Source of the DNA: Funiculus sociatus GB2-C1
Lineage (GTDB): Bacteria; Cyanobacteriota; Cyanobacteriia; Cyanobacteriales; FACHB-T130
DNA length: 64,000 bases
Assembly: GCF_039962115.1 (NCBI RefSeq)
Contig: NZ_JAMPKJ010000023.1
Location: forward strand, 1 to 64,000
Reading direction: 5' to 3'
Shown: in pieces, positions 1 to 64,000 of the stretch
Position numbering within the stretch: position 1 is the stretch's first letter
Layout: every line of letters starts with the position of its first letter
Notes under the pieces: generated by a model
What the model was told of the DNA's origin: nothing
The model's database searches: none
What the model saw: the letters and a program-made list of their open reading frames with translations, nothing else
Program-made: the position numbers and the translations under genes

Positions 1-179
1 TAACTCAGGATGGTTAGCATTGACCATTTTTTGAATTTTTCTCTACGCCCTTTTTTTCAGATTTTTACCCGCTTTGCAACCCCACTTCTTGAGAATGGTG
101 CAAGATGTCAGTTTTAACGGGTTTTAGCTTTAAGCCTGAACTTTAGTTCAAGGCATTTATGCAAGAGGTCTATTGATTG
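1..179. other. 5' edge of window, no gene seen
   Basis: I see no convincing coding frame here. An imperfect hairpin lies at 134-154 (GCCTGAAC, a short loop, then GTTCAAGGC with one bulged base), just beyond the stop codon of the broken minus-strand gene at 180-418. It could act as that gene's terminator, but it has no clear T run. The rest is T-rich and featureless. Confidence 0.3.
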
Positions 180-418
180 TCATGCGTGAGCGATAATTTT
201 AGCGTTTATCAAGGTAAAAATTCTATCTAGTTCTAATATTGCAGCTAATTCGGCTACTTCTTCTGGTGTCAGTAAGTCAGCCTTTTTTTCTGCAAAAGTT
301 CTTCCATGCGAGACTGTAGCTCATCAGTAAACTTAAAGAGATTCAGGTTATCTACTTGACTAATCTGGATACCTTTGGATACTAAGGATGAGGGGTTAAT
401 AATTGATTTAGTAGTCAT
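180..418 (-). pseudogene. Small antitoxin-like protein, frameshifted
   Basis: On the minus strand an ATG at 418 opens a frame that starts MTTKSIINPSSL and stops after about 50 codons. The stop comes just after a run of seven A (T at 283-289 on the plus strand). Shifting by -1 at that run gives a second stretch of about 30 codons (ADLLTPEEVAELAAILELD, ending in IIAHA) that reads to a stop at 180-182. The joined product of about 79 residues looks like a helical small protein of the kind often linked to toxin-antitoxin loci in cyanobacteria; that resemblance is my impression, not a search result. Either the gene is broken by a one-base loss in the homopolymer, or the A7 run is a slippage site. 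The function is unknown. Confidence 0.55.
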
Positions 419-466
419 AATATTTTTAGAGCGCTGGTACTATTGTAATAGGTTAGCGATCGCGCC

Positions 467-535
467 TTACTCTTCCATCATCTTCTCTCTAATCTAACCC
501 TCGATTCTTGCAACTAAATTAGCTTGAATGAGCAA
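467..535 (-). pseudogene. Relic of a NACHT-protein C-terminal tail
   Basis: Read on the minus strand this stretch gives QANLVARIEG, a stop, then IREKMMEE and a stop. The tail of the NACHT protein at 1213 onward is PNLVADIVSWIREKMMEE. About 24 bases are identical in the two places (471-494 and around 1217-1240), and similarity runs past both stop codons into an ATCGCGC sequence. This is therefore a duplicated and decayed copy of the end of the NACHT gene, lying on the far side of the toxin-antitoxin pair. No further upstream homology is obvious. Confidence 0.6.
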
Positions 536-604
536 GAAAGATTGCCAGGGAATATTTGAGCGATCGCTCACACAAATATACTATCAACTTTGCTTACATT
601 TAAC

Positions 605-901
605 TTAACGAGTTGTTTCAGCTCGAATTTCTCTCAGAATTAATAAAACTTCTTCTTCTGATTCTATATGCCGCGCTAAAACTTGAGCGGTTGATTCAAT
701 CAGGCGGTCGGAAAATGCTTTGGCTAAGTCTTGCCGCAGACTTTGCCCAATATAAAATTTAAGTAAGGCTTCAAGAGACATATCTCGACTGGCTGCAACT
801 TTTTTGAGCGATTCCAAGGTGTCTGTTGGTATTTTTATAGATACTGTCTCTGCTGCACGGGGTCGTAAATGGAGTTCAAATTCTTCTTCAGGCATCTTCA
901 T
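605..901 (-). CDS. Ribbon-helix-helix antitoxin partner of BrnT
   Basis: This 98-residue protein has a ribbon-helix-helix pattern in its first half: a beta-like stretch (TVSIKIPTDTLESLKKVA) followed by helices (SLEALLKFYIGQSL), then a helical tail rich in Glu and Arg. Such proteins bind the operator of their own operon and neutralise the partner toxin. The start codon overlaps the end of the BrnT-like gene by 14 bases, so the two are translationally coupled in the order toxin then antitoxin, which is the usual order in BrnTA modules. It does not closely match the classic BrnA sequence, so the antitoxin role rests on the fold and the neighbour. Confidence 0.72.
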   Translation of the reverse strand: MKMPEEEFELHLRPRAAETVSIKIPTDTLESLKKVAASRDMSLEALLKFYIGQSLRQDLAKAFSDRLIESTAQVLARHIESEEEVLLILREIRAETTR

Positions 902-1181
902 ATAACTTCCTTTCAGTGCGAGTAGCGGGACGGGCGGAAATTAGGCGCGTTCGCCTACCACGTTCTATATAAACTACGAACAAGAGGCGTTGAGAAAGAG
1001 AATATCCAAGGATGAAATCGCGCTGTTCTTCATTAGCAGTAGCGTCACCGACTTGGTAGAAAGGGTCAAAGAAAACCTCTGCGGCTTCTTCAAATGTAAC
1101 ATCATGTTTTTCAATATTGCTTTGCGCCTTGTTTTCATCCCACTCAAATTCAACGCCTTGCAATCGATAAATAATATCCAT
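888..1181 (-). CDS. brnT: BrnT family toxin (RNase)
   Basis: The 97-residue protein has the BrnT family signature: FEWDENKAQSNIEKHDVTFEE near the N-terminus, an FxDP segment, the central strand pair (RDFILGYS and RLLFVVYIERG), and a C-terminal LISARPATRTERKLYE. BrnT toxins are RelE-fold ribonucleases that cut RNA and stop translation; the family's conserved Lys/His and Arg residues are present. Length is normal. It is the first gene of a two-gene operon with the RHH antitoxin and lies 31 bases downstream of the NACHT gene on the same strand. Autoregulation by the RHH partner is expected from the family, but I did not find a clear operator palindrome. Confidence 0.85.
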   Translation of the reverse strand: MDIIYRLQGVEFEWDENKAQSNIEKHDVTFEEAAEVFFDPFYQVGDATANEEQRDFILGYSLSQRLLFVVYIERGRRTRLISARPATRTERKLYEDA

Positions 1182-1212
1182 GTATAAATTTGACGGTTAT
1201 ATTAATCGCGCT

Positions 1213-4200
1213 TTATTCTTCCATCATCTTCTCTCTAATCCAACTTACAATATCGGCAACTAAATTCGGCTGACTGGGGGAAAATGTTTGGAGATTACAA
1301 GGCTGTTCGCTCACTACACAAATTCTCCTCGTGTTATGAAATTTGCTCAGAGATGTGAGGAAAGTTTGGCTGAAGCCTTGGGGTGGTTCGCCACTTGTAT
1401 CTTCGTAAAAAATTAGGAAGACTCCCTGGCATTTTAGCTGACAATAAACTTTGAGAGCCTGCATGGTTTCCGGTTCCCCATTTTGACGTTCGGGACAGCC
1501 TTGCATTACCATCTCGGCGTAAATTTCCGAGGCGGGGTTATCTGGGTTATCGAATTTGCTGGCGTCGATGCAAATGGGTTGTACTTTTTCCCTAAGATGA
1601 GGATCGTTGTTAATGGCCGCGTGAAGAAGTTCGGGTAATACTGCCAAGTTATGGCATTGGGTGAAGGGAGTGAAACCAACTTCGGTAGTTTCTGCAACTT
1701 GTGGATGGGGAGTGATAAGTGGATGATGCCAAGCTTGATAAAAGGTTGGGTAAGGCAGAGTTTGAGCGCACTGCCAGATAACTTTGTAGCAGTTTTCGTA
1801 GAGGTCAGAATTGCTTTCAAAGACTTCATCTGTTAGACAGTGCCGTAAATCTGAGACAGCTGAGAGCATCTGGTGGTTTTGTAAGATTTCCCCCAAAATC
1901 TCGGCAGCGATCCTACGGGTAAACTCATTTTCAGTAGTTTCCAGAAGCCTGAGTAACCCAGCAATTGCCACTTCGTTTCCTGGGTCAATTTTCCCCAAAA
2001 TCTCGGCAGCCATCCTACGGGTAAACCCATTTTCAGTAGTTTCCAGAAGCCTGAGTAACCCAGCAATTGCCACTTCGTTTCCTGGGTCAATTTTCCCCAA
2101 AATCTCGGCAGCCCCCGAACGGATAAACTCATTTTCAGTCGTTTCTAGAATCCGGAGTAACCCAGCAATTGCCACTTCGTTTCCTGGGTCAATTTTTCCC
2201 AAACTGTCGGCAGCTATCATACAGGTAAACTCATCTTCAGTGGTTTCCAGAACCTGAAGTAATCCAGCAATTGTCACTTCGTTTCCTGGGTCAATTTTCC
2301 CCAAACTCTTGGCAGCAGTCCTACGGGTAAACTCATCTTCAGTGGTTTCTAGGATCCGGAGTAACCCAGCAATTGCCACTTCGTTTCCTAGGTCAATTTT
2401 TCCCAAACTGTCGGCAGCTATCATACGGGTAAACTCATTTTCAGTAGTTTCCAGAAACCGGAGTAACCCAGCAATTGCCACTTCGTTTCCTGGGTCTATT
2501 TTCCCCAAACTCTCGGCAGCTCCCGAACGGGTAAACTCATCTTCAGTGGTTTCTAGAAGCCGGAGTAACCCAGCAATTGCCACTTCGTTTCCTGGGTCAA
2601 TTTTCCCCAAACTCTCGGCAGCAATCCTACGGATAGACTCATCTTCAGTGGTTTCTAGAAGCCGGAGTAACCCAGCAATTGCCACTTCGTTTCCTGGGTC
2701 AATTTTCCCCAAACTCTCGGCAGCAATCCTACGGGTAAGCTCATTTTCAGTCGTTTCCAGAAGCCGGAGTAACCCAGCAATTGCCACTTCGTTTCCTGGG
2801 TCAATTTCCCCCAAACTCTCGGCAGCCTCCGAACGGGTAAACTCATTTTCAGTCGTTTCCAGAAGCCGGAGTAACCCAGCAATTGCCACTTCGTTTCCTG
2901 GGTCAATTTTTCCCAAACTCTCGGCAGCCATCCTATGGGTAAACTTATTTTCAGTCGTTTCCATAAGCCGGAGTAACCCAGCAATTGCCACTTCGTTTCC
3001 TGGGTCTATTTCCCCCAAACTGTAGGCAGTCTTCCAACGGGTATCCTCAGATTCTGTGGTTTCCAATAAGTTAATGAGTTTATTAATGGCTATACCCCGG
3101 TTAGTCTGCAACAGCGATGCTCTCGCTGCCTCTGCACTCGGATCGAGATATGTCCGCCACTCTTGTTTTTCAATGTTGAAATAACCAAAGCCCCACTTAA
3201 CGATTTGCGCTACTATTTCATCTGCCCAAGGGCAATCCTGAAACTCAACAACCCCAGATGAGGCTAGAAAATAGGCTCGATCTCCATAAAAATTTGTATT
3301 TCCGCACCCGTCCTCAAACTCTACCAATGCCTGAATAAACTTCTCTTTCTGCTGCTTTACCACATCCTCTCGCCCCAGCCATAGCAAAATCACCTCCTTC
3401 CACTGCGGCTCAAAAATGCGGTAAATATTGCCCGGTAACGGTTGAGGATTGTCATTTTCATGAGTCAAGAAAAAGTGCCAATCCTCAATCGCCAGCGCTG
3501 CAAAATATTCCTGAAACGTCAGATGATAGAACGCATAGACAGGTTCATCGGTTTCCCCATCTCGGTACACCAAATTCAGCCAACCAATCTGTCGCGCTAA
3601 CTCAAACAGACATTCCCCCATTAGCTGATATGCCAGCGATTCCCTCAGCGGTGTCTGATTCTCAATTGCCGCAACTGCCAACCTTCCTAACGCTGCATTC
3701 AAATCCTGCCGTTGCTGCCAGCCGATGGGAAACTCGTTTTTTTTCCACTCATAGAAATCCTCTCGAAATCGCAGGTAAAGCGTCGCCTTCGTCTTCGGCA
3801 ACTCCCCTTGCTTCACCGCCCAGGTTTGACACAACAGCGCCAACCGCAAAGGATTTCTAATCAAATCCCGAATCCGTTCCCGCCCCGTTTCCCCTAACTT
3901 CTCACCTAACTGCTTCCCTAACTGGCGTTTCCCCGCCCTAGCAAACCACTCCCCAATAAACTCCCCCACCTGCGAATCGTCAAAATCCAGGGTGCGATAG
4001 GTATCACAATTCGGCACTACCCGATCGTTCGCCTGCCAAACATTCAGCCGACAGGTTAACAGGGTTTGCGCCTGTGCCACCCAACCCCTCAGCTGATTTG
4101 CAATTCCTTGTAGGGGCGAATTTGCCCCCGTGGATGTATTCCCCCGTATTTCATCCACCCCATCCAACAGCAACCACACCTGATGAGAATTAAATAACTG

Positions 4201-4989
4201 CATCAACTCAGTTTGCATGTGGGCTGATACCACCATTCCTTGAAGAGACAGCACCTCCTTCAGCCAAACCTGAAGTAAATACTCTTCCAAGGTTTTTCCA
4301 TCCAAACTCCCCAACTGAATGCAAATCGGCAACCGGGAAACATTTTCTGAATCCTTGAGATGACGCGCAATTTGCTCTAACCACGTACTTTTCCCCGCCC
4401 CCGGTTCCCCAATAATTGCAATCGTCTTGCCTTCCCCCGCCTCAATCACCTCCCGGAGAAACTCATCCGCTTCAAACCGCTTCTCAATTTCCTTCTCATT
4501 CAGCTGATATTGTGAACTCCCCTCATCTGGAGATGGGCCAGACTCCTCACTCCGTCGCGGCTGAGTTGTCGGTTTCACCAATCCCAATGGCACATAGATA
4601 CCCACCTCATGACCCAACCCCGTACCCGTCGCCTGTCGCCGGAATTGGTAACGCTTGAGCTGTTCCTCCAGCATTTTGTGGCAGATATCGCCCCAGTCAA
4701 TCCGGGTTTCTGGTGGTGGAGGTGGAGGATCTGACTTCGGATCGATTAATTCTTCTAGTTCTAAATTTAGGGATTTAGCGATCGCGATCGCAGTATCACA
4801 ATCAACAGATTGTCCCGCAAAAAACCGCTTAACCGTCTTTTCACTCACGTTAGAGGCTTCAGCGATGTCCAAATACCTCCAAAGCTTGTCCTCATAATTA
4901 CGTTTAGCAGCCTTAACCTCTATGAGTTTCTGCTTTCCAGCCTCGTTTACCTGGACGCTGTTGCGATTGCGGATTTCAGCCATAGTCAA
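1213..4989 (-). CDS. HTH-NACHT-HEAT repeat STAND NTPase
   Basis: This 1258-residue protein starts with a helix-turn-helix-like domain (about residues 25-75, ASNVSEKTVKRFFAGQSVD), then a proline run. A NACHT NTPase domain follows, with Walker A GEPGAGKST at about 195-203 and Walker B LLLDGVDEI at about 272-280. Next comes a helical arm, then eleven near-identical 34-residue HEAT-like repeats (about 658-1031). The C-terminal alpha/beta domain ends IREKMMEE. NACHT proteins are STAND switches: the repeats sense a ligand, nucleotide exchange drives oligomerisation, and an end domain acts as effector. Many bacterial ones defend against phage. Here no nuclease or TIR effector is visible; the C-terminal domain is of unknown activity. 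The neighbouring toxin pair suits a defence island. The start MTMAEIR is the first ATG after an upstream stop; ATG at residue 3 is an alternative. Confidence 0.88.
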   Translation of the reverse strand: MTMAEIRNRNSVQVNEAGKQKLIEVKAAKRNYEDKLWRYLDIAEASNVSEKTVKRFFAGQSVDCDTAIAIAKSLNLELEELIDPKSDPPPPPPETRIDWGDICHKMLEEQLKRYQFRRQATGTGLGHEVGIYVPLGLVKPTTQPRRSEESGPSPDEGSSQYQLNEKEIEKRFEADEFLREVIEAGEGKTIAIIGEPGAGKSTWLEQIARHLKDSENVSRLPICIQLGSLDGKTLEEYLLQVWLKEVLSLQGMVVSAHMQTELMQLFNSHQVWLLLDGVDEIRGNTSTGANSPLQGIANQLRGWVAQAQTLLTCRLNVWQANDRVVPNCDTYRTLDFDDSQVGEFIGEWFARAGKRQLGKQLGEKLGETGRERIRDLIRNPLRLALLCQTWAVKQGELPKTKATLYLRFREDFYEWKKNEFPIGWQQRQDLNAALGRLAVAAIENQTPLRESLAYQLMGECLFELARQIGWLNLVYRDGETDEPVYAFYHLTFQEYFAALAIEDWHFFLTHENDNPQPLPGNIYRIFEPQWKEVILLWLGREDVVKQQKEKFIQALVEFEDGCGNTNFYGDRAYFLASSGVVEFQDCPWADEIVAQIVKWGFGYFNIEKQEWRTYLDPSAEAARASLLQTNRGIAINKLINLLETTESEDTRWKTAYSLGEIDPGNEVAIAGLLRLMETTENKFTHRMAAESLGKIDPGNEVAIAGLLRLLETTENEFTRSEAAESLGEIDPGNEVAIAGLLRLLETTENELTRRIAAESLGKIDPGNEVAIAGLLRLLETTEDESIRRIAAESLGKIDPGNEVAIAGLLRLLETTEDEFTRSGAAESLGKIDPGNEVAIAGLLRFLETTENEFTRMIAADSLGKIDLGNEVAIAGLLRILETTEDEFTRRTAAKSLGKIDPGNEVTIAGLLQVLETTEDEFTCMIAADSLGKIDPGNEVAIAGLLRILETTENEFIRSGAAEILGKIDPGNEVAIAGLLRLLETTENGFTRRMAAEILGKIDPGNEVAIAGLLRLLETTENEFTRRIAAEILGEILQNHQMLSAVSDLRHCLTDEVFESNSDLYENCYKVIWQCAQTLPYPTFYQAWHHPLITPHPQVAETTEVGFTPFTQCHNLAVLPELLHAAINNDPHLREKVQPICIDASKFDNPDNPASEIYAEMVMQGCPERQNGEPETMQALKVYCQLKCQGVFLIFYEDTSGEPPQGFSQTFLTSLSKFHNTRRICVVSEQPCNLQTFSPSQPNLVADIVSWIREKMMEE
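1898..3019 (-). repeat. Eleven tandem 102-bp HEAT-like coding repeats
   Basis: The block encodes eleven 34-residue units with the core IDPGNEVAIAGLLRLLETTE, followed by a short variable part such as NEFTRRIAAES. The period is exactly 102 bp throughout, and the core is nearly invariant at DNA level, including synonymous positions. A degenerate twelfth unit precedes it. Variation is concentrated in the last third of each unit. Such uniformity indicates recent amplification or gene conversion. Confidence 0.93.
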
Positions 4990-5141
4990 CGGATAAGAGC
5001 AATTGCGGATATTAATAGCTTAGGTGGCTTCAGCCGTTGGATGAGGGTCAGAAAGGGTAACTTAATCTCTGTCCCTAAGAGTTCGGCGGTTTCTCTAGTC
5101 GATTCGCTTTCGTGGAATTGTAGGGTTCAGCAATTCCACAA

Positions 5142-5411
5142 ATGACCACCAACCTGTTTAAATATCTCCTCGTAGTTGAAAATTCCCAATTTCAGACTTT
5201 AATCCTACTTGCTCTTATTCTGCCTTTACAGCCAGTCAATTCTAAGGAAATTAGCGATGCTTTATTTCTGGTGCAAGGCGGAATAATCGTTGTGACAGGC
5301 CTTATCTCAATTTTGTCGGGAACTCCCTTGCCATTGGTAATCTTTCAAATGACGGCGCAAGGCGGCTGTTTGATTATCGATGCCCACCGCGCCCAAAAAA
5401 GTGCCAAGTAG
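5142..5411 (+). CDS. Small two-helix membrane protein, unknown
   Basis: An 89-residue frame begins MTTNLFKYLLVVENSQF. It has two clear hydrophobic segments (about 19-31 and 45-77) separated by a polar turn (VNSKEISDALF), and a basic tail. I do not recognise a family. It stands alone, transcribed away from the NACHT gene. The start is the first ATG of the frame, with no strong ribosome binding site. The amino-acid make-up is that of a real small membrane protein rather than of a random frame, but with no homology evidence I hold it only moderately. Confidence 0.5.
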   Translation: MTTNLFKYLLVVENSQFQTLILLALILPLQPVNSKEISDALFLVQGGIIVVTGLISILSGTPLPLVIFQMTAQGGCLIIDAHRAQKSAK

Positions 5412-5521
5412 ACGAAGCGCGATCGCATCCTTCGTTTGTACAGCCCCAAGTTTCAACCTGCGGGTTGGATGAATTTGGCAGAATTAAGAGAGTGCCAAAA
5501 TAGCTTCTCACTCTCCCAAAA

Positions 5522-6214
5522 ATGAAACACCGCCGATGGTATTGGTTCTTTAGTATGCTCTTTGCTTCGTTTTTCGCCGTTACCAGCTGCGCTAGTCAAC
5601 CCGAAACTGTTAAAAACCTTAAAGCTGGTGCTGGTACGCAAATCATTGCTTTAGGCGATAGCATTACCGCTGGATATGGCGTAGCGCAAACCGAAGCTTA
5701 TCCCAGCGTTCTCTCTCGTCAGTTGGGTATACCAATTGTAAATCGCGGTGTCAGCGGTGATACAACTGCAATGGCACTTAGTCGCTTGCAAAAAGATGTG
5801 ATTTCCGCCCAACCTTGGATAGTTATTGTGGGAATAGGTGGAAATGATTTCTTGGGAAGAATTCCCAAAACTGAGACAGAACAGAATCTGCGGCAAATAG
5901 TGACAACAATTCAACAACAAAAAGCAATTGTTGTGTTGTTGGGAATGAACCTTAGTTTACCGGAGCTGGGGTTAGCTAGAGATGAATACAACGAACTTGT
6001 CCAGCGCGTTGCTAAAGATACACAAGCGTACTTAATTCCAGATGTGCTGAAGGGAATAATCGATAATCCGCAATATCGCCAACAGGATATTATTCATCCA
6101 AACGCAGCCGGACAGAAACTTTTAGCGGTTCGCGTTGCCCAAGGTTTACAGCCATTATTAGCAGATGCTACTTTTCCGAACGCTTTATTGCAATATCGAA
6201 AAAGTAATGAATAA
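5522..6214 (+). CDS. SGNH-hydrolase lipoprotein, TesA-like esterase
   Basis: This 230-residue protein has an N-terminal signal with a lipobox (VTSC, Cys23), so it is probably a lipid-anchored protein at the periplasmic face. The SGNH blocks are all present: GDSI with nucleophile Ser47, a Gly in RGVSGD, Asn108 in GIGGND, and Asp189/His192 in the DxxH pair before PNAAG. The family (TesA, lysophospholipase L1-like) hydrolyses acyl esters and thioesters. Block spacing and length fit arylesterase/TesA members. The physiological substrate cannot be read from the sequence. It is followed by a good intrinsic terminator and is probably monocistronic. Confidence 0.88.
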   Translation: MKHRRWYWFFSMLFASFFAVTSCASQPETVKNLKAGAGTQIIALGDSITAGYGVAQTEAYPSVLSRQLGIPIVNRGVSGDTTAMALSRLQKDVISAQPWIVIVGIGGNDFLGRIPKTETEQNLRQIVTTIQQQKAIVVLLGMNLSLPELGLARDEYNELVQRVAKDTQAYLIPDVLKGIIDNPQYRQQDIIHPNAAGQKLLAVRVAQGLQPLLADATFPNALLQYRKSNE

Positions 6215-6278
6215 TTGATAATTGGCATCTCTTAACTAGGTCAGTGTAATTAAACTTACAACTCGCTCTCCTCAAGGA

Positions 6279-6307
6279 AAACCCGGTTTTTTAGAAGAAC
6301 CGGGTTT
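6279..6307 (+). terminator. Intrinsic terminator after SGNH gene
   Basis: Perfect 10-bp inverted repeat (AAACCCGGTT ... AACCGGGTTT) with a 9-base loop, followed by TCTCTATTTTT. It lies 65 bp after the SGNH stop. The rest of the 6215-6510 spacer shows no gene. Confidence 0.8.
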
Positions 6308-6510
6308 CTCTATTTTTGGTTTAATTTAACAATGAGTTTTTTTAACCAGTAGCCCCTATTTAGTCGCTAAAGTAATAGAATAGGTAGTTGCCTCTGGAGC
6401 CGACTTTCATAGCTCAAAGGCAAAAATTTTGTAACAAAATTGACAGAATTGGAGCATGGAAAGTCTGTATCCAATAGTATTTCGCATCTAATCCACCTGA
6501 GATTTTTTTT

Positions 6511-8625
6511 ATGAGTTCCCCGATCCGCTTTTTGATGTGCGCTCCCGATCATTACGATGTGGATTATGTGATTAATCCCTGGATGGAGGGCAATATTCAC
6601 AAGTCGTCACGCGATCGCGCCGTCGAGCAGTGGCAAAAGCTTCACCACGTCCTCAAAGACCATGCAATTGTTGATTTAGTTAAACCCCAACGCGGCGTGC
6701 CTGATATGGTGTTCACAGCCAACGCTGGGCTAGTGCTGGGAGATACTGTCGTTCTCAGTCGCTTCTTCCACAAAGAGCGACAAGGGGAAGAGCCATACTT
6801 TAAAGAGTGGTTTGAGTCGCAGGGCTGCACCGTGCATGAATTGCCCAAAGACTTGCCCTTTGAAGGTGCTGGTGATGCGCTGCTGGATCGGGAAGGGCGC
6901 TGGCTGTGGGCGGGGTACGGTTTCCGTTCGGAACTCGACTCGCACCCGTATCTAGCAAAGTGGTTGGATATCGAAGTGCTTTCCCTGCGACTGATGGATG
7001 AGCGCTTCTATCACTTGGATACCTGCTTTTGTCCCTTGAATGGCGGCTATCTGCTGTATTATCCCCCGGCGTTTGATTCTTACTCAAACCGCGTCATTGA
7101 AATGCGAGTCGCGCCAGAGAAGCGAATTGCGATCGCAGAAGCGGACGCTGTGAATTTCGCCTGCAACGCCGTAAATATTGACAGCGTTGTAGTGATGAAT
7201 AAGGCGAGTGAAAGCCTGAAAAAACGCCTTACCGATGTTGGTTTCCAAGTAATTGAAACGCCGCTAACGGAATTCTTGAAAGCAGGCGGTGCAGCTAAGT
7301 GCTTGACGCTGCGGGTGACGGAACCTGTGCGAACGGAAGTTCATGAATCTGTCTCCGTAGAGAGCCGCACGGTTCGCATGGAAGGGCATTTGCTGGACAC
7401 TGGCTTAATCAACCGGGCTTTAGATTTAGTTGTGGAAAATGGGGGTAGTTTCCAGGTTCTCAATTTCCAACTGGGAGCACAGCGACAAAGTACCTCAAGT
7501 GCTGAGGTGAAGGTGTCGGCTCCTTCCCACGAAGTGATGGAAGCGATTTTATCGCAGTTGATTGATTTGGGTGCGGTGGATCTGCCTCAAGACGAGCGCG
7601 ATGCGAAACTGGAACCAGTCCTGCAAGCGGGTGTAGCTCCCGATGATTTCTACGTATCAACTATTTATCCGACACAAGTACGGGTAAATGGGGAATGGAT
7701 CAAGGTGCTGGGACAGCGCATGGATGGCGCGATCGCGATTACCGAAACTTCCAACGGGATCGTGGCGCGGTGTAAGCTGCTGCGAGATTTAGAAGTTGGT
7801 GATCGCGTAGTTGTCGATGTCGTCGGTATCCGCACCGTGCGTAAAACAGAATCGCGGGAAGTGCGAAATACCCAGGAATTCAGCTTTATGTCTGCTGGCG
7901 TTTCCAGCGAACGCCGCGTAGAATTGGTGGTTGAGCAAGTTGCTTGGGAACTTCGCCAAGTCCGGGATCAAGGCGGCAAAGTGGTTGTGACGGCTGGGCC
8001 TGTTGTGATTCACACTGGCGGCGGCGAACACTTGGCACATCTAATTCGCCAAGGTTACGTGCAGGCGTTGCTAGGAGGAAATGCGATCGCAGTCCACGAC
8101 ATCGAACAGTCAATGATGGGAACCTCCCTTGGTGTGGATATGAAACGCGGCGTTTCTGTGCGCGGCGGACACCGCCATCACCTGAAGGTAATTAACATGA
8201 TTCGTCGTTGTGGCAGCATCGAGAAAGCGGTTGAGCAAGGTGTTGTTACCAGTGGTGTTTTATACGAGTGCGTCCGTGCTGGCGTGCCGTTCTCCCTAGC
8301 TGGTTCCATCCGCGATGATGGCCCTTTGCCAGATACTCAGACGGATATGATTAAGGCGCAGGAAGAATATGCCCGGTTGTTGGAAGGCGCAGACATGATT
8401 CTGATGCTGTCGTCTATGCTACATTCCATCGGTGTCGGAAATATGACCCCAGCTGGGGTGAAGATGGTCTGCGTCGATATTAACCCAGCAGTGGTGACGA
8501 AGTTAAGCGATCGCGGTTCTGTGGAATCTGTCGGCGTTGTCACCGATGTGGGTTTATTCCTCAGCTTGTTAGTGCAACAGTTGGATAAGTTGACGAGTCC
8601 TTATCAAACTGTTCACACTGTTTAA
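6511..8625 (+). CDS. agrE: Arginine dihydrolase fused to ornithine cyclodeaminase-like domain (AgrE/ArgZ)
   Basis: This 704-residue protein matches cyanobacterial AgrE/ArgZ in length and order. The N-terminal half is a guanidine-modifying (GME) fold that turns arginine into ornithine, CO2 and two ammonia. Residues known to matter in ArgZ are at the expected numbers: Asn71 (FTANAG), Glu118 (FEGAGD), His168 and Asp170 (YHLD) and Cys264 (AAKCLT). The C-terminal half (about 285-700) is an ornithine cyclodeaminase-like, NAD-dependent domain implicated in making proline from ornithine in Anabaena. The enzyme links cyanophycin and arginine breakdown to nitrogen supply. All dihydrolase residues are intact, so it should be active. 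I found no clear NtcA site (GTAN8TAC) just upstream. Confidence 0.95.
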   Translation: MSSPIRFLMCAPDHYDVDYVINPWMEGNIHKSSRDRAVEQWQKLHHVLKDHAIVDLVKPQRGVPDMVFTANAGLVLGDTVVLSRFFHKERQGEEPYFKEWFESQGCTVHELPKDLPFEGAGDALLDREGRWLWAGYGFRSELDSHPYLAKWLDIEVLSLRLMDERFYHLDTCFCPLNGGYLLYYPPAFDSYSNRVIEMRVAPEKRIAIAEADAVNFACNAVNIDSVVVMNKASESLKKRLTDVGFQVIETPLTEFLKAGGAAKCLTLRVTEPVRTEVHESVSVESRTVRMEGHLLDTGLINRALDLVVENGGSFQVLNFQLGAQRQSTSSAEVKVSAPSHEVMEAILSQLIDLGAVDLPQDERDAKLEPVLQAGVAPDDFYVSTIYPTQVRVNGEWIKVLGQRMDGAIAITETSNGIVARCKLLRDLEVGDRVVVDVVGIRTVRKTESREVRNTQEFSFMSAGVSSERRVELVVEQVAWELRQVRDQGGKVVVTAGPVVIHTGGGEHLAHLIRQGYVQALLGGNAIAVHDIEQSMMGTSLGVDMKRGVSVRGGHRHHLKVINMIRRCGSIEKAVEQGVVTSGVLYECVRAGVPFSLAGSIRDDGPLPDTQTDMIKAQEEYARLLEGADMILMLSSMLHSIGVGNMTPAGVKMVCVDINPAVVTKLSDRGSVESVGVVTDVGLFLSLLVQQLDKLTSPYQTVHTV

Positions 8626-8718
8626 TTTACTTGTAAGGTGGGAAATAAAAAGGCAAAAGGAAAATATCAAGACTTCTTTTGTCTTTTTATATCAAATGTG
8701 GTTTATTGCTGATAAAAA

Positions 8719-8770
8719 AAGAACCCCACCCCCAACCCCTCTTTGCAGGCGATGGACAGGTGGGGTTCTT
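8719..8770 (+). terminator. Long hairpin terminator after agrE
   Basis: A perfect 12-bp inverted repeat (AAGAACCCCACC ... GGTGGGGTTCTT) encloses a C-rich loop. It is preceded by an A run and followed by CTTAATT, so it could terminate from either side. The loop text (CCCCAACCCCTC) is of a type repeated in cyanobacterial spacers. Confidence 0.7.
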
Positions 8771-8829
8771 CTTAATTACGGGCAATCAACCGGATTTGAT
8801 ATTATTCCTCATCTTTATTTCTAAAACTG

Positions 8830-9624
8830 GTGAAAACTGACTCGATTTTCTATCAACTATTTCAAAAGTTTCCCGGCATCTTCTTTGAACTCATCGGACA
8901 ACCTCTCTCAACAGGTGATGCCTATGAATTCAAATCAGTAGAAGTCAAACAAACTGCCTTTCGCATCGATGGTATATTTCTACCTGCTGAAGATTTGCCC
9001 GACCAACCTATTTACTTTGTAGAAGTACAATTTCAACGCGATACCAGATTCTATCAGCGGTTTTTTGGCGAAACATTTCTCTACCTTTCTCAATATGAAC
9101 AATCAAACGATTGGCGGGGAGTAGTTCTGTTTAAAACTAGAAGCCAAGATCCAGGCGTAAAGTCACAGTATCGGGAGTTACTGACAAGTCCGCGAATTAG
9201 GCGGATATATCTAAATGAATTAGGGGAAGCGGCAGAACAATCCCTTGGCGTGGGGGTGGTGAAATTAATCGTAGAAACTAGAAAAAAAGCAATTGATACG
9301 GCAAGACAGCTATTAAACAAAGCTGGACAGGAAATTGCCGATGCAACCCTGAGAAAGCAAATTATAGAATTGATAGAGACAATAGTCTTGTACAAGTTGC
9401 CGGAAATGACTCGTCAGGAGTTAGAAGCTATGTTTGGATTTAGTGAGTTAAAGCAAACGAGAATCTATCAAGAAGCCCTCGAAGAAGGTGAAATGAAAGC
9501 CAAGTTAGAATCAGTTCCCCGCTTGCTGGCAATGGGGTTGACTGTGGAACAGGTGGCTCAAGGTTTGGGGTTGACAGAGGAACAAGTAAGACAGGCATCT
9601 TCCTCTGGGCAAACTTCCGATTAA
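8830..9624 (+). CDS. DUF2887 / Rpn-like PD-(D/E)XK nuclease family protein
   Basis: This 264-residue protein starts with GTG and has the DUF2887 hallmark FYQLFQKFPGIFFEL, common in cyanobacteria and annotated as Rpn-family recombination-promoting nuclease or putative transposase. Candidate PD-(D/E)XK residues are Asp47 (RIDGIFLP) and Glu65-x-Gln67 (FVEVQFQ). The C-terminal part is helical (LRKQIIELIETIVLYKLPEMTRQELEAMF) and ends with a small HTH-like segment (LGLTEEQVRQA). Length is typical and the gene looks intact. Families of this kind are present in many copies per genome; catalytic activity in cyanobacterial members is not established. Confidence 0.85.
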   Translation: MKTDSIFYQLFQKFPGIFFELIGQPLSTGDAYEFKSVEVKQTAFRIDGIFLPAEDLPDQPIYFVEVQFQRDTRFYQRFFGETFLYLSQYEQSNDWRGVVLFKTRSQDPGVKSQYRELLTSPRIRRIYLNELGEAAEQSLGVGVVKLIVETRKKAIDTARQLLNKAGQEIADATLRKQIIELIETIVLYKLPEMTRQELEAMFGFSELKQTRIYQEALEEGEMKAKLESVPRLLAMGLTVEQVAQGLGLTEEQVRQASSSGQTSD

Positions 9625-9975
9625 TGTTATGCCAAATGAGTCGAGATTTTAGGGTGCGCTCGCATTCTCCCCCAAACGCGATCGCTTACTAAAATCTCGC
9701 TATCCCATTAGTATCACCTATAACAGACATGATTATTTTTTACACTGCTTTTCAGCCATAACCCGCTTTGCTAATAAATAAATATGTGCTTCATAAAATG
9801 CTTGAAATTTGGCTCTATGTAAATTTTGGTAATTATTAAAATATTTAACCAAAACTTTAATTTTAAATTAATGATAATACCTACGAATTTAAAGTAGGCA
9901 ATCGAGGGATTCTACTGAAGTAAAATTAATAAAAATAGAGAAAAATGTAAGAGGTAGTTTTATGAATATTATTGT
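9625..9975. other. AT-rich spacer, no gene
   Basis: 351 bp between the DUF2887 gene and the secreted repeat protein. It has one HIP1 octamer near 9679 and then very AT-rich DNA that should hold the promoter of the next gene. I see no open frame, tRNA or strong hairpin. Confidence 0.5.
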
Positions 9976-10413
9976 ATGTTAAAGCTTTCTACTTTAACTT
10001 TAGCTTTGACCGCAGCCTATGTTTTTTTACCAAGCAAGGTTGGTTTTACTCAAACTCCCGCCCCTGTTAATAAGTCCCGACCTGAGACACCATATTGCTA
10101 TATGCAAACTCAGGCGGGATCAACTCTTGATTTAAGCAAATTGTGTGTCTCTAATACTCCTATTCCTAATAGAAGAATTTATACTCCTCCTATTCCTAAT
10201 AGAAGAATCTATACTCCTCCTATTCCTAATAGAAACATTAATACTGGAGGTGCTGCTGCCAGTAGTGCTAGTGGTTTCAGTAGGAGAGGTGGGATGAATT
10301 GTGTAACTGCTGCCAGTAGTGCCAGTGCTTCGAGTAGTGTAAGCCGTGGAGGTGTTACAAGTAGCACCAGTGCTGCCAGCAATTCCAGCGCTTACAGCTG
10401 TGTCGGTTACTGA
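9976..10413 (+). CDS. Secreted Ser/Ala-rich protein with PIPNRRIYTP repeats
   Basis: The 145-residue protein has a signal peptide (MLKLSTLTLALTAAYVFLP, cleavage expected near GFTQ). It carries a CYMQTQAGSTLDLSKLC block, a two-cysteine motif that I recognise from many secreted cyanobacterial proteins. Then come three copies of a 10-residue unit TPPIPNRRIY, and a Ser/Ala/Gly-rich tail with two further cysteines. The tail is low-complexity and probably disordered. The function is unknown; a surface or extracellular role is inferred from the signal peptide only. The gene runs head-on into the amidase gene, with 4 bp between the two stop codons, and no terminator fits between them. Confidence 0.7.
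   Translation: MLKLSTLTLALTAAYVFLPSKVGFTQTPAPVNKSRPETPYCYMQTQAGSTLDLSKLCVSNTPIPNRRIYTPPIPNRRIYTPPIPNRNINTGGAAASSASGFSRRGGMNCVTAASSASASSSVSRGGVTSSTSAASNSSAYSCVGY
10161..10250 (+). repeat. Three 30-bp coding tandem repeats
   Basis: Units start at 10161, 10191 and 10221, each opening with TATTCCTAATAGAA. The first two are nearly identical and the third diverges after that opening. They encode the PIPNRRIYTP units of the secreted protein. Confidence 0.9.
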
Positions 10414-10417
10414 GGAT

Positions 10418-12280
10418 TCATCGAGTCGCTTTGAACCATTGAGTAATGCCATTTGCGATTGCTTGCGCCATTCTCTGCTGTTCGGTGGGATTCGTAATCC
10501 ATTCAAATTCCTCTGGATTGCTCATAAAACCGAGTTCTAGCAACACTGAAGGTGCGGAGGCGGGACGAGCAAGCGCTAGATTATTCCAAAAAACACCATA
10601 GGAAGGACGACCCCCTTCCTGCACTATGTGGTTATGTAGAAATACCGCTAAATCCTGAGCTTGGGGATGATACCAAAAAGTCCCGAATCCTTTGGTGTTT
10701 TGAGGATCGCCATCGTCGGGAAGAGAATTGTAATGGATGGAAAGCGCGATCGCGGGTTTCACTGCATCAATGAGCGCCGCCCGTTGGGGCAAGGACAATT
10801 CCTTATCCGTCTCGCGGGTAAGATACACAGTAGCCCCCCGTGCAATCAGCTGATTTGCGATCAGCTTCGACACATATAAATTGGCATCTTTTTCCGCATA
10901 ACCCGTAGGCCCCGCCGCACCCGATTCTTTACCGCCATGTCCGGGATCGAGAAGAATTTTGATCCCAGATAAAGGCTTGCTAGAGGACGCAGAACTCAAG
11001 CGAGGCGGATGGCGCAGAGAAAGCACCAAACTCGTTCCCTCGTATCTGACTGTATAACCCCATTGCTGCGCTTGTTTCAGATTAAAGGTATATTGCACCA
11101 TTCCCGGCATTACCTGTTCCCAGTCGAGGCGAGAAATCACGGGATCGGGATCGAGGCGAATAATGTCTGTTTGGGCGGTGGTGTTGTAAAGTGTTAATCT
11201 CAAAGCGCGATCGCCTTGCTGCACAACTAGCGGTACTGGCACTTGCAAGGGAAAAATCACCTCTGTCGCACCGGGAACCTGACGCGCGCGGATACTGCGA
11301 ATGAAGGTGCGCGGCGGTACTGCACCTTTAACAATTTGAACTTCCTGACTATTAATCCAACCGCCATAGTCTAAGCGCACCCATTCCCCTTCTCTACCTG
11401 TAACCGTTGCTTGCGTTCCTTTCGGTAGCGGCGTGAGGCGAGAATAATCTGTACTTGGCCCAGTTCTGGCGACACCAGCATCAACAATCACAGAAGCAAC
11501 CTCTAGATTGGCTGGATTCAAAATCTGCACCTTACCAGGCCCAGTCTGAGTCGTAGAAGCGGGTGTTTTTGTAGTAGTCGGTTTTGGTTTGTCGCTTTCG
11601 GCAGGCTTTTGTGTAACCTGTAGGGGTTTTTGGGGAAGGGGAATGGGAAGACCAGGATTTGCTGTTTTCGGATTCATCGTCAATTGAAATTGAGGATGTC
11701 CTAAATCTGCTGCTGCTGCTGCTGCTGCACAACCTAGATATTGTCCGGCTCCAGCAATAGCATAAGGTTGATTTTGTTCGGTCAACGCCGCCGAATTTGC
11801 TGGTAATTGTACCACCTGCGGCTGTTCCATCAGGGGAATAGTTTGACCGCCCAGCATGACAGAAACATCGCCGTTTTCCGGAGCAATCGCGCCAAAACAA
11901 ATTAGCTCTCCGGGCAGTCTAGCAATATCCACCGCTGGAGTCAGAGAATCTTTCGCAAATCCCAATCCTTTCGGTGGAGTTGGCTGTGTTGAAGTCCGCG
12001 TGACTTTTATTTTGACTTCTTGATTCTGATATCGAACCGTCAATAAATTCTCTCCCGGCTTCAGCCCAAAGCTAGGCGCAAAATGCCCCTTTTTACTTCG
12101 TACAATAGCCTTTCCATTCACCAAAACCTGTCCTGTCGGTGGAGCCGTCCCTATCAGGAAAATCTTGTCAGATGTGGTTTTGTGGTTAGTTGGAGGATAG
12201 GAAATGTGGAGAGATTGTTTCGCCGATGCTGGCGCTGCCATGACCAAACTTAATACAGCAATTCCCAGGATGTTTTTCAT
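10418..12280 (-). CDS. N-acetylmuramoyl-L-alanine amidase with SH3b domain
   Basis: This 620-residue protein has a signal peptide (ending PASAKQ), an N-terminal region with TAPPTG and GENLLTVRYQ that resembles a carbohydrate- or wall-binding beta domain, and a Pro/Thr linker. A bacterial SH3 domain follows (about 260-320, VARTGPSTDYSRLTPLPKG). The C-terminal Amidase_3 zinc domain (about 435-618) has LLDPGHGG, EKD, SIHYNS and LLELGFMSNP, which supply the His-Glu-His-Glu zinc and catalytic set. It cleaves the amide bond between MurNAc and the stem peptide in the periplasm, as AmiC does in cell separation and septal pore formation. All key residues are present. Confidence 0.92.
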   Translation of the reverse strand: MKNILGIAVLSLVMAAPASAKQSLHISYPPTNHKTTSDKIFLIGTAPPTGQVLVNGKAIVRSKKGHFAPSFGLKPGENLLTVRYQNQEVKIKVTRTSTQPTPPKGLGFAKDSLTPAVDIARLPGELICFGAIAPENGDVSVMLGGQTIPLMEQPQVVQLPANSAALTEQNQPYAIAGAGQYLGCAAAAAAADLGHPQFQLTMNPKTANPGLPIPLPQKPLQVTQKPAESDKPKPTTTKTPASTTQTGPGKVQILNPANLEVASVIVDAGVARTGPSTDYSRLTPLPKGTQATVTGREGEWVRLDYGGWINSQEVQIVKGAVPPRTFIRSIRARQVPGATEVIFPLQVPVPLVVQQGDRALRLTLYNTTAQTDIIRLDPDPVISRLDWEQVMPGMVQYTFNLKQAQQWGYTVRYEGTSLVLSLRHPPRLSSASSSKPLSGIKILLDPGHGGKESGAAGPTGYAEKDANLYVSKLIANQLIARGATVYLTRETDKELSLPQRAALIDAVKPAIALSIHYNSLPDDGDPQNTKGFGTFWYHPQAQDLAVFLHNHIVQEGGRPSYGVFWNNLALARPASAPSVLLELGFMSNPEEFEWITNPTEQQRMAQAIANGITQWFKATR

Positions 12281-12345
12281 TTGTCATTCTTCCCTAGTTT
12301 ATTGCTAATGGCTAATTGTCTTTCCATTAGCAAATGACTAATATC

Positions 12346-12891
12346 TCAATCTTCTAAAAGTTTTGTTTCTAGTCCGTCAATACTTTTTTTATTCTTCGCT
12401 TGCCAATATTCAAATATACCCTGTTCTCCTTTTTTATCCGCCCATTCTCGAATAGTTTTTCTTTCTTCTTGCAGTTCATAAAGTGGTACGCCATAACCGC
12501 AAGATGTTTGCACAGAGTTAATATTTAATACCATTATTTGGCGTTCCCCTAAGATGGGAGTGAAAAAAGCATAAAAATGTTCCCATTCTTTATCTCTGGG
12601 TAAAATAACTCTTCCCTGACCGTATAAACGAAGAATCATCGGCTTTTCAGAAAAGCTGCAAAACATAATTGTCATTCGACCATTTTCATTAAGATGTGCC
12701 GCTGTTTCGTTGCCACTACCAGTTAAATCAAGATAAGCCACTGTTACATTATTAATACAGCGGAAAGTATCTACTCCTTTTGGGGATAGATTAATCCGAC
12801 CTTCCTTTGGTGCTGTGGCTGTAAAGAAGATTTTCTGTTCTTCGATAAACTCTCTTAATGATGGATTCAATTCAGTGTAAAATTTAGCCAT
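12346..12891 (-). CDS. Pyridoxamine 5'-phosphate oxidase-family flavin protein
   Basis: The 181-residue protein has the FMN-binding split-barrel pattern: an opening helix (LREFIEEQKIFFTATA), INLSPKGVDTFR, VAYLDLTGSGNETAAHL, then MTIMFCSF and LRLYGQGRVI. This is the small pyridoxamine phosphate oxidase-like group found in many bacteria, not PdxH itself. The substrate is unknown; members bind FMN, F420 or heme. The C-terminal extension (IREWADKKGEQGIFEYW) is standard for this subgroup. It lies 65 bp upstream of the amidase gene on the same strand, so cotranscription is possible. Confidence 0.85.
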   Translation of the reverse strand: MAKFYTELNPSLREFIEEQKIFFTATAPKEGRINLSPKGVDTFRCINNVTVAYLDLTGSGNETAAHLNENGRMTIMFCSFSEKPMILRLYGQGRVILPRDKEWEHFYAFFTPILGERQIMVLNINSVQTSCGYGVPLYELQEERKTIREWADKKGEQGIFEYWQAKNKKSIDGLETKLLED

Positions 12892-15066
<2,175 letters not shown>

Positions 15067-15083
15067 CTGTTGCTTCAAGTTAC

Positions 15084-15117
15084 AGCAGGACGTATTGCGA
15101 TCGCAATACGTCCTGCT
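15084..15117 (+). terminator. 34-bp perfect palindrome centred on HIP1, pyrG terminator
   Basis: The sequence is a complete palindrome with arms AGCAGGACGTATTGCGA and their exact complement, centred on GCGATCGC, and is followed by TTTG. It starts 18 bp after the pyrG stop. As RNA it would form a very stable hairpin with a minimal loop. It may double as a HIP1-seeded repeat. Confidence 0.7.
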
Positions 15118-15184
15118 TTGGCGCGCGAGCTTGAATGGGAGAGTGTTGTCAGTGACAAAACTCACCTTTATGTGAGGAGGCCTT

Positions 15185-15604
15185 GTGGCGTATTGGATAA
15201 AAGTTAGTTATGAGCGAAATGAATATGTAGTTGATCTTGACCGCATCAGTGCTTTTGCTTGCACCCAAAACGGTAAGGTAACGTTTTGGTTGCCTGATAG
15301 TGCCATCCCGATTATTATCAACCGGCAAAGTAATGCGGATGGCTATCAACAAGTCATGGACTATGTGCAGCAGGTAAGCTTCCATTCGATAGCGGCATCG
15401 TGGATCAAAGTTATTTATGAGCGCAATGAGTATGTAGTCGATCTCAACCGTATCAGTAGCTTTTCCTATTCTCAAAGCGGTAGGATAACGTTTTGGTTGC
15501 CTAATTGTGCCATTCCTATCATTATCAATAAGCAAAGCGATCCAGATTCCTATGAGAAAATTCTCGACTACATTAAACGGAAAACTGGACACGCATTCCT
15601 TTAA
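15185..15604 (+). CDS. Small protein of two duplicated 65-residue domains, unknown
   Basis: The 139-residue protein consists of two copies of one domain. Copy 1 (residues about 2-64) and copy 2 (about 72-134) share WIKVxYERNEYVVDLxRIS, a five- to six-residue variable stretch, then ITFWLPxxAIPIIIN and a helical end with DY. The start is GTG at 15185, set by the strong ribosome binding site GAGGAGG just upstream. The pattern of short strands then a helix suggests a small beta-sheet domain. I do not recognise the family. It stands alone between pyrG and a convergent ROK kinase gene. Confidence 0.75.
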   Translation: MAYWIKVSYERNEYVVDLDRISAFACTQNGKVTFWLPDSAIPIIINRQSNADGYQQVMDYVQQVSFHSIAASWIKVIYERNEYVVDLNRISSFSYSQSGRITFWLPNCAIPIIINKQSDPDSYEKILDYIKRKTGHAFL

Positions 15605-15646
15605 AAAAGGCTAATAGCTAATGGCTAATAGTAACAAAAAAAGCAA

Positions 15647-16552
15647 TTAGCAATTAGCTTTTCCCCAAGCCAGTTTTGCCGCACCCACCATTCCAGCAGA
15701 GTTGCCTAACTCGGCTTTCAACAGCTGCAAACCAGCACGAGAACTAGGCAGCACTCGCCGTTCAATTTCTCCCAGAACAGCTGGGAAGAAAAATTCTGCA
15801 CTCGCACTAACGCCGCCGCCAATTGCGATCGCTTGCGGTGTCAAAACATAAATCAGACTCGCCAACCCAACACCCAAGTCACGTCCGTAGCTTTCCCAAA
15901 ATTTCAAAGCCTCTGCGTCGCCTGAAGAAGCCAACTTACCTAGTTCCTCTGGTTCTAATCCAGTGCGGCGGCGAATAGCTGGTACTGATAAATATTGTTC
16001 TAAAGAACCTTGATTGCCACTATTACACACAGGGCCATCTGGGTTCAAAGTAATTAATCCCAACTCGCCAGCAGCACCTTGATTACCGACGAACAGCTTA
16101 CCATCCAGAATAATCGCACCACCGACACCAGTTCCCAGTGTCAGCAAAATCATATCGCGGTAGTGACGACCTGCCCCTAACCAAGCTTCTCCTAGACCAG
16201 CACAGTTGGCATCATTAGCAAGAACTGTCGGTAAACCAGTTTTTGCCTCTAACCATTCTGCCAGGGGAACATCGTGCCAACTTGTGAGATTAATCGCTAC
16301 TCTGGCAATTCTACCAGCAGCATCGGCGGGGCCGGGGGTGCCAAGACCAATAGCGATCGCGCATTTTTGGGGATCGAGGCGGGAAATGGCGGATGCGATC
16401 GCTTCCATTACCGCTTCCGGCGTCGCAGGTTGCGGTGTCGCCACACTAAAAGACTGCAAGCAAGTCCCATCCTCGCGGAATCTCCCCAACTTAATCGCCG
16501 TTCCCCCCAAATCGATACCAATTACTTCCCGATTCACCACAATCGTTCTCAC
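15647..16552 (-). CDS. ROK family sugar kinase (glucokinase-like)
   Basis: The 301-residue protein has the ROK ATP-binding opening VIGIDLGGTAIKLGRF, the sugar-binding ANDANCAGLGEAWLGAG, the phosphate loop LGTGVGGAIILDGKLF, and a C-terminal adenosine loop IAIGGGVSASAEFF. There is no N-terminal DNA-binding domain, so it is a kinase rather than a repressor. The usual ROK zinc cluster CxCGxxGCxE is reduced to CNSGNQGSLE, with only one Cys left, as in many cyanobacterial members. It probably phosphorylates glucose or a related hexose. The start is taken as ATG at 16552; a later start near residue 12 is possible. Confidence 0.87.
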   Translation of the reverse strand: MRTIVVNREVIGIDLGGTAIKLGRFREDGTCLQSFSVATPQPATPEAVMEAIASAISRLDPQKCAIAIGLGTPGPADAAGRIARVAINLTSWHDVPLAEWLEAKTGLPTVLANDANCAGLGEAWLGAGRHYRDMILLTLGTGVGGAIILDGKLFVGNQGAAGELGLITLNPDGPVCNSGNQGSLEQYLSVPAIRRRTGLEPEELGKLASSGDAEALKFWESYGRDLGVGLASLIYVLTPQAIAIGGGVSASAEFFFPAVLGEIERRVLPSSRAGLQLLKAELGNSAGMVGAAKLAWGKANC

Positions 16553-16854
16553 ATCCCAAATTTCATCTTATTCCACTATATTGCCGCTATGTGCAACTTT
16601 TACCTACCGAGAGGCAATCCGTATATTCAACCAGCTAACTTTTAACTTGTAACTAATTTTGAAGTTTCTGAGCCCCCACTTCAGGTATTAATACGTGTAT
16701 TTTTCCTCTCAATTGTAAAGTAAAGATGAAGTAAGGGGGGATTTGTATGAAGCTTTGGAGAATTATTTAATTTATGGGCAGTTTTTTCCGGTAAGGACTA
16801 TGAATATTTCTCAAAAAATTCATACAATAAGCACTTATTTTAAAAGAGGGTGTT
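16553..16854. other. Divergent promoter region before exoprotein gene
   Basis: 302 bp between the ROK kinase and the exoprotein. It is AT-rich after 16650. A tiny frame of seven codons (MKLWRII) at about 16747-16770 sits after a good AAGGGGGG ribosome binding site; it might be a leader peptide but nothing confirms it. Confidence 0.4.
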
Positions 16855-19800
16855 ATGCTGCCAGCAAGAATTTGCCTCAGCTTATTTCTATCTACTTTGT
16901 TCTCAAAAAACAGCAAAAAAGGGAAAAATTACTTACTTTTGCTGTTAATTTTTAGTTTTTGGTCAAATCAAGCCAAAGCTCAGAATATCACACCTGCACC
17001 AGATGGTACGGGAACGGTTGTAACTCCAGAAGCTTCGCGCATCGATATCACAGGCGGTACATTCTCCAGGGATGGCAAGAATCTATTTCACAGTTTTAGT
17101 CAGTTTGGTGTGCAAGCTGAACAAATTGCCAACTTTTTATCAAATCCCAGTATCCGCAATATTTTGGGGCGGGTAACAGGAGGCGATCGCTCAATTATTA
17201 ATGGGCTAATACAGGTAAGTGGCGGTAATTCTAATCTTTATTTAGTTAATCCTGCCGGGATGATATTTGGCGCAAATGCACAATTAAATGTTCCCGCATC
17301 TTTCACTGCTACTACCGCCACAGGCATTGGTTTTGGTAATAACAATTGGTTAAATGCTAGTGGCGCAAGTAATTATTCTGAGTTAGTAGGAACACCGAGC
17401 GATTTTGCCTTTAATGTTAGCGTCCCTGGAAGCATTGTTAACGTTGGGAATCTAACAGTTAGTTCAGGGCAGAATCTGGCTTTAGTTGGCGGTAATGTAA
17501 TTAGTACCGGGGCGCTGACAGCACCAGGAGGAAATATCACCATTGCCGGCGTGCCTGGATCGAGTAATGTGAAAATTTCCAAACCTGGACATCTGCTAAG
17601 TTTAGAGATTGACCCTTCAGACGTTGGGGGAAATGGGATTACTTCCGCTTCCCTACCTCAGTTGCTGACGGGAGATGGTGGCAGTACAGCGACAGGAGTG
17701 ACAGTTGATAGTAGTAACCAATTGGTACTGACAGCTTCAGGAACCAGAGTACCAATTGACGGAGGCGCACATAAACCATTAGCGATCGCTTCTGGCTCCC
17801 TAAATGTATCAGGAGCAACTGGCGGCACAGTCCAGGTGCTAGGTGAAAAAGTAGGGCTAATAGGTGCCAATATCAACGCTTCTGGCACAACTGGCGGCGG
17901 TACAGTGCTGATTGGCGGAGATTATCAAGGCAAAGGAAGCGCCATAAATGCCTCCAGCACATTTGTCAGCAGTGACTCAGCGATCGATGCTTCGGCATTG
18001 CAAAATGGTAACGCTGGTCGTGTCATCGTGTGGGCAAATGAGACAACTCGGTTCTTGGGCAACATCAGCGCCCGTGGCGGTAAAAATTCTGGCAATGGCG
18101 GCTTTGTCGAAGTATCCGGTAAGAACAATCTAGAATTTGCTGGGATTGTCGATACTACAGCAGCCGCTGGTGAGAAGGGAACGCTGCTACTCGACCCCAA
18201 AAATATTCTGATTCGCGCCAACGGCCTCGATCCAGTTGCCGGACAATTATTTACCTCAATCCCGGATGGCACAGCAACTATCAGCGGAGCCAACCTTTCG
18301 GCAGCAATTGATTTGAACGATGTCACCTTGCAGGCAAATAATGACATCACCATTAACGATAATATTACCGCCACAACACCAGGCAAAGGTCTAACCTTGC
18401 AAGCTGGGCGTTCAATTATTCTCAACTTCAATCGAGTTATTGACCTCAAGGGCGGCAACTTTATCGCCAAGATTAATGACGAAAATGCCAGCCCAGCCCA
18501 GCGAGACGTTGGAAATGCCCAGTTTTTTATGGAAACTGGCTCGAAAATTTTGACCAACGGCGGCAACGTTACCATTGCTCCTGGGACGTTCGGAGGCAGT
18601 GCCATCGGTTATGTGCCTATATTCGCATCAACCATCAATTCTGGTTCGGGTAACATTTCAATTACTGGTACCGCAAGCCCTGGTGGTAGCGACAACATCG
18701 GCATCTTTCTGGAAAAAGGCAGCGTACTTGAAGCGACAGGGGCGGGGAATATTACCCTAATAGGTACTGGCGGTGCTGGGATTGATGACAATCGAGGAAT
18801 ATGGCTTGATGAAGGCTCCAGCGTAAGTTCGGTTAATGGAAATATCAACCTAACTGGCACTGGTCAAGGAACTGGAGAAAGCAACCAGGGCATTTATATT
18901 CTCGACAACAGCGCGGTGCGTTCGACCGGGAGAGGGAATATTACACTCAGAGGCACAGGCTCCAATACCGGGATTAATAACAACAATGACGGCATTGCAT
19001 TGATCGACGGTGGCTTCGTGGAAGCAACGGGAACCGGGAGTATTACCTTAATAGGCACTAGCGGTACTGGAGGAGACGATAATAACGGGATAAACGTTGC
19101 TAACACCAGTATCAGGTCGGTGGATGGCAATATTAGCTTGACAGGAATTGTCAATGGGACTGGAAGCAATAATATAGGTGTTTCTGTTTTCAACAACACC
19201 GCGGTGCGTTCAACTGGAAAAGGAAATATCACCATTACTGGACAAAGTACGGCGACTGGAGTTCAGGAAAATCAGGGTGTTAGAATTAGTACCTTTAGCC
19301 GGGTGGAATCAACCGGAACAGGGAATATTAGTTTGACGGGTACTGCTGCCAATGGTTTAGAAGGGATTGCCGTGAAGACCAACTCTTTTATTAACCAGCC
19401 TGGAACAGGTAGTAAAATCACGCTGACATCTGATGAAATCCAATTCGACGAGACGAGCCAAATCGGGGGCAAGGGCGTTGTCCAGTTACAGCCGCTTACT
19501 CCCGGTTTGGGGATAACTGTCGGTGATGTTACCGCCGATGCACGTTTAAATCTAGACACAGCTAAATTAAACAGGCTGCAAAACGGGTTTTCTCAAATTA
19601 TTATTGGACGAGATAATGGTAGAGGCGCGATCGCTATCAATTCCCACAGCTTTAGCGATCCGGTAAAGATTCAATCACCAGTAGGAAATAGCACCATCAC
19701 CTCAACAGGTGCGATCGCAGGTACAGGCGATGCTTCAATTACTCTACTTGCCAAGACTGTTAACGTTAACAGCACTATCGCATCCCCCGCAGGTATTACT

Positions 19801-22800
19801 CTCACCGCTGATGAAATTAATTTGCTTGGTGGAGCAAATTCTGTCAGCAGCAATAACGCGATCGCCCTACAACCATTAACACCAAGTCTAAACATCACCA
19901 TCGGGGGAATCGGCAACGATGCCAGCTTAAATCTGAATAATATCGATTTAGCCGCCTTGAAAGATGGTAGCAGCATCAACATCGGACTGGCAGCTGGTAC
20001 AGGCACCATCACCGTAGACAGCACTGCCACCTTTAACGGCTCGGTAAATGTTGTCGGAGGTTCCAACCTAGTTGCTGCCAACAGAAGCAACACCTGGAAC
20101 ATCACAGGCACCAATGCTGGCAACCTTAATTACCCCAACGGCTTCAGCTTCGCTAATATTGAGAACCTTACAGGCGGAAACCTCGACGACACCTTTAAGG
20201 TAAACAACGGTGGTTCCATCAGTGGCAACATCAACGGATTAAACGCCATCGACACCCTTGACTACTCCGCTTATAGTAATCCCGTCACCGTGAGATTGGG
20301 AACTGGAAACCAAGTCACCGCCACAGGCATTGGTGGCACTGTTATTAACATTGAAACCCTGATTGGCGGCGCTACTCCAAATAACAACTTGATTGGTGCC
20401 AACACCGTCAATAACTGGAATATCACAGACACCAACTCAGGCAATCTCGGTCGTGTCAACTTCCGTGGTTTCCAAAATCTCACAGGCGGCAGTAACACCG
20501 ATAACTTCAACCTTGGTACTGGTGGCAGCGTTGTCAATATTAACGGTAATGCTGGCAACAACACCATTATTGGTGCCAATATCAACAACACCTGGAACAT
20601 CACAGGTAACAACACCGGAAACCTCAATGGCGCCAACACTTACGCCAACATCCAAACCCTCACAGGCGGCAGCGAAACCGACACCTTTAAGATAAATAAT
20701 GGTGGTTTCTTCAGCGGCAACATCAACGGATTAAACGGCAGCGATGCCCTTGACTACTCCGCTTATAGTAGTCCCGCCACCGTGACCCTGGGAACTGGAA
20801 ACCAAGTCACTGCCACAGGCATTGGCGGCACTGTCTTCAACATTGAAACCCTAATTGGCGGCACTACAAGTAACAACACTGTAATTGGTGCCAATACCGC
20901 CAACAACTGGAATATCACAGACATCAACTCAGGCAATATCGGTAGTGTCAACTTCCGTGGCTTCCAAAATCTCAAAGGTGGCACTGATACCGACAACTTC
21001 ACCCTCAGTCCTCAAGGCAGCGTTGTTACTATTGACGGCACGGCTGGCAACAACACCATTATTGGTGCCAATATCAACAACACCTGGAACATTACGGGTA
21101 ACAACACCGGAAACCTCAATGGTGCCAACACTTACAGCAATATCCAAACTGTCATCGGCGGCAGCGAAGCCGACACCTTTAAGGTAAACAACGGTGTCAA
21201 CATTGCTGGCATCATTGATGGCAGTGCAGGTAACGACACCATAGATTATTCCGCCAACACCAGTCCTGCCACTTTAACTCTGGCAAATCTAGTCAACATT
21301 GAAAATGCTATTGGTAGTGCTGCCAGCGACACAATTATCGCCACTAACACCGCCAACAACTGGAACATCACTGGCACCAACTCAGGCGATGTAAACGGCT
21401 TTAAATTCTCAGATTTTGAGAACCTCACAGGCGGCACTGACATCGACAACTTCACCCTCAGTCCTCAAGGCAGCGTTGTTACTATTGACGGCACGGCTGG
21501 CAATAACACCATTATTGGTGCCAATATCAACAACACCTGGAACATCACAGGTAACAGCACCGGAAGCCTCAATGGTGCCAACACTTACAGCAATATCCAA
21601 ACTGTCATCGGCGGCAGCAATGTTGACACCTTTAAGGTAAACAACGGTGTCAACATTGCTGGCATCATTGATGGCAGTGCAGGCAACGACACCATAGATT
21701 ATTCCGCCAACACCAGTCCTGCCACTTTAACTCTGGCAAATCTAGTCAACATCGAAAATGCTATTGGTAGTGCTGCCAGTGACACAATTATCGCCACTAA
21801 CACCGCCAACAACTGGAACATCACTGCCACCAACTCAGGCGATGTGAACGGCTTCAAATTCTCAGATTTTGAGAACCTCACAGGTGGCACTGATACCGAC
21901 AACTTCACCCTCGGCAATAGAGGCAATGTATCCAGCATCGACGGGAATGCTGGCAACAACACCATTATTGGTGCCAACAAAGTCAACACTTGGAATATTA
22001 CGGGTAACAATGCCGGAAACGTTAATAGTGCCAACGCTTACACCAATATCCAAAACCTCACAGGTGGTAACAGCAATGACACTTTTAAATTCAACTCAGG
22101 CAGTTACATAAGTGGCAACATTGATGGCCTTAACAAAAAGGACACCCTCGACTACTCCGCCTACAGCAGTCCAGTAGAGGTGACTCTGGGGATTAATAAT
22201 CAAATAACAGCCACAGGCGTTGGCGGCACCATCCTCAGTATTGAAAACCTGATTGGTGGAACTTCTGGCGATAACAACCTGATTGGTGCAAATACCGTCA
22301 ATAGCTGGAATATCACTGATACTAATTCCGGCAATATCAGCGACATCACCTTCAGTGGCTTCCAAAAACTCACAGGCGGTAGCGATACCGACAACTTCAT
22401 AGTTAGCGATCGCGCCAAGATTACTGGCACGATTATTGATGGCAGTGCAGGTAACGACACCATAGATTACTCCGCCAACACCAGTGCCGTCACTCTGACT
22501 TTAGAGAATTTAGTCAACGTCGAAAATGGCATCGGTAGCGCTGCTGACAACGACACCATTATCGCTACCAACACCGCCAACAACTGGAACATCACAGGCA
22601 CCAACTCAGGCAATGCGAACGGCTTCAATTTCTCCAACTTTGAAAATGTCACAGGCGGCAATGACGCCGACACCTTCACTCTTAGCACTGATGGCAGTGT
22701 TGCCAAGCTCGATGGAGGTGGTGGCAACAATACCTTAGTTGGTGCCAACACCGTCAATAACTGGAACCTGGAAGGCCCTAACTCAGGCAATGTTAATGAT

Positions 22801-23463
22801 GGTAATTCTTTCACCAACATCCAAAATCTCACAGGTGGCGCTGAATCTGACACCTTCAAGGTAAAAGAGGGCGCAACCATCGCCAACAACATCGACGGTA
22901 ACGCTGGCACCGATACCCTAGATTACTCTACCCACAGCGCGAAAATCACGGTAGATATGGGCGCACGTAAAGCCACAGCCGTCGGCGGCACCATCAGCAA
23001 CATTGAAGGCACAGTTGGCGGTACTAATACCGAGAACACTCTAGTCGCCACGGACACCAAAAACGTCTGGAACCTCACCAGCAACAACAGCGGCGAAGTT
23101 AACGGTGTCACCTTCTCCAACTTCCAAAACCTGACTGGTGGTAAGCTGACTGACACCTTCAAATTTAGCGATGCCGTACAAATCTCTGGCATCATTGATG
23201 GCGGTGCCGGGTTTGATGACCTTGACTACACCGCCTACACCACCCCAGTCACGGTAGATATACCAACAGGTACAGCGACAGGTACAGGCGGCATCAAAAA
23301 CATCGATCCGCTGCCTACCTCAGACTTTTCCGCCGATTTACAAGGTGAAACACCACCTCCTGTATCGGTAGAAAATCAGCCGGATAACACTCCCGTATTG
23401 TGTATGGATGGAAGCCTAGAACAACAGATATCAGAAACTCAAAATCTGCCGCGTTGTCAGTAA
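16855..23463 (+). CDS. Two-partner-secretion exoprotein, filamentous haemagglutinin-like
   Basis: This 2202-residue protein has an extended signal peptide (hydrophobic core LLLLLIFSF, cleavage near QAKAQ). A filamentous-haemagglutinin N-terminal (TPS) domain follows at about residues 45-300, with DGTGTVV, RIDITGGT, NLFHSFSQF, NLYLVNPAGMIFG and the GNVIS block. Next is a beta-helix region rich in TGTGNISLTGT, then about 1000 residues of tandem units with the signature NNTWNITG, NLTGG, DTFKV and LDYSAYS. The TPS domain is recognised by an outer membrane TpsB pore and the rest folds as a beta-helix fibre outside the cell. No TpsB gene is in the window. The start chosen is the ATG after TTAAAAGAGGGTGTT; the frame is open throughout. 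Confidence 0.9.
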   Translation: MLPARICLSLFLSTLFSKNSKKGKNYLLLLLIFSFWSNQAKAQNITPAPDGTGTVVTPEASRIDITGGTFSRDGKNLFHSFSQFGVQAEQIANFLSNPSIRNILGRVTGGDRSIINGLIQVSGGNSNLYLVNPAGMIFGANAQLNVPASFTATTATGIGFGNNNWLNASGASNYSELVGTPSDFAFNVSVPGSIVNVGNLTVSSGQNLALVGGNVISTGALTAPGGNITIAGVPGSSNVKISKPGHLLSLEIDPSDVGGNGITSASLPQLLTGDGGSTATGVTVDSSNQLVLTASGTRVPIDGGAHKPLAIASGSLNVSGATGGTVQVLGEKVGLIGANINASGTTGGGTVLIGGDYQGKGSAINASSTFVSSDSAIDASALQNGNAGRVIVWANETTRFLGNISARGGKNSGNGGFVEVSGKNNLEFAGIVDTTAAAGEKGTLLLDPKNILIRANGLDPVAGQLFTSIPDGTATISGANLSAAIDLNDVTLQANNDITINDNITATTPGKGLTLQAGRSIILNFNRVIDLKGGNFIAKINDENASPAQRDVGNAQFFMETGSKILTNGGNVTIAPGTFGGSAIGYVPIFASTINSGSGNISITGTASPGGSDNIGIFLEKGSVLEATGAGNITLIGTGGAGIDDNRGIWLDEGSSVSSVNGNINLTGTGQGTGESNQGIYILDNSAVRSTGRGNITLRGTGSNTGINNNNDGIALIDGGFVEATGTGSITLIGTSGTGGDDNNGINVANTSIRSVDGNISLTGIVNGTGSNNIGVSVFNNTAVRSTGKGNITITGQSTATGVQENQGVRISTFSRVESTGTGNISLTGTAANGLEGIAVKTNSFINQPGTGSKITLTSDEIQFDETSQIGGKGVVQLQPLTPGLGITVGDVTADARLNLDTAKLNRLQNGFSQIIIGRDNGRGAIAINSHSFSDPVKIQSPVGNSTITSTGAIAGTGDASITLLAKTVNVNSTIASPAGITLTADEINLLGGANSVSSNNAIALQPLTPSLNITIGGIGNDASLNLNNIDLAALKDGSSINIGLAAGTGTITVDSTATFNGSVNVVGGSNLVAANRSNTWNITGTNAGNLNYPNGFSFANIENLTGGNLDDTFKVNNGGSISGNINGLNAIDTLDYSAYSNPVTVRLGTGNQVTATGIGGTVINIETLIGGATPNNNLIGANTVNNWNITDTNSGNLGRVNFRGFQNLTGGSNTDNFNLGTGGSVVNINGNAGNNTIIGANINNTWNITGNNTGNLNGANTYANIQTLTGGSETDTFKINNGGFFSGNINGLNGSDALDYSAYSSPATVTLGTGNQVTATGIGGTVFNIETLIGGTTSNNTVIGANTANNWNITDINSGNIGSVNFRGFQNLKGGTDTDNFTLSPQGSVVTIDGTAGNNTIIGANINNTWNITGNNTGNLNGANTYSNIQTVIGGSEADTFKVNNGVNIAGIIDGSAGNDTIDYSANTSPATLTLANLVNIENAIGSAASDTIIATNTANNWNITGTNSGDVNGFKFSDFENLTGGTDIDNFTLSPQGSVVTIDGTAGNNTIIGANINNTWNITGNSTGSLNGANTYSNIQTVIGGSNVDTFKVNNGVNIAGIIDGSAGNDTIDYSANTSPATLTLANLVNIENAIGSAASDTIIATNTANNWNITATNSGDVNGFKFSDFENLTGGTDTDNFTLGNRGNVSSIDGNAGNNTIIGANKVNTWNITGNNAGNVNSANAYTNIQNLTGGNSNDTFKFNSGSYISGNIDGLNKKDTLDYSAYSSPVEVTLGINNQITATGVGGTILSIENLIGGTSGDNNLIGANTVNSWNITDTNSGNISDITFSGFQKLTGGSDTDNFIVSDRAKITGTIIDGSAGNDTIDYSANTSAVTLTLENLVNVENGIGSAADNDTIIATNTANNWNITGTNSGNANGFNFSNFENVTGGNDADTFTLSTDGSVAKLDGGGGNNTLVGANTVNNWNLEGPNSGNVNDGNSFTNIQNLTGGAESDTFKVKEGATIANNIDGNAGTDTLDYSTHSAKITVDMGARKATAVGGTISNIEGTVGGTNTENTLVATDTKNVWNLTSNNSGEVNGVTFSNFQNLTGGKLTDTFKFSDAVQISGIIDGGAGFDDLDYTAYTTPVTVDIPTGTATGTGGIKNIDPLPTSDFSADLQGETPPPVSVENQPDNTPVLCMDGSLEQQISETQNLPRCQ
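20979..21884 (+). repeat. 453-bp tandem duplication inside exoprotein gene
   Basis: Two near-identical units of 453 bp (151 codons) lie end to end, at about 20979-21431 and 21432-21884. Matching landmarks (CTCAGTCCTCAAGG at 21004 and 21457; GGTGTCAACATTG at 21193 and 21646) are exactly 453 bp apart. Other repeats in the gene share the protein pattern but are more diverged in DNA. Confidence 0.88.
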
Positions 23464-23472
23464 TAGCACCCC

Positions 23473-23506
23473 AACAGCCCTCGCCCCTAATTAAGGCAGG
23501 GCTGTT
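23473..23506 (+). terminator. Terminator after exoprotein gene
   Basis: Inverted repeat AACAGCCCT ... AGGGCTGTT (9 bp) beginning 10 bp after the exoprotein stop, followed by TCATC. The lack of a long T run lowers confidence. Confidence 0.6.
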
Positions 23507-23707
23507 TCATCAACTTGGGCTGCTTCTCTCTTCCTTGTCTTTCCTCAGCGCAGGCTATGCCAACGTGTCCTTTGCGTCTAACGCTTCGCTTCGCCTTCGG
23601 CTGATGCGGTTCATTTTTGGGATCATCTTCGCCTACCCACTCAGGAATCCCAAGAATCAAACAACCCTACTATTAAGGCTATCAAGCCTTATCTAAAAAC
23701 TATGGAC

Positions 23708-24766
23708 TCAATAGGGCGGTAATAATCGGCGGAATCCATGCAAAATCACTACCAGCATAAAGAAGAGATTCCGCAAAAAAAGTATCATTACTGGCAGTGG
23801 CAATGCTTTCTGTCCAATACCCCTAGAAGACACATCAGCCAATCTTCTGCCAAGCTTCTCCATCCACTTTACACTTCTCGGCGATTCCCACAAACCATCG
23901 AGCCACTGTTGAGGAATGCCTGTTTTCCCTACACCTGCGCCGATGATCCCACCTAAAATTGCTGCTGTTGTGTCTGTATCGCCGCCACAACGGATGATTT
24001 CTCTAACCCCAACTTGATAATCTTTTGGATACTTAAACCAAGCATGAATCGCAACTGGAACTGTGTGATAAACATATCCGCTGACACCTGATTTTAGTCC
24101 CAACTGCTCTGCAAATGATTCCGTTGTTTGCTCTTGCGCTGCACTTTCCACAGCTTTTTTGATTAGTTCCAGAAATTCCTTCGCCTCTTCTCCTAAAACT
24201 TCTTGAAGAGTTTGATAATAACTCCGAGGATAAACACCCTCTTGGCAACTAGAGAGATAAGCTGCGATCGCAACAGCTAATGCCCCATATTCTGCTTTTG
24301 GATCGGTATGTGTAAGCCGGGTAGATGCCCTAACTAATTCGCGTAATTTTTGACTGTTATTTCCATAACAAACGCCAATAATTGCGCTTCTCATAGCAGG
24401 GCCATTTCCTGCGGAGAATACACCACTACGACTACTGGGAAATCCTAACCATAACTTTAAGATTGCTCTTAAAGTGGCGTATCCGATACCAGCTGGCAAA
24501 CCAAGTAACCAAAAACGCGATCGCATCGCCAGCTGATTCGTAAATATCTCCGTATCCCCAGCTGAAACTATTATGGCTTGGGCGACCATGCAGGTATGCT
24601 CTGTGTCATCGGACACCATCCCCCTACCAAATAGAAATTTGTGTCCGTTGATTTCACGATAGATTCTGCGTTGCCTGCACTTTGACAAGCCTTCAAAAGG
24701 CAACCCGATGGCATCTCCAATCGCTGTTCCAAGTAAACAACCAATCGCAGAATCTGCTTTTTCCAA
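23708..24766 (-). CDS. ADP-ribosylglycohydrolase family protein
   Basis: The 352-residue protein has the DraG/ARH fold landmarks: GTAIGDAIGLPFEG at the N-terminus, the metal-binding SDDTEHT at about 52-58, a central THTDPKAEYG, and the second metal site GGDTDTTAAILGG at about 255-267. Members remove ADP-ribose from arginine or other acceptors using two metal ions, and some act on small molecules. All acidic metal ligands are present. Unusually, the last 30 residues are hydrophobic (LPVMILFLRNLFFMLVVIL) and may anchor the protein to a membrane. It is not next to a nitrogenase gene, so a DraG role is unlikely. Confidence 0.87.
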   Translation of the reverse strand: MEKADSAIGCLLGTAIGDAIGLPFEGLSKCRQRRIYREINGHKFLFGRGMVSDDTEHTCMVAQAIIVSAGDTEIFTNQLAMRSRFWLLGLPAGIGYATLRAILKLWLGFPSSRSGVFSAGNGPAMRSAIIGVCYGNNSQKLRELVRASTRLTHTDPKAEYGALAVAIAAYLSSCQEGVYPRSYYQTLQEVLGEEAKEFLELIKKAVESAAQEQTTESFAEQLGLKSGVSGYVYHTVPVAIHAWFKYPKDYQVGVREIIRCGGDTDTTAAILGGIIGAGVGKTGIPQQWLDGLWESPRSVKWMEKLGRRLADVSSRGIGQKALPLPVMILFLRNLFFMLVVILHGFRRLLPPY

Positions 24767-24828
24767 GGTTACTTCACTGCTCTAAGGTTAACTCATAAAA
24801 GAACCTAATTGTAAATTACAAAAAAAAT

Positions 24829-25311
24829 TCAAACCCTTTGAAATTCCTCTTTAGCTTGCCGATATTTGGCTGCCTTCTTAGCTAACACCTCTTTAGTAAT
24901 TTCATTGTCTTCGTAATCCTTTTTAGCTAATTTATAATCCAGCTTTTTAAACTGATAATCTTGTTGCTTTAGCGTACCCTCAACCGAGCTAAGCCAGTTA
25001 ATAAACCCCAAATATTGAATTGACCAATCAGGATTTCCCGTCCCAGAAATTGCTTTATCTTCCAAAGCATTATTTAACACTCTGTTAGGGATAACGCGCA
25101 TGGCATCCGAAGAAACCTTTTTATTAAGGGTATCTTTAACTGGTGCGTCAGAACTCACAGTTTTGAGCTGCAACTGAGTTACTTGAGTTGAAGTAGAACT
25201 GGGTTGCGCCTGCAAGGATTGTACAGGAGCAGCCCTCAGTATTCCAGCAACGGCGATGGAAATCATAAAACCACCAGCAGCGGCGGCAATTAAGGAAATA
25301 TTATCTTTCAT
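24829..25311 (-). CDS. Membrane-anchored coiled-coil protein, unknown
   Basis: The 160-residue protein has one N-terminal membrane segment (ISLIAAAAGGFMISIAVAGIL). A Ser/Thr/Gln-rich linker follows, then a Trp-rich stretch (NPDWSIQYLGFINWLSSVEG) and a charged helical tail (KKLDYKLAKKDYEDNEITKEVLAKKAAKYRQAKEEF) likely to form a coiled coil. I do not recognise a family. It lies 62 bp from the start side of the ADP-ribosylglycohydrolase gene on the same strand, so the two may be cotranscribed. Confidence 0.6.
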   Translation of the reverse strand: MKDNISLIAAAAGGFMISIAVAGILRAAPVQSLQAQPSSTSTQVTQLQLKTVSSDAPVKDTLNKKVSSDAMRVIPNRVLNNALEDKAISGTGNPDWSIQYLGFINWLSSVEGTLKQQDYQFKKLDYKLAKKDYEDNEITKEVLAKKAAKYRQAKEEFQRV

Positions 25312-25338
25312 AACTCACAAAAGTTGTATTGTCAGAGT

Positions 25339-25420
25339 TCAGTGGTCAGGGGTCAGCGAACCGTTACGAATGACTGTTAGTGGCCAGTGGTTAGCAATCC
25401 GTTACGAATGACTAATGACC
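25339..25420. repeat. Degenerate GTCAGTGGTTAG-type spacer repeats
   Basis: Two copies of a roughly 40-bp unit share CAGTGGT, then CCGTTACGAATGACT, at about 25341-25375 and 25385-25412. This style of spacer repeat is common in cyanobacteria. No gene function is apparent. Confidence 0.5.
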
Positions 25421-25436
25421 ACTAAAATATTTGACT

Positions 25437-26333
25437 CTACTCAGGGGATTTTTGGTTCCAATTTTCTCTCCGCAATCGGGGATTGACAAACTCGCTCAAC
25501 CCTTCTCCCAGTAGAGACAAGCCTACCACCATCAGCGTCATCGCCAAACCAGGGAACAAAGTTGTCCACCAAATGCCCGTAGGTAGAGCATCCAGAGCCT
25601 GACGTAGATCGTAGCCCCATTCTGGAACCTGATCGGCAAGTCCCAATCCGAGAAATCCCAAACTACCTAAAATCAAAATTGCATCAGCAGCATTCAGGGT
25701 GAATAACACTGGTACGCTCTGAATCACGTTGAGAAACAGGTAGCGAGAGAGAACCGTCCAGGTGTCTGCTCCCATTGCTTGTGCAGCTTCTATGAACAGT
25801 TCATTTTTCACGCTGGCGGTGTGGTTGCGGACAACGCGATAATATTGAGGAATGTAAGATATGCTGAGCGCGATCGCTGCATTGAAAACCCCCCGCCCCA
25901 CTACAAATGCCAGCGTCACTGACAGTAGCAATCCCGGCAAAGTATAAATTGTATCCATGAAAAACAGCAGCACCCGATCTGGTCTGCCGCCCAAATAACC
26001 ACTGACTAAGCCCAGTGGCACCCCAATGACAACACTTAAGAGGGTTGCCAAAATTACTACTTGCAACGCTGCTTGGCTACCAAACAGTGTGCGCGAAAAA
26101 ACATCGTAGCCTTGGCGACTCGTACCAAACCAATGACGTAACGAGGGCGGTTCGTGAATTGGGTTAGCCAGAGACTCCAGTGGATTTTGCAGCCATCCCC
26201 AAGCCTGAAACGCGGGAGCAAAAATAGCTGTCACCACGAAAATCAGCGTAATAACCAGCCCCACCCACATCATCTGCATAGACAGACTGGGGCGACCAGA
26301 TAAATGCAAAAATGGAAGTTTGGTAAGGGTCAT
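25437..26333 (-). CDS. Oligopeptide-type ABC transporter permease (DppC-like)
   Basis: The product (298 residues from ATG at 26333; an in-frame ATG at 26378 would add 15) is a BPD permease. It has an N-terminal OppC-type membrane helix (MQMMWVGLVITLIFVVTAIF), a periplasmic segment with HWFGTSRQGYDVFSRTLFG that is diagnostic for DppC/OppC, five further membrane helices, and the EAA loop EAAQAMGADTWTVLSRYLFLN that contacts the ATPase. It works with a DppB partner, ATPases and a binding protein, none of which is adjacent; such scattered permease genes are usual in cyanobacteria. The substrate is unknown, probably peptides. I prefer the later start because the extra residues (MCSLRALMCQVEQKP) look unlike the family. 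Confidence 0.85.
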   Translation of the reverse strand: MTLTKLPFLHLSGRPSLSMQMMWVGLVITLIFVVTAIFAPAFQAWGWLQNPLESLANPIHEPPSLRHWFGTSRQGYDVFSRTLFGSQAALQVVILATLLSVVIGVPLGLVSGYLGGRPDRVLLFFMDTIYTLPGLLLSVTLAFVVGRGVFNAAIALSISYIPQYYRVVRNHTASVKNELFIEAAQAMGADTWTVLSRYLFLNVIQSVPVLFTLNAADAILILGSLGFLGLGLADQVPEWGYDLRQALDALPTGIWWTTLFPGLAMTLMVVGLSLLGEGLSEFVNPRLRRENWNQKSPE

Positions 26334-26484
26334 AGGCTTCTGTTCAACTTGGCACATCAACGCCCTGAGGCTACACAAAAGAAGTTATACCAATTTGCCC
26401 TACAATGCTAACTATTTGCTCCCGCCAATAGAGCTAAAAAAGGAAAGAACAGAATTTGTTGTCTGACACTGGAAAAATGTTATT

Positions 26485-26502
26485 AGCCCGCGAAGGCGGG
26501 CT
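26485..26502 (-). terminator. Terminator downstream of NTRC gene
   Basis: Perfect 7-bp stem AGCCCGC/GCGGGCT with loop GAAG, in the spacer after the NTRC stop. On the minus strand it is followed by AATAACATTTTT. It could also act on the plus strand, where TTTGTTTG follows. A second short stem (GTAGCC ... GGCTAC, 26511-26538) overlaps the NTRC stop codon. Confidence 0.6.
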
Positions 26503-26534
26503 TTGTTTGTGTAGCCGCGACTTGAGTCGTCAGG

Positions 26535-27917
26535 CTACATATATTGTTCAATCATTTGACGAAACTGGCTCTTTTGCTTAACGCCCTTCATTTCGCCCAC
26601 TAATTCCTTATTTTTGAAGAATTGCACCGTGGGCGTTCCGGTAACACCAGCATTCTCGGCAATTTCTCTATCTTCCGCGATGTCAATCTCGACAAAGTGA
26701 ATTTTGCCATCGAACTCATCCACCACCTTATTTAAAATCGGCTTCAGAGTGTGACAAGGGCCGCAGTTGGGAGAAACGTATTTCACCATCAGCAGGCGAT
26801 CGCTATCATGATACAACTTCCGCAGCGCATAGCCACCCTCATGCCGCGTCGCTTGCGAGTTAAACGCCTTCTCTGGATTCAGTTCAGCTACGTTATCCCC
26901 AGGCGCATCTCCTGGCGTATCCGCGTCTTCAGACGTGTGTATCTGCTGACGGTACTCCTGAATCAAACCATTAACAGAAAGCCACCGTTCCGCCAACATC
27001 GCCGCCATACAGCCAGTACCAGCAGCAGTAATCGCCTGACGAAACTCATGATCCTGAACATCGCCAGCAGCAAAAACGCCCTCAACGCTGGTTTCCACAG
27101 AACCTGGTTTCGTCACAACGTAACCAACCTCATCCAGTTCCAACTGTCCTTGGAATAGAGATGTGTTCGGCTTATGTCCAATCGCGTAGAATAAACCCTT
27201 AACAGGTAAAATGCTCTCTTCTCCAGTCTTAGTATTCTGGAGTTTGATACCCGTCATGCGATCGTTTTCACCGACAACATCCACAGGCTGACTATTCCAG
27301 TGAACCGTAATTTTGGGGTTATTCAAAACCCGATCCTGCATCGCCTTACTTGCCCGCATCTTCTCTGTGCGTACTAACATATGAACGCGAGATCCATACT
27401 TAGTCAAGTAAACCGATTCTTCCGCCGCCGAGTCGCCACCCCCAATCACAGCCAGTTCCGCACCGTGGAAAATCGGTGTCGCACCATCACAGATAGCACA
27501 AGCCGAAATTCCCCGACTCCAAAATTCATGCTCGCTAGGCAATCCCAAGCGTTTCGCCGTCGCCCCAGTAGCAATTACAATACTATGAGTTCTAACTTCC
27601 CGTTCCTCAGAACGCACAGTAAAAGGACGTTGACTCAAATCCACCGCGATCGCATCCTCAGTGTATAACTCAGCCCCCCAACGCTCAGCCTGAGCCTTCA
27701 TCCGATCCATCAACTCCGGCCCAGTAATCCCCTGCGGAAACCCCGGAAAGTTCTCCACCTCCGTCGTTGTCATCAACTGTCCCCCAGGTAGCCCCCCAGC
27801 TTGAAAGCCTTCAAACACAACGGGTTTCAGATTCGCCCGCGCCGCATAGATAGCAGCAGTATACCCCGCAGGGCCAGAGCCGATAATCACTAAGTTCTCT
27901 ACTGTTGTGTTGGTCAT
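26535..27917 (-). CDS. NADPH-thioredoxin reductase fused to thioredoxin (NTRC)
   Basis: The 460-residue protein joins a thioredoxin reductase (about residues 1-320) to a thioredoxin domain (about 350-460), the arrangement of chloroplast and cyanobacterial NTRC. The reductase part has the FAD loop [18 protein letters not shown], the redox pair in CAICDG, the NADPH loop [13 protein letters not shown] and the second FAD motif FAAGDVQD. The thioredoxin part has [12 protein letters not shown] as active site. NTRC uses NADPH to reduce 2-Cys peroxiredoxin and other targets and supports redox balance at night. All four redox cysteines are intact. The first pair reads CAIC where CATC is more usual, a mild change. 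Confidence 0.96.
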
Positions 27918-28110
27918 GGCAATTATACAAACTCATAACGACTACGTTTTATTTTATTATAACTAGGTGAACAGGCGATCGCCAGAAACTTTCCCCGGAG
28001 AGTATATTTTTGTCCTACGAAAGGGAACAATTGAAGGGCAGTGCTGGCATAAACTAGATTTTGGCCCAGTTCCCAGACTGACAAAAACTCAGCATCAGGA
28101 GACATTCATA

Positions 28111-29442
28111 ATGAACGACCAGGCATCGGAGTTATTAGAAAAAATTCGTCAGCAATTTGACTTTGGCCCCTATCCCAGAATTGCGGTAGACAAATCTCCT
28201 AAAGATGACGCTAACTTGCTCTTTATTCATAATTTAGTAACACCTTACTATTTAAGAAACCAAAAAATTATAGATACTGAAGGAAAATTAATTTTAGATG
28301 CAGGTTGTGGCACTGGCTATAAATCCCTAACTTTAGCAGAAGCAAATCCAGGCGCAAAAATAGTTGGTATTGATATATCAGAAGAGTCAGTAAAGCTAGC
28401 ACGCCAACGCCTAAAACATCATGGAATAGAAAATGCGGAGTTTCACGTTCTCTCCATTTATGACTTACCAAACCTAGGGCTTGAATTTGATTACATCAAT
28501 TGCGATGAACTTCTTTATTTATTTCCCGATATATCTGTAGGCTTAGCAGCTATGAAGTCTGTCCTAAAGCCAAAGGGAATCATTCGCAGCAATCTGCACA
28601 GTTTACTACAAAGATTGAACCTGTTTCGTGCTCAAGAACTTTTCAAAATGATGGGTCTAATGGATAGTAACCCAGAGGACATGGAGATCGAAATTGCATT
28701 AGAAACCATGAAGGCTTTAAAGGACGGTGTTTATCTTAAAGCTCAGATTTGGAATTCTAACTATGAAGGACAAGATGGGAAAGAGACAGTTTTGATGAAC
28801 TATCTATTCCAAGGTGATAAAGGTTACACTGTACCCGATTTGTTCACGGCATTGAGGGCGAGCGATTTAGAATTTATCAACATGGTGTATTGGCGGTATT
28901 GGGACTTAATAGATTTATTCAAAGACCCAGATAACTTGCCTGCCTTTTGGGGTATGAGTTTACCAGAACTTTCTATGGAAGAACGGTTACATCTGTATGA
29001 ACTCCTACACCCAGTTCATCGGTTGTTAGACTTCTGGTGCGCTCATCCTGGTGAGGCAGACTCCTTCACACCAGTTGCTCGGTGGGAGTTATCTGACTGG
29101 CAAGCAGCGAAAGTACATCTACATCCTCAGCTAAGAACCCCTCAGGTAAAAGAAGAGCTGCTCAAGTGCCTAGCTGAACAAAAACCCTATGAAATTAGCC
29201 GTCATGTCAGCGTCCCAGTTCTGACTCCGGTGCAGATAGAAAGCAGTGTGGCAACTTGCCTGCTACCCCTGTGGGAAGGGTCAAAGCCTTTCATGTCCTT
29301 AGTGGAACGCTGGTTCAAGGTTAGACCGCTAAACCCTGTAACCTTGGAACCCGTGACAGAAATGGAAGCTTTAGACCAAGTAAAACAACTTTTAAGCAAG
29401 CTAGAAGTATTTCTATATGTGCTTTTAGAGCGCTCGGCTTGA
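28111..29442 (+). CDS. SAM-dependent class I methyltransferase beside pilin gene
   Basis: The 443-residue protein begins at ATG 28111, set by AGGAG 14 bases upstream. The same frame is open to 27967, but that extension is unlikely. The methyltransferase domain (about 55-200) has motif I LDAGCGTGYKSL, VGIDISEESV as the acidic loop, and a post-motif NCDELLYLFPD. The C-terminal 240 residues are helical and may bind the substrate. The opening QQFDFGPYPRI is a motif I associate with cyanobacterial methyltransferases near cell-surface loci. The type IV pilin gene follows 120 bp downstream on the same strand, then a GT41 enzyme. The substrate is unknown; modification of the pilin or of its glycan is a reasonable inference. 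Confidence 0.82.
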   Translation: MNDQASELLEKIRQQFDFGPYPRIAVDKSPKDDANLLFIHNLVTPYYLRNQKIIDTEGKLILDAGCGTGYKSLTLAEANPGAKIVGIDISEESVKLARQRLKHHGIENAEFHVLSIYDLPNLGLEFDYINCDELLYLFPDISVGLAAMKSVLKPKGIIRSNLHSLLQRLNLFRAQELFKMMGLMDSNPEDMEIEIALETMKALKDGVYLKAQIWNSNYEGQDGKETVLMNYLFQGDKGYTVPDLFTALRASDLEFINMVYWRYWDLIDLFKDPDNLPAFWGMSLPELSMEERLHLYELLHPVHRLLDFWCAHPGEADSFTPVARWELSDWQAAKVHLHPQLRTPQVKEELLKCLAEQKPYEISRHVSVPVLTPVQIESSVATCLLPLWEGSKPFMSLVERWFKVRPLNPVTLEPVTEMEALDQVKQLLSKLEVFLYVLLERSA

Positions 29443-29562
29443 AACCTCTGCATGGCTGAAAAAATTTTTTTGGCAAAGATGATATGAAATTGAGCGGAAG
29501 TGGGTAAGTTAACTCCAGCAGATACAAGTCAAGCATTCCCCACCTCAAGGAGACATTTACTC

Positions 29563-30147
29563 ATGAAGACCGAACTGAAAGCCAAGTTCCTGCAACACCT
29601 GAACCAGAAAAAGCAGGAGGAAGGTTTTACCCTAATTGAACTATTGGTTGTTATCATTATCATCGGTATTCTGGCTGCTATTGCTCTGCCTTCCTTCCTC
29701 AACCAGGCAAACAAAGCGCGGGAATCTGAAGCCAAGTCAATTGTAGGTTCAATGAACCGAGCTCAACAAGCCTTTTATTTGGAAAATCAAGATTTTGTAG
29801 GACAAGCCGACTTCACTCGCTTAGGTCTTGGCATTGCCAAAACAACTAGCAATTACAGCTATGTTATTGACGGTGGCGCTGCTACTAATGATACTGCTGT
29901 GACGAACCAAGCCCAGCCAGTGAAAGGCAACCAAGCTCCGGTAAGAGCTTATATTGGTGGTGTGGCTGTTGGAACGCAAGGTGTTGGTGGTGAAGCAACC
30001 ACTTTGGCATCACTGTGTCAAGCTGTCGATCCTCCTATCAAATCCGGTGCTGCTGTAAATGGTGCCCAAAAACCAGGATTTAGTGCCAATGCTGTACCAG
30101 ACTGCAAAGCTGGCACAACTGGTGGTAAATATGACGCGATCAAGTAG
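29563..30147 (+). CDS. pilA: Type IV major pilin-like protein PilA
   Basis: The 194-residue prepilin starts at ATG 29563, chosen because AAGGAGA lies ten bases upstream. The leader of 21 residues ends with Gly, and cleavage before Phe22 by PilD gives FTLIELLVVIIIIGILAAIA with Glu5 of the mature protein (Glu26) in place. The C-terminal half is rich in Ala, Gly and Gln, with one cysteine pair (SLCQAV and VPDCKAG) likely closing a disulfide loop. Type IV pili drive twitching motility, DNA uptake and adhesion. The gene is flanked by a methyltransferase and a GT41 glycosyltransferase gene. A terminator hairpin follows. Confidence 0.94.
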   Translation: MKTELKAKFLQHLNQKKQEEGFTLIELLVVIIIIGILAAIALPSFLNQANKARESEAKSIVGSMNRAQQAFYLENQDFVGQADFTRLGLGIAKTTSNYSYVIDGGAATNDTAVTNQAQPVKGNQAPVRAYIGGVAVGTQGVGGEATTLASLCQAVDPPIKSGAAVNGAQKPGFSANAVPDCKAGTTGGKYDAIK

Positions 30148-30205
30148 GAAAAAGTCTCGGCTAGCTGAGGTAATTTTGCTAGAGTAGTGTTAAAAACTTT
30201 ACCAA

Positions 30206-30236
30206 AGTGGGTAGAAGCATCTACTCACTTTCTTCC
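30206..30236 (+). terminator. Terminator after pilA
   Basis: Stem AGTGGGTAGA/TCTACTCACT (10 bp with one G-T pair), loop AGCA, followed by TTCTTCC. It lies 58 bp after the pilin stop. Confidence 0.65.
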
Positions 30237-30311
30237 ATTGAATTAGAAAAACATCTTGCATTAGCAGTATTTGGCCGGTAAGGCAGATTTTATTAAGAAA
30301 GGGAACGGTCT

Positions 30312-32564
30312 ATGAATGCTGATGGTGCTTTTATGGATTTAATTAATTGGGAAACCCAAGCCTATCAATATCTCATTCAAGGAGACTATAGCAAAGCTGC
30401 AAATTTATACGAACAGGCAATTGAAGCTCAACCTTGTGTTAAATCCAACTACTGGTATTTAGGATTACTGTTGCTACTACAGGCGCAAGAGGTAGAAGCA
30501 CAGACAACTTGGTGGTTAGGAATGGCAGACGGGGAACCGGAAGAAATCGAACAGTGGACAACCGAAATAGGACAGATTTTGCGAACAGAAGCCGAGCGGC
30601 GCGAGTTACTAGGTGACTATAACGTTGCTTGGGTAATTCGTCAATATCTGCGGGAAATCAGCCTTGATGCTATTAATAAAGATGCTATTAATAATTTGTT
30701 AATGATTATTGATTTAGCAATTAAGTTGGAGAAGTTTACTGGAGAAGAGATAACTCAACTAGAAATCATTCAAATTCTTCAGTCAGAGCAAGAGGTAGCA
30801 CTTAATCAAGACTTACTGCTACAGGTAATAAAAAATATTTTAAACACTACGCCTCTAGAGCCATCGGTGCCAGAATTTGTTGAAGCTTGCCTACCTTATG
30901 TTACCAATGCTGAAACTTTCATCGATTTATTGATGGCTTTTGCGCGTAACCTAGGATATTTTGAAGGGCATCTAGACCTAGCAATACGCTTTGCGGAACT
31001 ATCCCTATGTCTAGATGCTAATAATATAGAAACGCTACGACATCTAGCCTGTTTTTATCAAAATTCTCGGAAATACGAACAGGGTATAGAAACTGCAAAA
31101 CAATGCTATCTTTTAGCACAGAAGCTGACGGATAAAATTTCTGCTAATCACATGGTTATACGAGGATTGATGAGTGCCGGTGGTTATTGGGAAAAAGCAC
31201 TTTCTGCGTTCCAACACCAGCTATCATTGTTGTCATCATTGAGTGAGAAAGAGTACATTGTTATTGATCGCAACTCTACCCTTCGGCTATTTACAGCCAC
31301 CTTTTTTCAACCTTATTTTAGAGATAGTTTAAAAAGCAATCGATTAATTCAAAACCGAGTAGCTCACATCTGTCAATCTGTCATTCAAATTTATGCTAAG
31401 GAACAAGTAGAAAGATATAGTAAAAGACCACTTCCCAAACAGAAAGGAGGGGCTTCTAGAGAAGTCCTCAAAATTGGCTATATATCTTCTTGCCTAAGAA
31501 CACATTCTGTTGGCTGGCTGGCTAGATGGTTGTTTAAGTATCACGCTCACAGCAAGTTTCAAGTCCATGCCTATTTTGTAAGCTACCCTTCTCAAACATG
31601 CGACATACTCCAAGAATGGTATGCCGAACAAGCGGATATAGCGCATAAAATGTCAGGTTATAGCTATGATATTGCTGAACAGATTTATCAGGATGAAATT
31701 GATATTTTAATTGATATTGATAGCATCACTTTAGATACTACGTGTGAGGTGATGGCGCTAAAACCTGCCCCTGTTCAAGTTACCTGGTTGGGTTGGGATG
31801 CTTCAGGGATACCTGCGATTGATTACTTTATTGCCGATCCCTATGTTCTACCAGAATCAGCGGAGGATTACTACACAGAAAAAATCTGGCGCTTGCCCCA
31901 AACGTATGTAGCAGTAGATGGTTTTGAAGTGGGCGTACCAACTTTACGTCGAGATAATCTGGATATTCCTAGTGATGCAGTGGTGTATCTCACTGCCCAG
32001 AAGGGATACAAGCGGCATCCTCATACCACGCGGCTGCAAATGAAGATTATTAAAGAAGTGCCGAATAGTTACTTCTTAATTAAAGGTTTAGCTAATCAAG
32101 AATCAATAAAAAATTTTGTAACTCAGATTGCACAAGAGGAAGGTATGGATTGTTCACGCCTGCGATTCCTTGAGGAGGTTTCATCAGAAGCAGTTCACCG
32201 TGCCAACTTGGGTATTGCTGATGTGGTACTGGATACTTATCCTTACAACGGTGCCACTACTACTCTAGAAACCCTCTGGATGTGCATTCCCTTAGTAACG
32301 CGAGTTGGAGAGCAATTCTCTGCTCGTAACAGCTACGGCATGATGATGAATGCAGGTGTGACAGAAGGTATCGCCTGGACTGATGAAGAATATGTCGAGT
32401 GGGGCGTTCGCTTAGGGAAAGATGCAGCCCTGCGGCAAAAAATTTCCTGGCAATTGCGGCAATCAAGACAAACGGCTCCTCTTTGGAACGCTAAACAGTT
32501 TACGAAGGAGATGGAAAAAGCTTACCAACAAATGTGGACAAATTATCTTGAAAACAATTGCTAA
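30312..32564 (+). CDS. TPR protein with GT41 O-GlcNAc transferase-like domain
   Basis: The 750-residue protein has TPR-like helices over about residues 1-330 (for example DYSKAANLYEQAIEAQP and YEQGIETAKQCYLLA). A C-terminal GT41 catalytic region (about 385-745) follows, as in SPINDLY/OGT. Landmarks are KIGYISSCLRTHSVGWLARWL, with a His at the position of the OGT catalytic-site His, PAPVQVTWLGWDASG, the nucleotide-binding LTAQKGYKRHPHTTRLQM, and DTYPYNGATTTLETLWMCIPLVT. Such cytoplasmic enzymes add GlcNAc or another sugar to Ser/Thr of proteins. It sits 164 bp after pilA and beside FkbM methyltransferases; a role in glycosylating the pilin or a surface protein is inferred. ATG at 30333 is an alternative start. 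Confidence 0.88.
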   Translation: MNADGAFMDLINWETQAYQYLIQGDYSKAANLYEQAIEAQPCVKSNYWYLGLLLLLQAQEVEAQTTWWLGMADGEPEEIEQWTTEIGQILRTEAERRELLGDYNVAWVIRQYLREISLDAINKDAINNLLMIIDLAIKLEKFTGEEITQLEIIQILQSEQEVALNQDLLLQVIKNILNTTPLEPSVPEFVEACLPYVTNAETFIDLLMAFARNLGYFEGHLDLAIRFAELSLCLDANNIETLRHLACFYQNSRKYEQGIETAKQCYLLAQKLTDKISANHMVIRGLMSAGGYWEKALSAFQHQLSLLSSLSEKEYIVIDRNSTLRLFTATFFQPYFRDSLKSNRLIQNRVAHICQSVIQIYAKEQVERYSKRPLPKQKGGASREVLKIGYISSCLRTHSVGWLARWLFKYHAHSKFQVHAYFVSYPSQTCDILQEWYAEQADIAHKMSGYSYDIAEQIYQDEIDILIDIDSITLDTTCEVMALKPAPVQVTWLGWDASGIPAIDYFIADPYVLPESAEDYYTEKIWRLPQTYVAVDGFEVGVPTLRRDNLDIPSDAVVYLTAQKGYKRHPHTTRLQMKIIKEVPNSYFLIKGLANQESIKNFVTQIAQEEGMDCSRLRFLEEVSSEAVHRANLGIADVVLDTYPYNGATTTLETLWMCIPLVTRVGEQFSARNSYGMMMNAGVTEGIAWTDEEYVEWGVRLGKDAALRQKISWQLRQSRQTAPLWNAKQFTKEMEKAYQQMWTNYLENNC

Positions 32565-32574
32565 CAGTTGGTTT

Positions 32575-34281
32575 TCAGTGATACTTCTGTTTCATAGGAA
32601 TATCTTCAAGCAAAAGTTGATTGTTCAAATGTTGTTTTGATGCTATAAATACAGACCGGGTGAAAGCTCTGGTCGATGGAGGAGAAGTCCAATCTATAGG
32701 AAACTCTTCATGGTTTGGTTGAGTAACTGGCATATAAACAAAATCAAAATATCGCTTAAGCTGGTTATACACCCACTTTCTGGTAGGTCTGCAACCCTGA
32801 CCTGATACTGCCTGTGATGGACTTTCTGCCATCTCTGTACAAGGATTGATAGATTCTTCATCACCAAATGAGACGCAGGTTTCCAGTAAAAGCATTTTTC
32901 GGCAACAACGAGACATAAACTCTATAGCCTCAGTTGGGTTTTGTAGATGGTATAGCAACCCATAGCAGTAAACTATGTCGAACAATTCATTAAATGAAGG
33001 ATCTGGATTGTCTAAATCCAAATGCCTTACCTGTATATTAGGGTATCGGGAGCTAAGTATTTCTAGATTCTCTTGTCTTGCTTCGGTGCTAACGACTTGA
33101 CATCCACGATCTAAAAAGAAGCTTGTATGATCGCCAATACCAGCCCTTACTTCTAATACGCTAGTACCAGCTATATCCAAGCCTAAACTAGCTAGATGTT
33201 CTAATCTTCTCTGATTGTGTCGCTGATAGTGATCGGAATGAAACACGCCGACTGGAGAAATAGACTTCTGTGGTTGAGAAATTGCATTTACTTGTAATGA
33301 ATCTAGGTCGTAACTACTAACGTAATCCCGGATACTAGCAACAATAGGTAGGGAAGCTAATCCTTGTTGTACTAGATCGGGAAATTGAACTAGACTTTCA
33401 ACGATGTTATCAGCAAAGTTATACTTTTTGTCATTACCATATTGCAGGGTCAAATGCTCTAATAACTCCAGAGCATAATCTGGAAAATTCATTATGTCGG
33501 CAATGCAAGCTAACTTCAGAACTTGCTCTGGTGTCTTTAATGGAGTACTGATATCCTCCCGAATTAAATCGCGGAAGTAAAAACCATCTGCCCAGAGTAA
33601 TTGTCCAGCACGAACTGTTGACTGAATTGGCGAGCGCGCACGAACACGGTATGAAGTAGCTAAGTCAAATAATGTAAAGCCTTTGTCGCGGAGATAGGTA
33701 TCTACATCTGCAAACAAAGGCTGTTTAGCGTATAAATGAGAAAATTCAGCTTCAATTTGAATAGCCAGAATACTACGTTTTAATATCTCAGAAGCTCCTT
33801 CTAAAACTTGCAGATCCGCACCCTGAACATCAACCTGGAGAAAATCAATTTCATTTATGCCTTCCGCTTGACAAAACGCATCTAAAGTTGTTGTTTCAAT
33901 TTCAACAGTAAAATCTAAATTTACTAACTCTGGAAGCCCACCAAACCGAGCCAAGTAAGGTTCATTCGGTGGATATAACGAACTACACATAGGATGTTTT
34001 GTTACATACAGTGTAGACTCTCCTACAGAATTTCCCAGTGCTAAGGGAATGTGTTTTTCTGTCCAATTTATTTGTCTAGCTTCGAGTTCAGCATTGGCTT
34101 CATCACAAGCATCTGCATCTGCATCAAATCCGAATATAGTGAGCCGAGGTGCAAAGATATTCCAGCCAAGGCTGGTGTAGTCATCGTGGCTTCCTAATTT
34201 ACGAGAACCCACATTACATATAGTTATGTGGATCTGATCCAAGTGACCACTTTTCTTTAAGCTGGAAAGAAAAACTGACAT
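32575..34281 (-). CDS. Double methyltransferase: FkbM domain plus class I domain
   Basis: The 568-residue protein has two methyltransferase domains. The first (about 1-215) is FkbM type, with TTTLDAFCQAEG and the diagnostic DFLQVDVQGADLQVLEGA. The second (about 350-500) is a class I fold with motif I VLEVRAGIGDHTSFF and FDIVYCYGLLYHLQNP, as in small-molecule and sugar methyltransferases. Motif I has Arg where Gly is usual (VLEVGAG), so cofactor binding by domain two may be altered. Fusions of this kind occur in polysaccharide and glycan clusters, where each domain methylates a sugar hydroxyl. The gene is convergent with the GT41 gene, 10 bp between stops. Confidence 0.85.
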   Translation of the reverse strand: MSVFLSSLKKSGHLDQIHITICNVGSRKLGSHDDYTSLGWNIFAPRLTIFGFDADADACDEANAELEARQINWTEKHIPLALGNSVGESTLYVTKHPMCSSLYPPNEPYLARFGGLPELVNLDFTVEIETTTLDAFCQAEGINEIDFLQVDVQGADLQVLEGASEILKRSILAIQIEAEFSHLYAKQPLFADVDTYLRDKGFTLFDLATSYRVRARSPIQSTVRAGQLLWADGFYFRDLIREDISTPLKTPEQVLKLACIADIMNFPDYALELLEHLTLQYGNDKKYNFADNIVESLVQFPDLVQQGLASLPIVASIRDYVSSYDLDSLQVNAISQPQKSISPVGVFHSDHYQRHNQRRLEHLASLGLDIAGTSVLEVRAGIGDHTSFFLDRGCQVVSTEARQENLEILSSRYPNIQVRHLDLDNPDPSFNELFDIVYCYGLLYHLQNPTEAIEFMSRCCRKMLLLETCVSFGDEESINPCTEMAESPSQAVSGQGCRPTRKWVYNQLKRYFDFVYMPVTQPNHEEFPIDWTSPPSTRAFTRSVFIASKQHLNNQLLLEDIPMKQKYH

Positions 34282-34331
34282 TTTATACTCCTGGCTTTTG
34301 ATGTTTTAAGAATTAATTGACAGCTGAGCTT

Positions 34332-35921
34332 TTATAATTGTTGGGTATGTAAAGCAATTATATTCAATCTACCTTGCAAATCTTCAGCAGAATTCACCGG
34401 AATAAGTTGCTGTAAGTAAGGCTGATATCGAAACAGTTGATAGCCTCTAAATGTCAGAAATTCAGCAACAGCTAGATTACTGCCTTTATTACCTGCAATA
34501 TTTTCGTAAAGGATAGCAGGGGCAAATTCATTTAAGATTCTGCTACTGCCCTCTAAAACTTGCATCTCATGCCCTTCGGCATCAATTTTTAAGAAATTAA
34601 CCTGATTAACATTTTCTCGCTCAATTAGACTGTCAAGAGAAAAGCAGTCAACTTCCTCAAAAGCATCAGGCTGGGTTGATCCTTCTGCATCAATAGCAAC
34701 TAATTCGTTGAGTTCACTAGCTGCTTGTAAGGAAAGTCGGGCTGTACCATTGCGATCGCTTGCTGCTCCTGCACATACTTTAACCCAGCTTAACTCATTA
34801 ATTTTACAGGTTTCTTGTAAACAACGAACGCAACCTGAAAAAGGTTCAACGGCTAGTACGCAACCTTCCGATCCCACTTTTAGAGCAGCACTGAAAGTGT
34901 AAACTCCTACATTCGCTCCCACATCGATAACCGTCATACCGGGTTTTATCCAGTTTCGCCAAAACTCCATTTCTTGCTCAAACCAGTCTCCTTCAGCAAT
35001 GAGTACGCTGGTTACAATACTGCGTAAACTTGGTTCAACTGCTAGTATTATGTTATTTTCAAAAGGCACATAAGTTAATAAGCTATCTGCCTCTAATTTA
35101 GTCCATTGCAACTCTGGAGAAGCGGGATTTTGACGGCTGAGATCGCGCCCAATACCCAGCCAAAAACTTGCAATCTCTATCTCACCCATATTTCGATAAG
35201 CTAAATATAGAGCTTGCACGATATTTGCCGAATCTGGTGCTATTTCTCTAGCGCGCTGCAAATGTAAAATTCCTTCCCATTGATTGTTCATCAAGCTAGA
35301 TATCCCTAGCTTTAAATTAAGGGAAGTGGAATTGGACGACAGATGAGCAGCTAAATGTAGAAATCGAAGTCCTGTGACGTTGTAAAAAACGAGACTTGAA
35401 CGACACATAACTTCACTTAACAATATCAGCAATTGCTTGTAGCCATCCTCAGTTTGCAGAATTTGAGCAAGTTTGCCATAATGACTATCTATTAAGCTTG
35501 TTGAAGTAGGAGGCAGATATACTATACCTAGGGCAATTAGTTTATCATTGATATAAGCAGGATGGAGGTTGGTGATAAAGGTAGAAAATGCTATTTGCAT
35601 TGCTAGGTCAATCTCTCCAATTATGGCGAGAACTAGAGCAAGATGAGCAGCACAGAGTGGATTACCTAACTCGACTCCGGTATTTAATGCCTGTAGTGCC
35701 ATTTCAACATAAAGCGCCCGAAAAGATGAATCCTCGGACTGTTCTGCCTCAATCAGTGCCACTACTGCAAAGTTGTTCAAATCAAGGGCAGATGTAGGGT
35801 TATCCCAAGAAGTAGCTTCAAGAATTGTGGTTACACGAGACGAAGCATCTGAATCAAGAGCAACCCCAGCCTTTTCAAGATATTTCCAATAGGAATCAGC
35901 AGAAGCAAAATTAGTTTCCAT
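34332..35921 (-). CDS. TPR-containing FkbM methyltransferase
   Basis: The 529-residue protein has an N-terminal helical, TPR-like half (about 40-275, including WEGILHLQRAREIAPDSANIVQALY) and a C-terminal FkbM methyltransferase domain (about 310-500). The latter has motif I TVIDVGANVGVYTFSAA, AVEPFSGCVRCL, CFSLDSLIERENV and NFLKIDAEGHEMQVLEGS. FkbM enzymes O-methylate sugars and related compounds. The TPR half resembles the helical half of the GT41 protein nearby, suggesting that both dock on the same partner or substrate. It is 50 bp upstream of the double methyltransferase gene and in the same orientation, so the two probably form an operon. Confidence 0.87.
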   Translation of the reverse strand: METNFASADSYWKYLEKAGVALDSDASSRVTTILEATSWDNPTSALDLNNFAVVALIEAEQSEDSSFRALYVEMALQALNTGVELGNPLCAAHLALVLAIIGEIDLAMQIAFSTFITNLHPAYINDKLIALGIVYLPPTSTSLIDSHYGKLAQILQTEDGYKQLLILLSEVMCRSSLVFYNVTGLRFLHLAAHLSSNSTSLNLKLGISSLMNNQWEGILHLQRAREIAPDSANIVQALYLAYRNMGEIEIASFWLGIGRDLSRQNPASPELQWTKLEADSLLTYVPFENNIILAVEPSLRSIVTSVLIAEGDWFEQEMEFWRNWIKPGMTVIDVGANVGVYTFSAALKVGSEGCVLAVEPFSGCVRCLQETCKINELSWVKVCAGAASDRNGTARLSLQAASELNELVAIDAEGSTQPDAFEEVDCFSLDSLIERENVNQVNFLKIDAEGHEMQVLEGSSRILNEFAPAILYENIAGNKGSNLAVAEFLTFRGYQLFRYQPYLQQLIPVNSAEDLQGRLNIIALHTQQL

Positions 35922-36123
35922 AATCCAGAGAGTAAATTACGATACGATAAAAGACACACTTTTATAAGTTTTATCAAATAATACTATATTCACAACGATG
36001 TTTACAAGCGATCATTCATCGCCTAATTTTTATAAAAGTATAGGTTTAGCTACAAATGATATAGACTCAAAGATTGGAATAACAGTTACACTGTTGGCTG
36101 TTTGTAAGCATAGGACGATGTAA

Positions 36124-36921
36124 ATGCTCTATAAACTTCGACCCAATTCAAGTCAATGCATAAGTGCGTCCATAGTCACTATTGGGTGCACGCTGGCAAT
36201 TGGATTACTTCAAGTACCTCAATTGCAACAGCTCAGTATAGCAAAAACTGCTTCACCAGCAGCATTTAAAAAAGAATTACAAACAGAAAGATTACGTCTC
36301 AATCTGCTACAAAAAACTCCTTCTTTTGGTTTTGATAATATTGTGGCAGACTGGGTAATGCTTGGCTTTCTGTCTTATTTTGGTGATGATTCAGCACGAG
36401 GACAGACGGGGTATAGCCTCAGCCCAGAATATTTTGAAATAATTCTGGATAGAGATCCGCGTTTTTTAACATCGTATCTGTTTCTTTCTAACAGTATTTC
36501 TATGTATGCAGCGATGCCAGAAAAATCTGTTGCTTTGATGGAGAAAGGATTAAAGTCACTTTCTCCATCAGCCCCACCAAAGTCTTATTATGTCTGGCGT
36601 TATAAAGGGACTGATGAATTATTATTTTTAGGGGATGCCCAAGCTGCTAGGAAATCATTTGAAAAGGCAGCGGAGTGGGCGAGTGTTTATGCTGATCCAG
36701 ACAGCCAGAATGTAGCGGCTATTTCTCGCCAGACTGCCCAATTTTTAGCCCGCAATCCTAACAGCAGGTATGCTCAAGTGGGTGCTTGGTCAATGGTTTT
36801 ACAGAATGCGGTTGACGATCGCACGCGCAAGATTGCCATTAGTCGCATTGAGGCGCTGGGTGGCAAGATGGTGGTTACGCCGGAAGGAGAGGTGCGGGTT
36901 CAGCTACCGGAAAAAGATTAA
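36124..36921 (+). CDS. Membrane-anchored TPR-like protein conserved in cyanobacteria
   Basis: The 265-residue protein has one N-terminal membrane anchor (ASIVTIGCTLAIGLLQV), then LRLNLLQKTPSFGFDNIVADWVMLGFLSYFGDD, a block I recognise from hypothetical proteins widespread in cyanobacteria. Helical repeats follow (DPRFLTSYLFLSNSISMYAAMPEKSVALMEKGL and ARKSFEKAAEWASVY) that look like TPRs. The role is unknown; a periplasmic or thylakoid scaffold is possible. It is transcribed divergently from the FkbM gene with a 202-bp spacer that should hold both promoters. Confidence 0.78.
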   Translation: MLYKLRPNSSQCISASIVTIGCTLAIGLLQVPQLQQLSIAKTASPAAFKKELQTERLRLNLLQKTPSFGFDNIVADWVMLGFLSYFGDDSARGQTGYSLSPEYFEIILDRDPRFLTSYLFLSNSISMYAAMPEKSVALMEKGLKSLSPSAPPKSYYVWRYKGTDELLFLGDAQAARKSFEKAAEWASVYADPDSQNVAAISRQTAQFLARNPNSRYAQVGAWSMVLQNAVDDRTRKIAISRIEALGGKMVVTPEGEVRVQLPEKD

Positions 36922-37092
36922 GGGGATACGGCGCTTCAAAAATAAAACTGCCCTACAGCAAAACCACTGTAGAGCAAGAGGACAGTTAAACGCTTTCTTT
37001 AGTTTCCGGAAATTTCGCACCCAGCGACTTATCCTTTGTGACGGTATTTACAGTGTCCATTGTCGGCTGAATAGAGTCCGCGTGTTTGTTTG

Positions 37093-37515
37093 CTAAATCA
37101 GCTGGTTTAACAATACCCCTAGACTAAACCCGGTCATCGATACAATGGCGATAATCCAAAACGATTGCGTTCCACTGAAGCCAGCAGTCTGGAGGTCTAG
37201 TCTGGTTAATGCTCCTGCTGAGAGTAGAACAAGAATATGAGCAAAAAAACTAAACCATGTCATGATGAAAACTCCGGCTAAAGCACTTGCAATCACGCAG
37301 AGGAAAGCTCTGGTGTCGGAGTTCATCCACTGGGAGAAAAAGGCTCTCAGGAGTGTTAGCGGAGCGGTTAAAAGCAAAGCAATGAGTATGACTAAAGCTG
37401 TTTCAATCAGCCAAAAATTCCAAGAGAATTTAGAGGAAAACAACCAGCCGAATACGCTATATGTAACCAGAAGCAGTGCCAGAGTTGCCCAAGGCAATTT
37501 CTTCAGGAAAGACAT
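37093..37515 (-). CDS. Four-helix integral membrane protein, unknown
   Basis: The 140-residue protein has four membrane helices (about 9-27, 33-58, 70-96 and 115-138) joined by short loops. SQWMNSDTRAFLCVIASALAGVFIM is the most polar-containing stretch. I do not recognise a named family, though similar small membrane proteins are common in cyanobacteria. It faces the TPR-like gene tail to tail with a 171-bp spacer that shows no strong terminator. Confidence 0.72.
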   Translation of the reverse strand: MSFLKKLPWATLALLLVTYSVFGWLFSSKFSWNFWLIETALVILIALLLTAPLTLLRAFFSQWMNSDTRAFLCVIASALAGVFIMTWFSFFAHILVLLSAGALTRLDLQTAGFSGTQSFWIIAIVSMTGFSLGVLLNQLI

Positions 37516-37640
37516 TCATTAGTGGCGCTCATTTTAGCGACGGATTTGTTTAACACGATCATTACACTGAAATGGTAAACTTTCGGCATTTTTTTCAGAA
37601 TTTTTATAGGCTGGCGAGGACGCCTTGTGAGTTATTTTCT

Positions 37641-37658
37641 TCTGTGATTAGGATCACA
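37641..37658 (+). promoter_or_regulatory. Predicted CRP/SYCRP1 binding site
   Basis: The palindrome CTGTGATTAGGATCACAG contains the exact consensus TGTGA-N6-TCACA, flanked by a matching C and G. In Synechocystis, SYCRP1 binds this type of site and controls pilus and motility genes. The centre lies about 64 bp before the predicted start of the candidate small RNA at 37714, close to the class I spacing of CRP activation. The divergent gene at 37093-37515 starts 126 bp away and is the alternative target. Confidence 0.65.
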
Positions 37659-37713
37659 GGAAAGGATGATCGATATCGTCTTCAACAAGTTCCTGAATGG
37701 GCATACTAAGAGA

Positions 37714-37791
37714 CGACTGAACTCTAGCCGAGTCATCAATAGGGAACACACGACCAGCCGACAGGTTCTGTAGAGGGACTGTCGGTTTTTT
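37714..37791 (+). ncRNA. Candidate small RNA with own promoter and terminator
   Basis: There is a -10-like box CATACT at 37702-37707, no good -35, and a CRP consensus site upstream. A transcript starting near 37714 would carry a small stem (ACTC/GAGT at about 37721-37733) and an open region AATAGGGAACACACGACC, and would end in a textbook terminator. No open frame fits inside. It lies in a 423-bp spacer between a membrane protein gene and apcD, both on the other strand, so the terminator has no other obvious transcript to serve. I do not recognise it as Yfr1, PsrR1 or another named RNA. Confidence 0.5.
37758..37791 (+). terminator. Strong intrinsic terminator on plus strand
   Basis: Perfect 7-bp stem CCGACAG/CTGTCGG with a 14-base loop, followed directly by TTTTTT. 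No plus-strand coding gene ends upstream of it. Confidence 0.85.
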
Positions 37792-37938
37792 GTTTGTAAT
37801 TTTAGCAATCCAGATTAGCAATCGAGGCGATAGGGAATTCTGGGAATGGGCAACTTTTTATCGCCTATCACCAGAATTACCTATCGCCTCCCTACTACGC
37901 TTGTCGCCTACTTGGGCTAAGGGCTAAAAACGCTAGAA

Positions 37939-38424
37939 TTAAGACATGGCTTGAATGATGTAATCAAAGTAGGGAGCAGCAGCGATCGCATCTTCCTCTC
38001 CCAATAAGTCAAGAGATGCTTTTTTCAAGCAACGGATTGACTCAACCATGCCTGGAACAGGCACGCCGAGGGAGTTATACATTTCCCGCACACCAATCAA
38101 ACCAATTTTTTCAATCGGTTCTTTATCACCCGCAAGAACTCCGTAGGTGATTAGACGCAAGTACCAGCCATAATCGCGCAGGCATAGCGCCCGTTGGCGC
38201 TCCCCGTAAGCATTACCGCCAGGGGCGATAAAGTCAGGGCGTTTCTGCCAGAGTTGCTTGCTGGCTTCTTGAACAATTTTTTTCTCATTTTCGGCTAGCG
38301 TGGCAGCAATCCGCGTCCGCTGTAGCCCAGTTTCCAAAAATTCTTTGATGCTCTTGAGTTCGCCGCTGCTGGGATAACGCAGTTCGTCGTCGGCTTTAAG
38401 AATAACTTGGCTTATTACACTCAT
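37939..38424 (-). CDS. apcD: Allophycocyanin-B alpha subunit
   Basis: The 161-residue protein is a phycobiliprotein of the phycobilisome core. The start ATG at 38424 gives [18 protein letters not shown], the standard ApcD opening; the frame runs on to 38478, but those 18 residues do not belong. Cys81 in [13 protein letters not shown] binds phycocyanobilin. The sequence ([18 protein letters not shown] and the ending [11 protein letters not shown]) is ApcD rather than ApcA or ApcB. ApcD is a far-red terminal emitter that passes energy, mainly to photosystem I and in state transitions. As is usual for apcD, it lies outside the apcABC operon. Confidence 0.95.
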
Positions 38425-38499
38425 GGTATTGGGATATATCGGGATATCATTCGTTAGTTTAACGACTTGGTGGGACACAAATAAAGGGAAGGAAATACT

Positions 38500-39915
38500 A
38501 TGTCACTAACAAAAGTGCTAGATACTGGTGCCAACGGGGCTAATGAAGCTCAGTGGAAACAAGGTGAATTGGTAGAAGCAGTCATTAGCGATCTCACTGA
38601 TAGCGGTGAAGGAGTGGGACGAATCGGCGACAGAGTGGTATTTGTAGCAGATACTGTTCCCGGCGATCGCGTCCTGGTTCGATTAGTACGAGTCAAACCC
38701 CAATACGCTCATGGTAAGCTGCACGAGATACTAGAAGCGTCCGCTTCGCGCATCCGCCCTGGCTGTATCGTCGCCGATAAGTGCGGCGGTTGTCAGTGGC
38801 AACATATTAACTATGAGTTTCAGCTTGAAGCCAAGCGCAATCAAGTAGTTCAAGCCCTACAACGCATCGGCGGATTCAACCAGCCACCAGTCGATCCCCT
38901 CTTGGCAGCTGAATCTCCTTTGGGTTATCGCAACAAAGCCACCTATCCCCTCAAAAGGTCATCCACAGGTCAAGTACAAACAGGATACTACCAAAAAGGC
39001 AGCCACCACCTGATTAACCTGAATCAGTGTCCAGTGCAAGATCCCCGCTTAAATCCCCTGCTTGCTGAAGTCAAGCAAGACATCCAAAAACGGGGTTGGG
39101 GAATTTACGACGAAAAACTGCACCGGGGGAAAGTGCGTCACCTATCCCTGCGGATTGGACGACGCACTGGTGAAATATTGCTGACTTTGGTAGTAAAAGA
39201 CTGGAACTTGGTGGATATTGAGGCTCAAGCGCAAGAATGGCTAACTCGCTATCCGCAGTTAGTGGGTGTCTCGCTGAATCTCAACCCAGACCGCACAAAT
39301 GCCATTTTTGGGACAGAAACTCGTTCTATTGCTGGTCAGTCTTACTTGTGCGAGGAATTCGCTGGCTTACAGTTCCAGGTGCGCCCGGATACATTTTTCC
39401 AGGTGTATACAGAGCAAGCTGAAAAATTGTTGCAGGTCATTATAGACCAGTTGAATCTGCAAGGCAACGAGGTGCTAGTTGATGCCTACTGCGGCATTGG
39501 CACCTTAACTCTACCCTTGGCGCAGCGGGTGCGGCAAGCAATTGGCTTGGAGGTGCAGCCAGAAGCAGTTGAACAAGCTACTCTGAATGCTCAGTTGAAT
39601 AATATTACCAATGCGACGTTTCAGGCGGGAGCGGTGGAGACATTACTACCACAGCTAGATGTCACGCCGGATATTGTGTTAATTGATCCCCCGCGCCAGG
39701 GATGCGATCGCGCTGTACTCGAAACCCTCCTCAAAACTAAGCCCCGCCAGATTGTCTACGTCAGTTGTAAACCTGCTACCCTAGCCCGCGACCTCAAATT
39801 ATTGTCTCAAGGAAATAGCGACTATCAATTAACCCGCGTACAACCCGCTGACTTCTTCCCGCAAACGTCTCACGTCGAGTGCGCCGCCTTCTTGGTACTA
39901 AGCGATCCCACCTAA
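38500..39915 (+). CDS. rlmD: 23S rRNA (uracil-C5)-methyltransferase RlmD/RumA family
   Basis: The 471-residue protein has an N-terminal TRAM RNA-binding domain (about 20-78, [25 protein letters not shown]), then the iron-sulfur cysteines ([14 protein letters not shown] and a later QCPVQDP). The C-terminal methyltransferase domain has [32 protein letters not shown] and the catalytic [14 protein letters not shown]. These are the RumA family features; the family methylates U747 or U1939 of 23S rRNA. The exact target cannot be told from the sequence. It is divergent from apcD with a 75-bp spacer. Confidence 0.92.
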
Positions 39916-39962
39916 CCGAGCTTTTTATTCACCTTAAAGGTAGCTTTTTCCGCAGATTTTGT

Positions 39963-39968
39963 TACAAT
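39963..39968 (+). promoter_or_regulatory. -10 box of structured small RNA
   Basis: TACAAT at 39963-39968 is a good -10 hexamer placed about 4-6 bases before the first hairpin. The -35 region (39940-39945) is poor. Confidence 0.45.
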
Positions 39969-39971
39969 AAA

Positions 39972-40050
39972 GGAGGTGGTTTTCCCTACTACTTATGGGC
40001 TAGAAACCACACCTCTAGAGGTCATAAGGCAAGCGAATTAGTCGCTTTTT
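39972..40050 (+). ncRNA. Candidate structured small RNA, family not recognised
   Basis: The transcript would begin with a strong hairpin (39973-40015: GAGGTGGTTT pairing with AAACCA, a two-base bulge, then CCTC; the loop contains CTACTACTTATGGGCTAG). A linker (TAGAGGTCATAAGGC) follows, then the terminator AAGCGA/TCGCTT and a T run at 40046-40050. It is preceded by TACAAT. No frame in it looks coding. It lies 57 bp after rlmD. Promoter, stable 5' stem and terminator together make a free small RNA likely; a cis role as leader of the downstream gene is less likely because of the terminator. Confidence 0.6.
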
Positions 40051-40090
40051 GTTGGCAAACTTGCCAAAACCAGCAGCGAACCAACAAAAA
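40046..40090. repeat. 10-bp perfect inverted repeat overlapping terminator
   Basis: TTTTTGTTGG at 40046-40055 and CCAACAAAAA at 40081-40090 are perfect complements. The 25-base loop holds a second small stem GGCAA/TTGCC. The left arm includes the T run of the small RNA terminator, so the two structures would exclude each other. Confidence 0.65.
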
Positions 40091-40097
40091 TGCAATT

Positions 40098-40123
40098 AAT
40101 CTCATGTTAATAAAAATGAGATT
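40098..40123. repeat. Third hairpin of the 40-kb structured region
   Basis: AATCTCAT and ATGAGATT form a perfect 8-bp stem with a 10-base loop, eight bases after the preceding inverted repeat. No coding frame uses it. Confidence 0.5.
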
Positions 40124-40345
40124 ACCACGCTTTGCATAGGAAATTCAAAGCTTGTGGCGTAGGTGTATAAAGCCTGGACATCATCTCGAAGATACCTATG
40201 ATGCTGTTTCTTCCCTTACGAAAAGATGAGTCCAAAACTACAAGCCTCAAAACTTACAAGTTTCAAAGGTGTATAGTGCTAACGCGCATACCCGTCAGGA
40301 TCGGACTGTTAATTCTATTGAATGAAAGTCTAGAGGTTTTTTTGA

Positions 40346-40795
40346 GTGATTGCTATCTCACAGCGTCCGATGGGACGAACTTCGGGCATGATTAGCTTCG
40401 CTTCTACCCTCTATCTTTGCCCCGTTCTGGATCTGCTGCTAGCAGAGATTCCCGAAAGGTGGCAAGCGGAAGTTAGACTAGGGCTGCAAGAAGCGCTAGT
40501 CAATGCGGCGAAACACGGGAATAAGCTAGATCCTAGTAAAACGGTTTCGGTACGCTTTTCGGTGGTAGAAGGTCAGTATTGGTGGGTAATCTCAGACGAA
40601 GGAGTGGGCTTTTCTCCTCCCTGTGACTGCCGTTGCGATCCCGAAGAATTCCTCCCTCACGACGAGTCTGAAAGCGGTAGAGGGATGTGTATCCTCCACC
40701 AAATCTTCGATCAAGTTCACTGGAACAATCAGGGAACGGAACTGAGACTCTGCAAGCAAGTCAAAAATCGCTTCCGCAACCCTCTGATTTGGTAA
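40346..40795 (+). CDS. Anti-sigma factor / RsbW-like serine kinase
   Basis: The 149-residue protein is a single GHKL ATPase domain (HATPase_c_2). The N box is LGLQEALVNAAKHGNKL, the G1 box is ISDEGVGFSPP, and the G2-like box is SESGRGMCILHQIFDQV. Proteins of this type bind a sigma factor or phosphorylate an anti-sigma antagonist in partner-switching systems; an STAS partner is not adjacent. An unusual short insert CDCRCDPEEF with two Cys follows the G1 box, a feature I associate with cyanobacterial members. The start is GTG at 40346; the ATG eight codons on is an alternative. It ends at a convergent bidirectional terminator. Confidence 0.87.
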   Translation: MIAISQRPMGRTSGMISFASTLYLCPVLDLLLAEIPERWQAEVRLGLQEALVNAAKHGNKLDPSKTVSVRFSVVEGQYWWVISDEGVGFSPPCDCRCDPEEFLPHDESESGRGMCILHQIFDQVHWNNQGTELRLCKQVKNRFRNPLIW

Positions 40796-40797
40796 AA

Positions 40798-40885
40798 AAG
40801 GCAAAAGTAAAAAACAAAAAAATAAGTTTAATAACTAATTTAACTTTTTTGTTTAACTTTTCTTTTTTATCTTTACTTTTGCCTT
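40798..40885. terminator. Bidirectional terminator, 14-bp inverted repeat
   Basis: AAGGCAAAAGTAAA at 40798-40811 is exactly complementary to 40872-40885. It separates two convergent genes and fills almost their whole spacer. The inner part (AAAAAACAAAAAA ... TTTTTTGTTTAA) can also pair, so the RNA from either strand gives a long stem. Confidence 0.75.
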
Positions 40886-40888
40886 CCT

Positions 40889-41164
40889 TTAGCGACCATG
40901 TGTTGGACAAGGCGGTGCTGAGATAGATTTGTCTAGCCATCCGGAAGCCTGCTGAAACCGAACCAAGGCTTCTTCTGGCTGATCTTTCAGGAGAAATACC
41001 AGTGCGGCGGCGGCTTGTTCGCCAGCGCGAACTTTGCGGTTAGACTTGAGACGATGCCAATCATTGGGAGTAATGGCAAGACGTTCTGCTAGGGCTTGAG
41101 CTAGTTCTAAGGTAGTAAATTCGTTCAAAATGGCGGTTTTAGAAAGCTGGCTGGGTTGAGACAT
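40889..41164 (-). CDS. DUF6439 family protein
   Basis: The 91-residue protein carries the conserved cyanobacterial block FTTLELAQALAERLAITPNDWHRLKSNRKVRAGEQAAAALVFLL, which I recognise as DUF6439. It is soluble and helical, and the second half (QPEEALVRFQQASGWLDKSI) looks like a TPR helix pair. The function is unknown. The family is nearly universal in cyanobacteria as a single small gene. Confidence 0.82.
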   Translation of the reverse strand: MSQPSQLSKTAILNEFTTLELAQALAERLAITPNDWHRLKSNRKVRAGEQAAAALVFLLKDQPEEALVRFQQASGWLDKSISAPPCPTHGR

Positions 41165-41314
41165 ACTGTAAAGTTGGTAATTGGTAATGGGTAATTGGGA
41201 AAAGTTAGGAGCCTGGAGTCAAGAGTTGTTAATTTAAAACTCATAACTCAAAACGCGATATATCCCGTCTCCACAAAACCCTTGAAGGTATCGTATTTAT
41301 CCCTACTGTAGTGT

Positions 41315-41677
41315 ATGCCGCCCGAAGCGCCCCTGCCATCGTCCAGCGATGAAGTAGATTTAAGCCAAGAAATCGCAGAAGTTGAGCAAAATCTTGCCCT
41401 CCTCAAAGAACGTTATGCTCAAGTGCAGCAAGACACGCAGCGTCAGGGTGAACTTCAGCAGCGTTTAAACTCTGTGCAGAAAGAATTACGTCGCAACCGA
41501 TCCCAGGAAGTGCAAGCCGAGTTACAGCGCCTCAAACAAGAACTCGAAACCATAGAATTTAACCTAGAAAGCCGTCTATTTTCTTGGGACGCTTTTAAAG
41601 AACCTTTTTGGCAAGCTGTCCGCTTTGCAGGACTGGGCATTGTTGTAGGCTGGATACTAAAGTCCTGTGCTGGATAG
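41315..41677 (+). CDS. Coiled-coil protein with C-terminal membrane anchor
   Basis: The 120-residue protein has a long coiled coil (about 14-87, with repeated Leu, Gln and Arg; ELQQRLNSVQKELRRN). An FSWDAFKEPFWQAVRF stretch follows, then one C-terminal membrane helix (AGLGIVVGWILKSC). It resembles tail-anchored cyanobacterial hypothetical proteins. It precedes asnS by 24 bp on the same strand and so is probably cotranscribed with it, though a functional link is not implied. Confidence 0.75.
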   Translation: MPPEAPLPSSSDEVDLSQEIAEVEQNLALLKERYAQVQQDTQRQGELQQRLNSVQKELRRNRSQEVQAELQRLKQELETIEFNLESRLFSWDAFKEPFWQAVRFAGLGIVVGWILKSCAG

Positions 41678-41701
41678 ATTGGTTTTGGGCGAGGTAGAAA
41701 T

Positions 41702-43090
41702 ATGGTGAAGCGGATTGTAGATATTTTACGAAATGGTCAACCTGAAGAATCTGTCACAGTTCAGGGCTGGGTACGCACGAAACGGGAATCGAAGGAATTT
41801 GCCTTTCTGGAAGTCAATGATGGCTCATCAATGGCTAACCTGCAAGTTGTACTCAATCAGGATCTGCCAAACTACGCCGAGGTAATTAAGCAGCTAAATA
41901 CGGGTGCATCCGTAGAAATTGCTGGGGTGCTAGTACCTTCTCTGGGGAAAGGACAGCGGATTGAGTTAAAGGCCCAAACGGTGAAAGTCTACGGGGAGGC
42001 TGATCCCGAAAGTTATCCCCTGCAAAAGAAACGCCACTCGTTTGAGTTTTTGCGGACAATTGGACACTTGCGATCGCGTACTAATTCCTTTGGCGCAGTT
42101 TTCCGCGTCCGCAACGCCTGCTCTTACGCCATCCACCAATTTTTTCAAGAGCGGGGATTCCTCTGGATTCACACTCCCATCATCAGCGCTAGCGACTGTG
42201 AAGGCGCGGGAGAGATGTTTACCGTCACCAGCCTCAACCTGAAGAATGTCCCCCGCACAGAGGCTCAAGAGGTCGATTACAGCCAAGATTTCTTCGGTCG
42301 TCCCGCTTACCTCACCGTCAGCGGACAACTGGAAGCCGAAGTTATGGCGATGGCTTTTAGCAATGTATACACTTTTGGCCCCACTTTCCGGGCAGAAAAC
42401 TCTAACACTTCTCGCCACTTGGCAGAATTTTGGATGGTGGAGCCTGAGATGGCTTTTTGCGACTTGGAAGGCGATATGGATTTAGCCGAAGCCTTCCTGA
42501 AGCACATTTTCAAGTATGTGATGGAAACTTGCCCAGAAGACATGGAGTTTTTCAATCAGCGAATTGATAACTCCGTTCTCGCCACCGCTGAAAATATTAT
42601 CAATAACCAGTTTGAGCGCCTGACTTATACGGATGCGATCGCGCTCCTTGAAAAAACTGATAAAACCTTTGAGTATCCCGTCAAATGGGGCTTGGATTTG
42701 CAGTCAGAACACGAACGTTATCTGGCAGAAGAAGTATTCAAGAAACCCGTCATCCTCACCGATTACCCAACAGAAATAAAAGCCTTTTATATGCGCCTAA
42801 ACGACGACGAAAAAACCGTTCGGGCGATGGATATCCTCGCTCCAAAAATAGGCGAAATTATTGGTGGTTCGCAGCGAGAAGAACGTTTGGAAGTTTTACA
42901 GCGCCGAATAGAAGCTCAAGGTTTAAATCCGGCTGATTATTGGTGGTATCTCGACTTACGCCGATACGGAACTGTACCTCATGCTGGCTTTGGTTTAGGC
43001 TTTGAAAGATTGGTGCAATTTATGACCGGAATGGGCAATATCCGAGATGTAATTCCTTTCCCACGTGCGCCTTTGACTGTGGATTTTTAA
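41702..43090 (+). CDS. asnS: Asparaginyl-tRNA synthetase
   Basis: This 462-residue class IIb enzyme charges tRNA-Asn. The N-terminal OB-fold (about 17-100, [24 protein letters not shown]) binds the anticodon. The catalytic core has motif 2 ([24 protein letters not shown]) and motif 3 ([27 protein letters not shown]). [13 protein letters not shown] is characteristic of AsnRS rather than AspRS. The start is ATG 41702 after GGCGAGGT. The gene is complete and of normal length. Confidence 0.97.
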
Positions 43091-43110
43091 GCAGTAGCTG
43101 CAATAATTCT

Positions 43111-43727
43111 TATTGCCGAAAACGTAACTACTCTCAGGTAGAGGATAAATTTAACCTCACGCAAGCAGACAGCGACGAATTTTTCTCTGAATAGTTTGAG
43201 GGTTTGCCTGAAATTACCGACCAGGAAACAGAAACCTTGGATAGGGGAAAAAAAGATACTACTACCACAGGAAAGGAGGGCCTTTAGCGGAAGGAGCCGT
43301 TAATTTAATGGTTTTGTCTCCGCTACTGGAACTCGGTGGTTTTTACGATTATCCCTTTACAAGAAGTGCGGAACCAACGGTACAAATCTCCGTTGAAGAC
43401 AAAGAGGAAATCTATCGGGGACGTATTGATGTTTTAGTGCTACAAGAGCAATTATGGGTTTTGGTAGTTGAGTCGAAGCGTACAAACTTCGCGTTCTCTT
43501 AGGCAATACCGCAGGCTCTAACCTATATGATGGCTAGTCCCAATTCTGACAGACCAACTTTTGGAATGGTGACTAATGGCGAAACTTTCATGTTCATAAA
43601 GTTGGTTAAACAAGGCAAACCGCAGTATGCTTTGTCAGATGATTTCTCCCTCTACCGTTGTCGCAATCAATTGTATGATGTAGTGCGGGTGTTAAGACGA
43701 AGTGGGAGAGCGATCGCGCATTCCTGA
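43111..43727 (+). pseudogene. Decayed type I restriction HsdR_N-like protein
   Basis: The reading frame can be followed from about 43111 (FNLTQADSDEFFSE) to a stop at 43727, but it is broken three times. There is a TAG at 43192-43194, a frameshift near 43240-43255 (before KRYYYHRKGG), and a TAG at 43500-43502 after ESKRTNFAFS. Rejoined, it gives PLLELGGFYDYPF, the PD-(D/E)XK-like segment RGRIDVLVLQEQLWVLVVESKR, and YALSDDFSLYRCRNQLYDVVRVLRR. This is a small cyanobacterial family with a type I restriction R-subunit N-terminal domain. It is a pseudogene, not two small genes. The 43728-43904 spacer after it holds nothing I can name. Confidence 0.8.
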
Positions 43728-43904
43728 TTCGCTTGGTTTTAGGCTCAAGATTTACGACTGGCGGACGTTTGTGAGCCTCAGCCGAACAATGAACTGTGGT
43801 TTAAAGCAAAATGTTTTAAATCGTAGATATAGCAATTTGTTTATGGCTGGTGAACGCCCATAAAACCGATAAATTTATCGAAACCGGGTTAAAACACAGC
43901 ATTT

Positions 43905-44621
43905 TTACAACTGTAAATTAACTGGATCGCGTTGTCGCCGATAGTGTAAAAAAACTTCCTGTTCAATTGTATGAACTGACAATAATTCCAGACGAGGTGC
44001 CAAATCTGGCAAAAATCCCGAACCTTCCACAGGTGTAGGCGCTGTTGCACCCCCCAGAATCACCGGACACACAGTTAGCCACAATTCATCGATCAAATCA
44101 GCTGCAAACAGTGATGCTACCAGTTCCCCGCCCCCCAAAACAGCCAAATTTTGCAAACCCAACTCCGAAAACTGGGCAAAAGTAGCAATCCAGTTGAATC
44201 CCTCTCTTGTCACCTCAACCACCAACACCCGCTCAAATTCTGCGCGTCCTTCCCAGCGTCTAGCACCAGCATCTGTCGTAAGCAACCATCGGGGTACAGG
44301 TTGACGAAAAAAGCGCCATTCGGGATCTAAATCCCCTAAAGAGGAGCAAACAATTTGCACAGGCTGCGGCGATTTGCCACACTGTAGTCGTAAGGTGAGC
44401 AGTTCTGGATTAGAAACGCTCAATGTTGTCCCATAAGCGCGGAGAGTACCTGCACCAAACAAAACGCCATCAGCTTGAGAAACTTGTTTTTCCAAGTGAA
44501 TGCGATCGCTACCAGAAGAAAACCTTGCGCGATCGCGCCGCACATCCGCAATCTTGCCATCAGCACTCATAGCTAAAACAACCGTCGTCGAAGGGCGTTT
44601 CCCGGCAAGATTTGCAGTCAT
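43905..44621 (-). CDS. RibD C-terminal domain reductase
   Basis: The 238-residue protein is a stand-alone RibD_C / dihydrofolate-reductase-like domain: TTVVLAMSADGKIAD at the start, DGVLFGAGTLRAYG, a central LLTTDAGARRW, and LAVLGGGELVASLFAADLIDELWLTVCPVILGG. In riboflavin synthesis this domain reduces the ribose of the pyrimidine intermediate with NADPH. There is no deaminase domain attached. Many such stand-alone proteins are of unknown exact substrate. The 268-bp spacer to the next gene contains divergent promoters. Confidence 0.87.
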   Translation of the reverse strand: MTANLAGKRPSTTVVLAMSADGKIADVRRDRARFSSGSDRIHLEKQVSQADGVLFGAGTLRAYGTTLSVSNPELLTLRLQCGKSPQPVQIVCSSLGDLDPEWRFFRQPVPRWLLTTDAGARRWEGRAEFERVLVVEVTREGFNWIATFAQFSELGLQNLAVLGGGELVASLFAADLIDELWLTVCPVILGGATAPTPVEGSGFLPDLAPRLELLSVHTIEQEVFLHYRRQRDPVNLQL

Positions 44622-44889
44622 GGCTGCTGAAGGCGATAAAATAATTAATTTTACATTAATTATTTTTTATACTGAGGTATTTGGTGTAGAAATTCTGCAA
44701 AGTCAACCTCCCCAGGCTATACGAGAATCAAAGAACCGTTCTAGGATGTAATGGATCTGTCAGAAAGTATCGCTTGCCCGACACGATTAACCAAGAAAAA
44801 AAGTAGGCTAATCAATACCCCATTCTGGCAAGGTGAGTTATTTATAGTTGTTACAGCTTGGGTTTTACACCTCAAATTAGAGACTTCCT

Positions 44890-46968
44890 ATGGCTAAGCC
44901 GGGTCAATCCTCCTTCCGTCGCATCCTGCTGTCACGCATTTTGCTTTTGAGCGTCCCGGTGCTACTGATGGGGGTGTATGTAACCTACAGAAAAGCACGA
45001 TCTAGCATACTGGAAACAGCTCGCCAAAATCTTACCGAAAGCGCGGTTAAGAAAGGAGAGAGCATTAGCGAGTCAATCAAAACGCTCTCTACCAACCTGG
45101 TGAGTGCAAGTGAATCAGTGGTGCTGCAATCGGGATCGCCATACCAAAAGCAAGAATTTTTAGACCAACTCGCCAAACAATTGCCTACGCAAGTCCAGTG
45201 CCTTCAGCTGGTCAGCATCGACACCCAAAATCTTGCCGCTAGCACTTGCGGGGAACAGGCAATTAGTGGGTTTTCAGCTTCTGAGTGGTCACAGCAAGAA
45301 ACAGCATTACTCTTAGACCCCTCTCAAGTCCAGGTGAAAGCGCTACTTCCGGGAACCTCACCGTTAGATTCTACTGCCAAGCCGAGTAAAAACGCCTCAA
45401 AAAGCCAACTCAGGTTGGTTTTAAGTGCGCCTGTTTATGACAGCGCAGGTTCCCTCCGTTATGCCCTGAGCGTCCAGTCAGCCTTGCTTAAACAAGAACG
45501 AGGCAAGCCGGGGTCTTTGGTGGGCTATCCGGTCGTGATTGCCCAGGATGGAACGATTTTGGCGCATCCAATCGTCCAGCGAGTTGGGCGAAATATTGAG
45601 CAGGAGGCAGATGGCGAAAGGCTCAAAACGGTGATGAAGAATGCGATCGCCGAGCAACCGCCAAACTTTCTCCACCTGTTCTCTTTTGAAAAAAATGGTG
45701 TAGAACTACTAGCTGGCTACTCCGCAATTTCCAGTCCCATTACCACCCAGCCAGATCACAAGTGGATTATCTTAGCCGTCACTCGCCTAGACAGCGCCCT
45801 TTCTGGTCTGACAGAAATTCAACAAGTTCTGGTGGTTCTGACATTTGGCTTAATCGCCGCTAGCCTGTTAGCAACCCTGTATATATCTCGCGAACTGGCG
45901 CTACCTCTGGAGCAATTGCGAGATTACGCCGGAACTGAGGGACACCTACACTCGATAGACCGAGTTCCCCACAACTTCAAAATTCGAGAGTTCAATCAAT
46001 TATCTGAAGCCCTCGATAGTATGGTAGAGCGGCTCAAAGCTTGGGCAGAAGAACTCGAAACCGCATGGAAAGAAGCACAAGCAGCTAACCAACTGAAAAA
46101 TGAGTTTCTGGCGAATACTTCCCATGAATTAAGAACCCCTCTAAATGCCATCATTGGCTGCATCCGACTGGTACGGGATGACTGCTGCGATGATCGAGAA
46201 GAGGAAATGGATTTTTTACAGCGAGCCGATGATGCAGCGATTCACCTGCTGGGAATTATCAATGATGTTTTGGACATTGCAAAAATTGAAGCAGGCAAGC
46301 TTTCTGTAGTCTTAGAGCCACTTGATTTGCGAAAGTTGCTCAAGGATGTGATAGATTTACAGGCTGTTCAAATTCATCAGAAAGGTTTACAGTTCATTAC
46401 GCCAGACGTGCAAGAGCCGATTACTGTCCATGCTGATCCCGCAAAGCTCAAGCAGGTGCTGCTGAATGTCGTTGGCAACGCCACGAAGTTCACCGACAAA
46501 GGCAGCATCACTATTACCATCCGCATAGAGAAACATCATGGCAAACAGGCTGTGGGCAGCCTCTCCTCCCCTAGCCCTTCCTTAGTACGAGGGCAAGAGG
46601 CAAGACCTGAAGAATCCGTCTCTAGCCTTTCTCGCAGCCTCTCGCCAACAGCCTTCAGTTCTGCAAAAGAACGCCTTTCACCGCCTTTGCTTGTTGTTGT
46701 GACGGTTCAGGATACCGGGATAGGTATTGAACCGGCTCAACAGCATAAACTCTTTCGCCCCTTTGTGATGATTGATGGTACAACCACGCGCAAGTTTGGC
46801 GGCACAGGACTTGGCCTTGCTATTTCCCGAAACTTAATGGAATTAATGGGAGGTAGCATTACTTTGTCGAGTGCTGGCATAGGTTTTGGCACGGCGGTTG
46901 AGATTACTTTGCCTCTATTAGATCCTTCAGCTTTGCCAATTGAATCTACCAATGGAGCTAAAAATTAA
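44890..46968 (+). CDS. Membrane sensor histidine kinase with Cache-like sensor
   Basis: The 692-residue protein has a first membrane helix (about 12-30), a periplasmic Cache-like sensor (about 35-305, with LRLVLSAPVYDSAGSLRYALSVQ and VVIAQDGTILAHP), and a second membrane helix (about 312-332). HAMP, the dimerisation domain and the ATPase follow. The H box is ANTSHELRTPLNAIIG with His412; N box LKQVLLNVVGNATKFTDKG; G1 VQDTGIGIEP; G2 FGGTGLGLAISRN. A Ser/Pro-rich insert of about 45 residues (SLSSPSPSLVRGQEARPEE...) interrupts the ATPase between the N and G1 boxes, which is unusual. No response regulator gene is adjacent. The signal is unknown. Confidence 0.92.
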   Translation: MAKPGQSSFRRILLSRILLLSVPVLLMGVYVTYRKARSSILETARQNLTESAVKKGESISESIKTLSTNLVSASESVVLQSGSPYQKQEFLDQLAKQLPTQVQCLQLVSIDTQNLAASTCGEQAISGFSASEWSQQETALLLDPSQVQVKALLPGTSPLDSTAKPSKNASKSQLRLVLSAPVYDSAGSLRYALSVQSALLKQERGKPGSLVGYPVVIAQDGTILAHPIVQRVGRNIEQEADGERLKTVMKNAIAEQPPNFLHLFSFEKNGVELLAGYSAISSPITTQPDHKWIILAVTRLDSALSGLTEIQQVLVVLTFGLIAASLLATLYISRELALPLEQLRDYAGTEGHLHSIDRVPHNFKIREFNQLSEALDSMVERLKAWAEELETAWKEAQAANQLKNEFLANTSHELRTPLNAIIGCIRLVRDDCCDDREEEMDFLQRADDAAIHLLGIINDVLDIAKIEAGKLSVVLEPLDLRKLLKDVIDLQAVQIHQKGLQFITPDVQEPITVHADPAKLKQVLLNVVGNATKFTDKGSITITIRIEKHHGKQAVGSLSSPSPSLVRGQEARPEESVSSLSRSLSPTAFSSAKERLSPPLLVVVTVQDTGIGIEPAQQHKLFRPFVMIDGTTTRKFGGTGLGLAISRNLMELMGGSITLSSAGIGFGTAVEITLPLLDPSALPIESTNGAKN

Positions 46969-46989
46969 GAAGGAAAAATTGAACAATCC

Positions 46990-48102
46990 CTAATTTTTAA
47001 TTGCCTGGGGAACTATAACTGTTCGTCCTCCCTGTTGCAAGGATTCGCTCAAACAACTGAGAATCTGTACTAGCTGGACACCAACCCATCCAGAAGAAAT
47101 CTCAGAAGGTTGGTTTTGGCGGATAGATAAAAGAAAGCGATCGCAAACTCTTCCTAATGGTTCGCCCGGTTCCAGGCTAACCACTTCAAGGCTTTGATTA
47201 ACTGGCGTGTAAGGACTACTATCGGTTTTTTCAAACCGTCCATGCTGAATAGTTAGGGGTGTCTCTGTCTGTAACTCATCAAAAATCAAAGTTCCCTCAC
47301 TTCCCGCTACACACAAACGTCGCTGTTTATCAGGATTAAGCCAGCACAGATGAATAAATGCTTGAAAGCCACTGGGGTAGGTAAGCGTTACCCAAACTAA
47401 ATCAGCCAAACCGCTTGTATTTTGACCCCCCTTTTTTAGCGGGGATTGAGGGGTATCGGATTGTGGATTTGGGATTTGGGATTCCGCTTCCTGTAGCCAG
47501 ACAGTACCAGTGGCTTGCACTTGAGTAGGTGTTTCCGAAAGCCAGTTGTTAAAAATAGCGATGTCGTGAATGGCTAAGTCCCATAAAGCATCAACATCAA
47601 AGCGCACTGGCCCTAAATGAGTACGGGCGGCGTAACCATAACGCAAATCTCCCAAAATGCCTGAGAGAACTACAGCTTTGCCACGCTCAACAGCCGGGTG
47701 AAACAAATAGGTGTGGTCTACAAAAAGTTGCCGCTGCTGTTGTTGAGCTAACTCGCACAGTTGCAAAGATTCAGATGGGTCGAGGGTAAGAGGTTTTTCT
47801 GCCAGGACGTGATAGCCAAGACGTAAAGCATCAGCGATCAGATTGTAGTGCGAAGAAGCTGGGGTAGCGATCGCTACTGCCTGAACTTCTGGCATCAAGC
47901 GCACTTGTGACCACTCAGTTGCCAGAACAACATCAGAGTTCAACTCAAACCGCTTTTTTACTGCCTCCAAGCGATCGCGGCTATGGTCTACCACCGCCAC
48001 CAGGCGAACTTGGGGATGCTCCAGAAAATTTCGCACCAAGTGTACTCCCCATCGCCCAGCGCCCAACACAGCAACCCCAATCCTCTCTAAGCTATCAGCC
48101 AT
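46990..48102 (-). CDS. Gfo/Idh/MocA family oxidoreductase
   Basis: The 370-residue protein has the NAD(P)-binding Rossmann opening VAVLGAGRWGVHLVRNF, the conserved AIATPASSHYNLIADALRLGYHVLAEKPLTLD with the EKP motif, and a C-terminal beta-sheet domain containing DLAIHDIAIFNNWL. It probably oxidises or isomerises a nucleotide sugar or sugar, as in cell-surface polysaccharide synthesis. An in-frame insertion of repeat DNA adds about 20 residues (about 206-226, including NPQSDTPQSPLKKGG) in the C-terminal domain; it does not break the frame. Confidence 0.9.
   Translation of the reverse strand: MADSLERIGVAVLGAGRWGVHLVRNFLEHPQVRLVAVVDHSRDRLEAVKKRFELNSDVVLATEWSQVRLMPEVQAVAIATPASSHYNLIADALRLGYHVLAEKPLTLDPSESLQLCELAQQQQRQLFVDHTYLFHPAVERGKAVVLSGILGDLRYGYAARTHLGPVRFDVDALWDLAIHDIAIFNNWLSETPTQVQATGTVWLQEAESQIPNPQSDTPQSPLKKGGQNTSGLADLVWVTLTYPSGFQAFIHLCWLNPDKQRRLCVAGSEGTLIFDELQTETPLTIQHGRFEKTDSSPYTPVNQSLEVVSLEPGEPLGRVCDRFLLSIRQNQPSEISSGWVGVQLVQILSCLSESLQQGGRTVIVPQAIKN
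47425..47490. repeat. Spacer-type repeat inserted in coding sequence
   Basis: A 27-bp stretch of the CCCCCCTTTTTTAGCGGGG type is followed by heptamers (GATTTGG, GATTTGG, GATTCCG) of the STRR kind that otherwise occur between genes. Here they lie inside the oxidoreductase gene and are translated in frame. Confidence 0.7.
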
Positions 48103-48156
48103 TAATTTAAACTTTGAACAATCAGTTTAAACTCCAGAATAACTTCTGACCGAACT

Positions 48157-48355
48157 GGGGACTAGGGGATTGGGGGCTGGGGATTGGGGACTGGGGACTA
48201 GGGGCTGGGGATTGGGGACTGGGGACTGGGGACTGGGAACTAGGGGCTAGGGACTAGGGGCTAGGGGCTAGCGACTGGGAACTAGGGGCTAGGTAAGACT
48301 TTTTCCCAATTCCCAATTCCCAATCCCCAATTCCCAATTCCCAATCCCCAATCCC
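48157..48355. repeat. STRR heptanucleotide repeat array
   Basis: The first part (about 48157-48292) is made of GGGGACT, GGGGATT, GGGGCTA and GGGAACT heptamers. The second part (48304-48355) is CCCAATT and CCCAATC heptamers, complementary in type to the first. The array fills nearly the whole spacer between the oxidoreductase and rnc and reaches the rnc stop codon. Confidence 0.9.
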
Positions 48356-49069
48356 TCATTCTTCATCCCCTATGCTTAAAAAAGCCTCCTTAGCCGCAGC
48401 TTGTTCGGCAGCTTTTTTAGAGTGTCCTTTGCCTTGACCTAATAGCCGCCCCTGAAACCAAACCTCAGCTGAGAACCGCTCTGGATCGCCATGAAACCGT
48501 CTGGTTTCCTTGACGCGATACTCTGGAAGTGTTTGGTAATGGGCTTGCGTCCATTCTTGCAGGGCATCTTTATAATTTTGGTAGGCTGGGTCAGTGCGGA
48601 TTTCTGATGACAGATATTTAAAGTGAGGGTCAAGCCACGGGCGCACCAGTTCCAATGTATGCGTACTTAGGTAGAGTGCGCCCAGCACAGCTTCAAAAGC
48701 GTCTGCCATCCGCGATGTCAAACCTGCTTTATCGCCAGCAGCACTTTCCGAAACCAGTAGGTAGCGATCCAGCCCATAACTATCAGCAATTCGGGCGAGA
48801 GTGCGATCGCTCACCAATACCTTCCGAATCGCCGAAAACTCACCCACCGAACAATTCGGATAAATTTCCCATAACAACTCAGAAGCCGCCATCCGCACTA
48901 CTGCATCCCCCAAAAACTCCAGTTGCTCATAATTTCCCGATGGCGAGACTGTTGGGTGCGTCAGCGCCAAATCAAGAAGCGACCATTGCACTGGTGCCTG
49001 TTCTGGGAGTCCCAATTTTTGAATGAATTTCTCCAGTTGCTTCTGACGGCGAGGATCTTTGAAAGTCAT
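48356..49069 (-). CDS. rnc: Ribonuclease III
   Basis: The 237-residue protein has the RNase III signature NYEQLEFLGDAVVRMAASELL (about 45-65) and the second acidic block MADAFEAVLGALYL with the metal-binding Asp/Glu residues. A C-terminal double-stranded RNA binding domain follows (about 165-232, NYKDALQEWTQA and GKGHSKKAAEQAAAKEAFL). It cleaves double-stranded RNA in rRNA and antisense RNA processing. Cyanobacteria often have a second, mini-RNase III; this one has the dsRBD and is the full-length form. rnpB lies just upstream on the same strand. Confidence 0.96.
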   Translation of the reverse strand: MTFKDPRRQKQLEKFIQKLGLPEQAPVQWSLLDLALTHPTVSPSGNYEQLEFLGDAVVRMAASELLWEIYPNCSVGEFSAIRKVLVSDRTLARIADSYGLDRYLLVSESAAGDKAGLTSRMADAFEAVLGALYLSTHTLELVRPWLDPHFKYLSSEIRTDPAYQNYKDALQEWTQAHYQTLPEYRVKETRRFHGDPERFSAEVWFQGRLLGQGKGHSKKAAEQAAAKEAFLSIGDEE

Positions 49070-49170
49070 AAACCGATATAGGGGCGAAGCATTGCCACTG
49101 AATAATTGCCTGAGATTAATTACAATTTTTGCTCACAAATGCTTTGCCCTAAAATCCCAAATCAAAAATA

Positions 49171-49577
49171 TAGGGAGAGAGTTGGACATAAGCCGGGTTC
49201 TGTTCTACCTAGCAGCTGTGCCGCCAGGAGGGCGGTTATCTATCTGGGACACCTGTTACCAGATGCCTCAAGCGGTTAAAGTAGCGGAACCGGGAAAAGA
49301 CCAACCGTGGTTCCTACCTTGCTCCCAACCGGGGTTTACCGAGCCAGCGCCTCTCGACGCTGCTGGTGCGCTCTTACCGCACCTTTGCACCCTTACCAAG
49401 CAATTTTGAATCTAAAATCCAAAATCCAAAATTGGTTGGCGGTATCTTTCTGTGGCACTATCCTCACGGTCGCCCGCACTGGGCGTTACCCAGCAAGTTT
49501 GGTCTTTCGGGAGTCCGGACTTTCCTCAGACTCGGTATGAACGAGTCCGCAACCACCTGCGCCTACTCTCTCCCAAC
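49171..49577 (-). ncRNA. rnpB: RNase P RNA
   Basis: The minus strand carries the conserved 5' region (GAGGAAAGTCCGGACTCCC, about 49498-49528) and the matching 3' end (CAGAACCCGGCTTATGTCC, about 49183-49203). The latter holds the P4-forming and tRNA-CCA-contacting parts of bacterial type A RNase P RNA. The molecule is about 405 nt, normal for cyanobacteria. The 5' end near 49577 and 3' end near 49171 pair as GGGAGAGAG/CTCTCTCCC, closing the terminal P1 helix. The RNA processes the 5' ends of tRNA precursors. It carries an STRR insertion in the P12 area. Confidence 0.93.
49403..49433. repeat. STRR heptamers inside rnpB
   Basis: Heptamers of the form CAAAATC/TAAAATC are repeated about three times within the RNase P RNA gene. 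STRR insertions at such a place in rnpB have been reported mainly from heterocyst-forming cyanobacteria. Confidence 0.75.
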
Positions 49578-49754
49578 ATCCAGTGTTGCATAATCTCAAG
49601 CGCTATTCTATTACCGGAATTATCACTTTGCTTTCCGACATTTTTCAGCATAAATACTCAATTTCAGTAAAACTTAAAGAACAACAGCGGAAATTAGATT
49701 ATCCTGATAAAAGAACTTTTAATGTAACTTTACAATTTGACTGATAAAGAAAAT

Positions 49755-50633
49755 ATGAGATGCATCATTAACCGCCGCGCTCAGTTTTCAGCAAGTCATC
49801 GGTACTGGTTGCCAGAACTGAGTGAAGCAGAGAATATTGAGCGCTTTGGTCGCTGCACTCAGTCGCCTGGACACGGACACAATTATGTTCTCTTTGTCTC
49901 CTTGGCGGGCGAACTGGATCAGTATGGCATGGTGCAGAACTTGTCACAGGTAAAACGGGTTATCAAGCAGGAAGTCACCAGCCAGTTAGACTTCTCTTAT
50001 CTAAACGATGCTTGGTCGGAATTTCAACAAACTCTACCCACAACAGAAAATCTAGCGCGAACCATTTGGCAGCGACTCGCTCCTCACTTACCGCTGGTAA
50101 ATATTCAACTATTTGAACATCCTGAACTCTGGGCTGACTATCAAGGAAACGGTATGGAAGCTTATCTGACAATTTCTACTCACTTTAGCGCTGCTCATCG
50201 GCTAGCGCTTCCCGATCTCAGTTATGAAGAAAACTGCGATATTTATGGCAAATGCGCTCGTCCCAATGGTCACGGTCACAATTATCATCTGGAAGTGACG
50301 GTCAAAGGCGAAATTGACCCGCGCACTGGGATGCTTGTCGATTTAGGGGCTTTGCAAAAGGTAGTAGATGACTATGTGGTAGAGCCGTTCGATCATACGT
50401 TCCTGAACAAAGACATTGCCTATTTTGCCTTAGTTGTTCCCACGGCAGAAAACATCGCCGTGCATATTCGCAATCTTCTGTCTTCTCCAATTCGGGAACT
50501 AGGAGCTGAGCTACATAAGATAAAACTGGTTGAAAGCCCGAATAATTCTTGTGAAGTTTACTGCACTGACACCGTTGCAGACGCATCTGAGATGCAAAAT
50601 AGCGATCGCGTTCTGACTCAGGTTTCCGCTTGA
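49755..50633 (+). CDS. Tandem 6-carboxytetrahydropterin/6-pyruvoyltetrahydropterin synthase
   Basis: The 292-residue protein consists of two PTPS/QueD domains in tandem. Domain one has zinc ligands His15 (FSASHRYW), His40 and His42 (PGHGHNY) and catalytic Cys34. Domain two (from about residue 135) repeats this with HFSAAHRL, GKCARPNGHGHNY and the C-terminal acid in KLVESPNNSCEVY. The family converts dihydroneopterin triphosphate toward tetrahydropterins or 7-deazaguanine (queuosine). Both halves keep the metal site; only domain two has the full C-terminal Glu block. The start ATG 49755 is preferred over TTG 49737 because it opens directly with the family sequence. Confidence 0.88.
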   Translation: MRCIINRRAQFSASHRYWLPELSEAENIERFGRCTQSPGHGHNYVLFVSLAGELDQYGMVQNLSQVKRVIKQEVTSQLDFSYLNDAWSEFQQTLPTTENLARTIWQRLAPHLPLVNIQLFEHPELWADYQGNGMEAYLTISTHFSAAHRLALPDLSYEENCDIYGKCARPNGHGHNYHLEVTVKGEIDPRTGMLVDLGALQKVVDDYVVEPFDHTFLNKDIAYFALVVPTAENIAVHIRNLLSSPIRELGAELHKIKLVESPNNSCEVYCTDTVADASEMQNSDRVLTQVSA

Positions 50634-50669
50634 GGGTTCAGCCGTCGCGATATCAATGAAAGCAGAATT

Positions 50670-50692
50670 AGGGAGGCTTTAGCCTCCCTTTG
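50670..50692 (+). terminator. Terminator after the PTPS gene
   Basis: Perfect 8-bp stem AGGGAGGC/GCCTCCCT with loop TTTA, followed by TTGTTCTT, 36 bp after the stop. A near-identical stem occurs at 62352. Confidence 0.85.
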
Positions 50693-50850
50693 TTCTTCAC
50701 ACAAGCTTTTTGCTGCCTTTATCAAACTTTTTCCCAGAATCTGAGCAACTCATGGTAAATTAACTTGCCACTTTGGGAACTATAGAAAGAGACAACAATA
50801 GCCTCATGCCGTTTCGCGGTGCTAGCGAATCAAGGTCTTGAGAGAAAAAA

Positions 50851-51927
50851 ATGGATTGCCCGGTTACATACCACAACTACGAACCAGAAAGCATCATACC
50901 TCAGGAGGGGCGGGAAACCCTTGTGTCTACGAGTAATAACACCGCTAGTAGCGAGGTGCGGAGAACGAAAAACCATTTACCAAAGGCGCAAGCCGACCAA
51001 CTGATCGAGCAAGGGGTGCAGCAGCACCAGCACGGTCAATTGGAGCAAGCCGTGCAGTCTTTTCAAGAGGCTCACGCAGCCTACTGCGAACTCAAAGACC
51101 GACGGGGAGCGGGAAGAACCCTTGGCAATCTCGGACTCGTGTATTATGCCTTGGGAGACTTTGCCAAAGCAATTGAGTATTCTATGCAAAGTTTAGCGAT
51201 CGCCCAAGTCATCCAAGACCGACGTTTAGAAAGTCAGGCGCTTGGAAATATCGGCAATGCTTACCGTCACCTGGGCAACCACGCCAAAGCCGTTGAGCAT
51301 CAGCAACAGAGTCTAATGGTGGTGCGAGAACTCAAAGACTCCACAGGAGAAGTGGCGGCGCTGAACAATCTCGGACTAGCTTACAAGGCTCTAGGAGATT
51401 ACATTAACGCCATTGACTACCAGAATCAGGCTTTGACAGTAGCCCGGAATATCCAAGACGATCAGGCAGAGGGGCAGATCCTGAGAAATCTGGCGAATGC
51501 TTGCTATGCCGTAGGGGATTACACCAAGGCAATTGATTACTATCAGCAGCGGTTGGTACTGGTGCAGCAAAGTGGCGATCGCCGGGTCGAAGCACAAATT
51601 CTGAGAAACTTGGGGAATGCTTGCTATGCCATAGGTGACTACCAGGCGGCAATTGAGTATGCTAAACAGCGCCTTGCGATCGCTATTGCTATAAATGACC
51701 CCCGCGCCCAAGAGCAGGCACTTTCCCATCTAGGAGTAGCTTACGAGGCACTGGGAGACTACGCTACAGCAATTGAATACTACGAGCAACGCTTATTCAT
51801 GGCACGAGTCCTCCAAGACCGCCGGATAGAGGGGCAGGCTCTAGGAAGTCTCAGAGTCGCTTGCTATGCTTTGGGCGACTACGCGAAAGTGATGGAATAC
51901 GACCATCAAGGTTTAATGAATAGTTAA
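50851..51927 (+). CDS. TPR repeat protein (seven 40-residue units)
   Basis: The 358-residue protein has a polar N-terminal 55 residues and then about seven tandem TPR units of 40 residues. The consensus is ALGNLGNAYYALGDYAKAIEYxQQxLAIAxxIxDRRxExQ. The 40-residue spacing is that of the TPR_12/Fis1-like (LGN/Rapsyn) class used for protein-protein docking, often found in signalling proteins of filamentous cyanobacteria. No catalytic domain is attached, so it is likely an adaptor. The start ATG 50851 is the first in the frame. Unit seven is slightly degenerate. Confidence 0.85.
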   Translation: MDCPVTYHNYEPESIIPQEGRETLVSTSNNTASSEVRRTKNHLPKAQADQLIEQGVQQHQHGQLEQAVQSFQEAHAAYCELKDRRGAGRTLGNLGLVYYALGDFAKAIEYSMQSLAIAQVIQDRRLESQALGNIGNAYRHLGNHAKAVEHQQQSLMVVRELKDSTGEVAALNNLGLAYKALGDYINAIDYQNQALTVARNIQDDQAEGQILRNLANACYAVGDYTKAIDYYQQRLVLVQQSGDRRVEAQILRNLGNACYAIGDYQAAIEYAKQRLAIAIAINDPRAQEQALSHLGVAYEALGDYATAIEYYEQRLFMARVLQDRRIEGQALGSLRVACYALGDYAKVMEYDHQGLMNS

Positions 51928-52280
51928 AAATTAATTAAATTAGCTTATTGATTCCAGGTTGATTCCAGGTATTTTTTTTGGCGTTCTCAAGAAATACCTC
52001 CACCGTATACCTGTAGGCTCTTGTTTCTCATTCATCTACCTGAAACTAATAGCCAGCAAAAAAGTTTTTTTATTTTTTTAATCTTTAATTTCCTCTAGTC
52101 CCGCTTTTGGGGGATGTATGGCCGCCTCAGTCCGGATTATCACTAAGTTTTAACAGAAAAAATGCTGGAGTCAATGAAGTATTTCAGGGGTGTCTGATAA
52201 TATGAGCAAAAGTAATTCACCCCGTAATTGTACCCAGCTGTTTTGCATAAACGATAAACAGTGGTACTTAAGACAACCAT
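51928..52280. other. Spacer before CAAD gene, no gene
   Basis: 353 bp with no coding frame I trust. It starts with a short direct repeat (TTGATTCCAGG at about 51950 and 51960), then T-rich DNA near 52060. The promoter of the CAAD gene should lie in its last 150 bp. Confidence 0.45.
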
Positions 52281-52298
52281 ATGGAGGAAATGGATACC

Positions 52299-52742
52299 AT
52301 GCAAACGTCTGAATATTCTGATATCGCCCCAGATGCTGAGAAGACCAAGGTAGAAGTGAAAGTTGACGCACCGGGGGGCTTGGCAGCACTACCCCCAGCC
52401 AGCGAATCATCAGAAAAGTGGCGGCAAATTGGAGAACAAATTTCCGGATTCTTCGCAGAATTACCAGAGTACTTGGGTGAGTTTTTCTCCGAGTACCAGC
52501 GTCCGCTTACCACGTTGGGTCTGATATTGGCTAGTGTCATCACCGTTAAGGTGACGTTGGCGGTGCTGGATGCAATCAATGATATTCCCCTGCTAGCGCC
52601 TACTTTTGAACTGGTAGGAATTGGCTACTCAGCTTGGTTTGTGTACCGTTATCTACTGCGGGCCTCTAATCGTCAGGAGCTATCAGAAGAGTTTAAAACT
52701 CTCAAGGGGCAAGTTATCGGTCAAGATACCATGAGCCAGTAA
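52299..52742 (+). CDS. CAAD domain thylakoid membrane protein (CURT1-like)
   Basis: The protein (147 residues from ATG 52299) has an acidic N-terminal 45 residues, an amphipathic helix (SEKWRQIGEQISGFFAELPEYL), then two membrane helices (about 65-85 and 93-112) with YQRPLTTLGLILASVITVKVTLAVLDAINDIPLLAPTFELVG. The C-terminal amphipathic helix is SNRQELSEEFKTLKGQVIG. This is the CAAD layout of CURT1 proteins, which bend thylakoid membranes. GGAGG at 52283 is well placed for ATG 52299, whereas ATG 52281 would put that site inside the gene; I therefore chose the later start. A hairpin terminator follows. Confidence 0.9.
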   Translation: MQTSEYSDIAPDAEKTKVEVKVDAPGGLAALPPASESSEKWRQIGEQISGFFAELPEYLGEFFSEYQRPLTTLGLILASVITVKVTLAVLDAINDIPLLAPTFELVGIGYSAWFVYRYLLRASNRQELSEEFKTLKGQVIGQDTMSQ

Positions 52743-52762
52743 ATTTTCTATGCTCAAAAAAG

Positions 52763-52792
52763 TAGAGACGCGATGCTCCTCGCGTCTCTACA
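52763..52792 (+). terminator. Hairpin GTAGAGACGCGA repeat, terminator
   Basis: Perfect 12-bp stem GTAGAGACGCGA/TCGCGTCTCTAC with a 6-base loop. It is a dispersed repeat type frequent in filamentous cyanobacteria. It has no T run, so termination is less sure than the structure. Confidence 0.6.
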
Positions 52793-52843
52793 AATCAATA
52801 GTAGAGGGCGATCGCATTCGAGTGACGATCGCTTCTCTGTAGC

Positions 52844-53440
52844 TCATAAATTTAAAGTAGAGCGATCGCCGACTATCGGCACGACCGCCCCTTCCAAATT
52901 TGCCCCGCTCAAATCCGCTCCACTCAGGTCGGTTTCAGTTAAGTCGGCTTGAGTTAGATTCGCTTCCATTAAGTCGGTTCTGTTCAGATTAACCCCAATT
53001 AGTAAGGCGCTACTCAGGTTGGCTTGACAAAGGATCGCATCGCTGAGGTTAGCATAGCTCAGGTTTGCCCTTCTCAAATCTGCCCCAGTCAGATTCGCCC
53101 CCGTCAAGTTGGCTCCGGAGAGTTCAGCTCCAATCGGTTCAGTTTTAACCAGTCTGGCACCAATTAATCTAGCATTATCAAAATTCGTCCCAATTAGATC
53201 GGCACCTGTTAAATCAGCACCAGTAAGGTCAGACCGGCTCAAGTTAGCTCCGCTGAGATCGGCTTTGCTCAGGTTTACCCCCCGCAGGTTGGCTCCCACC
53301 AAGTTGACACCCTCTAAAATTGCTTCCCTTAAATCGCTCTGACGCAGGTTGGCTCCTTCTAGGTTGGCTCCTTTGAGATCCACTTCCCGGAAATCCCGTT
53401 CTCCAGCAGCATATCGCTTTAAAATTTCATCTTCATCCAT
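52844..53440 (-). CDS. Pentapeptide repeat protein
   Basis: The protein (198 residues) begins at ATG 53440 with MDEDEILKRYAAGERDFREVDL, which matches the opening of the next gene's product; the frame extends to 53506 without homology. From about residue 18 it is a run of A(N/D)LxX pentapeptides, which fold as a right-handed quadrilateral beta-helix. One short break (NFDNARLIGARLVKTEPIGAEL) interrupts the pattern. The function is unknown; some members mimic DNA. There is no signal peptide, so it is cytoplasmic. Confidence 0.87.
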   Translation of the reverse strand: MDEDEILKRYAAGERDFREVDLKGANLEGANLRQSDLREAILEGVNLVGANLRGVNLSKADLSGANLSRSDLTGADLTGADLIGTNFDNARLIGARLVKTEPIGAELSGANLTGANLTGADLRRANLSYANLSDAILCQANLSSALLIGVNLNRTDLMEANLTQADLTETDLSGADLSGANLEGAVVPIVGDRSTLNL

Positions 53441-53537
53441 ATTTACTGCCTCTAAATTGCTTCCGATTAGCTTGAAATTAAGAATTTGGGATACATTAAT
53501 CGCCAATTCTTCAATCTAAAATCGCACAACTCGGTAG

Positions 53538-54374
53538 CTATTCGTGAGTGGCTGCATTAGGCATTATGGCACCGCTCATGTCCGCATCGCGGAGGTTAAC
53601 CCGATTTAGGTTGGCATCGATCAAAACAGCTTCAGTTAAAATTGCCCCAGTCAGGTTTGACCAGCATAATTTTGACCGGTACAGGTTGGCTCCGCTGAGA
53701 TTAGCTCCCCGCAGGGTTGCCCAAGATATATTTGCTCCTCTAAGATTTGCCTTAGACAAATTGACATTTGTCAGATTGGTTCCGCTTAGATTAGCTCGGC
53801 TCAAGTCTGCCGCAGTTAGGTTCGCTCCAATGCCAGACGCTCCATTCAAGATAGCGTTGGATAAATTTGCCTTTTCCATGTTGGCTCCAATCAGGATGGC
53901 ATTCGTCAAGTTAGCACCTTCCATGTTGGCTCCAACTAAGATGGCATTCGTCAAATTGGCTCGACTCAAGGGTGCATACATGAGTTTTGCTCCACTGAGA
54001 TTGGCATCGCGGAGAATAGTTTCACTTAAAAGAGCGTAATTCAGGTTAGCTCCTCTCAGGTTGGCTCCACTCATATTTGCGGCTCGCAGGCTAGCATCGC
54101 TCAAATTCGCCTCACTCAGATTCGCCTCGCTCAGGTTGGCTCCAATCAGGTTAGCCTCGCTCAGGTTAGCACGTAGGATGGCACCAGCCATATTCGCTTC
54201 TCGGAGGTTAACGCCGATCATTAATGCCCCAATCAGGTTAGCCTCGCGCAGATCCGCCCCTCGTAAGTTGACTTCGCTAAGGTCAATGCCCATCAGGTCT
54301 GCCTTCCGCAGGTTTACTTCCCGAAAATCCCTTTGACCTGCGGCGTAGAGCTGTTTCACTTCATCGGCATCCAT
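53538..54374 (-). CDS. Pentapeptide repeat protein, paralogue
   Basis: The 278-residue protein opens MDADEVKQLYAAGQRDFREVNL and then has about 50 pentapeptides (LSEANLIGANLSEANLSEAN...). It is a paralogue of the downstream gene: the YAAGxRDFREV leader is shared. One unit is short (GAILRANLSEANL lacks two residues), which should create a bulge in the beta-helix. Both genes lie on the minus strand with 97 bp between the stop of this gene and the start of the next. The function is unknown. Confidence 0.88.
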   Translation of the reverse strand: MDADEVKQLYAAGQRDFREVNLRKADLMGIDLSEVNLRGADLREANLIGALMIGVNLREANMAGAILRANLSEANLIGANLSEANLSEANLSDASLRAANMSGANLRGANLNYALLSETILRDANLSGAKLMYAPLSRANLTNAILVGANMEGANLTNAILIGANMEKANLSNAILNGASGIGANLTAADLSRANLSGTNLTNVNLSKANLRGANISWATLRGANLSGANLYRSKLCWSNLTGAILTEAVLIDANLNRVNLRDADMSGAIMPNAATHE

Positions 54375-55127
54375 CTAGACCTCCCTCATAGGTACTGCCG
54401 CTATTGATAAAAAGGCTCTCAAGCTCTTTCCTATAGCGTCTGGTGATTGGCGATCGCGCTCTATACCCACCGCCCAATAGTGGAATGATAGAAAATCAAC
54501 ACCAAAAATCGGTGTCGGAATCGAAAATTTGAAGTTTTCACACGGAACCAAGACACGTTGAGGTAGGAAGTTGTACTCATCGTGAAACCTTGAGGGCGTA
54601 AAACCTTTTGGGTAAAAAGGTACAGCGGACATTTGTATTAGATCCTTCACTTTGATCGAGACTCAAAAACGGTGGATATCTCGTTTGAGTCAGGGTCGGC
54701 TTACTTAATTGTTAGACAGCCGATGTAGATGCTCTCGTCGGCGGTCATGGGAACTTTCAAGAGCTAGTAGCCGCGAGTTCGGCAGAGCTTACACTATAAC
54801 CGTAAGCTTTAGGGTGGGAGAAAGTCACTCTTATCTCGCAAGAGCTAACGAACTCGCGATTTCGGACATTGGCATCGCCTTAGTCATCCAGATAACCGCT
54901 ATTGCTAGTGTCAAAATTTGCTACAAAATCCTATTCGTAACTTGACTGCTCTAGTCCGTTAAGTTAAGTCTAATTGTTACAAAATACTTCGGCGCTTATC
55001 AGCACTCAAAAGACAGCTATTTCACAGGAAGATTCCTGTAATCTAGTTAATAGAGAGATTTTGGTCTCAAGCGCCAAGAAAATCAAAGCTCTTCGAGTAA
55101 TGGCTGATAGCCAGTAAAGGATAGAGA
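54375..55127. other. Long spacer upstream of ilvD, no convincing gene
   Basis: 753 bp with short open frames on both strands, none with a family signature or good ribosome binding site. Small inverted repeats occur at 54660-54691 (GACTCAAA/TTTGAGTC) and 54786-54808 (AGCTTAC/GTAAGCT). The ilvD promoter must lie near the end. Confidence 0.5.
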
Positions 55128-56813
55128 ATGCCGGACAATTTTAGGAGCCAAGTCGTAACCCAAGGCGTACAGCGATCGCCCAACCGGGCGATGTTGCGTG
55201 CTGTGGGTTTTGGGGATCGGGATTTCACTAAACCCATTGTAGGCATTGCCAATGGGTACAGCACTATTACTCCATGCAATATGGGGTTAAACGAGTTGGC
55301 TTCACGGGCTGAGAGTGGGGCTAAAGAAGCTGGTGCGATGCCTCAGAAGTTCGGCACGATTACTATCAGTGACGGCATTTCGATGGGGACGGAGGGAATG
55401 AAATATTCCCTGGTGTCGCGAGAAGTAATTGCAGACTCGATTGAAACAGTCTGTAACGGGCAAAGTATGGATGGGGTACTGGCAATTGGCGGTTGCGATA
55501 AGAATATGCCAGGAGCGATGATTGCGATCGCTCGAATCAATATTCCCGCCATTTTCGTCTACGGCGGTACGATTAAACCGGGTCATCACAACGGGCGCGA
55601 TTTGACTGTGGTCAGTTCCTTTGAAGCTGTCGGACAATTCAGCGCTGGGAAAATTGACGAGATGGAGTTACAGGAAGTAGAACGCAAGGCTTGCCCTGGT
55701 GCTGGTTCTTGTGGCGGAATGTACACTGCCAATACCATGTCTAGTGCTTTTGAGGTAATGGGCATGAGTTTGCCTTATTCCTCGACGATGGCAGCAGAAG
55801 ATGCAGAAAAAGCCGACAGTGCCGAAAAATCTGCCTTTGTGCTGGTAGAGGCAATTAAAAAACAAATTTTGCCGCGTCAGATTCTCACCCGCCAGGCTTT
55901 TGAAAATGCCATTTCTGTGATTATGGCAGTGGGTGGTTCCACAAATGCCGTTTTGCATTTGCTGGCGATCGCTAATGCCGTCGGCGTCGAATTAACTCTG
56001 GACGACTTTGAAACAATTCGCGCCAAAGTTCCCGTACTGTGCGATCTCAAACCTAGCGGTCGCTATGTAGCAAATGATTTACACAAAGCTGGTGGAATAC
56101 CGCAGGTAATGAAGATGCTCCTGGTACGCGGTCTACTGCACGGCGATGCCCTTACCGTAACCGGGCAAACAATCGCCGAAGTATTGACCGATGTGCCAGA
56201 GGAGCCATCCCCTAACCAAGATGTCATCCGTCCTTGGAATAACCCCATGTATGCACAAGGACACTTAGCCATCCTGAGAGGAAATTTGGCAACAGAGGGC
56301 GCTGTCGCTAAAATTACCGGAGTCAAAATACCGACAATGACAGGCCCCGCGCGGGTGTTTGAATCAGAGGAAGCTTGCTTACAGGCAATTCTGGCGGGCA
56401 AGATTAATCGTGGTGATGTGCTGGTGATTCGTTACGAAGGCCCCAAAGGTGGCCCGGGAATGAGGGAAATGCTGGCTCCTACTTCTGCCCTTATCGGTGC
56501 TGGCTTGGGAGATGCTGTAGGCTTGATTACCGACGGACGCTTTTCGGGCGGTACATATGGGATGGTAGTCGGTCATGTGGCACCAGAGGCGGCTGTAGGG
56601 GGCGCGATCGCTCTCGTTGAAGAAGGCGATAGCATTACCATAGACGCACCAAATCGGCTGTTAAACCTCAACGTCACCGACGAAGAATTACAGCGGCGAC
56701 GTGCTGCTTGGCAACCACCCACACCCCGTTATACAAAGGGCGTATTGGCAAAATATGCCAAATTGGTATCGTCTAGCAGTGTTGGTGCGGTGACAGATTT
56801 AAACTTAGGTTGA
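55128..56813 (+). CDS. ilvD: Dihydroxy-acid dehydratase
   Basis: The 561-residue enzyme makes 2-keto acids in valine, isoleucine and leucine synthesis. It has the iron-sulfur cluster cysteines ([25 protein letters not shown] and [15 protein letters not shown]), [10 protein letters not shown], and the C-terminal [15 protein letters not shown] and [11 protein letters not shown] blocks. The start is ATG 55128. The length is standard and the gene is complete. The ATGs within the first 60 bases all lie before the family opening [18 protein letters not shown], so 55128 is favoured. Confidence 0.97.
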
Positions 56814-56842
56814 TAAGTGAATTCGCTTGTCTATTCATGATT

Positions 56843-56875
56843 AGATGCAGAGGAATTTTATTTTCCCCTGCATCT
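56843..56875 (+). terminator. Hairpin after ilvD
   Basis: AGATGCAG and CTGCATCT form an 8-bp stem extended by GG/CC past one A-C mismatch, 29 bp after the stop. There is no T run. Confidence 0.5.
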
Positions 56876-57248
56876 ACCCAAAAACCTTTACTTAAATCTC
56901 TATAATCGGCCAAATGAACAGCGTTTTAGGCTAGTCGCAACAACTTCTACCAGTTTCCACGTTTTCCAAAATCGTTTTGGAGCATCTTTTTTTGACACCT
57001 TGCCACAAACTTCCTGCGGCGACCAAAAATGATCGTTAAAGTCGTAGTATCCCACTGCTTTTGATCCAAGTTCTATAATCTTAGGATTCCCAGAAGTACA
57101 GAGGCTTGGAACACAGAACAGAAAAAACTTTAACTTAGTTCACATAAACAACTAAACCCATTCCTGAAGTAGATGGCTTTTTGAGAAAGTTTCTCAAAAC
57201 AATAATATAGATACAAACTTGATTTTTCAGAATTTATAACATTACCTA
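56876..57248. other. Spacer before P450 remnant
   Basis: About 370 bp of AT-rich DNA that presumably held the promoter of the now broken P450 gene. I see no gene, tRNA or repeat array in it. Confidence 0.45.
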
Positions 57249-57464
57249 TTGATGGACAACTATCAATTTACTCCAGTCCAAGTCGGTGTGCCTATAATTG
57301 GCGAGACACTGGAGTTTTTGTCAGACCCCAACTTTATCGAAAAGCGCTACCAGCAATACGGTTTTATCTTTAAGACTCGTCTAATTGCCAGACCAACTGT
57401 AGTTATGGTAGGCCCAGAAGCAGCAGAAGTTATCCTTTCTAGCCACATGAATTGTTTTTCGTGA
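57249..57464 (+). pseudogene. CYP120-like cytochrome P450, N-terminal remnant
   Basis: 71 codons survive: FTPVQVGVPIIGETLEFLSDP and FIFKTRLIARPTVVMVGPEAAEVILSSHMNCFS, the opening of CYP120-type P450 proteins (retinoid-active in Synechocystis). A stop follows at once. The middle of the protein is missing, and the last third is found at 59202-59774. Both parts are on the plus strand. The remnant cannot be functional. Confidence 0.8.
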
Positions 57465-57562
57465 CGCGAAGGATGACCGAATACTTTCAAAATTTATGTT
57501 GGTTTTTGTGTCAAGAGTTTTTACTGGGCTGGCCCTCTAGGTTTGACCTATCGCACTGAGGT

Positions 57563-58627
57563 TCAACATGGTAAAGCTTGTACAATTGCTGCTAGAGCAG
57601 CCACAACTGCTGCTACTGTAGCTACTATTTTTACCTGACCTCTTATAAAAAGAGTTATAAATATTACGAAAGAGATTAGAAATAAAGGTATGGCAATAAA
57701 AGTTTTCAATTTGCAATCAGGAGGAATTGAAGGTGAGGTTACTGTTGTTGTGGTTGAAGGTGATGTTGTCGAAGGATTTGGAAGAGGAGGAGGAAAAGTA
57801 GGAGAGATTGAAGGTGAGGTTCCTGTTGTTGGGGTTGAAGGTGGTGTTGTCGAAGGATTTGGAACTGGTATAGCATCTTTAAGTTTACGAGCCAATTCTG
57901 GGGGACTATTGGCTGACCCCCAATAATAGAAAAAATCAGGGTATTTTTTCGCGCACTCAAGAAATTCTCCATCTTTACCTGTGGCTTTATAACCTATAAT
58001 ATCTACTTTAATTTCAACGGGTGGTTGATTATTTGCAAAAGTACCAATGATTCCACAGAACCACGGTTCCTTAGTTTCTGGTTTGCAGTTAGGTTCACCA
58101 TCAGTAATCACCAAGATTCTAGCAGGCAATAAATGCTGAGATTCCAAATCAGCAACTACAGATTTGATTGCATAGCTAATGGGGGTAGGTCCATCATCAT
58201 TAGCTTGAATTTGGCCTAATCCTTCATTAATTTTTCGATTATTATTAATTTCTAAATTAGTTAACGTTTTTACAGCTTCACAGCTTCTTTCTTTTGTTCC
58301 ATAAGATTTATAGTTTCCAAATTCTACTAATCCAATTTTTGTAGATGCCATATCTGATTGATTAATACGTTCGCGAATTGCCTCTTTAACAATATCTATT
58401 CTGTTCGGAATTTCTTCAAAGCATTTACCTTGAGCATCTTTTTGAGAACACTTTCCCATACTACCAGAGTTATCTAGAAGTATCATAAGAGGGCTGCCAG
58501 AGCTAATTCTAGGACTATAAGTTGAAGTCGGGGAAGAATTAACTTCACTTTTACCTAGAATTACTAGAAAGAATGAGATAATTAAAGCAAAAAATATGGA
58601 AAATATAAAACCTTTACCTCTGGTCAT
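57563..58627 (-). CDS. von Willebrand factor A domain membrane protein
   Basis: The 354-residue protein has an N-terminal membrane or signal segment (IFSIFFALIISFFLVILG) and a vWA domain (about 46-255). The MIDAS motif is Asp52-x-Ser54-x-Ser56 in LLDNSGSM; the Thr and Asp of DDGPTPIS and ITDGEPNC complete the metal site. A Pro/Thr/Ser linker with internal duplication (PNPSTTPPST and PNPSTTSPST) precedes two C-terminal membrane helices. Four Cys in the vWA part suggest disulfides outside the cytoplasm. The partner is unknown. It lies inside the space where the P450 gene has been lost and is on the opposite strand; it is much more AT-rich than the surrounding genes. Confidence 0.85.
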   Translation of the reverse strand: MTRGKGFIFSIFFALIISFFLVILGKSEVNSSPTSTYSPRISSGSPLMILLDNSGSMGKCSQKDAQGKCFEEIPNRIDIVKEAIRERINQSDMASTKIGLVEFGNYKSYGTKERSCEAVKTLTNLEINNNRKINEGLGQIQANDDGPTPISYAIKSVVADLESQHLLPARILVITDGEPNCKPETKEPWFCGIIGTFANNQPPVEIKVDIIGYKATGKDGEFLECAKKYPDFFYYWGSANSPPELARKLKDAIPVPNPSTTPPSTPTTGTSPSISPTFPPPLPNPSTTSPSTTTTVTSPSIPPDCKLKTFIAIPLFLISFVIFITLFIRGQVKIVATVAAVVAALAAIVQALPC

Positions 58628-58725
58628 TTCTATTTTTTATTCCTGAAAACTTGGTCAAGGACAGTTATCACTAAGCTCGAACCAAACATATAACCTATCG
58701 GTTATCTATTTTACACTTAAATCTA

Positions 58726-59201
58726 TATAGGAATCTGGTTTGATTTTTGAAAAAGATTACGATAAAATACGGAGGAGTACACAACTATAATAACAGACGA
58801 TGATAAACTAGCATCTATAAATCGAAATTGTCCCGCCCAGAGTAGGTGCCGCGCGAGAGCGAACTACAAGAATTTATAAGGATGCATCCAGATGCCCGTG
58901 AGGCCAGAAAAGCGTTGGCTCTCAAGCTGGTTTATCAAGAATATATCTATGAAGAAATTCAGACAATTTTAGATGTATCACTCGGTTCGATAACTGGATG
59001 GAAACAAGCTTATGAACAACAGGGAATAGATTGAGGATACCTGGTTGCAGACGAAAACGTGGGTGCGACCTTTGTGTGCTTTGATTCCAACATAGTCTCA
59101 TTTAAAGTGGATGTTTGAGTGGTTTATCCGAAACACCAGCTTTGATTTTTCCTCTCTTCAGATGTCCGGACTTTTTTCAAAAATCAAATAGGAGTCCTAT
59201 A
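58726..59201 (+). mobile_element. Internally deleted IS630 element with intact inverted repeats
   Basis: The element is about 476 bp. Its ends are imperfect inverted repeats: TATAGGA(A/C)TC then TTTGATTTTTGAAAAA, with about 25 of 29 positions matching, and both are bounded by TA, the IS630 target. Inside are the N-terminus of an IS630 transposase (58846-59034, PRESELQEFIRMHPDAREAR, an HTH protein) and directly its C-terminus (about 59036-59191, DTWLQTKTWVRPLC ... FSKIK, one internal TAG). The central catalytic DDE part is gone. It is a MITE-like deletion derivative that could only move with help from a full-length relative. Confidence 0.8.
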
Positions 59202-59774
59202 TTACTATTTGCAGGGCATAAAACCACCACCTCAATGCTCATTTGGTTCTGCCTAGAGTTAGCCCGTCACCCAGAAGTTTTGCAACCCGCAAGAGTTGAA
59301 CAACAGCAATTTGCTACTCTTCAAGTTAGTCTAGAACAATTAGGGCAAATGCCTTATTTAGAACAAATTTTCTGCGAAATTGAACGACTGCATCCGCCAG
59401 TCGGTGGCGGCTTTCGCGGTGTCATCAAACCCTTTGAGTTTAAAGGCTACCATGTTCCCGCCGGGTGGATGGCGCTACATTCAATTCTAGCAACCCATCG
59501 CATACCCACAATTTACCCCGAACCAGAGCGTTTCGATCCAGACCGCTTCAGCCCCCAACGCCAAGAACACAAACAGCGTCCTTTTAGTTTAATTGGTTTC
59601 GGTGGCGGGTCTAGAATCTCTGTTGGAACTGCATTTGCCAAAATGAAAATAGTCGCCGCCCATTTACTGCACGGCTACCAGTGGGAACTTGTACCCAATC
59701 AAAGTTTAGATTCTGTACAAGTTCCCATCTGTTGCCCCAAAGATTGGCTGCGCGTTCATTTCCAGCAGTTGTGA
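59202..59774 (+). pseudogene. CYP120-like cytochrome P450, C-terminal remnant
   Basis: Translation from about 59202 gives the P450 I-helix (LLFAGHKTTTSMLIWF), the ExxR motif (EIERLHP), FDPDRFSPQR and the heme loop. In that loop the family reads FGGGSRICLG, but here it is FGGGSRISVG: the Cys that binds heme iron is Ser. The fragment is in frame to its stop at 59772-59774. Removing the IS630 element would join it to upstream codons CTT AAA TCT ATA, restoring LKSILLFAGH. With a lost middle and no Cys ligand it cannot act as a P450. Confidence 0.82.
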
Positions 59775-59779
59775 ATTGT

Positions 59780-60538
59780 ATGGCATTAGCACTTGATAAT
59801 AAATTTGAAAGCCTTTCTGAAGTCTTTCAAAATACCAAAGATTCTCTGATTGAAAAGGCGGAAAAAGCAGCTTCCAGCGTTAGCGACGTTACTAACAAAG
59901 GTGTTGAAACTGCTGCTCAAGCTAAAGATAAACTGACGGTTACAACAGGTAAAGCCGTCAATACGCTAACGGAAACTGCAAAGCAAACAGGAGATTCCTT
60001 AAAAGATTCTGTTGATGTTACTTTAAAAAAAGCTGAAAATTTTAGCAATGCAGTTTCTACAGAAGTTGACAAATCTCTCAGTGCTTTAATAGAGCGCCGT
60101 CTCGATGCCATCAAGGTTTGGATTGATGCTCATCCAGTAATTTCCTGGGCAACTAAAGCACTACTTTGGGGAGTTAATCACCCAATTCTTAGCGCAATTA
60201 TCCTTCTATTAGTTATTTTTCTTTTCTGGCAACTGTTTAAGGCATTCGGTTCTATTGTCGAAAAAGGTTTCTTGTATATACTACAAGCCCCTTTCAAGCT
60301 AATTTATTTTTTAGTAACCAGCTTTAAACCGCTTGGTAATTTCGGAGTTGGGAGATTGCCAATTAAACAGCACGAAGCGAATGTACTAAATTTTAATCCT
60401 GAAATCTCGACATCAATCAGCCACGAAGATAAAGAAAGACTGACATCTATTCTTACCAGACTAGAGGCAATTAGGCAGGAGCAAAACGACCTATTACAGG
60501 AACTTAGAGTAATTCTTGCTTCCGATAAAGATAATTAA
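59780..60538 (+). CDS. Helical membrane protein with late-embryogenesis-like repeats, unknown
   Basis: The 252-residue protein starts at ATG 59780, five bases after the P450 stop. A longer frame overlaps the P450 but is not credible. Residues 10-115 are an amphipathic Lys/Ala/Thr-rich helix (KAEKAASSVSDVTNKG, AKDKLTVTTGKAVNTLTETAKQTGD) resembling LEA-type 11-mers. Two close membrane helices (about 124-160, with HPILSAIILLLVIFLFWQLF) follow. The tail is a helix (RLEAIRQEQNDLLQELRVIL). It was probably translated with the P450 gene before that gene decayed. The function is unknown. Confidence 0.72.
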   Translation: MALALDNKFESLSEVFQNTKDSLIEKAEKAASSVSDVTNKGVETAAQAKDKLTVTTGKAVNTLTETAKQTGDSLKDSVDVTLKKAENFSNAVSTEVDKSLSALIERRLDAIKVWIDAHPVISWATKALLWGVNHPILSAIILLLVIFLFWQLFKAFGSIVEKGFLYILQAPFKLIYFLVTSFKPLGNFGVGRLPIKQHEANVLNFNPEISTSISHEDKERLTSILTRLEAIRQEQNDLLQELRVILASDKDN

Positions 60539-60583
60539 TAGTTTTATTCACGGTGGCTTTTAATAGCGATCACCTGAAATAAA

Positions 60584-60654
60584 GCTGGTGACGGGATTTG
60601 AACCTGCGACCGGCGGTTTACAAAACCGCTGCTCTACCACTGAGCTACACCAGC
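60584..60654 (-). tRNA. trnT-UGU: tRNA-Thr (UGU)
   Basis: On the minus strand the sequence folds as a 71-nt tRNA: acceptor GCTGGTG/CACCAGC (7 bp), D arm GCTC ... GAGC, anticodon stem GCGGT/ACCGC with loop TTTGTAA (anticodon TGT), and T loop TTCAAAT. The T stem GCAGG/CCCGT has one A-C mismatch and one G-T pair. CCA is not encoded. Threonine identity follows from the anticodon. Confidence 0.95.
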
Positions 60655-61191
60655 ACAGTAATTAAGTATAGCAAAGTTGCGCTCAATTTGCAACCCTGAC
60701 TCACCATTAATTTCTTTAGATTACGCGATCGCCACCGAAGTCAGCTAACACAACTTACACGGCTGAAAGAATACTACATAAAGTATGTACTTATCGTCAT
60801 TCATACAGAAGTTATCACAATACTTGTACCTCTGCTCTTTTAGTCTCTCTTTCACAGTTCAAGCATCTGGTTCGCGGCTTTTTAGGCATTGGCATAAATA
60901 GCACCTTTATTAATTAAGTTCAAATTTTATCGCATCAGTTACAAAAACCTAATTGCGACGGAAGCTTGTAAATTTTTATAAAAAAGCCTTGCCAAGCTAA
61001 CACTAGGTTCAATCGAATTCTCAAGCCTAGCGATCGCGTATACCGTTACGTGTGCAGCGAAGATAACAGCTGGAAAAATATTTAGCACAAGCGGCGCTTC
61101 GCACTCCCCAGTTTCTCCTAGATGCTGTAAGATATAACAACTTAAGTACGGTATCCCGACAGAGTAACCGGAGATTATAGGAGAACGTTTC
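60655..61191. other. sbpA upstream region, no gene
   Basis: 537 bp of AT-rich DNA. A small palindrome TACATAAAGTATGTA lies at about 60775-60789. GGAGA close to the sbpA start is its ribosome binding site. A short minus-strand frame is not credible. Regulatory sites for sulfur control are expected here, but I cannot name one. Confidence 0.5.
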
Positions 61192-62313
61192 ATGGGTCTG
61201 TGGCAACAGGTGACTCAGCCGATAGCATCGAAAACTAGAAGGTGGCTTGAACTAAAATCTAGGAATTTTGTATCTTTGTTCCTAGTGGGGGTGAGTTTGA
61301 GTGTAGCGATCGCATCTTGCTCCCCCAACAGCTCTAATTCGCCGACAACAACCGCTGGCGGTTCCAGCCCAGCTGCCAAAACTGGCGATGTACAACTAAC
61401 CCTCGTCTCCTACGCCGTCACCCGCGCCGCCTACGAGAAAATTATTCCCCAGTTCCAACAAGCGTGGAAACAGGAGAAAAACCAGAACGTCACCTTCAAC
61501 CAAAGTTACGGTGGATCTGGTTCCCAAACTCGTGCTGTAGTTGATGGTTTAGAAGCCGATGTCGTCGCCTTGGCATTAGCGCTGGACACCAAGAAAATTG
61601 AGAAAGCGGGACTAATTCAACCAGGTTGGGAAACAGAAGCTCCCAACAATGCGATCGTGCATAAATCTGTCGCCGCTTTGGTTACTCGTAAAGGCAATCC
61701 TAAAGCAATTAAAACTTGGGCAGATTTAGCAAAAGATGGCGTAGCAGTAATTACAGCTAACCCAAAAACTTCTGGCGGCGCGAGGTGGAATTTCTTAGGT
61801 TTGTGGGGTTCCATAACCCAAGCTGGGGGTGACGATGCTAAAGCACTCGATTACACCACCAAAGTTTTTAAAAACGTTCCCGTGCTACCCAGAGATGCGC
61901 GTGAAGCCAGCGATGTATTTTTCAAGCAAGGTCAAGGAGATGTTTTAATCAACTACGAAAACGAGGTGCTTTTGGCTAAGCAGAATGGCCAAGAACTGCC
62001 TTATGTAGTACCCGACGTTAATATTTCTATTGACAACCCTGTTGCTGTTGTAGATAAAAACGTCGATAAACATGGAAATCGGGAAGCGGCTGAAGCCTTC
62101 GTCAAGTTTCTGTTTACACCAGCAGCTCAACGAGAATTTGCCAAAGTAGGATTCCGACCAGTTGACACCACTGTAGAAAAAGAAGTGGCTAACCAATATC
62201 CCCCAGTTAAAACCCTATTTACTGCTCAAGATATGGGTGGTTGGGATGATATCCAGCAGAAGTTTTTTGAAGATGGAGCAATCTTTGACAAAATTCAGGC
62301 TGGCAGCAAATAA
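61192..62313 (+). CDS. sbpA: Sulfate-binding lipoprotein of ABC transporter
   Basis: The 373-residue protein has an N-terminal signal with a lipobox-like VAIASC (about residue 43), so it is probably lipid-anchored on the periplasmic side. The mature part is a sulfate-binding fold: LTLVSYAVTRAAYEKIIPQF, YGGSGSQTRAVVDGLEADVVALAL, ANPKTSGGARWNFLGLWG and DVLINYENEVLLA. These match the oxyanion-contact loops of SbpA/CysP. It captures sulfate or thiosulfate for CysT and CysW, whose genes follow. There is no frameshift or loss. A thiosulfate preference cannot be excluded. Confidence 0.95.
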   Translation: MGLWQQVTQPIASKTRRWLELKSRNFVSLFLVGVSLSVAIASCSPNSSNSPTTTAGGSSPAAKTGDVQLTLVSYAVTRAAYEKIIPQFQQAWKQEKNQNVTFNQSYGGSGSQTRAVVDGLEADVVALALALDTKKIEKAGLIQPGWETEAPNNAIVHKSVAALVTRKGNPKAIKTWADLAKDGVAVITANPKTSGGARWNFLGLWGSITQAGGDDAKALDYTTKVFKNVPVLPRDAREASDVFFKQGQGDVLINYENEVLLAKQNGQELPYVVPDVNISIDNPVAVVDKNVDKHGNREAAEAFVKFLFTPAAQREFAKVGFRPVDTTVEKEVANQYPPVKTLFTAQDMGGWDDIQQKFFEDGAIFDKIQAGSK

Positions 62314-62351
62314 AATGCTGATTTCTTAATCAAATGCCCCCCTTCTGTTAG

Positions 62352-62368
62352 GGGAGGCTCAGCCTCCC
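62352..62368 (+). terminator. Stem after sbpA, GGGAGGC type
   Basis: GGGAGGC/GCCTCCC with a 3-base loop, of the same type as at 50670. It may weaken read-through from sbpA into cysT rather than stop it. Confidence 0.5.
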
Positions 62369-62372
62369 TAAG

Positions 62373-62401
62373 CTCGTTTCCAGGTTGATCCTGGAAACGA
62401 G
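62373..62401 (+). repeat. 12-bp perfect hairpin between sbpA and cysT
   Basis: CTCGTTTCCAGG and CCTGGAAACGAG with loop TTGAT. With the adjacent GGGAGGC stem it could act as an mRNA stabiliser or attenuator that sets binding protein levels above permease levels. Confidence 0.6.
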
Positions 62402-62497
62402 AAATGACTCCCCTCCTTACTATCCGTAAGCTGAGTAACGAGAAAATAGAGGCTCTGCCTCGATTCATCCTAAACCTATATCTTCATTCTTCAAAAT

Positions 62498-63355
62498 ATG
62501 GCTGTATCCGCTCCTCCTCAACGCGATCGCATTCGCAAAAACCCATTTCACCAGCTCAGCAAAGTTTCTTGGCCTTGGCGAATAACATTAGGTTATCTCA
62601 CCATAATGTTATTCTTGCCTGTGGCGGCACTGATGCTGAAAGCAACAACAGTAGGAGCAATTGATTTTTGGAAAATTGCCACCACTCCAGTTGCACTTGC
62701 CACCTACGATGTCACCTTCATTACAGCATTCATTGCTGCATTGATAAATGGTGTTTTTGGCGTTTTAATTGCTTGGATTTTAGTTAGGTACGATTTCCCA
62801 TTCAAGCGCGTAATTGATGCTGCCATTGATCTGCCTTTTGCTTTGCCTACTTCAGTAGCAGGTTTAACCTTAGCAACCGTTTACAGCGATAACGGCTGGC
62901 TTGGTTCTCTGCTGGCACCTTTAGGAATTAAAGTAGCATTTACTCGTTTGGGCGTGGGAGTAGCGATGCTATTTATTTCCTTGCCTTTCGTAGTGCGAAC
63001 TTTGCAGCCTGTGTTGCAGGAAATGGAAAAAGAAATCGAAGAAGCAGCTTGGTCTTTAGGTGCATCTAAATGGCAGACATTTTGGCGCGTTGTTTTGCCA
63101 CCTTTATTACCAGCAATTTTGACAGGCGTGGCACTAGGATTTTCCCGCGCTGTTGGCGAATACGGTTCGATTGTAATTGTAGCTGCCAACGTTCCATTTA
63201 AGGACTTAATTTCATCAGTGCTAATTATTCAGAGATTAGAGCAGTATGACTATGCTGGAGCTACTGTGATTGGCACCGTCCTGTTAGGAATTTCCCTGTT
63301 GGTACTTGTAGCAATTAACCTTTTACAAGCTTGGGGACGACGTTATGAACTCTAA
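62498..63355 (+). CDS. cysT: Sulfate ABC transporter permease CysT
   Basis: The 285-residue permease has six membrane helices (about 27-49, 66-90, 104-125, 138-158, 205-225 and 252-275) and the EAA loop [28 protein letters not shown], which docks the CysA ATPase. The start ATG gives [20 protein letters not shown]. The stop overlaps cysW by 11 bp (ATGAACTCTAA), so translation is coupled. CysT and CysW form the heteromeric channel for sulfate. Confidence 0.95.
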
Positions 63356-64000
63356 TTTAGCAGGAAAGTCTTTTAATCCAGGTTCAGGGGATGCCCAATT
63401 ATCTTCACCAAAAAAGGAGCAAGGCTGGGTAAAGTTCGCTTTGATTGGTTTAGCGATCGCTTACTTAGCTTTAATCTTATTCATCCCCGCTTTCAACGTC
63501 TTTATACAAGCATTTAGAGAAGGAATCGCGCCCTTCTTCCACAACCTAGCAGAACCTGGTTTTCTCCATGCCGTAAAGCTCACAGTTTTGATTGCCCTAA
63601 TTGTCGTGCCGATTAATACAGTTTTTGGGCTGTGTGCAGCTTGGGCGATCGCACGACATCAATTTCGGGGACGAGCCTTTGTCATTAGCCTTTTAGATAT
63701 ACCTTTCGCAGTCTCCCCTGTCGTCGCAGGTTTAATGATTGTCCTCCTCTACGGGCGAAATGGCTGGTTTGGGCCAATGTTAGGAGCAGCAAACATTAAA
63801 ATTATTTTTGCTATGCCCGCAATGGTGCTGGCAAGTGCATTTATCACTATGCCATTTGTCGCCCGCGAAGTAATTCCCGTATTAGAAGAAGCAGGTTCCG
63901 ATCAGGAAGAAGCTGCTAAAACTTTGGGTGCCAGTGACTGGCAAATATTCTGGCGCGTCACCCTACCTAATATTCGCTGGGGTTTACTCTACGGCGTCAT
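63345..64000 (+). CDS. cysW: Sulfate ABC transporter permease CysW, partial (window ends)
   Basis: The frame starts at ATG 63345, inside the end of cysT, and runs open to the window edge (about 218 codons seen). It reads [15 protein letters not shown] and then membrane helices ([23 protein letters not shown], and more). [25 protein letters not shown] and the EAA loop [21 protein letters not shown] are diagnostic for CysW. The missing end is expected to be about 60-70 residues, followed by cysA. Confidence 0.94.

Follow-up and report, generated by a model that had tools for sequence, protein, structure and literature searches.

Why should a perfect recognition palindrome for the cAMP receptor protein (CRP) and a Rho-independent terminator lie together between two cyanobacterial genes that are both encoded on the opposite strand? 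In the window (the whole 64-kb stretch of DNA analysed), the divergent membrane-protein gene at 37093-37515, the nearest gene on its side, and the convergent apcD-like phycobilisome gene at 37939-38424 are indeed both on the minus strand, as the first-pass annotation had it. The terminator that it placed at 37758-37791 on the plus strand was likewise found there: its arms CCGACAG (37758-37764) and CTGTCGG (37779-37785) are followed by six T residues at 37786-37791, the T run lying on the plus-strand side only, and the structure goes unlisted by a simple terminator scanner because that scanner allows loops of 3-8 only. The terminator sets the end of a putative gene of ~78 nt (37714-37791, plus strand) with a predicted start, within which no open reading frame of at least 30 amino acids both starts (with ATG, GTG or TTG) and ends, in agreement with the earlier description of a stretch without a coding frame. 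The palindrome, TGTGATTAGGATCACA, is perfect as claimed, but it occupies 37643-37658 and is thus two bases shorter than the 37641-37658 first given; it lies on the plus strand with its centre at about -63.5 relative to the predicted start. The answer that we favour is that 37643-37791 probably encodes a trans-acting regulatory small RNA (sRNA) of ~78 nt, which would be switched on by cAMP-CRP and pair with mRNAs.

The convergent neighbour belongs to PF00502 (E 5.9e-65), and the closest NCBIfam model to its product is ApcA, below the cut-off (214.6 vs 270 bits); the gene name apcD for 37939-38424 is taken over from the first-pass annotation. Between the sRNA terminator and the stop codon of this gene there is a long imperfect inverted repeat (37824-37890), which matches itself on the opposite strand at 75%, gives weak, chance-like Rfam matches and is possibly a 3' hairpin of the apcD-like mRNA.

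How much weight can the palindrome bear by itself? TGTGATTAGGATCACA is the sole zero-mismatch CRP palindrome in the 64 kb, and when the window was shuffled with dinucleotides preserved, 4 of 100 shuffles contained a perfect one; genome-wide, 5 places match perfectly versus 4 in the reversed control. Since there is no genome-wide excess, the palindrome alone is weak evidence, and it is conservation that carries the case. CRP-like matches with one or two mismatches are also about as frequent in the window as chance predicts (29 vs 26.5 expected). A palindrome with one mismatch, TGTGACGGTATTTACA, is found at 37037-37052, immediately beyond the membrane-protein gene at its 3' end.

The sRNA was found in all six searched genomes of the family, the source genome included. 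Of 195 genomes searched in the order, 42 gave a match at E<=0.1, and in 36 the match reached E<=1e-4. When 386 genomes of the phylum were searched with a covariance model (R1) built from a 30-sequence alignment, 51 matched at E<=0.01, of which 48 were kept as strong; two matches (G448, which has neither palindrome nor terminator, and G449) were dropped as chance, and the third (G303) is a decayed copy. A pattern scan of named contigs yielded at least 116 stretches with the sRNA, and the genera among the matches listed include Nostoc, Anabaena, Calothrix, Fischerella, Scytonema, Tolypothrix, Microseira and Coleofasciculus, besides others; no plasmid or phage copies were detected at E<=1e-5. The most conserved parts of the RNA include the 5' hairpin UGA(A)CUC-UAGCC-GAGUCA (37718-37735), AGGGAACACA, and the unpaired stretch AUCAAUAGGGAACACAC (37735-37751), which is among the most conserved columns of the alignment and is proposed as the pairing region. 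The stem of the hairpin is fixed in the close set, where its pairs vary so little that covariation support is absent, and in distant copies the loop and the outer stem are altered with the hairpin still able to form. The fold of the single copy at 37714-37791 is not unusually stable (z -0.78). The terminator stem is kept throughout the 30-sequence alignment, and the locus presents, at the level of sequence, a conserved non-coding element ended by a Rho-independent terminator. Loss of the stem and the palindrome from close relatives had been named beforehand as an outcome that would count against the idea; both are retained there, jointly with the spacing, the -10 box, the RNA and the terminator.

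Could such a conserved transcript encode a small protein instead? Some conserved short cyanobacterial transcripts do, as described for ncl0160 (PMC4734099), and yet for this one the notion has next to no probability: besides the missing frame of at least 30 residues, two of the frames are closed within the conserved core, one by CTC TAG and the other by TGA, and in the 30-sequence alignment the terminator loop varies in length irrespective of triplets.

The conservation that carries the case is seen in the promoter, which was compared among 167 distinct sRNA copies (distinct sequences, not independent lineages; copies with less than 110 nt upstream or an altered GGAACAC core were left out) by counting matches to the eight key bases GTGA/TCAC. 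The palindrome described above, hereafter site 1, has at least 7 of the 8 key bases in 162 of the 167 copies, and its start precedes the -10 box (predicted in the window as CATACT at 37702-37707, plus strand, and aligned in relatives as CATAAT in 87/167 and CATACT in 29/167) by 59 bp in 139 of these, by 60 bp in 19 and by 58, 61 or 62 bp in the other 4. The remaining 5 copies carry 7-8 of the 8 bases 22 bp closer, at what we call site 2; a consensus site spaced from the -10 box as a CRP-activated sRNA would need it is thus found in 162/167 copies at the one position and 5/167 at the other, and no copy among the 167 has neither. In the window, site 2 (GATGATCGATATCGTC, 37665-37680, plus strand, centre at about -41.5) is degenerate, as it is in most copies (7-8 key bases in 8/167), and yet its start stands 37 bp upstream of the -10 box in almost all 167, and its TGA and TC are retained in 98-100% of them. 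Mean matches out of eight amount to 7.77 at site 1 and 5.26 at site 2, as against 3.05-3.75 at 13 other registers. In two genomes (G331 and G425) both palindromes are canonical, at a spacing of 22 bp; four loci (L202, L204, L207 and L208) have the proximal site only, and three Nostoc-type loci (L192, L195 and L197) show, by eye, more similar repeats upstream. Sites that shift with CRP control maintained are the pattern expected from selection for CRP control. In separate counts, the exact 8-base site is present in 26 of 30 copies, and over 80 of the at least 116 contig loci (94 copies, one with too little upstream sequence) it lies 71-75 nt before the pattern start in 88 of 93 copies; in 4 others the sole exact site is at 95 nt, and the last has a one-mismatch site. 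The first-pass reading of a CRP-type site upstream of an orphan sRNA gains its support from this joint conservation and fixed spacing.

What kind of CRP promoter would this be? The spacing had been said to fit class I activation. A site at about -63.5 is there as described, but the promoter is not simply class I, given the weaker site at a class II position (37665-37680), the sole position that one family employs. Because the two are 22 bp apart, CRP dimers bound to them would face the same side of the DNA, and the promoter looks tandem, with a strong site 1 and a weaker CRP-like site 2. Viewed as a candidate class III (tandem) promoter, it has the 22-bp spacing and the class II register conserved, with both sites canonical in few copies and a start that is predicted. 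The CRP regulons predicted for cyanobacteria use the same consensus, TGTGAN6TCACA, with the -10 box ~22 bp downstream of the site according to the main text of that study (PMC2633013), as compared with 21 bp between the end of site 2 and the -10 box here.

With 14 HTH_Crp_2 family matches in the source genome, 12 of them above cut-off, it is conceivable that the promoter answers another Crp/Fnr activator, such as NtcA or one of the AnCrpB type. We regard this as quite unlikely. The regulator P0001 (G000:C13:5729-6484), which matches solved CRP-family structures, is the CRP ortholog of this genome, and among the candidates it is singled out by its recognition helix RETVTRV, which we take to resemble that of Escherichia coli CRP (a reading by eye). 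At E<=1e-70, CRP orthologs occur in 109 of 386 genomes of the phylum, and they accompany the sRNA in 47 of the 48 genomes that have it versus 62 of the 338 others, numbers that are uncorrected for phylogeny. Moreover, the sites read GTGA-N6-TCAC, in contrast to the GTA-N8-TAC described for NtcA (PMC3898017). Of the 62 CRP-bearing genomes that have no strong sRNA match among the 386, 38 were put to a second model (R2) together with G448, which has no ortholog at 1e-70; none of these 39 gave a convincing match, and the two weak ones were in G338 (E 0.006) and G059 (E 0.055).

Control by CRP would also call for cAMP, and with 20 cyclase-domain matches and a gene above the NCBIfam cut-off for 3',5'-cAMP phosphodiesterase, the source genome likely has a working cAMP system. 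Another of its perfect CRP palindromes (L371, G000:C67:14182-14197) lies ~220 bp before the cAMP phosphodiesterase gene, a position that suggests feedback on cAMP.

Does the element belong to one of its neighbours rather than to a gene of its own? An apcD-like gene was found by direct search at 128 of 165 sRNA loci, the window included, and among 161 loci (many of them short, and some genomes entered twice) an apcD-like protein, 75-93% identical, is the downstream convergent minus-strand neighbour in 116 and an RlmD-type gene adjoins in 105. One might accordingly take the element for a cis part of the convergent apcD-like transcript, be it a 3' end, an antisense or a terminator. This explanation is very improbable, however, as 37 of the 165 loci have no apcD-like match; seven 8-kb stretches (L202, L204, L205, L207, L208, L209 and L210) keep the sRNA and a CRP site where the apcD-like gene is absent, and most loci from outside the order are without apcD. 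The orientation argues against it as well, with the T run following the hairpin on the plus strand only and the promoter conservation pointing the opposite way. On the other flank, the first-pass annotation had allowed that the palindrome might serve the divergent membrane-protein gene, in which case the terminator would be unrelated; the site does lie ~135 bp before that start codon. The suggestion does not hold up and is barely credible, since a homolog of this gene occurs at only 18 of the 165 loci, and it is the distance from the site to the RNA that is fixed. An sRNA gene with its own promoter is further indicated by seven named contigs (loci L050, L074, L075, L080, L087, L118 and L151) on which 3-5 sRNA copies stand in tandem, spaced 180-474 bp, every copy having its own exact CRP site; such arrays may represent dosage amplification of a regulatory RNA.

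How would the sRNA work? We propose that a rise in cAMP would bring CRP dimers to the strong site at about -63.5 and the weaker one at about -41.5, on the same helix face, and that the bound CRP would draw RNA polymerase to the -10 box. The resulting transcript would present AUCAAYAGGGAACACAC unpaired between the 5' hairpin and the terminator, and this stretch would then base-pair with target mRNAs. The main rival for this last step holds that the sRNA is real and CRP-controlled but binds a protein, for example via its GGGA stretch, rather than mRNAs. There is a precedent in McaS, which is described as binding CsrA through GGA motifs (PMC4098024), and the extreme conservation across hairpin and single strand together would suit it, as would the finding that pairing predictions are no better than those for shuffled seeds; with one such motif only per RNA, protein binding is nevertheless fairly improbable. 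The pairing predictions come from one genome, G326, in which 2402 predicted start regions (2.4 of 2.5 Mb) were scanned; the best duplex of the sRNA seed was surpassed there by that of 10 of 14 shuffled seeds; because shuffled seeds did as well or better, we name no target. As a candidate target, apcD itself was set aside: its duplexes were on average 0.86 kcal/mol better than those of shuffles, but the control neighbour rumA reached 1.2. The complement 12-mer TTCCCTGTTGAT had 80 matches versus 28 for its reversed control among 33 sRNA-bearing genomes, with base composition uncontrolled, and we draw nothing from this difference.

The mRNA-pairing sRNA that we favour has relatives in logic among known systems. 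No Rfam family matches it at gathering score, and at E<=5 matches appear solely at 37802-37910 on the minus strand, scoring well short of gathering, with none on the sRNA. CyaR (RyeE) of enterobacteria is described as an sRNA that is activated by CRP-cAMP and binds Hfq (PMC4098024), and the RNA at hand would resemble it in being short and non-coding, in having a promoter to itself and in its proposed activation by CRP-cAMP. The resemblance is one of logic and not of sequence: unlike CyaR, the present sRNA has no Rfam match, belongs to another phylum, sits on the apcD side and has up to two CRP sites and tandem gene copies. The scan that predicted cyanobacterial CRP regulons covered protein-coding units, in contrast to this sRNA, and its main text contains none of the terms apcD, purL and non-coding (PMC2633013). 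In Nostoc sp. PCC 7120, 327 sRNAs were predicted (Table S3 of PMC4734099), and the conserved ones that the article describes share with ours an intergenic start, a Rho-independent terminator and conservation across cyanobacteria; we found no CRP-linked one named there, and Table S3 may contain this locus without a name. The Yfr1 motif CACUCCUCACACC, as given in that article, is absent from 37714-37791. Two further cyanobacterial RNAs are set apart by their descriptions only: NsiR1, which is likewise encoded in tandem repeats, depends on HetR, unlike an sRNA with a CRP-type promoter, and ApcZ, which is likewise tied to allophycocyanin genes, derives from an mRNA 3' end (PMC8136909) instead of a CRP-type promoter of its own. 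In the open-licence PMC literature, taken as articles without supplements, we found no description of a CRP-controlled sRNA in cyanobacteria, and five literal strings of the sRNA occur in no paper's full text there.

Cyclic AMP is a long-known second messenger in cyanobacteria, and a near-invariant sRNA gene with CRP sites suggests that it acts there through a regulatory RNA. In Anabaena, red and far-red light, nitrogen starvation and rehydration are described as affecting the cAMP level (PMC4284465). The CRP regulons predicted for cyanobacteria are reported to be highly diversified between lineages (PMC2633013), and the same CRP promoter on one RNA in many families would offer a conserved and easily measured read-out of cAMP-CRP. 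Post-transcriptional cAMP control in a photosynthetic phylum would become testable through a single locus of ~150 bp. A wider and decidedly speculative idea, which we would not yet bet on, is that the family is a principal and ancient output of cAMP, predating the heterocyst-forming lineage, kept next to an allophycocyanin gene, amplified to 3-5 copies in some lineages and decaying where either partner is lost, and that it converts cAMP changes driven by light or nutrients into post-transcriptional control over a conserved set of mRNAs.

Two genomes sharing the genus label g73 differ in what is left of the circuit. In G268, the one of the 48 sRNA-bearing genomes that lacks a CRP ortholog at E<=1e-70, CRP is reduced to a remnant of 95 residues containing a stop codon, and the sRNA and the palindrome persist; in G303, CRP is intact and the sRNA decayed; together they form a natural pair for studying the loss of the circuit.
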